Source: Cliona cf. orientalis (taxonomy: Eukaryota > Porifera > Demospongiae > Clionaida > Clionaidae). From it: a stretch of DNA of 64,000 nt. The translations under genes were made by a program, and so were the position numbers. The DNA lies in contig OZ005694.1 in NCBI GenBank assembly GCA_963930775.1, forward strand, positions 7,123,054 through 7,187,053, written 5' to 3'. Shown here one piece after another: positions 1-64,000 of the stretch; positions within the stretch are counted from its first letter, which is position 1; each line of letters begins with the position of its first letter. Below the pieces are notes generated by a model that worked only from the letters and a program-made list of their open reading frames with translations, had not been told where the DNA came from and made no database searches.

Positions 1-3000
1 CTGCACCATCATGGAAACAGGTGGCAAATGAACTTTTTACACCGGACTTTGATGGACAAGAATGCCTTGAAGAGTTGGAGGTGGCTCAGAAAAAGTAGTA
101 CCTGAGAGGTGAGTCAGCTGTCGGGATAGTTACATGTACATGTATCTTCATACCCCTGTTATTAGTGAGTAGCAATAATTAATCTTTAGTATTGATTTGC
201 ATGCTGTTTTGTTTCATGATAACGGTCAGTGCAGTAGCTGCATGTTATGTCTGCTTGGACCACTGAGCCTCGATTCACTGATGTCCTTACACCTTTTAGC
301 AGAGTTCTCCACAACACCTGCATGGTCGACTTCCTTTCAACATTGTTTGATGTGATAACTAAAATAATCGATGTGGTCAAAACTTTGTCCCAACCATATT
401 CCAATACTGCGCTTTAAAATGGATCACAAAATCAAAATCAATGTACGTGGCCTTGGTTACATGTATTATCAGTACATGTACACAAAATAATGTGTACATG
501 TGTACATATGGTATGGAATATTGTGTAGGTTGTAGTTTGGTAATGGTGGCCTAACTCGAACTTGGTCATCAGTGCTTTCTGCTTGGTTATATCGTGGAGG
601 CTGTATATTTAAGGCTCCTTCACTTTCGTTTGCAACATTGCATATCTCAGCTTCAATCAGTTGATGGTGACATGTAATTTACTTACTTAGCTATGTATAT
701 ACATCGCTAATGATATTGTAGTTGATGAAATAATGACTCACTCCCTAAACATATCCCAATTTAGGTACAGCTGAAAACAAAAGACAGTTTGAAGAAGCGA
801 TGAAAGAGGGCAAAGTCAAGGCATGGCTTTGTAAGTTGTTAATGTATGGTCATGCGGGGTCTGGCAAAACGACAACAATGGAGATAATTGTCGGGAATAA
901 GCCCCCTGAGCATAGAGAGAGCACACCTCTAGCAACAAGGCCCACCACAATCTATCGAGTTAACCTTAACAGCGAAGAGTGGGCCAAGCTTAGCACGCTA
1001 ACTGATCGCAAGTTACTTGTAGCTAGAGCTCTCATCCGAGATGCACCACAGCTCGTAGATCGCCTGCTTGCTGCACGGTCAAACCAAGATCCAACGCTTA
1101 CCGATCCAGCACCTCTCAAAGCCGAGCCACAAGTGAAATCCAAAGATCCAGTATTGCCGGTATCAAGGGAACTCCTGTACAGGGCAATCCTTCACTAGAT
1201 TCAGCAGAAGCTGGCTTTCTAGAAGATCCTTTGGAGTCGGATGCATCTGATGAGGATATCGAGGCTGAAGCTGATGCTATCCTTGAGTCTATATCCACCG
1301 ATGAGGAGCTTGTTAAGCTAATGGACCAGCTCTCCACTACCATTGATCCACTCACAGCCTTTCGGATTCTTGAGATGATTGATTGTGGAGGTCAGCCCCA
1401 GTTTCACGAGATTTTGCCCGTCTTTTTACGACATCTCGATTTCTATGTCTTTGTATTCCGGCTTTGTGATGAACTGGATAGTCGACCGTTAATTGAGTTC
1501 TATGTGGATGGAAAGCCAGTAGGTGATCCTGTTGAATCTTCCCAGACTGTAGAGCAGCTCCTCCAGCACTGCGCCAGAAGCATGCACACATACAGATCAA
1601 CCTCTGATAGTGAAAGTGAGTCTCCAAAGATAATGGTAATTGGAACTCATGCTGATTTAGAAGGGAAGTCTAAGGAAAGCAGAGAGCAGAAAAATGAGAG
1701 GATATTGAAACTGCTTTCACCAAATTTAAAGAAGCAAATCATCTGGTGCGGTCACAAACAACTTCTTTTCGCACTCAATGCTTTGAATCCAGGACCTGAA
1801 GAGGAGAGGAATATTAAGAAAATACGCAACATTCTTCTCGGAAATAGCTCTAGAGCTCCCGTTGATATTCCTCTAAGGTGGTTTGCCTTTGAAATTCTTT
1901 TGAAAGAGATGATTGATCGTCTCCATCGAGGTGTTGTTAGCAGAGAAGAGTGTTTCACCACAGCCATGGATAAGCTTCACTTTGAGGATGATGCGGCAGA
2001 ATTTGATGCTGCCATTGACTATCTTCACAACCTCTCTGTTCTTTTTTATTACCAAGATATTCTTCCAGAGGTTGTTTTTGCTGATCCTCAAGTCATCTAT
2101 GACAAAGTATCAGAATTGGTGCTTGCCCATTATCAAATAACTACCAATCCTGAAGCTAGAGCTTTAACTGACGATTGGCTTGAGTTTTATGAATTCGCTT
2201 TAATCACTGCTGACTTCCTTTCTAAGCCTGAATTTAGCAAGCACTATGTACCAGGGCTCTTTGAACGTGAACATCTCATCAAGCTTTTTAAGGAGCTACT
2301 GATCTTTGCTAAATTTGGTGAGGGTCATTTTTTTGTCCCTGCCCTTCTACATGAGCTCAGTAAGAAAGAAGTCGAGAAATATCGCATCCCTTCAAGCAGT
2401 AGACTGAGCATTCCCTCCCTTGCCCTGGAGTTTCCTGATGGTGGTCCAAGAAAAGGTCTCTTTTGCTCTCTCTTATCCTGGCTGGTATCTCCTGACAATG
2501 ATTGTGTAGGACCGCTATGTATTTCCACAGATACTGGGGCACCAATATGCCTCTATCGTAACTGTGTTCAGCTAGATATCCCCAAGTCTCCTGCAACCAT
2601 TACCCTAGTTGATGCATACACACACTTTGAAGTGCATGTACAGGTTCCTGTGAAACGAGCTGATAATCTTTGCCCAATGTTTTTTCCTTCGATACGGAAA
2701 GCCATCTTCAGAGGTCTCCACAGAGCCGCTCTAAATCTGCACTACTCTAACTCTACTCCCAGTGCCGCTCTAGTTTGTCCTTGTGGAAACGGAGATGCTC
2801 ATATTGCTACCGTTAATGTGGACATGCACGAGAGATATTGGACGTGCTCTCTCAATAAGATGGAGTGTGATGAGCTATCTCCACTTCAACTCTTGTGGAT
2901 TGACAATGATCCAATTTGTCAACCCACCACTTGTGATACCCAACGGCTTGAAGAGATTCCTCACCTAGCTAAGCTGTTGAATCAGCTGAAGGATCATGCC

Positions 3001-3243
3001 TCGAATTGGAGGCGCATTGGTACGAATCTTGCATTCAAACAGGGAGAATTGGACAACATTCTAGCAAATGCTCCGCGGCAAGATGTATCAGTCAGTTGCT
3101 TAACATCTATATTATCACAGTGGTTTCAGTGGGCTCCACGGGACAATCGAGGTAGCTCTTCCTTTGCGACTCTTAATGCTCTCAAGACTGTACTCAAAGA
3201 CTGTGGACTAGCAGCCACTGCTTCCAATATTTCGCTTGATTAA
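1..3243 (+). pseudogene. Roc-COR-death-domain gene, copy 1 (3' part, broken)
   Basis: This is the last two exons of a gene whose intact paralogue lies at 19,949-34,090. Exon 4 (1-108, cut by the window edge) encodes the end of a death-fold module; exon 5 (765-3,243) encodes the P-loop GTPase (GHAGSGKT, about 50 nt into the exon), switch II DCGGQ, the GTHAD base-recognition motif, a COR-like region and a C-terminal death domain. Two lesions are visible against copy 2. A 3-nt insertion makes an in-frame TAG at 96-98, just before the exon-4 donor. A 1-nt deletion near 1,170 (gaact where copy 2 has gaaact) shifts the frame and ends translation at 1,198; the original frame is open again from about 1,200 to 3,243. 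The rest is well conserved, so inactivation looks recent. A product starting at an internal ATG (800 or 1,231) is possible but would lack either the COR/death part or the P-loop. Confidence 0.85.
109..764 (+). other. Intron of Roc copy 1
   Basis: Intron between the death-fold exon and the GTPase exon (donor GTGAGT at 109, acceptor TTTAG at 764). It is alignable with intron 4 of copy 2 but is about 2.5 kb shorter, because copy 2 has gained three insertions. No coding signal seen. Confidence 0.8.
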
Positions 3244-4154
3244 CAATCCCGGCACTTTTTTCCTTTTTTTCGTACTAACTATTGCAGCAGCAGTATACTC
3301 TCCTGTGTGTAATGTTTCTTGAATGATTATTATATATTTTTTAATCTTAACGTTTAAGTGATCATAGCATAAATTATTGTGCGTCCAATTCAATAGTCCA
3401 CCACGTCATGTATCGCGTTGTATAGGATATAAAATTTTATATTTTCCCAGATCAGTGATTTAACCATTTCATGGATTTTATTTTCACTAATGCACACAAT
3501 CATGCCCATTGTAGCCAATTATTATGCTTGTTTTATAGGTTTAGGTTTCGCAGTTTGTCCATGAAAATTTTAATTGGATCCCTTGAAAGTTTCCCACTGT
3601 ATCTATACAGAACCTACTGGATAGCGCTACGTATAATTAGTACTATCATGTTATAAAATTCAAAATTTGTATCACTATTGATTTCGTGATAATTATACAT
3701 ACCACGTGTTGATATCAAGACTTGGTGCAAACGTTGAAACATCCAGTGTATCACCCACAGTGTGACAGCATGATTTAGCTATTGATATTATACTAGCTAA
3801 GTCTTTGAGAAGTGATTCTGAAGTATCTTGCAGGAGTGTTTTTATGCGCTTATCGGAATACACCACATGAGAAATCTTCCATTTTCTTCTTTTGCTGTTT
3901 ACTGTGTCACCCACAGAAGCCACTTCATTTCCCCTGCACTTAATTTAACCTTTGGAACTAGCAGAATCTCATGTATCAGGGTATCAAGAAGAGTTAATTC
4001 TGTCTTTGTCTATACAACATATACCCAATCTAGCTGCAAAGAGCATTGAGCGAGTTAAAGCACAATACTGCTACAAATTAAGCTCAGTATGCATAATATC
4101 CAGATCTAGCTATAGAGTTGGAGATTGATAGGATGAGATTTCCACGTGAGGAGA
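3244..4154. other. Duplicated non-coding spacer, copy 1
   Basis: AT-rich sequence downstream of the Roc gene with no supported gene. It matches 34,091-35,100, including a shared tatcacccacagtgtgacag segment, which shows that the tandem duplication runs through the intergenic DNA. Confidence 0.75.
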
Positions 4155-7100
4155 CACTACTGGAAAATGCTGTAGGAAATGTGCTTTGAAAGTATAGGAA
4201 TTTTCCACAAATCAGGGGTAATTCTAATAGTGGGAATTGTAGTGGAGAAGTGTGCGAAATTATGCGCGCATTTTTCTTGGGAAACCATTGCGATACCACT
4301 GGAAAAGTACGATAATACTATTGAAATTATCCTGTTGGTTTTATATTTATTCTTGGGTATTGTTGGAAAATATATTGTAATTCGATTGGAAATCACGGTT
4401 TAGATATGTTAAAAAAGTATTATAATAATATTGAAAATAGAATGATAATCACTAATTAAAAATAATATAGATTAATTAATGATCACGAGGGAAATAATGA
4501 TAATATACATAGATCATAGTGATGAAGTGAAAAGAATCATGAATAATAATATTGTATTAATGAATGAATTAAATAAAGAATATTGAACATTGTGATAGAT
4601 AAAAATTTAGTATACATGTACATGTCATATATTATTATAGATATTATTATAGCAATTCACAATCAAGTTAATTATTAACCTTATTCATTGTAAATGAGGC
4701 AATCCACCTGGGTGGGATTGGCCCTCCGGCTCCTGGTCTTCACAGCCAGTCTTTCCCTTCAATATAATATACAACTCTGTATATATACATACCTGCAAAT
4801 TGGTTAGAATACATAATTATTATTTATTATTAGTGATGTCATAATATAATATTAAAAGTGTACGACTTACCATTAATTTTCATCAGGGACTTGATAAGAT
4901 TAATGTTGTAAATCCCAGGACTACTCCCTTGTGCACAGTATCACTATAGAAATTTTATAAATATACCTATCAATAATTGCAAGTACATGTGTACACTCAC
5001 CTACTTAAAATTAGCGTTTCCGGACGATCGATCTGTGGCAATAAAAGCAGCCATAACTTGGTAATGGAATTAGCTATGAACAGGAAACACAAACCAAGAG
5101 TTAGCTGAGTGAATGCATGGCCTTTCTTCTGAACCTTGAATCAAGCAAATTGGTTTACCACACGCTTTGCGATTTTGATTTTTAGCTCTATGGAAATTTG
5201 TATGTAAAAATCTATTTTAGTGCGTAACTCAAACAAGCTTTATAATTTCAATAGGAAACACCCAGCGCTGAATAGGCCTCATCGAGAGGAAGCTATTGAC
5301 TCCTTAACCGTATGAATTGCTATTGCTGCCACTTTGCTATATCGAGCCAAAAAATCGGGCGTCCGGAATCGCTACTAAAATTAACATTAATTTTAGTTGT
5401 AGTACTACCCCATATGTGCAAACTTAGCTACACAAACTCACTCATAATTAATGCAAACTCGTACAGACACGCACAAGGGTTGTCCCGAAGGGCATGATTC
5501 ACATCCACACACACGTGCGTCCATTTACACACGCACACATACACAAACTAACTTCAAGATAGTGGAGTTGGAAAGGGTTGATTCCTCCACCTCTGGTGAT
5601 GGGTCGAATGCTTCTGAACTCAAAGGACCGGCGTCGCTCGCCATCTCCTGCAACCAAGATCTTCAGGATTTACTCGAACCAGCTTCTACAAAACTCCTTC
5701 CATCACCGTCTTCTTGGTTCTGTACTGACATCTATTTTGAGACAGTCCAATATGTACCACCTGTGAGTCAGTAGCATATTCAATAATTGATCAACACCTT
5801 TGACAATTGCAGTTCAGCTAACATGAACTGTATGCGTATTAAAATGATCCAAAGCCCAGCAGTCTCTATGGCCATCGACGTTCTTACTGGGACCACCAAG
5901 CCGAACAAAGAAAGTAATCACCAATATTAAAACTCTCTTATAGCTACTTATGCACCAATCAATGTCAAGCCCCACTACCCCCCATAGGGGCGAGGGTGGG
6001 GGTAGGGTGGGGATTTGACACCCGAGAAGTTCAAAGTCTCCGCCCCCTGGGCCAAAATTACAGGAAAATCCCCCTATTTATCAAGTTCTATAGGAGCTGT
6101 GTATTGACTTTGCCTTGCGCAATAATAAATGGTGTATTAATGCACATGTGCAATAATTACACACTAAGCATGATCAAATGCCCCTCCCATCCCCTACTGG
6201 GTCAAATTTCCCACCCTTTAGGCCGAAATTTGCGTCAATGGACTTTGAAATGCCCGACCCTCGCCCCTATGGGGGGTAGTGGGGCTTGACATTGATAGGC
6301 GCATTATGGAGGCGTCTTCACCGGAATAGTATTCTCGGTTGGTGCTTGGGTATATTTTGGCTTTAAACTCTCGCTCGCTTCTTAGTGTGGCGAGCGAGAG
6401 AGGGTTTAGCTCGCTAGACTATAGCTAGCTATCCTTGAGGCTAGCTACATCCTTCACGACAAACATTTATAAAGCATCCCGGCACCGCTGCATGCCGCGG
6501 CACTGTACGTGATTTGTAGCTTACCTCCTGCCTGAACTCTCCCTTGCAGACAAACCCGAATCGATCCTCCTTTCCTCAGGTACTCATTTTCAATGTGTAG
6601 ATCTCCACTACTCAGGGCCTTCCTTATAGAGAGGCCGGCGTGTTTGACATACATTTTTGAATATTGCTGACTCAGCTTGGATCACATGCCTTGCACATGC
6701 ACTACTTTTCAACACTATGGTCCATTTTGCAATAAAATTCACACATTATTATTGAATTTAAATGTTTCCAACACTTTATAGCTATTTCCTATACGATTCT
6801 CACACTCTAGAAAATTCCTACATGAACTCGGAATGATATTTTTCCAACACCCAAGAATTTTGGTTGCTTTTCCAACACACGGTGGTAATTCCTACATGAA
6901 CTCGGAATGATATTTTTCCAACACTCAAAAATTTTGGTTGCTTTTCCAACACCATGGTAATTCCTACATGAACTCAGAATGATATTTTTCCAACACTCAA
7001 AAATTTTGGTTGCTTTTCCAACACTGTGGTAAAACACGCACTCTTTCAAATTCCAACACTGATAACATTTCTGATACAAATCAGATGTAGCTGAATCTAA

Positions 7101-7324
7101 TATCAATTATTTCCTACACAATTCTCACACTCTCAAAATATTCCTACATGAACATCAATTATTTCCTATATGATTCTCATACTCTCTAAAATTTCCAACA
7201 TGAACTCAGGATAGCATGTTGGAAAACATCCATGTTTAATACAATTTTCAGATACAGTGTCATCAATGTTAACACTTTTTCAACACTATTATTATAATTT
7301 TCCAATAAACTATATCCAGTAGTG
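4155..7324. mobile_element. Non-autonomous CACTA (EnSpm-type) transposon
   Basis: A 3,170-bp insertion beginning CACTACTGGAAAATG and ending ATCCAGTAGTG, flanked by a 3-bp AGA duplication (4,152-4,154 and 7,325-7,327). The paralogous site in copy 2 (near 35,091-35,098) has a single AGA and no insert, so the boundaries are set by an empty site. CACTA termini and 3-bp duplications are the family hallmark. No transposase is readable. Near the right end, 6,820-7,030 holds three copies of a ~65-bp subterminal repeat (core ttttccaacac), as expected for transposase-binding arrays. Confidence 0.88.
5950..6298. repeat. Palindromic MITE inside the CACTA element
   Basis: Inverted repeats of about 45 bp (core caagccccactacccccc at the left, reverse complement at the right) bound a ~345-bp element with no ORF of interest. 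Clean target duplication not resolved. Confidence 0.7.
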
Positions 7325-7327
7325 AGA

Positions 7328-7835
7328 GCAGCATGCATGACATTGTGACACATGCAGAGGAACATTAATTATTACTGCTGTGACAATCTGCTTCCCAGCT
7401 ATAAAAGAAGGAAATATTATTATAGTATTTACGATCAAATCATGAGTTTAATTTCCATTCCAACTATATAACAGCCACTTTATGTTGGTATAGAGGTCAA
7501 AAGAGCCCTTAATTTATAATAATAATTAGCAATGTGCCTTTGCTACTGAATTGTACATAGTGTAAATTCTTGAACAGTGAATGAATCAATGCATCAGGCT
7601 CTGCATGTACATGTGCATCATCTGTAAAACAATGGGAAACCATGCAGGAAATGATTTATGATTGAAAACCACCTAGCCATTAAATTTGACAACAAAATTA
7701 ATAATAACTAATAGAATTGGAAATATCCAGCTCAATGAAATACCTGCAACAAAAATTAATCTTACTAGCTAGCAACAGACTGAGTGTATTCCATTGCCAT
7801 CTATAGCATCAATTTTCATCATCGGAACTAATCCA
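7328..7835. other. Duplicated spacer
   Basis: Non-coding, alignable with 35,100-35,670 of copy 2 (shared gacaatctgcttcccagct segment and following sequence). No gene seen. Confidence 0.6.
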
Positions 7836-8575
7836 CTAGTCAGCATCTTCGTCTAATTTAGCTGATTTTGCATCTTTTGTGGTAGTCGATTTTGGTTTCT
7901 TTTTTTGTTGTCTTCGTTTTCTTAGCAGTGGACTTTTGCTCTTAGTTAATGCTGCCTTTTTAGTTGCAGATTTTGTTCCTTTCTTCTTTGCTGCAGTGGT
8001 TTTCTTCTTCTTTTTGGTGGTTTAGCCTTCTTAGCTTTCTTTGGTTCTTCGATTGGCACTTTGCCCTCCTCTTGAGCTTTCCTTAGACGCTCTTCATAAT
8101 CGGCTAATCGTGTAGCATAGCGTTCTTCAGCTATCTTCTGGTACCGCTGCACAAGACATTGCAGTAAACATAATTATTTTATCCGTAGCACTTAATGGAA
8201 AATATGTACATTGTAGAGATGCCAAGATTATTACTGTAACTGTACAATGTTTAATTGTTTGTAATAATGCAAGTATGACATTGTGATTGTACTACATGTA
8301 TTATTTATGAGCAGTGGAACCTCATCTTCTTCCTAAGCAATAACGTAAGCACACAGTGTATGATTTGGGGAGTGGGGTGGTGGGAGACTCAGGAGAGAAG
8401 AGCTAGCCTACTGTATGAGTATTTGAGCTTAAGGATTTCCACATCATTTCAAGATGGGGTTATTGCCTAGTGACAAAATTCAAGGGCTGGGGGGATACAA
8501 ATCCAGGAGGAACCCCATAGTAAATTGCTGGGGAACACCCCCAGGCTCACATAATTATTATAATACTGAGATGTA

Positions 8576-8752
8576 GTGGAACCTCTCAATGGCAGCCACG
8601 ATTAATTGGGGAACGAAGTTTGGGCCATTACAGAGGGATGGCCTTACCTCAGAAGTGTTTCGCTATATTGCATTTTACAATACTATGGTGATGAAGTTAG
8701 AACCAAGGTGAGTGATTGTTGTAGACAAGGTGGCCATTAAGAGGGGTTCCAC
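8576..8752. repeat. Short TA-flanked MITE in HMG intron, copy 1
   Basis: Termini GTGGAACCTCTCAATGGC and GCCATTAAGAGGGGTTCCAC with flanking TA on both sides. Style resembles pogo/Tc1-type MITEs. The orthologous MITE in copy 2 is the outermost level of the nested insertion (36,627 to 62,511). Confidence 0.75.
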
Positions 8753-10424
8753 TACAAACACTTGAATCCTTGTATTGTATGTATGAACCTGTTTTTCGTG
8801 ATCAGACAGTGCCTTCCACAGTGATGGGATCTCCTTTATCAGCTCCGTATTGAGACCTGGTACTCCAGCCTCTCTCAAACGTTCACCAGCAAATATAATA
8901 TTATATTATTATGAGCAGAAAGCTTTCTTGGCAGTAGAAAGAAGTGCAAAATGTCTTAAATGATTGCATAATAAGCAGCTGCATATTTACATAGACTATG
9001 CCTGTAATACAAATGATTTAAGTACATGAACGTGTAGGGCTTCATACCAGCATCAGTGCTTGACAGTACTATTGCATAGCCAGAAACACTGACAGGAAGC
9101 AAATGTGATGCTTAGGTACCATAATCTGTATAATTACCCCGCGCACATGCGCAAGCGGTAAAGTAATCGGTTGTGTCTATCGTCAGCACAAAAATCGCTG
9201 GATCTGGAGATCTAGGAATCTGAATGACTCGTAAGTATAGCATATCTGTCGATATCATCAAAAAACTGGCTTCATTATGTTTCGAATTGTTTGGCAAGGT
9301 CCACGAACGTCACAAATACTGCATTTTGTTGGCCACGCCTATGGACACTACCCACCATGTGCTTTCTGCTCATGCGCACAACCTGGCACAATATGTAGGT
9401 AAAGGTCGTTGACGCTGCAGCGCGCCGGGTATGTGCGCTATAGAGCTCTAGTTGTATACATTCTCTCTCATACCATGTACCTTGACTAGGCCCAGCTTCT
9501 TTAGCCTGAAGTGCTTGAGGTAGGCCCTTCTCTTTGCTTTGTAGTCTGCCAGTGAGTTGAGGTAGGTGTCTTGCTCCTCCTGCCCTCCCAGCCCCGCCAG
9601 AAACTCGTCCACCTTATCTTTGTAGACTCTCTTCTGCTCTTCATACTTGGCTTGATATTCCTGCATAGTTTAGTTGGTCATAATAATGATCTTTTTTGTG
9701 GTAGAAACAAGTGAGATTCTAGTGGGAGTTAAGTGTTACAATTGTATGCAAGATTACTACTTCACACTTCATCATGGGACCACTTCGAGGTATGGCACCA
9801 TGTAGAGTAAGGTACTGATCTTCGGACGTAGATATTTTCGGACATCACTAAGCCATCTTTATTCAACCTGATGCTCCTTTTTGAACATAAATAGGTAGCT
9901 CTACCCCATAGTATTTACCATCTATAAACTGTGACCATAGCACTAAGTGACGTGGGTACTATACTAAGGCCATACCAAATTGATTACATGTTTCACGGAC
10001 AGGCTGACTACAAATGTTGACCCGGATGGCAGGGAAAAAAATAAAAATAAAAAGATGAATCTCATTAAAAATGTTACTAAAAGAAACCACAAACCGCCAA
10101 AAGTATCCTCCCATGATAATGTCACCACAGTTCGAGATTTGCTGACATCTCGACCACGTCTGACCCGGATGCATTGCTCAACCACGCAGCCATGATGCAG
10201 ATGGCGATCGACAACAAAGTCAGTCACTTCAACTGCACTGTACATGCTGTACTAGTACATGTAGCTGTCATTTAAAATCAAAGATCTTATACGAAATATT
10301 GATTTCTGGGATCATGTAGGATATACGGCACCGGGGAAATCGCTTCACGAGGTTGCCTCTAGCTCTCTTGCCTCCACTTATCCGTTCAGTTCCTGCGTGA
10401 CTCGACTGGACACACCTCCATTAA

Positions 10425-11429
10425 GGTAGCATTAAAGTGCGTGGGCGTGAGCGTCAGGATTGGCTAATTCAATTAGCGAATCGTGAAGGGGCGTGGCCGA
10501 AGAGGCCATACGAGTGCTTTTGGTCGAAGGTGGGCGTGTCCAGAATCGGCCAGGGATGATTATGCGCGTGTAATTAGCGACCGGAAGTGGCCCCTGAAGA
10601 AAAGGCCGGTAATTGCCCACATCAAAGCAAGATCAAAGCATTCTTTCTTAACTATTAACCGCAACGACAAAAAAAAAAAAAAAAAAGCTTATTAGGCCTA
10701 ATTAAGCATGTGGGCGTGTTCCTGGCACGGTGTGGAGTGTGTGCGTGTGCGTTAATGCAGGTTTTATTGCTTCCGATTGGGCGTGGCTTCACGGGCCAGT
10801 GCTTGGATATCGGCGCCTGGGACTTGCCCTCGGCGATAGGTGGGCGTGTCCCGGAAGCGGTGGTGACCTTTGAACCCCGCGAGGAGGCTTTGGGGGCGTG
10901 GCAGGAGGTCAAGGGTGAGGCCACGTCTGTTAATGAGGCACTGTACGCCGGTGCGATGGAGGGGACCGTACGGCTGGACGGAAGCTGACGATGGTTTGAA
11001 GCGGATGTGGTTGCGATGACGTGTTGTTACTCCGCCCACACAGGAAATGAGGTGAGGTCTTGCGTGGGCGGTGTGGCAGAACGGCCTCCAAGTGTTTGTG
11101 TGTGTTTTGGCCTTGAGGAAGCTGTGTGTTTTAATTGGGATTGATTGTGGGCTTCCGGTGGACATCCGGTGGTTAGTAGGCACTTGATTGAGAATGGTGG
11201 TCCTTGGGGAACAGGGTGGGGCTGTTTTGGGCGTGGCCTGGCCCCTCCCTTCCGGCTCGGCTTCCGGTCCATGGAGGATATTAAATGAACACTTCCGGCT
11301 CTAGCAGCCACACCCCTGAGACCTGTGCAATTAAAAGGGCGTGGTTACACAACATGCACCTCACTAATGACTTTGATGTGGTTTAGGTGTCATATCCCCC
11401 ACCTCACGCCCACGCAATTTAATGCTACC
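10425..11429. mobile_element. TTAA-flanked non-autonomous element, GGGCGTGG-rich
   Basis: Ends GGTAGCATTAAAGTGCG and CGCAATTTAATGCTACC are inverted repeats, each flanked by TTAA (10,421-10,424; 11,430-11,433), as produced by piggyBac or Kolobok transposases. The 1,005-bp body is GC-rich and contains many GGGCGTGG-like octamers. The open frames in it look incidental. Confidence 0.72.
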
Positions 11430-12102
11430 TTAATAGTTACAAGTTCAAGCCACGCCCATCAACTCAGCCCTGAGAGAGTCTGCCATGATCACATCAATGT
11501 TGGCAAGTTATGAATTATTGTTAGTATAAATATTATTAGCATGCATTTTGATCACAATAGCTACAAACAGATGTAGGCCTAGTGCTATCACACTGTGTGA
11601 TAGTCAGATCGCGTAGCTAAGTTTTTGAAGCAGTCTTTTTTTCAGCCTGGGCAAGCTCAGCTCTACGGTACTGGATATTGTTGAGCAATGTGGCGTAGAA
11701 TATTGTAAAAGCACATGAAGCTATCACATCCATGTCTTTCTCTCCACATAAATTCATCTAGGTAACTAGGAGCCTGATCAGCGTGGCACCCCCTCATCCT
11801 CTTGAGTTTAACCTTCACTCGATTCCAATAGGACTCGATATGCTGAGTGTGAGTGCCAGTAACCGGATCCACAAAGTGCAGCGAATGATTGACAGTCGAA
11901 TGACCTGCAATGCCAGGTAGAGAACCGACCCTGTTGTACGCACTCCACTGATCTGAGTGGACTTGTGTACCTGGAGCAACATGGGCAGCTATGATTGGGA
12001 GTAAGGTGGCTGCATCTCGACTGGAAACAATCTGCATGAAGCCTAAAGCCGGTGTCACAGGAAATTTGGTCGCTAGGAAGTTGTGTCGCGGCGACAAAAT
12101 TA

Positions 12103-12506
12103 GGCCACAGCAATTTAATATCCTGTTTCTCATCCACCGCCCGCATAGACTTCCAGGATATTGACTTGCAAAAACACTCATATATTATATACTTGTACAA
12201 AGCACCGCATTGAAAATGTTAGAACAGCCACTTGAAAAACACAACGAGTTTCTCCTTGCAAAGATGCGTAGTCGATAAAACTAGAGCTCTTGCACCGTGG
12301 AACAGATCAACTGTCACATAAATAGCTCACAAACTTGAACGCACGACGTCACTCTAATTAAAGCGCACTGTTAATTAACGTCAATTCTGTGTCCCTGTGG
12401 ATCACGTGCTGTGTTTTTTCAGCTGTGTTTGTAAATAATGCCGCCCGCCCGCATTGATTTTTTATATTGCATTGGATGAGAAACAGAATATTAAATTGCT
12501 GTGGCC
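12103..12506. repeat. TTA-flanked MITE (PIF/Harbinger-like) in the Ginger left TIR
   Basis: 404 bp with inverted ends GGCCACAGCAATTTAATAT and ATATTAAATTGCTGTGGCC-like right end (one mismatch), flanked by TTA on both sides (12,100-12,102; 12,507-12,509). The intact right Ginger TIR has a single TTA at this point, so it is an empty site in the same element. A 3-bp TTA duplication fits PIF/Harbinger. Confidence 0.85.
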
Positions 12507-12655
12507 TTACCTAGGAAAAATCGTCGCTCCAATTATGCGACGCGACCGTATTTCCTAGGAAATATTGCTGCCGCCAGGAAATACTGTCGCGCATGCGCTG
12601 TATCGTTGCTAAAACGCTCTGAGGTGGCAAAAAGTTGGAATTAGCTTCAAACAAG

Positions 12656-15600
12656 ATGGAACAAGTTCAGTACGATAAAATTGTGAGCTATTTGCGTACA
12701 GGTAGCTTCCCTTCTTCTATGACTAAGAATGAGAAAGATTCTTTGAGAAGAAAAGCAAAGAATTTTGTGGTAAAAGATGGGTTACTATTCTACAGAGATC
12801 AGAAGAAAGCTGCAGACCTTCAGGTAGTAAAGCATGCAGTTTCCTTTCTTTGTGCTTCATCATAGCCACACTATAAACTATGATTTATTGTATTGGTTTT
12901 GGTAGGTTGTTACTGAGAACTTAAAAACGAAAGTATTGGAAGGTTGTCACAGTGGTGAGCTTGGAGGTGGCCATTTTGGGAGGGATAAGACTCTAGCTAA
13001 AATCAGTGAGAGATACTACTGGCTTGGCATGGTTGATGATGTCAAAGAGTTTTGTAGAACATGTGATAAATGCCAAAGAGCTAACAGGTTCGAATTTCCG
13101 ATCTATCAATGTTAAATTTCACTGCATGATTTTGCATTAATTTTTCAGGAAGTTTGACAAGTACACAGCAGAGCTCCACCCTATTCCAGTGAAGGATGAA
13201 GTGTGGCATACAATTGGGGTCGATCTGATCGGCCCATTGCCTGAAACCCCACGAGGGAATAAGTACATCTTAACCATCTCATGCTTTTTTTCTAAGTGGC
13301 CCGAAGCTACAGCTCTACCAGACAAGACAGCTACTGGTATTGCTGAGTTTCTATTCAAGTGCTTCACAAGACATGGATGCTGCAAGGTGAAGATTTCTGA
13401 TCAAGGAAGAGAATTTGTAAATCAGGTGAGCACACAACTTGCTGCTATGAAGTAATGTATACAGGTAATTAATGTAAAATACAATAGGTGAATGATGAGC
13501 TATGCCGACTGACTGGAGTGCAATGCAACCTAACGAGTGCCTATCATCCACAAAGCAATGGCTTGGATGAGCGCTTCAATCAAACACTCCAGCGGCAGCT
13601 TCTGAAGTTTGTTGACACTGAACAGACAGATTGGGACCTTTACCTTGATGCTATTCTGTTTTCTTACCGAGTCTCACGACAGGATTCAACAAAACACTCT
13701 CCCTTTCTCCTAGTTTATGGGCGCCAACCTAGACTGCCCATCGAATTTGACACAAAGTCGAATGAAAATTGCGTTGAAGATTCTGAGACTGAGGAAAAGC
13801 AGAGCATTGGATCAGAGGAGAGTGTATTGCAGGTAAATATTAGTAAGCCAACATGTTTTGCTAATTATAGTAATTTATAAAAGAGAATGGTTGATGTTCG
13901 AAGGAAAGCACTTGAAAATATCCAGTCAGCACAGGAAAGACAAAAGAAGTATTATGATGCAAAACACTGCAAAGATAAGGAGCAGTACAAAGTGGGAGCA
14001 GCAGTTTTACTGTTAAATAGTAAGAAACTCTCAAGGAAAGGTTCCAAACTGGAACAGAACTGGATTGGGCCATACCACATTCATGAAGTTTTGCCAAAGG
14101 GAACATATCGCTTACGTAATCCTGAGAATGGTAATGTGTTGGCTCAGAAAGTTAACATGACACGGCTGAAGCTATATTATTATAAACCATCAACAATTGA
14201 AGGTGAGTGAGTACTAATAATCGTAGCAGATGCAATTATGTAACTACTGTGATGATCATGACGCTGAATAGACTAATTAGCCAAGAGCCCTGGAACTGGT
14301 GCATAGAACACTTGCTTATCTACACTGTAATTATGTTCTCATGTCATCAATAACCAATTACGTCTTGATCCATCGTGTATCATGTCTTTAACCCTTTTCG
14401 TCCTAATGCCCCTTAGTGTGTGATCGTGTATAAATAGAGCAGCCCATTCAAAGCGCTGCAGAGTCTTGTAATCTATCCTCATTGACTACTCAAAGCACCC
14501 CTGCAGCCACTAAATATTTTCGTCAATGCTCGCGCTTGTTACACTACTATATTGGGTAATGAGGTTGATTAGTTTTATTCATGCACTGCTTAGGATCTAC
14601 TGCTGTGCCAGTGGGTACCAGTTCCAGTGAGACTGTAGCCTCTGACGTCTCTCCTCCTCCATCTGCCGTCGCTGATTCCTCTCCCATACTATCCAGTGAT
14701 GGCGACCAGGCTACGTCTCCTCCTCATCAGGCTCCACCTGCCGTCGCTGATTCCTCTCCCACACTGTCCAGTGATGGCGACCAGGCTAAGTGTCCTCCCC
14801 CAACTGCTATCGCTGATTCATCTCCCACACTGTCTAGTGATGGCGACCAGGATACGTCTCCTCCTCATCAGGCTCCACCTGCCGTTGCTGATTCATCTCC
14901 CACACTGTCTAGTGATGGCGACCAGGATACGTCTCCTCCTCATCAGGCTCCACCTGCCGTTGTTGATTCATCTCCCACATTGTCCAGTGGTGGCAACCAG
15001 GCTAAGTGTCCTCCCCCAACTGCTGTCGCTGATTCATCTCCCACACTGTCCGTCGCTGATTCCTCTCCCACACTGTCCAGTGATGGCGACCAGGCTAAGT
15101 GTCCTCCCCCAACTGCTGTCGCTGATTCATCTCCCACACTGTCTAGTGATGGCGACCAGGATACGTCTCCTCCTCATCAGGCTCCACCTGCCGTTGCTGG
15201 TGGTCAGGCTGATGGTGATGAAATTGATCAAGATGTACCCATGGGTAAGAACTATAATTACACATTCAAGATTATTTAATATACTCAATCACTTGGGAAT
15301 ATTTTTTATGATACATTCAAGTATGATAATAATATTAATACTCTATCACTTGGGAATATTTTAATTTTTTATTAGCTACTCTCAGCTGTAACTGTCGTGG
15401 TAGATGCGCTTCAAAAAGATGTCCATGCAGAAAGAATAATTTATCCTGTGGTGAATACTGCCACCCTGGTAGGAAATGTGTCAACCTACATCTAAGCTCA
15501 GTCTGCTGCAATTACGTTGACATATCAAACGAGGCTGAGCCATCCAACGCTGACACGGATGATCACTGGGTTTCTGTCAAAGAGATCAAACTTACTCATC

Positions 15601-16328
15601 GTGATAAAGAAACTTTAAATTCCAAAGAATGGCTGAATGACAATCATATCAGTGCAGCTCAATACCTTCTAAAGAAGCAACACCCAGAAATAAGTGGTCT
15701 CCAGCCTCCAACGATGCAGTACACTCAAACATTTGATGTACATCACAACAGTGAGTTTGTTCAGTGCCTCAATCTAGCGAACAACCATTGGATAACGGTA
15801 TCCACAGTTGGTTGTGTTCCAGGAGTTGTGAATGTATATGACAGCCTTCATCTGGGACTCTCATCATCCTTAAAACGAACTATAGCCAATCTTCTCCATA
15901 CAAGCAAGCCCACAATTGTCATTCAACAACCACGCATGCAACAGCAAACTGGAGGATCTGACTGTGGGCTGTTTGCTGTTGCAACAGCAACTGCAATTTG
16001 CAATGGACAAAAGCCTGAGACTATCCAGTTTGATCAAGCTCAAATGAGGCAACATCTTCTGAAATCTCTGGATGGAAAGCTTCTGCTTCCATTTCCATCG
16101 AGCTCGAGGAAGACAAGAAGAAAGCTGGAGATTGTGTTTCAAGAGAGAATCCATGTTTATTGTACATGTAGACAACCTGATGATGGCCACAAAATGATAC
16201 AGTGTACAACTTGCAAGTGTTGGTATCACTGTAACTGCATGAAACTTTCATCCAGGCAAGTAAAGAACATTGAAAATAGCAAGAGTCCATGGTACTGTAC
16301 TGCCTTATGTCAGAAAAAAGTTAAATAG
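12656..16328 (+). CDS. Ginger transposase: integrase + CXC + Ulp1 protease + PHD
   Basis: Seven exons: 12,656-12,823; 12,906-13,087; 13,149-13,425; 13,488-13,832; ~13,884-14,202; 14,594-15,244; 15,376-16,328. All junctions are GT-AG, in phase, total 2,895 nt (964 aa). Order of domains: an H2C2 zinc-binding segment (CHSGELGGGHFGRDK...CRTCDKC); a retroviral-type integrase core with Asp in GVDLIGP, Asp in SDQGREF and Glu in NGLDERFNQ; a C-terminal integrase barrel (KLEQNWIGPYHIHEVLPKG); a low-complexity Ser/Pro/Asp repeat (exon 6); a Cys-rich CXC-like motif (CNCRGRC...CPCRK); a Ulp1/SENP-type protease with LNDNHI, HWITVS His, VNVYDS Asp and GGSDCGLF Gln-side/Cys; and a PHD finger (YCTCRQPDDGHKMIQCTTC). 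Ginger transposases are relatives of Ty3/gypsy integrases that move as DNA. All catalytic residues are present, so the protein may be active. The exon-5 acceptor could be 2 nt away. Start chosen at the first in-frame ATG. Confidence 0.85.
14640..15220 (+). repeat. Coding minisatellite in Ginger exon 6
   Basis: Imperfect tandem units encoding variants of ADSSPTLSSDGDQ followed by AKCPPPTA or DTSPPHQAPPAV. The frame is kept throughout. Probably a flexible acidic/Pro-rich linker between the integrase and protease halves. Confidence 0.8.
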
Positions 16329-17289
16329 CTAAAATTAATTTACAATTAATGTCAAATATATAACTACTGCAGCTATTCTTTTTGGTATAGCTACTTAAAG
16401 TTCTTTTATTTTTTATTAGTGATGCATCATTTTTGAGGCTTTCATAATATACCTATTAATATCTTATTATACCTGCAATATCATAATATTACTAAATCAT
16501 TCCTCCAACTAGAAGATCAGACAAAAACGAGCTGAATATTAGAATAGGTATCACTTTATCAGTAATGCTATAATTAATAATACAACAGTTGAACGCAGTG
16601 GGTTGTTTTAGTTGGAGAGACGATTTTTCCTAGGAAATTACGTCGCCGCTATTGTACTGAGTAGCGACATTATTTCCTATACTACGACAATATATCCTAG
16701 GAAATACGGTCGCGTCGCATAATTGGAGCGACGATTTTTCCTAGGTAATTTTGTCGCCGCGACACAACTTCCTAGCGACCAAATTTACTGCGACACCGGT
16801 GTCTTGGAAGAATCAACCATGCCAAACACCCATGTTTCATTTGCAGGAGCTCTTCCTCTGTGATACTGAAAATTATATTATACCTTCATCAAATGCATCA
16901 TGGATATACACTCAGCTTCGTCTATCTCTACGACCGTGCCTGGACCACCAAGAACAATAGGTGTTGTCAGCAGCTTTGTCGAACAGACTTCCCTGAGCCA
17001 CTGATAGATGTCAATGGCTGTGCTCCTTGAGATCTCTAATTGGAGCTCTGCATCTGTGACTGGTAACTGCCTTGACCAAAAATGGATAATGAGCAACCAC
17101 TTCTTAAGAGAAAGCTTCGATTTTTCAAAAAAACTGCCTGTCCTGATCGTCTTTCGTCCTTTACATTGAGGACACCACCAACTATACTGGTCACTTACAT
17201 CCTTCCGTGGACGCTCTTGCATTGGAATACCACATCTAAATAAAATTAATATAGTATCTGTACACTCAACCGTGATCATTATTTTGTTA

Positions 17290-18120
17290 GGGGGTGATAT
17301 ATTTAACCAAATTTAACCTATCTGTGGTACATATTTTTATTTATTTATTTTTTTTTTTACAAGGCGACCAGAACACTAAGCAGAAAAAAAATTGTCCAAA
17401 AACCACCACTTAATCAAGCTGGATGCATAGTAGAGACATGCAATGCAAGCAGGCAGCCTATACATAAATTTTGACCAAAGTGGGTAATGGTCGTCACGTT
17501 TATGTGCACGCGTGGCCCCGCCCCACACGTAGCGCGTGGGCGGAAAACATTGCAAACGCATGGCTTCCTATACAAACATATGGGAAAACTTCAAAGGGCC
17601 ATAACTTTAATTGTAAGGTGTGAATCAAAATTCCCTGCCATCAAAATTCTAGTTTTGACCCATTCTGCATGCTCATGTAAAAATTATCCCCCCAAGTGCT
17701 CCCAATCCCCCCATGAATTAGATTATTTAATTATTTAAATTTGCTTTTTTTTTCTACTTAGTGTTTAACAACAATTGGTAATTTTGTCCTATAGGCTAAT
17801 CGGGTACCTGGAGCAGTTGCAACTCCTAGCAAGGACACGTTGGGAGCGTAGAAAAGTAATGATCTTATCTATTCCTCCAAAGGCAACCACTCCTACATCC
17901 AACAAACTCATGTCTCTGAAGATCCAAGTAGCTGACCGCTCAAATTACCCGCCAAAACAGCCATTAATAGTAATTTAACTATAAGTAATGGTTACTTAAC
18001 TATAAAAGCGCTACGTACGTGCTGCGTGCGCATATGTGCCGTATAGCTAACGAGGGTGGGCGTGGCTAGTATTGCGGCTGACGAAGGAATTAGACAAGCG
18101 CTGGCAGGAAAGAACGAAAG
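17290..18120. other. No gene seen
   Basis: Between the Merlin transposase and the right long TIR. AT-rich with T- and A-runs; the open frames show no family resemblance. The missing 5' exon of the Merlin transposase is probably here but could not be placed. Confidence 0.5.
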
Positions 18121-18184
18121 AGGCAACCTCGTGAAGCGATTTCCCGGTGTTTAAGACCAGGTGCCGTATATCCTACATGATCCT

Positions 18185-18890
18185 ATTTCTGTCCAGGAGT
18201 ATGAATTTTCGACCAACCTTCATAAAAAATAAACCAAAAGTGATCAACTCTCTCCAACATCGATACGACTCTCCAACTACCTTGCCGTTCTTGATTGGTA
18301 ATTGCAACCTCCGAAGCCCCTCCCAAGCCCCTCCCACTGCGCATGCGCAGTGCTTACGTGAAGTCGAGTCCTGGTATATATCAATGTTAGTTCGGTATCA
18401 ATTTTCGTCCGCGCGGAAAAGCCATTGCCCAGGGGAAGAGCGTGTGTGCCAGCGTCTGCGTCACGACGATAGTGTACCAAGTTGTTTAAAACAGTTCAGC
18501 GGGATATAATATGATGGCAACTTAGAAGATCTGGTGTTATTCACCTGACAATTGACACCCTAGTTTCTAAATGACCATCAAAATTTCCCGCTGAACTGTT
18601 AAGACAACTTGGTACGCTCTCATTGTGGTGCAGACGCTGGCACACACGCTCTTCCCCTGGATAATGGCTTTTCCGCGCGGACGAAAATTGATACCGAACG
18701 AACATAATTTGATATCAGGACTCGACTTCACGTAAGCACAGCGCATGCGCAGTGGGAGGGGCTTCGGAGGTTGCAATTACCAATCAAGAACGGTAAGGTA
18801 GTAGGAGAGTCGTATCGGTGTTGGAGAGAATTGATCACTTTTGGTTTAATTTTTATGAAGGTTGGTCGAAAATTCATACTCCTGGACAGA
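18185..18890. repeat. Large palindrome in right TIR region
   Basis: About 300-bp arms (18,185-18,485 and 18,589-18,890), for example ccaggagtatgaattttcg at the left and its complement at the right, separated by a ~100-bp loop. The left TIR of the outer element has only the flanking sequence joined directly, so this is either a foldback insertion on the right or a deletion on the left. Confidence 0.8.
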
Positions 18891-19387
18891 AATCAATATT
18901 TCGTATAAGATTTTTGATTTAGTACAGTACCCACATCACTTAGTGCTATGGTCACAGATTATAGATGGTAAATACTATGGGGTAGAGCTACCTGTTTATG
19001 TTCGAGAAGGAGCATCAGGTTCAATGAAGATGGCTTAGTGATGTCCGAAAATATCTACGTCCGAAAATATCTACGTACATGTACATACAATGTAATTACA
19101 ACACATGTACATAACAGCAGAGATACACGGGAATGCTTTCGACAGACAAGCTTAGGACTAGCTATAGACTCCCTGTATTTATCTACATACATGTACATGT
19201 ACACATATAACAATAATATCGTACATATAAAGCACTAAAGTCTTAAGAGTGAGCTGTCAGTATGGGACTCACCTCTCGCTGAGGCTCAGTGAGTATCTTC
19301 CACATTTCCCCGAGTTTCTTCATGTCCAGCCGGCGTAGCCTTGCCAATTATTCTATGTTGTCCACAACAAAGAGAGTATAGGCATTT

Positions 19388-19948
19388 CTACAAAATAGAA
19401 GAAATCATAATTTTTGTAAATTCAGCCTCATTTCGTCCTCAGATCACTCCCAGCTTTTCAAGCATGCAATATTAAAAGTGTAGGGACACGAAAATTGCTT
19501 CATCAGAGCGAGGAGTGCAGGGGCCAGGGTAGTTGATAGTGCATTAGCTCGAAAATAGTTTCTATAGTATAGATCGTTGTGCTACTGAGGGAATTGGAAT
19601 GTGGAAGATTAATTTTAATGCAGGCCTTCATGATACATATTATTGCGCATGCGCGTAAGTGAACCGGGGGGGGGGGATACACACTCATTTGCAGGACATG
19701 TATTATTAATACGCAGTGTCTAGAGTGCCGACAAATTTATGTACAAATTTATATTGCCATATGCAGGAGGGGGCGGGGACTAGGGCTACGTAAGAGTACA
19801 GTATTTTATATGGACTTACCGGCTGCCGTACGGCACTGTAGTGCTGGTGATGCAATACGTATTAAACATCCAGCGTTGCGGAAAAGGGGAGGGGTCTGGG
19901 TTCGAGACTATGCAGGACACACCCATTCAAGTGGTAAACACGGTCAAG
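19388..19948. promoter_or_regulatory. Upstream region of the intact Roc gene
   Basis: About 560 bp between the HMG exon (-) and the Roc start (+), the natural place for the Roc promoter and possibly a shared, divergent one. Contains a G-run near 19,665. No confident core-promoter motif; inference from position only. Confidence 0.35.
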
Positions 19949-22900
19949 ATGGGCAACAGACACAGCAAGCGAAACAAAAAGATTGTCACTGAAGAGTCGC
20001 CGCGCAGAGACAAACGTACGAAAAGGATTAAGGGAGTGAAATACGACTCGCCAGAAGCTATCCAGCGATCAATTGATCGAGCCAGATCACAGGGTCACGA
20101 TGATCTACAAGCATCCCGGATTTTACTGAATGTTGTTCTCAGTGAGCCAAAGAAAGACCCTGCCATCGCTGATACGTCGAAACCACAGCCTGCCGCAACT
20201 GCGCAGACATCGTCTCTCAGGTTGGAACCAAATGAAGCTGCCAGTGCTATAAATGTAGCCAAAGGTGATGCTGATAAGACACATGGTGGTGAGGGAACTA
20301 GGAAAGATGAAGCTGATCTAGTTTCAGAGCCAATTCCTGTTACCAGTACGCACGGTACCTTATCTGCCAATTTAATATCAACTGATGTAGTTAAAAATAA
20401 TGAAAAGAAAACCAGGGGAACTCGAAAAGTTCTTGAGCCTGAGTCTATCGAGTCTATCGGTCTGGAAATGGTACAACTCCCAGCAGCCGAGTCGGTGGAC
20501 GTTGCTAGCCAATCAGAAGCGACCGCCACCCCTCCACCTATTGGTACAGTGATGGATAGTAATCGTGAAGAACAAGCTGTCATAGGTGAAGAAGAAAAGA
20601 AAATATTGACTGTATCAGATACACAGTCCACCGTTGTCCCAGGTCCTGAGTCTAGTGGAGCTACTGCTGAGGTGGCTAGGGAAGGGGGAGGTCAAGAAGC
20701 TCAGTCTAAGACTGCTGCTCAAGAAACACAACTGAAACATGGATCAAGAGCTCAAGATGGAAGTGGTCATGTCTCCTCTATTAAGAAGCCGGCAGCACAA
20801 AGAAAGAGACGCAAACGAACAGGCCGCCATGGTGAGCATTTACTGTACTTTTCCATTATTCAATCTTCTAAGACAACACTGAACAGTCCTTTCGTCAAGT
20901 AGTATGTAATTAGTTTGTGGGGCATGTTTGTTGGTCATCAGGTCAAAATAATGATTTATTTCTCAAGTTAATCCTATCGTATGAGGCATGCATGTCATGA
21001 TGTGCATTATGTTACTAGTTGAACGAATGTAAACTTTGGTTTGTGTCTGATTGGGACAAATCAATTTGACTGTATGATTGAGTGATCATGCAATGCAGAA
21101 ACACCAATTAGTGTAATGGTACCTGTATTTAATTATGTGATATGACCCCTCATTATGCATGCTTTTGTCTCTTCCCTCAGCTCTTACAGTTGATAATGAC
21201 CTCAGAGAACTAAAGGATGTATCATGGAGGACACTATCTAATAGTAAGAAACTCTCAGATGGCAGCCTATTTTTGTTTGGTGTCCTACAGCTCCCTGAAT
21301 CTCAGCAACATAAGATTGAGGCAGAGTATTCAACTGAGGATGAGCGTAAGACTGCAGCTGTCCGGTATTGGTTAGCCTCTGATCCTTATGCCTCCTGGAG
21401 GAGGCTCATTATACGACTGCATAACTTTGAAGAATATGCTGTGGCAGAACAGATTCTCCGCTATGCTGAAAAACTGACAGGTATGACATGTACATGGTGG
21501 GGTATCTACATGGTTTGCCTTTGACCCTTCACTATACATAGAATTACATGTACATGTATGCATGTTTGTTGGCCGTTGCCTAGCAACCAACATTTTTATA
21601 GGGAAATTGCCGGCTACCAGAGGGGTGTGAGTGATCATAGGCCGATGATGAAAGGGGGTCATGGGCCAACAAACTAGTTACATGTCCTTAATGGGAGATA
21701 TTCATTTATCAGAAACGGATAATTAGATATACGGTCATGAGGGCAAGCGCGCCTCACTTACTAGTACAGTATAGTATACGTATTGTACGTACATACTTGT
21801 GGTTAACCGGTTATGGGTTTGGCGCGTGCATGTCAGTACAGTGTAGTATAAACATTGGTCACGCTTGATCGAGTATCCATGACTACTGAGAAACCATAAT
21901 GGGACAGGAACCAATTAATTTTGACTAAGCACTATGGTTAACACTTGTGTGGTTCCAGGATGCAGTAGCCGATCTGATCGAGACAAACATCTCTCTTTCC
22001 ATGGCCTACCGCTTTCCAACAAGCCTCTTTTGAAGCAATGGATCCATGTCATTGGAAGAAAGAACCTGCCAATCAATCCCAACAGTAGAGTGTGTAGCAG
22101 GCACTTCAAGAAATCCCATGGTAGAAAGATCAGATCAGATGAAGTTCCCTCTGAGAATCTTCCGAGTTTACCAACAAGAGCGACGACATCAACTCCAAGA
22201 AGAACTATAGTAAGGCATATCAAGCCCAGGTGGCTAGATCGCAATGCTGAGGGTGGCTCAGAAGAGGGATCAGCAGTAGAGCAGGAGACAGGCACACTTA
22301 CACAAGAAGTTGGAGTTAACACTGAAGATGGAGAGCTGAATATGCTGACGAAAAGAGTTGCAGAGCTAGAGGAGGAGCTTGTTAAGCATCAGCATGCTGC
22401 TTTTCGTTTGGAGAACATAGCTGAAGATGATGCTAAAGTATTATTCTATACTGGATTTCCTTCTTACGCTCATTTGAAAGCCTGCTTTGACTTTTTGGGC
22501 CAAGGAGCTACACAGCTGCAGTACAGAGACTCTAGAAGAGTATTTGAAATGAGCAACAAAGGAAGGCCACGCAAATTATCACCGCTGGAAGAATTTTTCC
22601 TTACCATGGTACGTTTGCGGCTTGGCTTGCTTGAGCAGGATATTGCATATCGTTTTAGCATATCTCAGTCAACCGTCTCCAGAATTTTTACTACATGGAT
22701 CAATTTCATGTACCTACAGTTCAAACGAATCCCTCTTTGGCCACCACAAGAATACATTACTCAGGTGCATTAAGGACTGGGACAGCCACTTTGCAGGACA
22801 TTTTTGTGTTATGTTTGAGCAGTCATATCTCCCCAAACGTATGTATGGCTGACATCAAACCTTCACCATAAGTTAGATCAGGGACTCCTCTAACCGCAAA

Positions 22901-25900
22901 CCAACCTCAAGCCACGCCCACCAATTAACCGTACAGTTACGGCTTCAGCACCACACCCACTAATTGAGCAGAAATCGAGAAAGGCGGTAGAGAAAAACTA
23001 CTTGGATAACGACGTTTTTACTCTTAACACGATTGTTACAATTGTATTAACTAATTCTGAAACGGCCAGGCTGCCTGAACTAACAAGTAAGAAATAATCA
23101 ATAAAAAAGTCCACTCACGATTGCTGAGACAACAATCTTCTTGAAATAACTCGAAGGATAAGTAACCAATTCGCTTTGCCATTTCAACATCTCATCTTTG
23201 TTATCCAATTTAACTATTAACCTTCGTTTGCCACTGTCTCTGGCAAGTTTTCCCTACCGCCTCGAGCTGCCTAGACTCTACTACATGGCTGTATGGCTAT
23301 GATTGTGGGCGTGTCCATAGGTCACATGACAAATCAACTTGTGCATCGTGCTATAGTACACCTGGCAAACCTTTACTCAGGAAGGCGAACGGCTCTACAG
23401 CGTTTTTGTAAGTTGATCGAACCTTTATTAGACATTTTCTATCAACAAATAACTCGGTTAGCGAGGGTAGCACAACGGTGTTATCAGGTCCACGTGATTA
23501 ATCTGCATATGAATAGCTAATTAAGCGCTTTGCGCATGGCGCGCACGGTCCCAGTCCTTAATGCACCTGAGTAGATCTCACATGCCACAGGTTTTCAGAC
23601 AGAGGTATCCAACCACCCGGGTAATCATTGATGCCACAGAGGTATTCATCCAGCATCCAGCACTACCTGAACTTCAACAACTAACATTCTCTACATACAA
23701 GAATCATAATACGTACAAAGGTATTATCGGTATTTCCCCATCGGGTGCTGTGACATTTGTGTCTAAGCTATTTCCGGGAAGTACATCAGATAAAGAGCTT
23801 ACTCGGCAAAGTGGTCTATTGAATCTCCTACAGCCAGGAGATTCAATAATGGCAGATAGAGGCTTTGACATCATGGAAGACCTTGCTCCCATTGGAGTTA
23901 GACTGAACATCCCACCATTTCTTCGTGGAAAGAGTCAATTGGACAGCAAAGAACTGACTGAAACCAGGAGGATCGCCTCACTTAGAATTCATGTTGAAAG
24001 GTGTATGGAGCGGCTCAAGAACTACCACATCTTTGATGGTGTCATACCTTTATCTTTAATGGACATTGCTGACCAGATTTTCTTTGTCTGTGCTATACTA
24101 ACAAATTTTCACCCACCTCTATGCTGATGTATAGTAATATTATGATTTTTACAATGATATTGTCATAAAATGCACATTTAAAATGAACTACTCAAATTGT
24201 GATTAACAATAATAATACAGTGTCACTTACAAAATGTAACTTGGTTTCAACTTTGGATCTAATATTTCTGGGAGCATGTGGTTAAAATAATAATTATCCA
24301 ATTCAGGAATGCATTTAGACTGCCATAGCTTATCGGGAAAAATTCTTTGTACAGCTGTGCCTTTGGGAGTATACACACAAAAGTCGCACCACCTATATTC
24401 ACAGGCAACATAGAGTTGAAGCTGAACTTGGTAGTAGTATGGGTGATCTTGTTTGAGATGAAGATGTCCGTTCTCCCATGAACAATAGAACGATGGGTCT
24501 TCATAACACTCTTGGGGCGACTTATCTCGTTTTACAAAAGGGCATTTGAATTCTGCAATACCATTAGGCAAAGCAAAGGAAAAATCTACAACTTTTGCAT
24601 CTGGTGAAGCCCCAAGCCAGCCCTTCGATGGATGTATTATGAACCCGCAAGGATAAGTGCAAAGACCATTATGACCCCTACTTAGCATCAGCTTTTTGTA
24701 ACTGGTACAAGCTGTTGCCTCATGTTTTCTTCCCCATGCTATTGGGGGTGGAAGTGGTTCTAAGAGTGGTTTAGGATAAAGACTGTACATAAGAAGGGCT
24801 ACCGTCTTTCGTTTTTGTACTAGTATCCTACCACAAATGGAAGATGTGATACGCATTGCTCTAATGTCGTGCCATTCTCTCACCAACGATTGATCTCTGG
24901 TATGTTCTTCAACTTGTTGCCTTCGTGCAGCACTAACTAGAAATCGGTGCTTAGCCTGATCTATTTCTTCTAAAGTCAGTATGCGTTTCGTATCAACAAT
25001 GCTGGATGGAGTGATAATAGGAACATATTCCGTTTGAGGTGTTGTATCGCAAGGCCTTTGAGCATAATTGTGATCGTGAAATACTTTATCTGTATCTGGC
25101 ACAAGGATATGCAGAAATGCACATGGCTTGTTCAATGCCAATAACCTACAGCGCAATTCCTCACACGCTTTGGGGTCGTCCACCCTCATCGATTTGGGAC
25201 GAGGATCAAACTCTGAGGCCACTCTTGTCGTTAGAGATTGCTTCTTTGGTGGTTTCAATTCTTGCTGGCGCTGGCGAAGTGAGTCAACTGGGACTGCTTT
25301 TAGCTTGCGAGGACGTGGTTGATTCCATGATTGTAGTTTATCGGTGCAAGTGATGAGCTCTGGTAGTGTACTAACTTTTGAAAACTCTTCTAAAGCATAG
25401 CACAGGGCAGCAATGTGCTTACAACTAGCTTTTGGACCCCTACCAGCAGCACATCCACACCTAGCACTAAGTATGTGGTGCGATGAATCATCTAAAGTCA
25501 CTTCAATCAGATACATGCGATCTTTTCTCATCTCTGGAAGGCACTTTGCACGGATGCACAGATTGGAATTGGCATCATGGCACACTTGAATCTCTTGGAC
25601 ATGACCACATACGTAAAGGTTTAATGCAGAGTCATTTATCGACTTGAAATCTCCAACTGGCAAACCATCATCAGCAGTTCTGGTCACAAAGTAGGTAATG
25701 ATCTGTGCATTGTTGAATCTCAAACCAAGATTTGAAGCTTGCTTAATATCCTCCCAGCCGTCAGTTGGTAATACAGGCAGTGAATTGCTAGTAGTACCAC
25801 ACAGGGAAGCTGTAGACGTGGCCCGAGAGAGATCTGGATCTATCAATTGTTTATCCCAGCCATTTCTTATGTAAGCATTGACTCTGCATATGGATTGGAG

Positions 25901-28900
25901 ATTCTACTTTATTTACTATTCATCATACTAGACTATATTATATGCTAGCAGCTGCAAAGTTACCTCTCAACAAGCTCAGCTTTCTTGCCCTTGGTAGGTG
26001 CAGCTCTGCACAGCAGCCAGCGCTTAAGCGCTGGAACAGTTAGCGTAGAAGGATCACGCCCACTTAAGCTGGCCCCAGGAATGTCTTTTTCACTAATACC
26101 ATTGTCATCTGCAACCTGATCTTCCTCAATCATGGTTTTTTGCATCCTGCCAGCTCGCGCCCACACTCGTACTCAGTACCACAATGCAATGAATATTCTA
26201 ATAAGCGTGCTTGCCCTCATGACCGTAAATTCTAATTATCCGTTTATGATAAATGAATATCTCCTATTGGGGTGCATTCGACCATGCATCTCATGCATCC
26301 CAATTAAGGGCATGTAACTATAACGTATATCCACTAGCTAGTGACTGCTATATACCGTAGGACGGATTTTAATTGCGTAGTTTAATAATTGCGTTCTAGT
26401 CAAGTCAGGCCGAATTGCGAATCCAATAAATGCGATGGACGACCCCATATCGTACTGTAGTATACGTGCACGTTTATGTTTGCAAATCTATTAATTGCGA
26501 AACGTAGAAAAACTCGCAATTCGCAATTAATAGATACTCGCAATTAAAACCCGACCTACGGTATACTCTAATTCTCTAATGCCTTTTAGAAATAACGATG
26601 CTTGTACAGTAGAGTCACTGATATCAATAGTTTTCAGCATAGTTAGAGCTAATGAATAACTAAGTCTGTTCTCAGGCCCATTCCCATGTTTTCTACAGAT
26701 CCTACTCTAACACTTGAAAACATCTCTACTGTGACAGCTACTGTGCAACTTGAGGATAATAGATTAGGAAGGTATGTTCTGTCAGTTCCAGACAGTGAGC
26801 GTAAGGAGATTTGTCAGCAGAGCTCTACTGCTGCTGAGGAGAGAGAAAGACTCATCCGCTACTATCTCAACTACTGTGAGTATGCCAGCTGGGATCACCT
26901 GGCTGGCAGGCTCTACCGTAGACAATACCTTGATGCTCTGTCAGCTGCTAGGAGGTTCATCAAAACAGAACCTGGTGAGTTTGTGAGTAATAATATTATT
27001 AACCCATGATAAATTGAATGATGATACTGGAATTGTGGAATAATTTAACCCTTATGGTGTGGGGGAAATTTTGAAGGTGGGGGGGGGGGGGGGGAAGATC
27101 ATTTGAGAAGAACAGTCTTGACATCATAAATGAGACCAGGAGCTAATGTTCGAGGCCTTGAGCTACTCTTCAATGTTGTGAAATTTTCTGCGGAAAATGG
27201 TCAATATGTTTGAGATATGGGAAGCTGCTATGCATACATTGTACACATACACATGTACTGTATGGCGGGTAATTTTCGTGGAAAGTCCGAAAAGGCCCTC
27301 AAATTAGTTTAAATTTCATGACAGCAACCAGTCCAGGGGCATGGCACTGCACAAGTGATGATGTAATCAATACACGCACTCGATCTCACTCATGATCTTC
27401 TTTGTTACTAAGCCATAGCTACCTACAGACTCAGAGACTTGGCATGAAATAAAAAAAATATATTAGTGTCAAAGATGCTATCAGCTGGATGACAGTGGCT
27501 ACTGTTGCTTGCTAACACTGGGAAGTGTTGGCTGCGCTGCCACGATGTTTGTGGCCACGCCCATCATCATGGACTCGCACAACCACATCACCATAATTAA
27601 TTTTCGTGGGTGGAAAATTTCGTGACTGCCAAATCAACCACAAAAATAATGAAAATTAGCTCCCCACGAAAATTACCCGCCATATATACGGTAATTATGT
27701 ACATAATAATATGGTAAAGGTTGTCATCCTTCCTAGGCCCCATCAACTAAGTGGATATAATAATAATTATACACTGTTACAGTAGTACATGTACGTACAT
27801 ACAATGTCATGTACCGTGTTCATGCAAATAGAACGCAAGAGCTCAAGAACATTGGCATTATAGGACTTTCATAATGATGAAGAGTGTGATAACCTTTACC
27901 AGAAAATTGCATGAAAGTTAAAATCATAGTTATTAATTTTTTAGCTTGCATTCTATTTAATAGCAAAAGCACAGTACCTAAGCTTTGTGCATAATTTTGA
28001 ATTTCAATGAAATGATATGCGTAACTATAGCCGATGAAAGTACATACTGCTCTAAGCTGGTGAACCTGTCAACACAATTGAATTTTATGTGTTCATGCGA
28101 TAGTTGTACATGTATGTGTGTACAATGCACATTGTCCGGTTTTTATTAGATCCGACGCTTACCCTCGCTAACCTCACCCCCCTACTTGAAAGGATAAGGT
28201 GGGATAGTGTGTGGTGGAGGATGGACATCCCTAAAGTAACAGTGCGCACGATATGCTCCAGTGGTGGTGATGACTCTCAATGCAGACAGAGTTGCTGGGA
28301 GGTCTACCTCAGTGATCATCCTGCACTGTCATGGAAACAGGTGGCAAATGCACTTTATATACCAGATTACTTCGATGAACAAGAATTCCTAAAAGAGTTG
28401 GAGGTGGTTCAGAAAAAGTACCTGAGAGGTGAGTGAGCAGTGGTGATTAATTTTAGTTACATGCATCATCATACCCCTCTGTTAGTGAGCATAAATAATT
28501 GATAATTAAACCGGAGTGGTAACGGTCAGTACAATAGCTGTATGTTGTGTCTGCTTAGATCATTGAGCCTCAATTCACTGGTAATTATTTTATGTACCTT
28601 TTAGCAGCTGCTACAGGTCTACTTGTTTTCGGCAGTGGTCTTTTTTAACTAAATGATTGATGTGGTCAAAACTTTGCATGCCCTGACCATGCAAACCACT
28701 GTGTAGGTTGTAGTTGGTAATGGTGGCCTTAACTCAAAATTGTGACTGTCCACGAGGAAACCATGCATAATGCGCTGGATATCAATCTGAGATACAGGCC
28801 AAAATAGTCGCCTATGGTGATATTTTCACTTTTTATTGGGGCGAGCCTGAGCGAGCCCCACATAAACGGTACATCCATGCGCGAATTGTATATATATATG

Positions 28901-31900
28901 GTACGTCGGTCACCCAGGCTATAATAGCTAGCTATGGACATAAACGCGAAATAGTCTATTGCGTATTCTCATAACTGACACTACGGGCTGTATATATGCC
29001 ATTCTAATTTAGTGAATTGCAAATTTACCCTCGTGTTTCTTACATCGCGCAGATCATATCGAGAAGTATAGTAAGGCTCCAAAGCAGAAGAGAGAGACAA
29101 ACTCATCATCAGCTCAACAGCACGAGAAGCAGCTAAGAACGTGATAAAGATAGACGTGCTGCTCATTGAGCCTGTGATAATAGAGGCAGCTACGCTATAA
29201 TTTTATTGAGGCCTGATAGGGTAGATACTACGTGCAGGGAACTGTCATGCAGCTACACGGCACTATGACTGTCATTGTCTGCTTGGATCTACCGTGGTCT
29301 TCAGGATCTATCGTGCTATGGCTTTAAAGTCTTCGACTACTCCAGTCCGACGGAGGCTCAGCTCAGGCTCGCCCCAAACAGGCCCTCCATGACACTAGTA
29401 TAGATCAATAGAGGAATCATTCCTCTACACAAAAATCTCCTTCGTCACTTCTAGAACGCTATACTTACTGAGTTATAGCTTAAAGAAGTCAGGTGAGTAG
29501 CTACATAGAGCGGCCATGACACGGAGCCCTTGCAGTTAGTTTTGGCAGCCAGCTAGCTCATTGACTTGGTGGGCGGGGCCACGTATTTACCATAAATGGT
29601 GAGTATACAGACTTCCGCATGCAACGTATATAGCAATGTTCATTGCAATTTTTTTGCATAACTTGAGTACGGGCGATCTGGGTATATTTTTGCTCATATC
29701 TCCATGACTACACGGGCTAGAGACTTCAAATTTCCTGGAGCAATTATAGTTCAAAGGTTGTAGTTGGTAATGGTAGCCTTAACTCAAAAATTTTTTCAGC
29801 GTATTATGCATGGTTTTCTTGTGGATGATCACAATTGGTTATCAGTGCATTATGCTTGATTTTATCATATATTTAAGGATCAGACATGGCTTATGTGTGC
29901 ATCATTGCATGTCTTAGCTTTAATCAGTTGATGGTGACATGTACCGTACCATCGCAAAAAAGGGCCCATGGGTGGTGTACCTTACATTGGGTCTAGACTG
30001 GGGGGATGTGCCGATATTAAGGGTATCAGTATCGCAGTTGGACACGAAAGGGCGCCCAGGCAAGTTACCAACAAGGTCTTTGTATTTGAATAGCTAGTGG
30101 TCACGGCAACTATTAATTTTGGGCCGATACTTCACCATGTGTCATTGAAAATAGCCATATTAAGTGGGCATGGTTACAATCACTGACCATGCATGATCAT
30201 TCTTTTGTGCTGATATGCGGCATAAGATGACTAGGCTTAGTTCTGCGGCCGTTTGGCAGACTACTTATTGATCTTACCTTGCTTATTTGAAGTTTAGGTC
30301 CTCATAAACCAGCCATTTGAGCTTTTACCAGGTCATCAGCTACACATGGGTGCTAGTGATCATTAGATTTTTTAGACAGATATTGAGCCCAAGGGGGGGG
30401 GGGGGGGGGCTGATATGCCCTCTTTTGCGAGAGTAAAGTACTTTACTTGCTTAGCTATGTACAGTGCTACTGAGCAAGAGAGTACATAATTACCAGTGTA
30501 TGGTTATTGCAAATTTTCCGGGTGAAACTTGCATGTATTCTGTTCCCACTTGGTACCCAGTTAGGTCAATGGATGGACTATCTACATCTCAAGCCGCAGG
30601 CTGAGCTCACCTTTTATAGGGCTTCAGCATGCAAAAATGTCCGAAAATTATTGATTTTATGTTAGGCACTCTATCACAACACTTGATTTTAATTAAGAAC
30701 ACCTATTTGAGATGAAGATAGGCACCAATAGGACACACCTTTGTGCCAAATATGAAGTCTTAACTACAAACAGTCTTGGAGATATTTACAAAAATAGTAT
30801 AAAATATGGCCAACTTAAGTTAGGCACTCAATCTTGCATGAAATTTTTAGTTAAGAGCTGATATTACATTTTATGCATCCTTATGCATTAACAATCCTAG
30901 TGTATGTATGGAACAGCGAATGTTTTGCAGGAAACGCCGAATCCGGAAGCAAACATTTCCGCCAGTTGCTCCAGACGGGTCAAGGTCCTCGTTGATGACG
31001 TTGCCCTGAACGCACGTGCATTAAAATGACGTTTTAATTGACCACGCCCCCTGGCGATCTGAAACGAGACGGTAGCGAGAATGGCGTTGTAAACGTCGAA
31101 CGCTGAGAAGCTCATTGCTTCTTGTCTATCTAAATGAGGTAAGATACTAGCAATAGTCGGGTCAATAACGTTTCTTCCATCCAAAGCCTCAAAAGGAGAG
31201 TGGTAGGGCGGACATTTTGTGCTTGACTAGACGGCCTCTCGTATCAGCCTTGTACGTTAATATTGTACAGAAATAGGCATATGCTAGGCGGTTTCAACTT
31301 ACTAAGTCTTGCCTTATGCTCTCCAAATCTTCCAACGGCCGATTTTTTCTCGATTTATATTGCTATATATTGTGCACGTGATATTACATCGACGTCATGA
31401 CACGTCATGCCTTCTGTTATGGAACGGTCTTCCCTTGGAGCCTTGTACACTACTACTGCAGCTAAAATCACTATTTCTGTTCATTACTGGTCAAAATAAG
31501 TGCACATACAAAGTTATAAAAAAATGTACTCTTTTGCTCAGTAGCACTGTATACATAATATGGCTATTGCTATTGACATTGTAGTTTGATGAAATAATGT
31601 CTCACTCTCAAAACCTATCCCCATTCAGGTACAGCTGAAAACAAGAGACAGTTTGAAGAAGCAATGAAAGAGGGCAAAGTCAAGGCATGGCTTTGTAAGT
31701 TGTTAATGTATGGTCATGCGGGGTCTGGCAAAACGACGACAATGGAGATAATTGTCGGGAATAAGCCCCCTGAGCATAGAGAGAGCACACCTCTAGCAAC
31801 AAGGCCCACCACAATCTATCGAGTTAATCTTGACAGCGAAGAGTGGGCCAAGCTTAGCACGCTGACTGATCGCAAATTACTTGTGGCAAGAGCTCTCATC

Positions 31901-34090
31901 CAAGACGCACCACAGCTCGTAGATCGCCTGCTTACTGCATGCTCACACCAAAATTCGACACTTACCGATTCGACTCCTTTCAAGGCCGAGCCACAAGTGA
32001 AATCGAAAGATCCAGTATTATCAGTATTGAGTGAAACTCCTGTACCAGGCGATCCTTTGTTAGATTCAACAGAAGATCCTTTGGAGCCGGATGCATCTGA
32101 TGAGGGTATCGAGGCTGAAGCTGATGCTATCCTTGAGTCTATATCCACCGATGAGGAGCTTGTTAAGCTAATGGACCAGCTCTCCACTACCATTGATCCA
32201 CTCACAGCCTTTCGGATTCTTGAGATGATTGATTGTGGAGGTCAGCCCCAGTTTCACGAGATTTTGCCCGTCTTTTTACGACATCTCGATTTCTATGTCT
32301 TTGTATTTCGGCTTTGTGATGAGCTGGATAGTCGACCGTTAGTTGAGTTCTATGTGGATGGAAAGCCAGTAGGTAAACCTGTTGAATCTTCCCAGACTGT
32401 AGAGCAGCTCCTCCAGCACTGCGCCAGAAGCATGCACACGTACAGATCAACCTCTGATAGTGAAAGTGAGTCTCCAAATATAATGGTAATTGGAACACAT
32501 GCTGATTTGGAAGGAAAGTCTAAGGAAAGCAGGGAGCAGAAAAATGAGAGGATATTGAAGCTTCTTTTACCAAATTTAGAGGAGCAAATTATTTATTGTG
32601 ATCATGGACAAGTTTTTTTTGCACTTAATGCCTTGAATCCAGGACCTGAAGAGGAGAGGAATATTAAGAAAATACGCAACATTCTCCTTGGAAGTAGCTC
32701 TAGAGCTCCCGTTGACATTCCTCTAAGGTGGTTTGCCTTTGAAATTCTTTTGAAAGAGATGACTGGTCGTCTCCATCGAGGTGTTGTTAGCAGAGAAGAG
32801 TGTTTCACCACAGCCATGGATAAGCTTCACTTTGAGGATGATGCGGCAGAATTTGATGCTGCCATTGACTATCTTCATAACCTCTCTGTTCTCTATTACT
32901 ACCCAGATATTCTTCCAGCGGTTGTTTTTGCTGATCCTCAAGTCATCTATGACAAAGTGTCTGAGTTAGTGTTTGCCCATTATCAAATAACTACCAATCC
33001 TCAAGCAAGAGCTTTAACCGATGATTGGCGCAAGTTTTATGAATTTGGTTTAGTCACCGATGAATTTCTTTCTCAGCCCGAATTCAGCAAGCACTATGTA
33101 CCAGGGCTCTTTGAGCGTAAACACCTCATCAAGCTTTTTAAGGAGCTACTGATCTTTGCCACTTTTGGTGAGGTTCAGCTTTTTGTCCCTGCCCTTCTAC
33201 GTGAGCTCAGTAAGAAAGAGGTCGACAAATATTGCATGCCTTCTGACAGTGCACTGAGTATCCACTCCTTTGCCCTGGAATTTCCTGATGGCGGTCCAAG
33301 AAAAGGTCTCTTTTGCTCTCTCTTATCCTGGCTGGTGTCTCCTGACAATGATTGCATAGGACCACTATGCATTTCCACAGATTCAACCAGGGCACCGATA
33401 TGCCTCTATCGTAACTGCATTCAATTAAAAATCCCCAAGTCTCCTGCAATCGTAATCCTGGTCGATGCATACACACACTTTGAAGTGCATGTACAGGTTC
33501 CTATGGAGCATGCTGAAAAGGTTTGCCCCAAACTTGTCCCTTTGATACGGAAAGCCATCTTTAGAGGTCTCCACAGAGCCGCTCTAAACCTACACTACTC
33601 TAATTCCACTCCCAGTGCCGCTCTAGTGTGTCCTTGTCGAAATGGAGATGCTCATATTGCTACTGTTAACATGGACATTGGATTCTGGACATGCTCTCTC
33701 GATTCGATGAAGTGTGGTGAGCTTTCTTCACTTCAGCTCTTGTGGGTTGACAATGATCCAGTTTGTCAAACCAGCTCTTGTGATACCCAGCCACTGCAAG
33801 AGATTCCTCACCTAGCTATGCTACTGAATCAGCTGAAGGACCGTGCCTGGCAGTGGAGGGACATTGGTTCGAATCTTGGATTCAGGCAAGGAGAGTTGAA
33901 CAATATTCAAGCTAGTGTTCAACAGCAAGATGTTCCAGTCGGCTACTTAAGGGCTATGTTGACTCAGTGGTTTCAGTGGGCTCCAGGGGACAATCGAGGT
34001 AGCTCTTCCTTTGCCACTCTTAACGCTCTCAATACTGCACTCAAAGACTGTGGACTAGCAGCCACTGCTTCCAATATTTCGCTTCATTAA
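19949..34090 (+). CDS. Multi-death-fold Roc-COR GTPase (intact, 1,399 aa)
   Basis: Exons 19,949-20,831; 21,181-21,480; 26,699-26,974; 28,150-28,428; 31,629-34,090. Every intron is GT-AG and phase 1, and the coding total is 4,200 nt. Residues 1-294 are basic and disordered and begin MGNRHSKRNKK; Gly2 with Ser6 and following basic residues fits an N-myristoylation site. This start is preferred over an upstream in-frame ATG for that reason. Exons 2-4 each encode one ~92-100-residue death-fold-like module (SWRTLSNSKK...; ASWDHLAGRLYRR; LSWKQVANALYIP). Exon 5 carries a Roc-like GTPase: Walker A GHAGSGKT (~608-615), a long acidic insert, switch II DCGGQ (~781-785), GTHAD (~868-872); then a COR-like region (PLRWFAFEILLKEM) and a death domain (~1,296-1,391, WRDIGSNLGFRQGELNNI). 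Roco proteins with death domains (such as DAPK) act in cell-death signalling; here there is no kinase, ankyrin or LRR. Likely a membrane-anchored death-fold scaffold with a GTP switch. Intron 2 holds an entire transposon. Confidence 0.85.
21934..24127 (+). pseudogene. ISL2EU transposase (THAP + HTH + DDE_4), split by a MITE
   Basis: Coding 21,934-22,759 and 23,574-24,127; together 1,380 nt (459 aa) in one frame when the MITE and one TA are discounted. An N-terminal THAP zinc finger (CVVPGC...VCSRHF, residues ~5-55) is followed by a coiled segment (LTKRVAELEEELVKHQ), a helix-turn-helix of the HTH_Tnp_4 type (LSPLEEFFLTMVRLRLGL, IAYRFSISQSTVSRIF), and a DDE_Tnp_4 catalytic core with Asp in VIIDATEVFIQ, Asp in IMADRGFD and Glu in HVERCMERLKNY. 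Only the insertion breaks it, so the lesion is reversible in principle. As it stands the upstream part ends 12 nt into the MITE. Confidence 0.88.
22760..23571. repeat. TA-flanked MITE inside the ISL2EU transposase
   Basis: 812 bp with inverted ends CTCAGGTGCATTAAGGACTG / CAGTCCTTAATGCACCTGAG, flanked by TA (22,758-22,759; 23,572-23,573) as for Tc1/mariner-type transposition. The interior has no transposase. The transposase frame is continuous across the site. Confidence 0.9.
24227..26145 (-). CDS. ISL2EU accessory protein: SAP + SWIM + YqaJ nuclease
   Basis: Two exons, 26,145-25,964 and 25,883-24,227 (1,839 nt, 612 aa), joined in phase at AG|A. The N-terminus has a SAP DNA-binding helix pair (LTVPALKRWLLCRAAPTKGK, then KAELVER). 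A SWIM zinc finger follows (CGC then CKHIAALCYAL, residues ~200-225). The C-terminal half is a YqaJ/lambda-exonuclease-like domain: ITSSICGRIL, AWGRKHEATA with a Glu, then LGASPDAKV with Asp, and IAEFKCPF with Glu-x-Lys, the D-ExK signature of the restriction-like fold. It converges on the transposase (100 bp between stops). Its partner role in transposition is inferred from the family. No lesion seen. Start at the first ATG of exon 1; a longer N-terminus is possible. Confidence 0.82.
26353..26575. repeat. MITE with TACCGTAGG ends
   Basis: Inverted ends taccgtaggacggattttaa and the complement at 26,550-26,575 bound ~220 bp, in Roc intron 2. No ORF. Confidence 0.75.
26975..28149 (+). other. 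Roc intron 3 with a MITE
   Basis: Intron between two death-fold exons. Contains a G-run at 27,080 and a ~420-bp MITE at 27,262-27,683 (inverted ends GGCGGGTAATTTTCGTGG / CCACGAAAATTACCCGCC, TA-flanked). No gene seen. Confidence 0.75.
28429..31628 (+). other. Roc intron 4 with three insertions absent from copy 1
   Basis: Compared with the intron at 109-764, three blocks are extra. (a) ~28,738-29,836 has inverted ends (tgtccacgaggaaaccatgc / gcatggttttcttgtgg) and a ~35-bp direct repeat, gttggtaatggtggcctt, at 28,711 and 29,757. (b) ~29,950-30,437 has ends cgcaaaaaagggc / gccctcttttgcg. (c) ~30,462-31,553 has ends CAGTGCTACTGAGCAAGAGA / tcttttgctcagtagcactg between TA dinucleotides. A 95-codon minus-strand frame in (c) at 30,897-31,184 is of unknown meaning. 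Confidence 0.7.
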
Positions 34091-35673
34091 CAATCCCGAC
34101 ACTTTTTCCTTTTTTCGTACAAACTATTGCAGCAGCAGTATACTCTGCTGTGTGTGAATGATCATAGCAATAATTGTTATATTATATCAATTTTTTCAAC
34201 CTTAACGTTCAAGTGATCATGGCAACGAATTGTGCGTCCAATTCAATAATCCATATCGCGTATTAATATTATAATGCATGTTGTATAGAATATAGAATTT
34301 TGAATTTTCACAGATCATTGATTGTTACAGTACCTACCATTTCGCGGATTTTATTTTCACTAATGTGCACAATCATGTCCAATTTTGTTTACGCAGTCTG
34401 TCCATGAAAATATTAATTGGATCCCTTAAATTCCCACTGTATCTATACAGTACCATACTGGATAGCGCTACGTATAATTAGTACCATCATCATCACATTT
34501 TAAAATTCAGAATTTGTAACACTGTTGATTTCGTGATAATTATACGTACCACGTGTTGATGACTCGGTGCAAACGTTGAAACTTTGTGATCGCGTTTTGT
34601 TGAAAAAAGCATGTAAAAATTTAATGATCGACACTCTATCGCCCTACTGTGAATATTATAAATCTTGGTGATTACAAACTCGATACTACATGCAGTGTAT
34701 CACCCACAGTGTGACAGCATGATTGAGCTATTGAATTGTATACTAAGTCTTTGAGAAGTGATTCAGAAGTGTGAGTATATCTTAACTTGCAGGAGTGTTA
34801 TTTTTATGCGTTTATCGGAATACACCACGCGAGAATTCTTTATAGTTTTCTTCTTTTGCTGTTTACTGTATCACCCACAGAAGCCGCTTCAATTCCACCG
34901 CATTAACCTTTGGAACTAGCAGAATCTCATGTATCAGGGTGTCAAGAAGAGCCTGTTGCCTTTGTCTACAGCATGACATTGTACCCAATCTAGCTGCAAA
35001 CAGCATCAAGATAGCACAATACTGCTACAAATTAAGCTATCCAGATCTAGAGTAACTATTGGAGATCTATAGGGTGAGATTTCTATGTGAGGAGAGCAGC
35101 ATGTGATACAATGTCATGCAGAGAAACATTACCATTGTGACAATCTCCTTCCCAGAATTATTCATGATTAAATTTAATCATGAGTTTAATTTCCACTCCA
35201 TATGCATGTGACACAAAGGAACGTTACTGCATAATAATAATATTATGCATATATTATGCATGCTGTCGGACAATCTACTTCCCAGCTATAAAGGAAGGAA
35301 CGTACTGTTCACAATCAAACCATGAGTTTAACTTCCACTGCAACTAACATCCAGTTTCTGTAAGAGCCCTTTATAACAATAATTAGCGCATTGTAAATGA
35401 GCTACTGAATTAATTGTAGTATAAATTCTTGAACAGTGAATGAATCAATGCATCAGACTATGCATGTACATGACATTGTGTATCATCTGTAAAACAATAA
35501 TGGGAAACCAGGAAGTGATTTATGATTGAAAACCACATAGCTAAATTCATATTTACAACAAATAATTAATAGAATTGGAAATGTCCAGCTCAATGAAATA
35601 CCTGCTACAAAAATTAATCTTACTAGCAACAATGTATGCCATTGCAATCTAGCATCAATCTTCATCATCGGAA
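34091..35673. other. Duplicated spacer, copy 2
   Basis: Non-coding; matches 3,244-4,154 and 7,325-7,835 without the CACTA element, so it contains the CACTA empty site (gtgaggagagcagcatg near 35,085-35,101). Confidence 0.75.
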
Positions 35674-36005
35674 CTAATCCACTGCATGGTTAGCATCTTC
35701 ATCTAATTTAGCTGACTTTGCATCTTTTGAGGTAGTCGATTTTGGTTTCTTTTTCGTTGTCTTTGTTTTCTTAGTAGTGGACGTTTTTCTCATAATTGAT
35801 GCTGCCTTTTTAGTTGCAGATTTTAATTTGTTCCTTTCTTCTTTACTGCAATGATTTTCTTCTTTTTGGTGGTTGTAGCCTTCTTAGCTTTCTTTGGTTC
35901 TTCAGTTGGCACTTTGCCCTCCTCTTGAGCTTTCCTTAGACGCTCTTCATAATCAGCTAATCGTGTAGCGTAGCGTTCTTCAGCTATCTTCTGGTACTGC
36001 TGCAT

Positions 36006-36624
36006 AAAACATTAAAGTCTATATAAAGATTATTATTATTTTTATCCATATACTTAATGGAAAAACATAAGATGCCAAGATTATTATAGTTACTGTATAC
36101 TATCAAGGGCTTGTAGACTCCTTTAAGCCCTTGATACATACTGTTTAATTGATCGTAGTTATGCAGTATATGATTGTACTACATGTATATTTTGTGAGCA
36201 TTGGACCCTCACATTGTCCCCAAGTATATAACAATGATGAAAGCACAAAATGCATGATTTGGGGAGTGGGGTGGGGGTGGTGGGCGACTTGGGAGAGATT
36301 ACAGTTTCTATTTTGGGCCATATGGGTGCTTACCCGGGATCAAAATTAATTTCCATACATTGGTATAGAAGCTGCTATATAATTATAGTAGTCCCTTGAA
36401 ATGTGGTACAGGGGCATGCGCATTTACTGGGAGTGGGTGCTTGCCCGGGACACTATGGTAGTCATATTACATTTTATTTCAAAGTGCCTAGTGACAAAAT
36501 TTAAGGGGGGGGGGGGGGCAAATACAAATCCAGGAGAAACCCCATACATTTGTGTTAAACACAGGGAAAGCAAATTGCTTGGGAGGGGGGACACCCCCAG
36601 GCTTACATATTATAATATTGAAAT
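36006..36624. other. HMG intron sequence, no gene
   Basis: Alignable with the copy-1 HMG intron at 8,160-8,573. Includes G-runs (36,507). Nothing coding seen. Confidence 0.6.
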
Positions 36625-37149
36625 GTAGTGGAATCCCTCAATGGCAGTCACCTTTGGGGAACGAAGTTTGGGCCATTATATAGAGAGGTGGTGTGTACCT
36701 CAGGGGTGTTTTGCTATATTGCATTATTATAATAGTACCAGTGTTCTCCCTAGCATACCCAAGGCACATCGGCCCAACAAGCCTTTGTAGTGATTATATC
36801 ATGTTATGTCATCCCTTATCCTGTATTACATTTACTTATGTAATTATCTTGTACTGGCGCCCCGCGCCAAATGCACAATGGTCTTTTGTTCTCTGATTTT
36901 TGGCCGCATGTATATGTATGTATGTCTTGTATTATCTATCGAGTGTGTGCACAATAATATTTCAACTTGCTAACTAACACAAAAGGTTAGCGAGAGAAGG
37001 GTTTCCAATTAATATACGTCAGTATAGCATCACGTGATCTATTCACCCGCGCGCCGTATATATAGTATATATAGTATACTAGTAGTACTGCACTGTACTA
37101 CGCATCATACTAGTTTGATGTAAATCTCTCATGTGATTCATTGCCGCTA

Positions 37150-38640
37150 TTCTCCTATTCACAGTTCTACGTGTACTCTGTGTTCTCGACTGTTATCTCA
37201 GCAACTATACTGTCACTACTATAGTATTTGTCCAGTGTTCCTTGTTCTCCAGTCCTCCATGTACTCTGTGTTCTCTAATACGGTACTGTCACTATACTAA
37301 TACTGCATGCTGATGTGTCCATGGCAGTGTTTCTTGTTCTCCAGTTCTCCACGTACTCTGTGTTCTCAACTGTTCTCTCAGAAACTACAATACTGTCACT
37401 ATATAATACTAATACTGCATGCTGATGTGTCCAGTGTTCCTTGTTCTCCAGTTCTCCATGTACTCTGTGTTCTCAACTGTTCTCTCATAGACTACAATAC
37501 TGTCACTATAATACTAATACTGCTTGCTGATGAGTCCAGTGTTTCTTGTTCTCCAGTACTCTGTGTTCTCAACTGTTCTCTCATAGACTACAATATACTG
37601 TCACTATAATAATACTAATACTGCTTGCTGATGAGTCCAGTGTTCCTTGTTCTCCAGTTCTCCATGTACTCTGTGTTCTCAACTGTTCTCTCATAGACTA
37701 CAATACTGTCACTATAATAATAATACTAATACTGCTGTCCAGTGTTCCTTGTTCTCCAATTCTCCATGTACTCTAGATCTGTGTTCTCAACTGTTCTCTC
37801 ATAGACTACAATACTGTCACTATAATGTACTAATATATACTGCATGCTGATGTGTCCAGTGTTCCTTGTTCTCCAGTTCTCCATGTACTCTGTATTCTCA
37901 ACTGTTCTCTCATAGACTACAATACTGTCACTATAATATTATTTCTAATACTGCTTGCTGATGAGTCCAGTGTTTCTTGTTCTCCAGTTCTCCATGTACT
38001 CTGTGTTCTCAACTGTTCTCTCATAGACTACAATACTGTCACTATAATAATACTAATACTGCTGTCCAGTGTTCCTTGTTCTCCAGTTCTCCATGTACTC
38101 TGTGTTCTCAACTGTTCTCTCATAGACTACAATACTGTCACTATAATGTATATAATACTAATACTGCATGCTGATGTGTCCAGTGTTCCTTGTTCTCCAG
38201 TTCTCCATGTACTCTGTGTTCTCAACTGTTCTCTCATAGACTACAATACTGTCACTATATTTCTAATACTGCTTGCTGATGAGTCCAGTGTTTCTTGTTC
38301 TCCAGTTCTCCATGTACTCTGTGTTCTCAACTGTTCTCTCATAGACTACAATACTGTCACTATAATACTAATCCTGCATGCTGATGAGTCCAGTGTTCCT
38401 TGTTCTCCAGTTCTCCATGTACTCTGTGTTCTCAACTGTTCTTTATAGAACTATAATAATACACAACACTAGTATATACTGCTGATGTGTCCAGTGTTCC
38501 TTGTTCTCCAGTTCTTCATGTACTCTGCATGCATGTGTTCTCATAAACTATTATACTGTCACCATAATATAATTATAGTACTGCATGCTGATGTGTCCAG
38601 TGTTCCTTGTTCTCCAGTTCTCCCTCTACTCCGTGTACTG
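37150..38640. repeat. Left subterminal minisatellite array
   Basis: About 15 units of ~100-105 bp (some shortened), containing tccagtgttccttgttctcc, tccatgtactctgtgttctc and ctctcatagactacaatact. The same unit occurs in reverse orientation at 55,965-57,865, making a very long interrupted inverted repeat. Confidence 0.95.
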
Positions 38641-39382
38641 TTATACCCCTGCATGGACCATTAGCAATATGAATATTTGCCTCTGCATGTGTATAATCCC
38701 AGTAGTGTAGCTAATAATTATACTCCTGTTCTCTGTATATTCCCACTGTTTGTAATTTTTCACTATTCTTCTGTGTTCTCCTGTTCTCTGTGCTATCTAT
38801 TCTCCTTTACTCTAGCTCGGACTCCGTTCTTTCTGTTCTTCTATATTCAGGCTTTTGTTCTTGTCAACAGTCATGTCTTGCAATTGGGACTATAGCATGT
38901 ATATATACATCTGTATTATACAATTATGTATATACTGTGACCATTGAAAATCGAGCTCCATTAATTTATCATTACATAACAAAGCAACCAGTAACACCAA
39001 TTACGTACATCATATATAATAATGCAAAAGCTATACATAATACAATCATGTACTATTATACAGTCAGCAAGCATGCACTGCTGCATGTTATCACTTAGCT
39101 TGTTTTGACATCTTGATTCATGCTGTAGACATGGCATTGTAGCTACCCTCTTTCTGTCTACATGGCTGGCACCAATGCATGCTCATAATAATAGTACTAG
39201 TACATGCAGAATTATATATAGGGAAAAACATGAGTGCTATAGTATAACAACACAGCTCAACGTTGGATAACAGTCACAACTATAATATCAGACTAACAGG
39301 ATATTATACAATGCATGGGAAAGACATATAACATGGAGAGGAACACAGAACAGGAAAGAAATATAGAGAATTCAATGCATGG
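38641..39382. other. No gene seen
   Basis: AT-rich spacer between the left array and the transposase stop. Some degraded array-like sequence (ctgttctctgt) up to ~38,850. Confidence 0.5.
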
Positions 39383-42257
39383 TCATGTAGATTCTGAAAG
39401 TGATTGTATTTCTTGTTCACAATAGCTGCATGTAAAACAGTTACTGTCAGTGATACTTTCCGACTGCATAGATGCATGAGCGCATGTAGTGTGCAACCAC
39501 ACACCACAGTTAATACACTGTATCCAATCAATGGGCTTGTCAGGTTCATTGCGGTCCTGCATGTCTTCTTCCTTAAAACACACACCACAAACTTGTACAT
39601 GATGAACTGACAGAGAACTCACACAGGTGTTTATTTGGGTTGCTGTGGGTTTGCTTAGTCCTTGATGGTCATCTGCCACTCTCCTTCTCTTTGTTGAGTG
39701 GAATCTTGGTTGACATTGTATATTAGTATTGGGAGCAATGGATGTTGCTGGAATTAGTTGTTTGTTGCCACTCGTGTTCTTCACACTTTTCATGATGCTG
39801 ACTGCATTTCGAATGTGTTGTATACCTGCTTTCAGAACGTCTTTATCACTTGCTTCTGATGCAAGTAAACTAGCCTGGCTGACCAACTGTTGAAACTCCA
39901 CTTTCAATTGATCCAGCTGGTCCACTTCTGATGGTGAAGATTGTTGGTGATAGTGACTGAATGTTACCTCCATCATATGATCTTGGTTTGGTCCTTCATG
40001 GTCATCTTGTGATACTGTTACAGTTGATGGTTTGAACCTCATGTGTACAATGTGAATGTGTTTACAAGCTGTGTTGTGGATGGCATTGTCCACACATGAA
40101 CAGGTGTACATGTGGACACAAACATCACATGCGGAACAACGAACCTTGCAATTGCAATCATGTAGATTACGTTTGACCAGATACATTTTACTGTCTTGTG
40201 AACTGGAAGATATATGCCATCGGCACACGGATTCTTCTTCCAGAGTCACCGTACCTTGCAACAAATCCAATGCTCTACGATGTCTCCTGTTAATTTCTCC
40301 AATGCGATGTGTGACTTTTCCTTTCTCTGATTTGATAATACGTTCGAACAGTTTGTCTCGTGCAATACGTAACAGAACCGACAGGAGATGATCTATTCTA
40401 CGGTTGTGCTTGCTTTCAAGGTAAACAACCTTGAGCAATCGGTGAAAGGATTCAACAGACATATTTGTGTTCACTGGTGTACCAACACGATAACAGTATG
40501 CCCATTGTTCTGTTCGTTTGGCATAGTATGTCTGGAAATACTCTCGAAAGGATTGCAACTGCGTATCGGACATCATCCATGTGATAAATTGTTGCATCAA
40601 TTTGCGAAACTCTGAAATAGAGAGTGCCTGTAGGATGCTGCGTAAACAACAATAAACGTCAGCCTTTTTGTCAATACTTTTGATCACTTGAAGGTTCTTC
40701 CGCCATGCTCTGTCTACATGCCAGCTACAGAGTAGCTTTGTAGGGTCTCCTTCGTAAATCTCTTTCCAAGAAGAAAAATACTGCTCTGCGTCATCAGACA
40801 TGAAGTACATAGTATGTAAGGGACCTGTTTTTAACAGTAGACTCCTCAGGAACTCCTTCAATGTAATCCCATCCTCTTTGTTGCTGATCATCCAGGCGAC
40901 TGGAACACCTTCTCCAAAATCATCCAAAACCAGAATTGTTACTAGCTTGAAGTCGTAGTGATTCGTACCATGTGTTGCATCCATGCAGATTAGCTTTTCG
41001 CCAAACTTTTTCATCATGTCGCATTGAAAACTTGTTTGAATTCCGATGAGGAAATCATCTTTGGGCAGAGTATGGTTTTCACTACCTTGTGGTTTAAACA
41101 CCACAATAGGGTTTGCTTCCAGCACTCTACCCACGCACACACACTCATATGGTCATCCTTGTGCCTTTCTATTCCTTCTATGTTAAATTGCCGCTTTATG
41201 TTGTTGATATCTTGCCTTGTAAGAAGGTGTTGACGTGAAATACTATCATTGACAACGTCCTCACGAATGTAGTCTAGAATTTTTTCAATAGTAACTCCTT
41301 CACGCAGTTTCTGAGCTACTACTAAACGTGTATTTTCGGGGAGAGGTATGTGACCTAATTGAATCGAGTGAGTGTGAGTTTGATAGTATGTAACACTTAC
41401 AATTCCAGAAGATATGTCTCGGATCACCTTCATATGAGCAGGGCATACATGGCCAATTTTACTGGTGCCTTGCATCTTCAGGCTTCGCTGACCTTTACCT
41501 TTAGGGATGTACTGACCACCACGATTGCAGTAATAGTACCACCTGTTTGTAGTACTGGAAGTTTGCATTGCACAGTGTTGCACGTATTTCGTATTGGATT
41601 CTAGCTCCTTAGAGGTCTTCCACTCCAGAAAGGAATGAATTGTTGGAAATTCAATCCTTGATTCACGTGCAACTGAATTATGTGCATCAACCTGATGCTG
41701 GATCAGTGAAGTCAATGTAGAAAACCTATAGGTATATTATAATAGTTAAAATTACTGTCAGACAACATTAATGTCAATAGGCGATTCTAGATTTTATTAT
41801 ATACACCCCCACGGTTGATTTCCTCTAAACATCGATCAAACATAAGTTTGGACCCCCTCAAGACTTTGTTAAAAATGGCCATCATGCACTGACACCTCCT
41901 CAATTAGCACATGCATGTTAAATTATAGCACTATTCCTTGGCATATATCCATGCATGCATGGACTGTATTAATAATCCGAGATCTAGTTAGCTATATACC
42001 ACTGAATATGCCTGCAATTGCAACTCAGCAAGTCAGCATACAAATCTCAACATGGTGCTTGCTTACATGGACGGACATTGTTGACATAGTATGGTGCCAC
42101 CTTTTGCTGACTTTTCTTGGTCATAATTCTCCCTGTGATGCAGCTTAACATGTTTAGAAAGCCCACCTTTACTCTTGTAGGTTCTACAGCAGTATTTGCA
42201 GGCAAACATCTCACTACCAACCGTCGTCGGCTCGTCCTGAACACAAACTTCCGCCAT
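39383..42257 (-). pseudogene. MULE transposase (C2H2, MULE core, SWIM, PHD), one frameshift
   Basis: Exon 1 42,257-42,067, exon 2 41,725-39,383. The intron splits the second of two C2H2 fingers (FACKYCCRTYKSKGGLSKHV; then CQQCPSM|FSTLTSLIQHQ). Next a FLYWCH/GCM-like zinc segment (RWYYYCNRGGQY, HVCPAHMKV, THTHSIQLGH), the MULE DDE core (Asp in LICMDATHGTNHYD, Asp in YFMSDDAEQYF, Glu in NMSVESFHRLL), a SWIM finger (CSC...CKHIHIVH), and a PHD-like finger (CGVC...WIQCINCGVWLHTTC). The frame shifts at ~41,130-41,145, inside a GTGTGTGTGC run: coding is open on both sides in different frames, and exon lengths sum to 2 mod 3. This could be a slippage mutation or a sequencing error. Its start is head to head with the OB-fold gene 283 bp away. 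Confidence 0.85.
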
Positions 42258-42540
42258 GGTTGGTGGGAAGCATGTATATATAGGGCCGGTCGCGTCACTT
42301 GGCGAGAGATCTGCTGCCACTGACTCGATGGCGAGGGGAGATGAAGCACGCAGTGACAAGCGAATCAGTTGGCGATCGCGAGAGATGTTGTATGTTGTTG
42401 GCGTGTCGAACTGTTTGTAATTTGGCAGAACGCGGGAGAACTTGCAACCTTATGCGGAGAACAGTTGCGAGAACATGCATGCATCCACGTGCACATTATT
42501 ATTTTCGTCGGGATCGAGATCCGAGTCTGAAGTCCGACTC
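42258..42540. promoter_or_regulatory. Candidate bidirectional promoter in the 21-kb element
   Basis: Short region between the MULE transposase start (-, 42,257) and the ATG at 42,541 (+). It is noticeably more GC-rich than its surroundings. Promoter activity is inferred from head-to-head layout only. Confidence 0.4.
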
Positions 42541-44565
42541 ATGGCAGCCCGTCGACCTAGTACGATTCCGGGTCCCGCTGGGAAATACTTCCAACCAAGC
42601 AACAAAGTAAAATATTATAAGGACATAGATCTAACAGTTGATATATATACTGAGCTAGTAAATAGCGCTATATAGCTAGATCTATATATAGCATGATCAT
42701 AGATAATAATATAGACTACGTATACGTATAGTCTATTATTATCTATGGCATGATGTAGGTAAAATTTAACACGTATTATGCATATAGTCTGCAGATGTTG
42801 AGACTTGCTACCTGGATTGGCCTTGGATCACAGCACTTGAAGTCGTACCAAAAGGTGACAGAGAATTACTATTATGCATATATACATGGTCAATAGCTAA
42901 TCATTTTACAACTGCATGATCCCGGCCGGCATGCATGACTTGTCGGTGTACGGTATATAGTTAGTAATTATCAATTCAATACCCTTCATCCGTGCATCTT
43001 AATTTAGAAGCAAGGCAGAAACTCGAGAGCAACAACATATATGAAATCACCGAAAAGGTGCATATAATGTACCTAATAGTATATGGCATGTCTACATGCC
43101 ATAGCTATAGATATACAGTGGAGTCTCCGAATAACGGACACCTTGGGACATAGGCCTCTGTCCGTTATTGAGGGTATGTCCTTTATTGGGGTGTTTTGGT
43201 TAAGCACCTCCCATTGGTCTAAATTAAATTATTACAGCTAATAGTAGCGATTTCAGACCTCTGAGGGCCTCCAGTAAATCGAGAATATCTCGGCTCTGGC
43301 TAGGAGTACACTCACGGAAAAAGTTGCGCTAGATAGCTCGTTGAATGAGCTATCTACTGACACCTTAAGCGTACAAATCCGTTCAGCGGAACCGCCGCTA
43401 ACTTTGTTTTTGTTTGTATTAAGTTTCTATGGGGAAAGTTTAGGTGGGCGTGGCTTCTTAACGGTTTTATCTACGAACGCGTAACAAGCACCATTGGATC
43501 GCGCTCGTGGAGAGCTACCTTCTGATATTCGAACATTGACATCCCACTGGAATATACTCTGCGGAAAAATCGCTGAAATTTGGAGGTCTGATATCGCTAC
43601 TAATAGATAAAAAAACATTGGTACAACACAAACCAAGTCAAAGCTGTGCCTACCTGGGACACATACAGTAGCAACAAGCTATAAGTAACTGACACAGTGC
43701 TGTGTGAGAGCTATATATCGCTCAGCTGCATACTTGAGTTCAGAGACGCGTTTGCAGTCCTATATCACCGTTCGCTGCTATAGTACGCATGCTGTGCATG
43801 AGCGTCCGTTGTGCGTGGAATTAAGAGGCGTGGCCACTGTAGTCCCGCCCACCGTCCGTTAGTCGGAACGCTTTTTGCATGCAACTGTACACTTCATGCA
43901 AGCTGCTGTGTCCGTTATCCGGAATTCGGAGGTTGTCCGCTATTCGGGTGCTGCCAATGTACTGTATATATATGAGATTTCGGTTGGTACATATGGCAGT
44001 GTCCGTTATTCGGTAGAAGTCCGTTATTCGGAGTGTCCGTTAATAGAGACTCCACTGTACACTTCAATTTTGATTGACAGGCAAGCAAGGGTACACTGCC
44101 AAACAGCAAAGTTGATTGGGTGAGGGTCATCATAGATGATGTAGTGGAGTGGGATCAAAAAGCTAATGGTCTCATCACAGTTAAAGATCCAACAGGTGAA
44201 TATTCACACAATTACACATCAAGAGTTGCAACAAAACCCAGCATCACATTAGTCTTGTAGCCACATGTTGTGTACTCACATTGTGATGCTGTTACGTATA
44301 ATGATTTGATTGTCAACATTGACGTTTGACAGGCAAAATTAAATGCTGTGTTTGCAGTAATATTATGATGAAAGATAAAGATAAGTGGCAATGTGGATCG
44401 GTATTAATTTTGAAAGAGGTAAATGGATATTTATTTTTGATATTAATTTGCCCATTGCATATAACAATACAGGTTTCTGTACTGTGCTTCAAGCATGGAT
44501 ATTATTCTGAGTCATCAACCTGTTATTTCAACATTATCAAAAGAAATGTATACTGTACGCTGTAA
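42541..44565 (+). CDS. Small OB-fold protein resembling HROB/DUF4539
   Basis: Well-supported exons: 42,795-42,854; 43,008-43,057; 44,081-44,195; 44,333-44,418; 44,473-44,565, all GT-AG and in phase, giving 134 aa that read DVETCYLDWPWITALEVV...KLESNNIYEITEK, VDWVRVIIDDVVEWDQ, ITVKDPTGKIKCCVC, GSVLILKEVSVLCFKHG and end NIIKRNVYCTL. The pattern of a beta strand, then VKDPTG, then GSVLILKEVSV, then a final strand matches the OB-fold domain of HROB (DUF4539), which loads the MCM8-MCM9 helicase in recombination (family knowledge, from memory). The first exon is probably the ATG at 42,541 (MAARRPSTIPGPAGKY), but no donor gives the required phase 1, so that junction is unresolved. Intron 3 is enlarged by a pogo-like MITE. 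Confidence 0.6.
43119..44058. repeat. pogo/Tigger-like MITE in the OB-gene intron
   Basis: ~940 bp with inverted ends CAGTGGAGTCTCCGAATAAC and the complement (ttaatagagactccactg), flanked by TA. Several internal tgtccgttattcgg repeats lie near both ends. Ends of the form CAGTGGAnnCTC...CGGACA are typical of pogo/Tigger. Confidence 0.8.
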
Positions 44566-44659
44566 CTAGCTATAATAGTATGGGTTTTTCTGGCCACTAT
44601 GATATAACTATTAACAGTTATGGTTATTGATTAATGTTTGCAATGCATCTTCTATAAAA

Positions 44660-44753
44660 TTATGATTTCCTACGCCTCTTTCCAAACACTTGCTCACGAT
44701 GGGACAAACCATCCATTAGCTGTCTGTCTTCAGAATCTGTTATAATATAATTG

Positions 44754-44803
<50 letters not shown>

Positions 44804-47800
44804 TAGAATACATGACTGTAGCTTTGATTTTGGGCAATGAATTTCCATTGCTACATACGGCAACATGCAACAGGATATCATTAAAGCAGGAATCCATGGT
44901 ATATACTTACTTCTTTTACGCACAGTGACAGTTGTGATGGGTGTGGCAATAGAGGTGGAGGTTTTCACGATAGTGCCATCACCGATGTGACTCAACGTCT
45001 GCTGCTGAGTAGTAGAGGGTGTGGCAATAGAGGTAGAGGTTTTCACGATAGTGCCGTCACCGATGTGACTCAACGTCTGCTGCTGAGTAGTAGAGGGTGT
45101 GGCAATAGAGGTGGAGGTTTTCACGATAGTGCCGTCACCGATGTGACTCAACGTCTGCTGCTGAGTAGTAGAGGGTGTGGCATCAGAGGTGGAGGTTTTC
45201 ACGATAGTGCCGTCACCGATGTGACTCAACGTCTGCTGCTGAGTAGTAGAGGGTGTGGCAATAGAGGTGGAGGTTTTCACGATAGTGCCGTCACCGATGT
45301 GACTCAACGTCTGCTGCTGAGTAGTAGAGGGTGTGGCATCAGAGGTGGAGGTTTTCACGATAGTGCCGTCACCGATGTGACTCAACGTCTGCTGCTGAGT
45401 AATAGAGGGTGTGGCAATAGAGGTAGAGGTTTTCACGATAGTGCCGTCACCGATGTGACTCAACGTCTGCTGCTGAGTAGTAGAGGGTGTGGCAATAGAG
45501 GTAGAGGTTTTCACGATAGTGCCGTCACCGATGTGACTCAACGTCTGCTGCTGAGTAGTAGAGGATGTGGCATCAGAGGTGGAGGTTTTCACGATAGTGC
45601 CGTCACCGATGTGACTCAACGTCTGCTGCTGAGTAGTAGAGGATGTGGCATCAGAGGTGGAGGTTTGCACGATAATGTCATCACCAATGTGACTCGACGT
45701 CTGCTGCTGAGGAGTAGAGGATGTGGCATCAGAGGTGGAGGTTTGCACAATAATGTCGTCATCGATACCGCTCTGCTCCTGCTCAGGAGTAGTGATTTCC
45801 AATTCGTTTCCTGGAATATCGGCATCATTAGATCTCATTGGCGAGATGCTCCTACTAGTAGAGCTATGATACGCTCTGCCAATGGCAACACCTGAGAGTA
45901 CTGCATTATAATTATATGAATAGTCAGAGAGCGCTTGTTGTATTGTGTTAAGATGTACTATTATAATTTACCATTCTTCAAGTCCAACAACAGCTTTTTA
46001 TCCAACAGCTTAGTGTTGATAGTACAGCACCTTCTTTTGTGCACCTGAGACTTTGGAAGGCCACTAAGTGAGTCTGCCGATGCACTTTGCTTGAGAAAGT
46101 ACCGTGCATCAACTGTGCTCCCTAATCCACTGTCCTTGACAGCTCTCTCAATGGACACCTTGCTTTGTGATACAAGTCGAGCACTCAGTAAGTCATCAAT
46201 AACCACAGCAATGAAACTTTCACTGCGATCAGCATTGCTGACTTGTGGGTTAACCATTCTCAACACCTACATGCATGCATTCATATAATTGTATGCAGGC
46301 AGGTGATGGCATATAAGTCAACACAATCATCGTAGCTAAAAGCTAGTGCATGCATGCATATATACTATACTATAAGCATACATCTGAGATAGTAAGATCT
46401 TCTGCCAAGGATTCTTGAAGGTTGTCAATCAACTCTTTGACAGTGCCGTTGAGGATGTCACTTGCCGGAGGAGGTGGTGCTTCAACTGTTTGCCACTTAA
46501 TGACTGCAGGTATAATCTGTGTCCTAAAATAGCGATATAGCTCTTCCCTACTGGGTACAAGAGCTTCGGACACTTCTGACAGCAATTCAGCCAGCTATGC
46601 AGTGAAGATTTGCATAATATAAGTGTGCCCCACCTTGTTAGCATGATCTTACCTTAATCGCAAAAAACAGAAGAATAGTATAGGTCCTCACTACCCTCGA
46701 TTCCACATTAGCTCCTTTGTCGGTGAAAAACTGTACTATTTCAGAGTTGATGTCGGCACGGTCTACGGTGTCCATTTCAAACACCTTGCCAAGCTTAATC
46801 AAAATCATCACACTTGTCCCAGCCTTCTTCTGAACAGCAATAAGCTCCGTGTCATCAATGCTACTGGATTGACCAGCACGTTCAAACGGTATGAGAACCA
46901 CACGTGATGCTTCCCTGTTAAATAAAAGTCATGACTTAATCTCTACTGGCCACATACCTGGATTGACACACATATTGGGAAATTCCAGGGTAGTTATTTT
47001 CCCTGTTCTCCACTTTTTTTAAACTAACGACCCTTACTTCATAGCTCCCCGCAAACTCACACCCTCGAAAAATAAAATACCATTGAAAACTTTCTGTTAT
47101 CTGCATCCCCTTGATAGCTTATTCAAGTTCACATCTCGCTGCCAAGGAATACTGGTGCGACAGGTTCTATGGTGAGTTTTGTTTCATGCATAATATGTCA
47201 TGAAAAAGAGAGGAACACCAGGCAGGCCAGAGCTATAATGAATACTGTGGCAGAGTGATGAACTATAGCTACACCTTATCACCCATTATGGCAATGTGAT
47301 GCACACATTACTAATTTAAAAGTCTTCAAACGATACTACACTTTACGCTCAACACGCATGTGCACAAGGGTACAGTACTCACTTGGTGTGTGGAGATTGC
47401 TGGCTTCATTTCAAGTTTGTACGACAAAATGAACCTACCATCTCCATTTTTCTAGGTTGCAGAATTCGATATAAGGCTTTATTTTGAGAGATATCGTTTT
47501 TTTTCATGTTTATCTTTAGCTTCCGGTCCACGAACAGTGCACAAGTGGCTACACATGGTTGCAATGCTTTCTATATAATGCACATAACTGTAATGCTGGT
47601 TGCGCATTTTGCAGTGTGGCATACACTTTATATATATATATATTACAAGCAGGGGGGCTCGCTTCGCTCACCCCCTGCTGCACCCGAATCGGCTGTCCCC
47701 CATCGAGCGTTATGTACTTTAGTGCTCTCGTACTTAAGAATAACTCACTTGTAATTGCTGCACAATTTATTCATCCTGTCCAGGTTTAAGGTCACAATAC

Positions 47801-48678
47801 CGACAGCTTTTGTAACGGTACTTTCCTTAGAAGTAGACCGAATCCCCCGGTTAAAAGCGTCATCGATAAGAGCTTTCACCTTTGTTAAATCGTCAGGATC
47901 ATCAAACACGGTGGGAAAAGTTTTTCTGCTGTTTAGAATTCCGGGTGCTGTAGCCGTAAAACTCCTTACAAAAAACTGAGGAGTGCCCATCAGGGACAAG
48001 AGTGTTGTTGCAGCTGTTGATTTCCCTGCATTTTTTGGTCCTATAGCTATGGGCGTGGGACACATGCCATATGTGTCCATCACACTCTCATAGTGCATGC
48101 CCATGGATCCAGCTGCAATCAGCATGAATGCTGGCACGTAGTTGTTACCAACTGCAGCTTTCAATGCTCGTAGAGTTGCAGCGAAAGTGAAGTAAGGATC
48201 ACCTGGTGTTACGACAGCGGCATCGGTTGCCAATGCAACATTTGACAATTTGCGATTTTTGATCAGTGATCCCAACCAGATGTAATCTCTTTGAAGTTGT
48301 GGTATTACTTCTCCATTCTCGTTGGTATGCACATCTGAATTGAGAATCCAGACGTTTGATTGGGGTTGACGCCCCAAGCATTCAGCAGCATTTTTCACAT
48401 ATTCAGTCTTAGATCGTCCAATTGCCTTCTGCCGTCGACAAAAGTCCGTTGTAATCTTCATAACATATTTGTCCAATTCGGCATCCTGCAGCTGACACAT
48501 GATCGACCCACATTCAAGGGACTGATTTAGCACTTTGACAAATTTTCTAGTAGACTTGGCATCGCTGGTTGTAAAGAAACACATTCTGCAATTGAACAGT
48601 GAGCATGCTATGCATGAATATATTATATTGTGTATACTTCTATACAGTAATTAGCACAAGGGTTATAGTACTTGCTTT

Positions 48679-48714
<36 letters not shown>

Positions 48715-49740
48715 ATGACATTGTGCTAAGTGTTTGCTGCCTTCATTTTAAATAATATGAACTCTCACACTATATATGTAATATTAATACCGTAAATCGG
48801 GAATTTTCGTTGTTAACATATTTTCGTAGTCCGTTCTAGCTACGAAAATTAAACACGCGAAATTTAATGCATGCATATTCATAACGTTAATGTATACGGT
48901 AAGGGGTCGCCGCCTACGAAAATTATTTAACACGAAAATTTACCCCACGAAATATTTTTAACACGAAATTTTCGCAATTTACGGTATATGCCAGTGTATA
49001 TACAATGTTGTTAACTTACTGAGCTTCCTCTCCCGTCACCTCCGACACCCTCACTACCCATCCAGCCTCACTGTTTCGTATCTTTACTTTAAGGACCACT
49101 TCTGAAATATAGAAGTTACTTTCTTCTATGAATGTGCTTGGATGCACCATAACACCGATCACTCCATCTAAAAAGTTTATGAAATTATTAACAAGGGCCA
49201 TATATATATAGACTCCTAAAGGAGAAGAGGGCAAGTAACTGTATGCTATTATGCCCTGTGTACCTAGCAAAATTCAAATCCACCCTGAATTAAGCTTATC
49301 AGGATCTTGTCCAGGGGCAATTCTAGGCTTTATGCTTGGGGATTTCTAAGCTATAGATGCATGTATGGCTTTGTAACACTTGAAGCTGCCTATATATAGC
49401 AGCTTTCTGCTAGGGGGTACTCTCAACAAGGCTGGGTTGGCTATCCAGAAGTACATGAAATTTTATACTGATACCTTGCTTTTGCCTTTTTGGAGATGGT
49501 TTTAAAGTGGTAAAATCTAGTTTCAGTTATAGCTAGCTAGCTACCTAGCTATATTCAACACTCAAGACTGTACTTACACATGGAGAGAGCATTAACGATT
49601 ATGGAATGCTCAGCTGTTTCCAGAAACCTAGGAAACCCCCCTAAAACGCCCATGTTGTCCACAGGCATATTGCAGTCCATGCAGAGGTTATTATTCCGAG
49701 CGAAACGAGGTTTATACTGCGAGATCGTATACGGCTTCAA
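44660..49740 (-). CDS. Helicase-like P-loop ATPase of the 21-kb element (~990 aa)
   Basis: Eight exons on the minus strand: ~49,740-49,578; 49,167-49,020; 48,586-47,749; 46,914-46,653; 46,594-46,382; 46,266-45,972; 45,891-44,911; 44,736-44,660. All are GT-AG with matching phases and no internal stop. An N-terminal LCMDCNMPVDN segment comes first. Exon 3 has the ATPase: Walker A IGPKNAGKSTAATTLLSLMG, hydrophobic-DD Walker B TVFDDPDD, sensor-like IVTLNLDRM, and an Arg-finger candidate SRVVLIPFER in exon 4. The layout is closest to DUF927/superfamily-3-like helicase ATPases; not MCM, not AAA of known type. Exon 7 is a Ser/Thr/Gln-rich 26-aa repeat tail; the protein ends FGKRRRKS, a possible nuclear signal. 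It lies tail to tail with the OB-fold gene (95 bp between stops). The 5' end is uncertain: first ATG in frame is 49,680, with open frame upstream to a possible acceptor near 49,787. Confidence 0.75.
44758..44799. repeat. (AG)n microsatellite
   Basis: About 42 bp of AG repeat in the last intron of the ATPase gene, just upstream (in gene orientation) of the final exon's acceptor. Confidence 0.95.
44935..45775 (-). repeat. 78-bp coding minisatellite in ATPase exon 7
   Basis: About 10-11 near-identical 78-bp units, each encoding a 26-residue variant of TSTSIATPSTTQQQ followed by TLSHIGDGTIVK. The unit length is a multiple of three, so copy-number change keeps the frame. The antisense strand is also open over the whole array, which is a by-product. 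Confidence 0.93.
48683..48713. repeat. (GT)n microsatellite
   Basis: gtgtgt tract of ~30 bp in the intron upstream of the ATPase core exon. Confidence 0.9.
48789..48988. repeat. MITE with TACCGTAAAT ends
   Basis: ~200 bp, inverted ends taccgtaaatcgggaatttt and complement, rich in TTTTCG/CGAAAA. Lies in an ATPase intron. Confidence 0.75.
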
Positions 49741-50329
49741 TATGTTACGTAGTTTTGGCGAACTGCACTCACTCTAGGCTCTAAAGTGCGACAGGTATCT
49801 TTTATACTTTTGTGGCAGTGCAAGTATTGTGTCACTCGCAGTGTGGTGCTGAACGGTGAGGCGAGTTCCCTGACTGGCACATGGTCGCAATCACACGCAT
49901 GTGCTATAGACGTGCGCGCCAGGAGGCAGTCCCTACTCATATCTCATGATTCGCTGAGCGAGGATCGCTATGATGGAGTTATTTACAGAATACACAAAAG
50001 AGGAACTTGAAGAAAATGTAGCTGGCAGTGATATAGCTAAGTATATAGTGGTGAAGCAAGTGCAGACTGCGTGAAGGACAGCCAGAATAAACTGGCAGCC
50101 TGAGTGTATCGCTAATTAAATTACCGCCCGCCCGCATGTATAGTGTTGGGATATGGATGTGGCTGATGCTATAAACTATGAATGTAGCCTCGGTTTGCCT
50201 GGCCTAAATTATAGTTACAAACCACTGTAAGGTATGAGTTTTGCCCAGGTGCCTAGTTACATGCCCTCTTCTCCTAGAACAACCCCCATTGAGGTGACGC
50301 CGTAGAACACCTCCCCCATGCATGTCTAT
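49741..50329. promoter_or_regulatory. Upstream region of the ATPase gene
   Basis: Contains a locally GC-rich stretch (49,850-49,960) and a short plus-strand frame from 49,971 (MMELFTEYTKEELEENVAGS) that could be a first exon of a divergent gene, with a possible donor near 50,040; no continuation was found. Promoter role is inferred. Confidence 0.3.
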
Positions 50330-51059
50330 GGGCTATTCCAGTTAATAAAGATACACCCCCATGGAAGAACACTATCACGTTTCCCCCCATGACAATAATT
50401 AAAACCACCTAAACACCCTCAAGACTAATTTATGGCACACTTACCCTGATGACAATTTAATTGAAGCCACTTCACCCCTCAAGACGTCATTATGAATACA
50501 CTGGGTACCCTCCGGACTAATTATGGGTATATATTATACATTTACCCTTATGACAACTTAATTAAAGCCACTCCCCCCCCCCCCCCCCCAAGACGTCATA
50601 ATGACTACACTGGGTACCCTCTGGACTAATTATGGGTACATTAATTGTACCCTGATGACAACTTATAATTAATTGAACCCCCAAGACGTCATAATGAATA
50701 CACTGGATACCTTCCGGACTAATTATAATAATATTAATATACTTCCTTCACAGGTGAAATTAGCAATGATGGCTATTATTTTATTCCATAATAATATGAT
50801 TATTATCTCAAGCATTTTTGAATTGACATTACAGTGTCCATAGGGCACTGAGAGGTAGTGTCGATAGGGAGCTGCTAAATGGATGATGTCTGGGGTATTA
50901 CCCTTTAATTAGCAGAAACAATAAGGTAATTGATACTGTGCTTGAAGGGAACCACTGCAAAAATGGTAGGGGATTACTATTGAAGAATTGAATGTGTCCG
51001 TGGCACAGCCAAGAGAATTAATGCATTAAGTATATTACAATAATATAGAACAGCATGAC

Positions 51060-52200
51060 TGGTGGATTGTAAGCTATACAAGACCTTAATTGGGGTGCAC
51101 AAGATGCATGATCGAATACACCCCAGGTAAGGTCTTGCATACAACGTACTAGTTAAGTTTCTCATGACTCCTCTCATCATTGGCCTACCCAGTGGCAGAG
51201 GATGACGGGGGGAGAGACGCAGTGGATGTGTCACATGTCTACCACAAAAGGGATCTATTAAAGGACTATTATGCAAGGGGGGCACATGCCCCTGATGCCC
51301 CCCTGGTTCCGCCACCTATGCTACCCTATGATCACCAATACCCCTCTGGTATCCAGTAATTTGCCTATAAGAACTTCTGTTGCTAGGCGATGGTCAACTA
51401 CGTACTGTGTACTGTATAGTCCATAATAATAATAACTATTATTATGGAGATTGTATGTGGTATTATGTATCTAAGTGGGTATGTGGTGTTATGTTACTTG
51501 TCAATGAGTGTGTGAGGGGATACAATAAGTTATAGTTATATGGCAGGCAGGCCAATACAAGATAATGGCTGCCATATAACTGACCTTGACATAGGAATTT
51601 AATTAGTACCTATTAATTCTTTTATATTGAGCACAGTGTCACTGTGTACACTAACATGAACCTGTTTGAGACTCTAATCTCTGTATTGGAGAATATTCTG
51701 CCACTATTTACCTTGGCAATTATGTGTTTGAGCTGTATGATATTAGGGTATTAATTTGATGTGATTATTAGGCTAGGTATGTATTATGGATTATGAGGGT
51801 ATATATGAGTATGTGTGATGTGATTGATAATACTCAATTGCGATTGAGGTGATTAGGGTACATTGTATTATTATTATATTGATCAATGATGGAATGGGTA
51901 TGTGTATGAGTCAATGAAGTGATAGTTTAATTGGGTATGTTTATGAATAGTTTGGAGGTATTAGAGTGTATGGATATTTGTTGATAGTTGCTTAGCAACC
52001 AAAGTTTTTATGGGCAATTTGCCGGCTATGGGAAGGGGTTGAATCATCATAAAGTAGGCCAATGATGAACAGAGGTCAACTACCAATAAAATAGTTATCT
52101 GCCAGTAATTGGGGTGCATGAGATGCATTCTGCCAGTAATTGTGGTACATTCGACCATGCATCTCATGCACCCCAATTACTGGCAGATAACTATTATATG
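51060..52200. repeat. Two copies of the ttgctaggc/gggtgcat MITE family
   Basis: One copy near 51,060-51,410 (reverse) and one near 51,960-52,200 (forward, with a small duplication of tgccagtaattg). Both share the gccggct core and a palindromic end (gcatgagatgcatggtcgaa-like) with the copy split by the ISL2EU element. Confidence 0.7.
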
Positions 52201-52800
52201 TATACTAGTTAATTATTTGAGAGTGTGATGTGATTAGGGTATGATATGATAATATTATGTATGTGTGAAGTGATTAGGGTATGTATGAGTTGTTTTTAAG
52301 TGCTATGTGATTAGGGTATGTGTGATGTGATTAGGGTATTACAATAGAGTGTGACCTTTGAAGCTCTGAGTTTGAGAGTGAATGCTGTCTGAGTACATTG
52401 TATGTCATATAAATTTGGGGAATGTGTTTAAGAGTATGATGAGATTGGAGCATATAATAGGTTACCAGTGAGCTTTGCAAACTCAAAGCAGTAACTTTTA
52501 TGCAGCAGTGGACAGGTGTGTACATAGTGACATTCACACTTTCCTTATAAGGAAGGTGTTAACCCAAACAGACTAATTATGTGCACCGCTAGGGCTGCAT
52601 CACTCCATCTGTGGTGGAGCTTCACATACACAATCACTAACTCCATTGCACACACTGCATGATCCTGAATTGAGCTAGAGCCTCAGGAAAGTATAGATCA
52701 AGTACTGCTGTTGGCCAGCTTCATTCACCACCCCTTCCCTCTCTTTGTGGATACTTTAGTAGTACACCAGCCAGACCCTCTAGCTCCTCCTTGTTTATTT

Positions 52801-52820
52801 TCTATTACTGGGGGGGGGGG
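52801..52820. repeat. Poly-G tract
   Basis: About 19 consecutive G, one of several G/C runs in the window (also 27,080, 30,395, 36,507, 50,575). Confidence 0.95.
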
Positions 52821-53165
52821 GGGGGGGGATATGAGTCCTCAGCCATAATTCCTGATAGCTCTATCTTACTAGCATACCAACAGTGCCATTCTCCCTGTGA
52901 TATGCTAGTGGAGATAATAGAATGTTATTGTGAATATGGCCTATTAGTATATGCTATTTACCTAAACTTACATACTGGTATTCTGAAGGGGAAGCTTGGC
53001 TAAGGGGTCAGAGTTGCATACAGAGGAGGGGGGCACTGGTTTATACATGTAGCTTAAATCGATTAACTTAATGAGTAATGATCACTATACTTTCTTGCTG
53101 TTGCTAACACCTGTCCTCGAGTTTATTATAGCTAGTTCACACTTGCAATTGTATGAAACATATCA

Positions 53166-53384
53166 GTGGCGTGTCCAAGGGGGGGCTCCGGGTGCTCGAG
53201 CACCCCCCTCAGCTCTGGCACAACAACCAGATCAGTAGCTCAGTGGCAACTCTTTATGCTGATAATCAACAACTGGTAGCCAGAACCAACAATGAACTTA
53301 AAATTCGCTTTGTAAGCAACGTTTTGGGCGCCGTGGCCTAAAATTTAGCACCTCCCTCCTTCAAATTCTGGACACGCCACTGCA
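53166..53384. repeat. hAT-like MITE
   Basis: Inverted ends CAGTGGCGTGTCCA and TGGACACGCCACTG bound ~220 bp. Same terminal style as the MITE at 56,878-57,231. Confidence 0.75.
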
Positions 53385-53767
53385 TATTTAGCTGTCACAA
53401 CAAAGATAGCTAATTATAATATTATTATAATAAACAGTACCTCACTATTCACCTCTCGACAAGTGGCATAATATTAGGTAAATTTTATAAAATCTTCTGG
53501 AGTTTTTGAGCTCAACAAGTAGCATCTCTAAAACATTACAATACAGAAACTAGAGAAACATGGCAAGGCTCAACTGCTATAGTTATGCACATGTATGTGT
53601 ATACGCACACCATGTGCATACAGAGTCATAACCCCTAGAAAAAATCATAATATTATGCAAATAAACATGATTGACATAGCTAGTCCATGACAAACAGAAT
53701 GAGCACTGGCCCAAGTAAGCCCTATGACAATACTTGAGCACATACTTATCATTAATTAGTATAGGTA

Positions 53768-53918
53768 ATAGTGAGGTTGTATGTTGAATTTGGGTAAAAT
53801 AGCACTCTGAAATAGGTATTTGGTTCAAAAATGTACGAGCGATAGCGAGTACAATTTGATGAACCAAATGCCTATTTCAGAGTGCTATTTACCCAAATTC
53901 AACATACAACCTCACTAT
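53768..53918. repeat. 151-bp near-perfect hairpin
   Basis: Arms atagtgaggttgtatgttga ... and complement, about 65 bp each, with a short loop containing cgagcgatagcgag. A foldback MITE or RNA hairpin source. Confidence 0.85.
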
Positions 53919-54520
53919 CACAGGCTAATAGTATACATACACAAAGTCAGATAGGTATTTCAACTCAGAATGGTATTTCAAACTCAGGTGCCTATTTCAC
54001 TTGTAATACTTGTAATTGGTATACAAGATTTGTATACATCAAAGTACAAGTATACTATTATTATGGTAATGGGGAGAGTTTGTTTGAAGGATAGCTTGGA
54101 TTAAATTAATACCATATAGGTAAAAATATTGGCAGTCACATAAGTTAGGCAATTTGGGTCCCAATGGCGCATTTCACACTATTCAGCACTTTAAATTGAT
54201 TTTAAATTGGCGGTTATGGTATGGTATCGCTATAATATTATCTTATACTCTCTTGTTATTATGTGTACATATATTACATGCATGCAGATCAGAATTTAAT
54301 TTAGAGGCATACCATCAACCCACCCAATTTTATTCCCTGCCAAATTTTCCAGCTCTACGGTATTACGTAATTCTCCATAGGGATATTTATTAGCTAAGTC
54401 GACAATAATATAAATTATGTCCCTAAGGGGTCGATCTATATCTTTAGGGATAAATTATAAAACCAAAATCATGATGTAAATTAAAGCTAGGCTGTGTATC
54501 AGTATGTATCCAAATAATTG

Positions 54521-54890
54521 TGAACCGCTCTGAGAAAAGGGACCACTCGGGATAAAATTTTATTTTTTTTACTTTACCAGAAACTATAGGATTTTGGCTT
54601 CATATACATATTGATATGCTATGTTTATATAGTTGCAAATGTAAACTATCGTTATGGGCGCAAACAATTTCTCGGACACATACAATTTAATACAAAATTA
54701 TACGCATTTTCCGAAAATCGAATATTATATCTATCTGTGTATATAAAAATGGTCATAATTCCACTTGTGATCAATATAAATTTTTATGAAACTTGCACCA
54801 TTGGATTCAGCACACACAGATCAATCCTTGCTAAAAACTCATTTTTTATGAAATATCCCGAGTGGTGCCTTTTCTCAGAGCAGGTCACGA
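54521..54890. repeat. MITE with ctctgagaaaagg ends
   Basis: Inverted segments ctctgagaaaagggaccact and the complement (gtggtgccttttctcagag) ~330 bp apart. No ORF. Confidence 0.7.
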
Positions 54891-55701
54891 TTAGTCTGAA
54901 CGGGTAGCTATATCTGACCCCTTTTGTTTATCCTATATTTATCCTGGTATGCACAGACATACTCTAGAGCTAGGATATATGTGATAGTGTGGTTCAATAC
55001 TTCTACAGTAGAGTAGAATTCTCTGTATAATATTATTCCGAATTGGGACAGCTTAATAAGGTGTCCTGATCAAAAGTGTTCTCATTTCTGGGGTGGCACC
55101 TTTCTAGCTATACGTTGCTGGAACCATGCATGGTGTCCTGATTAAGGGAGGTTTCATCATTTCAGGGATGTCCTTATAGAGGGGTTCCATGCACTGTATA
55201 CTATAATAATATAGCACTGTGATACCATGGTTGTGGGAGCATCTGAGATGTATATGTAATTTAAGGCTGATGAGTAAATTATTTGGTTATTATTATTCAG
55301 TGTTTCCCCCAGCATACCTGAATCAGGGTGGGCCACCCGGCTTGACTTTGGGCTAATTGGATAAACATCAAAGAAATGGGTGGAGTTTAAAGCCACAACT
55401 TAATTAAAACCCTATGAATATCATTAAGCACCCGGTTTGGATTCTGTTCTGGGGGAATCCCTGATTATTAATAATTAATTGTATGATTTGATTCTCCCTC
55501 ACTTCTTTAAAATACCCATCTACCCATCAGACAAATTATTAATCTAATTTAAGATACCCATCAGACAAATTATTAAATGTTATTTTGAGCCCATAAGACA
55601 GAAATTAGATTCTCCAAAAAAAAAACCCTGAAGACTAATTAGTGTTCTTCCATGGGGGTGTATCCTTATTAACTGGAATAGCCCTATAAGTATTTTGAAT
55701 T

Positions 55702-55926
55702 CTCACTTTGCACAGACACTGGCCGACAGCGACTGAAACGGCCGCCGCCAGGCGTGGAAGGCCGTGAACTTCCGGATCCGCAGCCTGACACACAACTCCC
55801 TGCCTCGATATCCAGCAGTTCAGTGTCGGACTCGTCGAGGTCGTCCTGGATCATTCTTAAAACTTTTCCTTTGAACGGTGCGAACAGAACGGCAGCTGAG
55901 TTTGTTGTAATACGAGTTAGACGCAA
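55702..55926 (-). CDS. Orphan 5' exon inside the right array
   Basis: Open minus-strand exon beginning MRLTRITTNSAAVLFAPFKG, acidic middle (DDLDESDTELLDIEAG), then a Gly/Ser/Arg-rich part (STPGGGRFSRCRPVSV) and a donor A|GTGAGA at 55,701. It is GC-rich like other first exons. It may be the 5' exon of the ATPase gene, from which it is separated by the TAT-flanked element 14 bp beyond the donor, but the phases do not match directly, so at least one exon is missing or the idea is wrong. Confidence 0.35.
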
Positions 55927-56494
55927 TGCGCATGCGCATCACGCCACTACCGAGAACAGTTGACAGTATTGTAGTCTATGAGAGAACAGTTGAGAACACA
56001 GAGTACATGGAGAACTGGAGAACAAGGAACACTGGACACATCAGCATGCAGTATTAGTGACCATATTGTAGTCTATGAGAGAACAGTTGAGAACACAGAG
56101 TACATGGAGAACTGGAGAACAAGGAACACTGGACACATCAGCACGCAGTATTAGTATTATAGTGACAGTATTGTAGTCTATGAGAGAACAGTTGAGAACA
56201 CAGAGTACATGGAGAACTGGAGAACAAGGAACACTGGACGCATCAGCATGCAGTATTAGTGACCGTATTGTAGTCTATGAGAGAACAGTTGAGAACACAG
56301 AGTACATGGAGAACTGGAGAACAAGGAACACTGGAAACATCAGCAGCACTATAGTATATATGGTGACAGTATTGTAGTTTCTGAGAGAACAGTTGAGAAC
56401 ACAGAGTACATGGAGAACTGGAGAACAAGGAACACTGGACACATCAGCATGCAGTATTAGTATTATTATAGTGACAGTATTGTATAATTATATT

Positions 56495-56768
56495 AGGCGA
56501 GGCAAACTAAATTCACAGTTTATCGTCACAGACTTTTCGATTTTGCATGCGGGCGGGCGGTCATTATTCAGATTTCAAACTAGTAAAAGAGTCTAGGTTC
56601 GATCTCGCGATCGCCGAGGCCACGCCCTTCAATTGCAGCGATCGAGGGGGCGGGGCCAAAGTGCCATATAGTTGCTGTATACAATCTGAAATATGAAATT
56701 TTTTGAGAAAGTCTGAAAATCCATGCGGGCGGTGACGATAAACTGCGAATTCAGTTTGACTGGCCTTA
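56495..56768. repeat. MITE in the right array
   Basis: Inverted ends ggcaaactaaattcacagtt / aactgcgaattcagtttgac bound ~270 bp with gcgggcgg near each end. Confidence 0.75.
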
Positions 56769-56877
56769 TAGTCTATGAGAGAACAGTTGAGAACACAGAG
56801 TACATGGAGAACTGGAGAACAAGGAACACTGGACACATCAGCATGCAGTATTAGTATTATTATAGTGACAGTATTGC

Positions 56878-57231
56878 AGTGGCGTAGGCAGGGGGGGTGC
56901 TCAGGGGGCTCGAGCACCCCCCTCTGCTCTTGGCCTAGTCATGCCTAGCCTTCACATAGTCCATAGAACAGCCTCATCCAGCACCCCCTTGGCTACTCCA
57001 AACTATCATCTACTACAAAAAACAGCTTAGAAGATAGTTAGAAACTTATCTCATCCCAAGATTCGGCCGAAAACCTTGAGCTAGCTCGCTAGCTACATTC
57101 AGAACGCGTTCTCTATGACAATTTGAACTTCGACCTTGACGGTTAATAAGTGGGCGTGGCTTAAAATTTTGCGCGCGCGCTTCGCGCGCGTACTCCAGCA
57201 CCCCCTTACCTAAAATCCTGGCTACGCCCCT
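56878..57231. repeat. hAT-like MITE in the right array
   Basis: Ends CAGTGGCGTAGGCAGGG and CCTGGCTACGCCCCTG, ~350 bp. These ends are common in animal hAT MITEs. Confidence 0.75.
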
Positions 57232-58078
57232 GTATTGTATATATTATAGTCTATGAGAGAACAGTTGAGAACACAGAGTACATGGAGAACTGGAGAACAA
57301 GGAACACTGGACTCATCAGCATGCAGTATTAGTATTATAGTGACAGTATTGTAGTCTATGAGAGAACAGTTGAGAACACAGAGTACATGGGGAACTGGAG
57401 AACAAGGAACACTGGAAACATCAGTAGCACTATAGTATATATGGTGACAGTATTGTAGTTTCTGAGAGAACAGTTGAGAACACAGAGTACATGCATGGAG
57501 AACTGGAGAACAAGGAACACTGGACACATCAGCATGCAGTATTAGTGACCGTATTGTAGTCTATGAGAGAACAGTTGAGAACACAGAGTACATGGAGAAC
57601 TGGAGAACAAGGAACACTGGAAACATCAGCAGCACTATAGTATATATGGTGACAGTATTGTAGTTTCTGAGAGAACAGTTGAGAACACAGAGTACATGGA
57701 GAACTGGAGAACAAGGAACACTGGACACATCAGCATGCAGTATTAGTATTATAGTGACAGTATTGTAGTCTATGAGAGAACAGTTGAGAACACAGAGTAC
57801 ATGGAGAACTGGAGAACAAAGAACACTGCAGTACTATTATAGTGACAGTATTGTATACTATTATAGCTATACGAGAACATAATATAATTACACGCGATGG
57901 GCCGCGGGCGCGGGCGCAGGTGAATAGATCACGTGATGCTATAGTGACGTATATACGTATAGTATTATTCAGGAAAACCTTCTCTCGCTAACGGTTACTT
58001 AACTAACTGTTACGCAAAGCTCGATCTTCGCGATACTACACTGGCGACGAGGAGTGGACTTACTTCGCTGCACGTACG

Positions 58079-61000
58079 ATGGCTAAATCTATTGGTAAAA
58101 TTGCCGAGTTCGATCCTGAAAATGAAAAGATCTCCGAGGATCTCGAGCGTTTACACTTGTATTTCGAGGCAAATGACATTGCCAACGCCAAGAAAGTGTC
58201 AGTGCTACTTACGATCATTGGATCTAAGACTTACTCTCTACTGAGAGGGCAATTGGCGCCGACCTTGCCCAAGGACAAGCCGCTAAAGGATCTGGAAAAA
58301 CTCCTTAAAGACCACTTTGAGCCTAAGCCCCTCATCATTGCTGAGCGTTTTCGATTCTACAAGAGGGCACAAGCAGCTGGTGAATCGCTGGCAGATTATC
58401 TTGCTGAGTTACGTCAGTTGGCTCAGACGTATGAATTCGGCACATTCCTTAACGAAGCCTTACGAGACAAGTATGTTGTGGGAATGCGGAGCGAGAACAT
58501 TCAAAAACGGCTACTGGCAGAAGGTAAGCTCACACTAACGAAAGCACAAGAAATAGCACAAGGCATGGAGGCAGCTGCACGTGATGCTAAGCAATTCAAA
58601 GAATCTCCGCCGGTAGTCATGAATATCACATCGCCTAAATCCACTGCAGCTAAGCGTAAGCCATGTTACCGATGTGGACGCAACAACCATACAGCAAATG
58701 AATGCAAATTTCGTGAAGCGACTTGCCACAATTGTGGTAAAGTTGGACATATTGCACCGGCTTGTAGATCTCCAAAGAAGTCAGTGAAGTCGAGGAGAAC
58801 GCCCATGTCAAAGCCTCAAACGAAATGGGTAGAGGTGGAAATGGAGCCTACCGAACAAGCATCATCAGACGAAGAGCTGGCATTGTTTACTATTGGAGCT
58901 AGCGCATCACCGCCCATCGAGGTGAAAGTGCATATCAATGACAAGCCAGTAGTCATGGAATTGGATACCGGTGCTGATATATCAATCATCTCAGAGAGTA
59001 CCTACAAGTCGATGTTTTCCACTCTATCTCTACAATCTTTCACACTACCTCTCAAAACATACACAGGTGAGCGAATGTCTGTGCTGGGTAAGCTGCCAGT
59101 TCGGGTGCAGTATGAAGATCAACCCCCAGTCGAGCAGACACTTGTTGTTGTAACGGGTGATGGACCACCGTTGCTTGGTCGAAACTGGCTGAAATCGATG
59201 CGATTAAATTGGAAAAAGATAGCTGCTGTTACATTGCAGCAGGATCCCAGAAAAAAGCTTGACACCTTGTTGGAGGAATACCACGAAATCTTTTCCGACG
59301 ATCTCGGAACCATCCAACAGTTCAAAGCACAGCTAGCGATAAAAGAGAATGTCAAACCGAAATTTTTCAAGCCGAGGTCTGTACCGATTGCTATAAAGCC
59401 ACTTGTAGAAGGTGAGCTGGATCGCCTTGAACAGAATGGAGTCCTGGAAAGAGTTACTTACAGTGAATGGGCCACTCCCCTTGTTGTTGTGCCGAAAAAG
59501 GATGGTCGAGTACGCCTTTGTGGAGATTACAAGGTAACATTGAATCAGGCGCTGGATGTCGAGCAGTACCCACTTCCCCAACCGGATGATTTGTTTGCAT
59601 CTTTGGCTGGAGGGGACAAATTTTCTGTCCTTGATCTAGCACAGGCCTACCAACAGCTACTGCTACACGACGAGTCGCGGCCCTATGTCACCATCAACAC
59701 CCACCGAGGATTGTACCGATACACTCGCCTTCCATATGGAATTGCTTCGGCACCTGCTATTTTTCAGCGGGTAATGGATACAATCCTTCAGGGCCTGCCG
59801 GGAGTGATGTGCTACATAGATGACATCTTGGTTACTGGAGCGAATGATACGGAACATTTGAAGAATCTGGAAGCAGTGCTGAAGAGGCTCCAGCAACATG
59901 GATTACGTTTGAAGAAATCCAAGTGCAATTTTCTGCGTCCTAGAGTGGAATACCTGGGACACTTAATCGACTCACAAGGATTGCGAGCAACAAAGAGCAA
60001 AGTGGAGGCTATTGAGAATGCACCTCCCCCACAGAATGTGCAACAGCTACGCTCGTTTCTCGGGTTGCTGAATTATTATCGGAAGTTCATCCCTGATCTC
60101 GCATCGATCATTCATCCGTTAACCACACTACTCCACAGCGATTGCAAATGGAATTGGTCTGAAACACGTATGCAAGCCTTCAATCTGGCAAAAGAGAAGT
60201 TAGTGTCCTCCGATGTATTAGTTCACTATGATCCGAGGCTCCCAATCAAAGTTGCTGGAGATGCTTCAGCATATGGAGTGGGTGCGGTATTATCACATGT
60301 GATGGACGATGGCAGTGAACGGCCCGTAGCCTTTGCATCGCGCACGCTGACAGCAAGTGAGCGAAATTATGCTCAAGTCGAGAAAGAGGCATTAGCTCTC
60401 ATCTTTGCCGTCAAGAAATTTCACCTTTATCTTTACGGGCGACAGTTTATTCTTGTTACCGACCACAAGCCTTTGACGGCCATACTTGGACCGCAGAAAG
60501 GAACTCCACCATTGGCTGCGGCCAGACTTCAACGCTGGGCTATTTTGTTGTCAGCATACCACTATCAGATAGAATTCCGGTCAACTACTGCTCATGCTAA
60601 TGCTGACGGATTATCTCGCCTACCTTTGTTGAAGCCAGGTTTTGAAGGAAATTCACCTGAGCCTGGAATTTTCAATGTGTCACAGATTGCAAGTCTCCCA
60701 GTGACAGCAAGTCAGTTGCAAACAGCCACCAGAACAGACGTCCTACTGAGTAAAGTGATGCGATATACCAAGCATGGATGGCCGAATGAGGTGTCTGCAG
60801 CCCTGCTTCCATTTCAGAGAAAACAGCAGGAGATTACCGTTGAAAATGGTTGTCTGTTATGGGGAATACGTGTGTTAGTACCCACTAAGCTGCGAACGAA
60901 GTTGCTAGACGAGCTGCACCAAGGCCATCCTGGAATCTCGAAGATGAAAGCGGTGTCAAGGAGTTACTTTTGGTGGCCTGGCCTTGATAAAGATATCGAA

Positions 61001-62011
61001 GAATTGGGAAAATCTTGCAAATCTTGCCAATCAGTGAAGAATTCACCACCAACTGCACCATTGTATCCATGGTCCTGGCCATCAAAACCATGGGAGCGCA
61101 TTCACGTCGATTTTGCCGGCCCTTTTCAAGGTTCTACATTTCTTATCGTGGTAGATGCGTACTCAAAATGGCCGGAAGTGTTTCGTATGTCGTCAACGAC
61201 AGCTGACAAGACCATCGAGGTGCTACGACACCTTTTTGCAGCTCAGGGACTCCCTGAACAACTTGTAAGTGACAATGGACCCCAGTTTGTATCTGAGGAG
61301 TTTGCCGCTTTTATGCGAGGAAATGGTATCCGTCATATTCGTACAGCTCCTTATCATCCATCATCAAATGGCCTCGCTGAACGGTTCGTGCAGTCATTCA
61401 AACAGGCTCTCAAAGCAAGCCAGAACGATGGACGCTCACTTCAGCATCGTCTATCAACATTTCTTCTCACCTACCGTTCTTCGCCACATGCAACAACAGG
61501 AGTGCCCCCATGTACCTTGCTCCTAAAACGGAATTTGCGCACTCGATTCGATTTGCTTAACCCAAGTTGTGAGCAGCATGTATTTGACAAACAGTCGTTG
61601 CAAAAGTCACAGCACGATCGTCATGCTAAGGAACGAGATTTCGATATTGGAGAACGAGTGATGGTGCGAAATTTGCGACCGGGACCCAAGTGGATTGTCG
61701 GCATTGTAAAGCAGAAAAGTGGTCCCCACTCCTATGTTGTTGAAACAGAGGATAAGAAAATGTGGAAAAGACACGTTGATCACTTGAAAGCCTTGGGAGA
61801 TGCTGCTGCCACTACGTCAAATGATGGTGAACTTGAGACAGATACTTACGTTCATTTCCCAACCCCTACTGATAATGCAGAATCAGCAGAGTCCGAGGAT
61901 GGCGAAGCAGTTGATTCACCAGAGCAAAATGTCAATGAGGCACCAACTGCTCCGAGGTATCCTACTCGTAATCGCAAAGCACCAGAGAGACTGGTTGATG
62001 AACTGAACTAA
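58079..62011 (+). CDS. Ty3/gypsy Gag-Pol polyprotein (intact)
   Basis: Single 1,310-residue frame starting 38 nt after the 5' LTR. Gag-like region (1-190), two CCHC knuckles (CYRCGRNNHTANEC, CHNCGKVGHIAPAC; ~196-229), aspartic protease (LDTGAD ~295-300, LLGRNWL), reverse transcriptase (RLPYGIASAPAIFQ, YIDD ~579-582), RNase H (~723-840, GDASAYGVGAVL, TDHKPL), integrase with an H2C2 zinc segment (HQGHPGISKMK...CKSC ~948-983) and catalytic Asp ~1011, Asp ~1065, Glu ~1101 (35 residues apart), and a C-terminal tail without a chromodomain. No envelope frame. Gag and Pol are fused in one frame. All active-site residues are present, in line with a recent insertion, although the 21-kb element now separates its 5' LTR promoter part from the gene. 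Confidence 0.95.
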   Translation: MAKSIGKIAEFDPENEKISEDLERLHLYFEANDIANAKKVSVLLTIIGSKTYSLLRGQLAPTLPKDKPLKDLEKLLKDHFEPKPLIIAERFRFYKRAQAAGESLADYLAELRQLAQTYEFGTFLNEALRDKYVVGMRSENIQKRLLAEGKLTLTKAQEIAQGMEAAARDAKQFKESPPVVMNITSPKSTAAKRKPCYRCGRNNHTANECKFREATCHNCGKVGHIAPACRSPKKSVKSRRTPMSKPQTKWVEVEMEPTEQASSDEELALFTIGASASPPIEVKVHINDKPVVMELDTGADISIISESTYKSMFSTLSLQSFTLPLKTYTGERMSVLGKLPVRVQYEDQPPVEQTLVVVTGDGPPLLGRNWLKSMRLNWKKIAAVTLQQDPRKKLDTLLEEYHEIFSDDLGTIQQFKAQLAIKENVKPKFFKPRSVPIAIKPLVEGELDRLEQNGVLERVTYSEWATPLVVVPKKDGRVRLCGDYKVTLNQALDVEQYPLPQPDDLFASLAGGDKFSVLDLAQAYQQLLLHDESRPYVTINTHRGLYRYTRLPYGIASAPAIFQRVMDTILQGLPGVMCYIDDILVTGANDTEHLKNLEAVLKRLQQHGLRLKKSKCNFLRPRVEYLGHLIDSQGLRATKSKVEAIENAPPPQNVQQLRSFLGLLNYYRKFIPDLASIIHPLTTLLHSDCKWNWSETRMQAFNLAKEKLVSSDVLVHYDPRLPIKVAGDASAYGVGAVLSHVMDDGSERPVAFASRTLTASERNYAQVEKEALALIFAVKKFHLYLYGRQFILVTDHKPLTAILGPQKGTPPLAAARLQRWAILLSAYHYQIEFRSTTAHANADGLSRLPLLKPGFEGNSPEPGIFNVSQIASLPVTASQLQTATRTDVLLSKVMRYTKHGWPNEVSAALLPFQRKQQEITVENGCLLWGIRVLVPTKLRTKLLDELHQGHPGISKMKAVSRSYFWWPGLDKDIEELGKSCKSCQSVKNSPPTAPLYPWSWPSKPWERIHVDFAGPFQGSTFLIVVDAYSKWPEVFRMSSTTADKTIEVLRHLFAAQGLPEQLVSDNGPQFVSEEFAAFMRGNGIRHIRTAPYHPSSNGLAERFVQSFKQALKASQNDGRSLQHRLSTFLLTYRSSPHATTGVPPCTLLLKRNLRTRFDLLNPSCEQHVFDKQSLQKSQHDRHAKERDFDIGERVMVRNLRPGPKWIVGIVKQKSGPHSYVVETEDKKMWKRHVDHLKALGDAAATTSNDGELETDTYVHFPTPTDNAESAESEDGEAVDSPEQNVNEAPTAPRYPTRNRKAPERLVDELN

Positions 62012-62930
62012 ATTTTTTTTTGCATTATTGCATACTTCTCATTTTTTTGTCACCTTTTATTTACTTTGTGTTTACAGGGGAGGAGTGTAGTGATTATATC
62101 ATGTTATGTCATCCCTTATCCTGTATTACATTTACTTATGTAATTATCTTGTACTGGCGCCCCGCGCCAAATGCACAATGGTCTTTTGTTCTCTGATTTT
62201 TGGCCGCATGTATATGTATGTATGTCTTGTATTATCTATCGAGTGTGTGCACAATAATATTTCAACTTGCTAACTAACTGTTACGCAAAGCTTGATCTTC
62301 GCGATACTACAGCCTTCAGTACAGAACTCTCTTTGATGTGGGGAATGGGATAACCCAAAACCTTTGTTGTGGTCACAGACTCCACCCACACCATGCCCTT
62401 TTATCATGCCTTGAATTTTATTTGGGGAGAACAGTGTAATACTATGGTGATGAAGTTAGGACCAAGGTGAGTGGCCGTTGTAGACAAGGTGGCCATTAAG
62501 AGGGGTTCCACTATAAACACTTGAATACTCGTACTGTATTATATGAACCTGTTTTTCGTCATCAGACAGTGCCTTCCACAGTGATGGGATCTCCTTTATC
62601 AGCTCCGTATTGAGACCTGGTACTCCAGCCTCTCTCAAACATTCACCAGCAAAATTAATATTATGTTATGAGCAGAAAGCTTTCTTGGCTGTAGAAAAAG
62701 CACAAAATAAGTAGCTGTATGTATACAGGAATACATAATAGACAATATCAATAATGCAAATGTAAGCATAAAGGATAAGTACATGAACGTGTAGGGCTTC
62801 ATACCAGCATCAGTGCTTGACTGTACTACTGCATAGCCAGAAATACTGACAGGAAGCAAATTTGATGCTTAGGTACCATAATCTTTACACAATCTTTACA
62901 TTATAGACTCTCTTCTGCTCTTCATACTAC

Positions 62931-63154
62931 TATCATGTATTTATATCTAGCTAGTCTCTATTCTTATAGCTCAGCTATATAACAGTTAGCTACACACTGT
63001 CAGGCTCCTGTATCAACTTCAGTCTTTTCAAAAATTATTCAAAATTAATATATATATGCATGCAAATGATCATGATTTGGAACAGATAGCTAAGTACTGT
63101 TTAAAAGCTTATCTATCATCATTAAAATAATGCAAGCTAGATCTAGATACTGAC
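62931..63154. other. No gene seen
   Basis: Short AT-rich gap between the end of the duplicated HMG remnant and the receptor exon; the right edge of the tandem duplication lies about here. Confidence 0.5.
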
Positions 63155-63373
63155 CTTTGAATCTCTGACTTGATCGTACACCAGGTTGTAGCCTGGTAGC
63201 AGATCAGGACGATTGTCAGTGATGTTCCCGGTGAGAGCAATTTCAGCAGCCGGGAGAGTTCCTGAAGAGTTATAGCCAAACCCACCCCAGGACGTGACCA
63301 GCATGAAGGTCAGGTTCTTATTATCAGCAGCTGAGACCAGTAGTAACAGCGGCAACCAGTGAAAAGCTTTCAT
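63155..63373 (-). CDS. First exon of a GABA-B-like (class C GPCR) receptor
   Basis: Encodes a signal peptide (MKAFHWLPLLLLVSA) followed by the start of a periplasmic-binding-like extracellular domain: NLTFMLVTSWGGFGYNSS, PAAEIALTGNIT, LLPGYNLVYDQVRDSK, then a donor AAG|GTCAGT. The order (first strand, AAEIAL helix, LPGY and DSK) is typical of GABA-B/natriuretic-type ligand-binding domains, which are strongly expanded in sponges. No second exon is visible before the HMG remnant 230 bp downstream, so this is either a very long intron or an exon orphaned by the duplication. Confidence 0.65.
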
Positions 63374-64000
63374 ACTCGAATGAGGTAGATCATGACTGAC
63401 TAGCTATATATAGCTACTGCAGATATTACCGCATACATGCAGTTTAATAACTAAGGGAAACGCGGGAGGCTATACACATGTAGATCTAGCCAAACTACCG
63501 AAATTTTTTGAATGTGGAAGATTTAGCTACAGTATTACCGTATTATAAATGCACAATGTCATGTATCAGGCGTGGTTAGGCTAATACTAGGCATGTCAGA
63601 ATCACAAAAAATTGCCTATAAAAAACCTGCACACATTTAAATATTATGAAGTTTCAGGGATCATAACTACTCACTACAATCATGTGCTACGAACACCAAA
63701 CTTGCACCACAGCAAAGATAGCACTACATTGCAGTATCCAAAGTGTTGGGTTGTAACCACTTCCTGCATTGCAGGGCTTTTTTTTTTTTTTTTTGTATAT
63801 AATAATTCTGCATAGATGCATGGATACATAAATAGCAACAATGCTAACTTGTAATGTACCCAGAATTATAGTAACTAAACATAGGTGATATAATTATGTA
63901 AGATTAAATAATTACGTGTAGTTAATGAATGAAGTATGGTAGTATGCAGACACAAGTCAGACATTTAAACTTAATAATGAGTGCTTAAAAGTATTTAATG
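63374..64000. other. Upstream of the receptor exon, no gene seen
   Basis: Probable promoter side of the receptor gene (-). T-run at 63,779-63,795. No supported coding region. Confidence 0.5.

Follow-up and report, generated by a model that had tools for sequence, protein, structure and literature searches.

A recently mobile Mutator-type element of the sponge Cliona cf. orientalis carries an HROB-type gene and a P-loop ATPase gene, the latter recurring in a second element type

The Cliona cf. orientalis genome contains a low-copy Mutator-type element (MULE) of about 15.7 kb that, to judge from its copies, has moved recently as one unit, and that encodes a predicted HROB-type OB-fold protein and a P-loop ATPase in addition to its transposase. 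It was found in a window (i.e., the whole stretch of DNA analyzed, 64,000 bp; C6:7123054-7187053) of the 216.8-Mb host assembly. Based on comparison with a second element, c2, we lean towards the interpretation that both belong to a group of large elements with terminal inverted repeats (TIRs) in this genome, whose shared core would be an ATPase gene with its upstream X exon, a convergent HROB-type gene, and a 32-bp subterminal repeat in inverted arrays, and not the transposase. This leaning applies to the explanation as a whole, whereas the specific mechanism proposed within it (see below) is held much more tentatively.

The element spans positions 36979..57999 (21,021 bp with a nested insertion counted in), from ACAAAAGGTTAGCGAGAG at 36979 to CTCTCGCTAACGGTTACT at 57999, as delimited by its termini, target-site duplication (TSD), empty LTR partner, and two further copies. 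The exact limits within an LTR claimed in an earlier note on this DNA were confirmed by the 8-bp TSD TAACTAAC on both sides (36971..36978 and 58000..58007). The unoccupied LTR partner that the note had placed at 62,271 is also present: an insertion-free counterpart lies at 62086-62311, with the empty target site at 62271..62278 (repeat families D8 and D13). No strand is assigned to any of these features. The left (36979..37052, + strand) and right (57914..57999, - strand) TIRs are imperfect, aligning at 81% over 79 columns with 12 gap columns, and their outermost 7 bases fall outside the match. The size of 21 kb given earlier is overstated for the element proper, because 5,355 bp of it (50330..55684, no strand assigned) are a nested TIR element (GGGCTATTCC..., 3-bp TSD TAT) that is missing from both other copies, where the empty site is visible; the element proper is therefore about 15.7 kb. 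The nested element has the TIR GGGCTATTCCAGTTAATAAGGATACACCCCCATGG, and the one frame of it scanned against Pfam had no match.

A genome search with the outermost 162 bp at the left returned six matches, which are both ends of three elements (6 of 6 candidates scored); this outer end is present in just three elements of the assembly. The two further copies are located at C1:22192080-22209920 (17,841 bp, TSD CTTTTTTC) and C6:46244-62225 (15,982 bp, TSD GGATATATG). With TSDs of 8 bp (window), 8 bp (C1), and 9 bp (C6) outside their TIRs, all three lie in the 8-11 bp range expected of Mutator elements. The earlier note had proposed such a search for copies with the same TIR, and both extra genes recur in 2 of 2 other copies, which occupy new sites, each with its own TSD, and do not share a conserved host locus. 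Both contain the exons of MULE, HROB, and ATPase as well as the X frame, with 94.7-100% protein identity per aligned piece (excluding the ATPase repeat exon, which is included in the DNA alignments) and 99.2-100% DNA identity over the six exons compared. Minor variation exists in copy 3, which has 1-base indels in the catalytic part of the transposase and in the ATPase core and whose AT0 exon was matched in two pieces. Three near-identical copies with their own TSDs and all of the genes indicate that the element moved recently, as one unit.

The transposase gene (39383..42257, - strand) comprises a C2H2-like exon (42257-42067), a second exon starting at 41725, and a catalytic frame that extends to 39383. 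The earlier assignment as a MULE transposase holds for the domain (Pfam PF10551: 33.2 bits against a cut-off of 27.6, E 7.2e-8), which is outscored by the related-looking PF21056 (ZSWIM1-3 RNaseH-like, 2.2e-10). Matches at the N-terminus (C2H2-like, 23.5 bits against a cut-off of 27, E 8.1e-5) and the C-terminus (PHD-like, E 0.013) are below threshold; a DNA-binding zinc finger is frequently found in Mutator transposases. The assignment does not extend to one continuous frame, the criterion for autonomy, which is absent in all three copies: the N-terminal and catalytic parts are in different frames with a break near 41130, at the same residue in each copy. An old defect, a frameshift, or a tiny intron could each account for it. 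A GT run adjoins the break.

The OB-fold gene (42541..44565, + strand) has five exons (42541-42606, 42795-42854, 44081-44195, 44333-44418, and 44473-44565) with GT/AG borders throughout. This agrees with the intact splicing reported earlier, and the modeled length is 139 aa instead of about 134 aa. The predicted protein is an HROB (C17orf53, MCM8IP) homolog, matching PF15072 over residues 52-135 (50.8 bits against a cut-off of 30.8, E 1.6e-13), and an upstream IPGPAG stretch is presumably an HROB-like motif. The element version differs from known HROB in being short, transposon-borne, and additional to a host gene of canonical appearance (C11:1622.5 kb), which is separate from the element and has one exon above the cut-off. 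Two weaker HROB-like host loci were found (L050, C14:3525179; L051, C18:5020812), and this host tally is a lower bound, given that the family search did not recover the element's own HROB exons. L050 and L051 have further frames in common (86-96% DNA identity in pieces) and are possibly a duplicated gene or a repeat; the DNA fetched around them contained no ATPase match and one weak MULE match only (E 0.027).

The ATPase gene (44660..49213, - strand) was modeled with seven exons (49213-49020, 48585-47749, 46914-46653, 46594-46382, 46266-45972, 45900-44911, and 44736-44660), and in the window copy neither its frames nor its GT/AG borders are disrupted. The intact splicing claimed for a protein of about 990 aa is thus borne out over 955 residues, with the N-terminal end open. 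More exon-like frames exist upstream, including a candidate exon (49578..49680, - strand) that occurs in both other copies, although its splice to 49213 is uncertain, and the X frame (55685..55938, - strand), a probable first exon region that also precedes the ATPase gene in c2 and in the partial element c1b. Near the C-terminus, a 78-bp tandem repeat (44852-45853, 10 overlapping windows) encodes a 26-residue repeat.

Judged from its sequence, the protein is a member of the P-loop NTPase family. An initial protein search using the spliced ATPase as query gave no hits at E 0.01, and a profile search of 5.8 billion proteins recovered 41 homologs of the ATPase core among 7,999 scored candidates, none of them named. 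Across 31 aligned rows, P-loop residues K206, G209, K210, S211, and T212 are invariant and D250, D251, and P252 of an acidic Walker B-like motif are conserved at ≥90%; a tree of 35 rows had no backbone resolution. In the host genome, the core exon has 32 matches, including the three copies, of which copy 3 is matched in two pieces. Outside these copies, the matches are c2 (about 59-60%), c1b (two pieces, 57-63%), and others at 21-30%. A 33-residue fragment (L030, C14:4469068-4469172) is 73% identical and nearer to the window type than to c2. Two distant relatives, L011 (C1:21056828) and L014 (C1:19697540), share a similar divergent upstream frame that is SWIM-like by eye and had no Pfam match in the copy scanned; these loci are possibly further elements, and no flanking inverted repeats were found in the 18 kb of DNA around L011.

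The second element, c2 (C2:11738493-11767784, 29,292 bp), is bounded by TIRs starting with GGGTTATGTACC and flanked on both sides by the TSD CGCGCGCA. Its gene order and orientation match those of the window element (X exon, ATPase exons, an HROB-like stretch, and a 756-aa frame). The X frame is 45% identical over 53 aa in c2 and 42% in c1b, in both cases before the ATPase gene, and the c2 ATPase exons show 27-59% identity per exon to those in the window. For the core exon, dN between the window and c2 is 0.34 over 276 codons, and dS is saturated and not computable. The antisense stretch KVDWLRVVIEEIE in c2 resembles HROB exon 3 (KVDWVRVIIDDVV), with a score of 51, above all 40 shuffles (at most 46), whereas the other 7 of 8 HROB exon queries, of which three came from the host copy, scored no higher in c2 than their own shuffles. 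The stretch is probably what is left of an HROB gene, placed and oriented as in the window element, and HROB is probably common to both element types. The transposases, in contrast, differ: c2 carries a 756-aa frame that we read by eye as a DDE transposase, for which Pfam returned weak OTU and CXC matches only, under the cut-off, and which does not align to the MULE of the window element (hhalign 0.4%; blastp E 1.1 at best). The c1b element (from C1:33762754) is the left part of an element of the same type as c2.

Retrotransposon-like frames, recognized by eye, are nested within c2. Its upstream flank (L040:183-6345) contains Helitron-type frames (Helitron_like_N 1.5e-15, PIF1 9.9e-9, OTU 6.7e-5), and PIF1- and OTU-like frames adjoin c1b as well. 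These Helitron-like genes were excluded from the cassette because those near c2 are outside its TIRs.

The 32-bp repeat GTTCTCCWGTTCTCCATGTRCTCTGTRTTCTC also connects the two element types. It has 248 genomic sites at ≤2 mismatches, compared to 0 for the reversed control. At ≤4 substitutions, the window element has a left subterminal array of 10 units (37244..38433, + strand) and a right array of 11 units in inverse orientation (55992..57817, - strand), and c2 has arrays of 5 and 7 units, inverted at its two ends, with no units detected in one shuffled window. The c2-type TIR occurs at 45 genomic sites, including 12 facing pairs 1.4-2.2 kb apart. Among the listed repeat clusters outside the three copies, c2, and c1b, 4 of 8 are inside a c2-type TIR pair and the remaining 4 have a single TIR of this type no more than about 1 kb away; these clusters look like putative non-autonomous relatives. 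At another site (C7:1898213-1907836), an exact c2-type TIR pair 9.6 kb apart contains no match to the ATPase core exon.

The presence of the ATPase gene and the repeat, and probably of HROB, in two element types with different TIRs and transposases favors a function for the element over capture, and speaks for extra genes that serve the element instead of hitch-hiking. The earlier note had offered both a self-assisted transposition or replication strategy and gene capture; the shared cassette of c2 tips this choice towards element function, of which a self-assisted or replicative strategy may be one form. Under capture, a MULE would have taken up host HROB and ATPase genes in a Pack-MULE-like manner as passengers useless to it. 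Such uptake is common in MULEs (according to the excerpted text of PMC6446971), the host has another HROB gene, and the HROB of c2 may be broken. However, the frames and GT/AG borders of the window copy are intact, and the recurrence of ATPase gene, X exon, and repeat in an element type whose TIRs and transposase are different is not expected from capture. A cassette serving the element is the simplest account, and we regard passenger capture as unlikely.

Affiliation of the ATPase bears on what such a cassette might do. The description of this protein as helicase-like is unproven: it is a P-loop ATPase whose similarity to DUF927 is sub-threshold (15.8 bits, under the Pfam cut-off of 22.6). 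DUF927 is nevertheless the sole recurrent Pfam family, found in 14 of 31 members at E ≤0.1 (best 0.0011), compared to 2 members for the next family. The first match of profile A1 in PDB was 5dgk ('Active helicase', E 0.16) and the fourth was 8tch ('Pathogenicity island protein', E 0.4), which we take to be Cch and SaPI Rep, respectively, whereas profile A2 (30 of the 41 homologs plus the window exon) matched no helicase in PDB, but only three Liprin chains (E 0.64-0.87), a result that weakens the link to Cch. Using hhalign, A1 scored 91.3% and 86.9% against 12 phage and plasmid DUF927-type proteins; with 32-34 columns aligned in the region of the P-loop, values against the DUF927 set were 53.2% for A2 and 67.0% for the combined set, compared to 0.6% (PIF1) and 0.1% (toprim) for the controls. 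Single members of either family scored 0.1-65% against the profile of the other. When the columns of the DUF927 alignment were shuffled 40 times, the best 8 scores included one of 135.4, presumably a parsing fault, followed by 19.3, compared to 56.3 for the unshuffled pair; 40 further shuffles with a different query set reached at most 18.0. PHROGs returned three unnamed families, each in 1-2 of 31 ATPase members, and NCBIfam two unrelated families, each in 1 of 9. The predicted structure of the core exon had a mean pLDDT of 32.6 alone and 40.7 with 31 rows. The similarity to DUF927/Cch helicases is weak and undecided, i.e., worth testing and insufficient for assignment.

A different role for the ATPase would be the control of where or when the transposase acts, with HROB serving separately. 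TnsC, MuB, and IstB exert such control in bacterial transposons, and the occurrence of a P-loop ATPase beside different transposases speaks for this explanation. It is nonetheless improbable in our view, because none of these three families was found by Pfam in the 31 members at E ≤0.1, compared to DUF927 in 14, and because HROB is a helicase cofactor. Even less probable is that the extra proteins shield the element from host control or otherwise aid integration. Precedents exist in MULEs, in that the Arabidopsis Hiun element encodes vanC, which acts against silencing, and integration apparently requires mudrB (both in the excerpted text of PMC6446971), but Pfam identified HROB for one protein and a weak DUF927 match for the other, and no silencing-related family.

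Returning to a cassette that serves the element, we tentatively propose, by analogy, that an ATPase and a helicase cofactor act at DNA ends on iteron-like arrays, a mechanism that is possible yet clearly less secure than the cassette itself. With help from the HROB-like protein, the ATPase would assemble on the subterminal arrays, which would take the role of an iteron-like origin, and would open or remodel DNA at the element ends. This may assist excision, gap repair, or copying (the exact step is our inference) while the DDE transposase cuts and joins. The MCM8-9 helicase is activated by HROB, as stated in an excerpt of PMC11055865. In SCCmec, Cch (a DUF927 helicase) is paired with LP1413, a small ssDNA-binding protein, and Cch2 requires an iteron (excerpted text of PMC7581432); this combination is the analogy behind the proposed mechanism, and not proof of it. 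The replication modules of SCCmec and SaPI (Cch, Rep) resemble the sponge element in that an ATPase encoded by a mobile element is accompanied by a small protein (OB-fold or ssDNA-binding) and by repeats. They differ in that the similarity is below every threshold and gone with profile A2, and the present element is eukaryotic, spliced, and has a DDE transposase.

Compared to known MULEs, the element shares the MULE domain, TIRs, and TSDs of 8, 8, and 9 bp. Additional ORFs are known in MULEs (mudrB, mutB, vanB, and vanC; excerpted text of PMC6446971), whereas the extras here, in an element of about 15.7 kb, are an HROB homolog and a P-loop ATPase that recur in c2, whose transposase does not align. 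No report of a MULE with HROB or this ATPase was found among the papers listed in searches of open-licence PMC literature, as judged from titles and abstract beginnings. A more far-reaching version, which we consider rather unlikely, is that a transposase-independent cassette of element-encoded MCM-like initiator helicase, HROB-type loader, and iteron-like arrays is swapped between animal DNA transposons with different DDE transposases, for their own unwinding or replication. The general view is that animal cut-and-paste transposons rely on the host for unwinding, gap repair, and copying. A cassette of HROB homolog and novel ATPase that is kept while TIRs and transposase differ would make a helicase step of the elements' own directly testable, and would put a homologous-recombination cofactor inside a selfish element.
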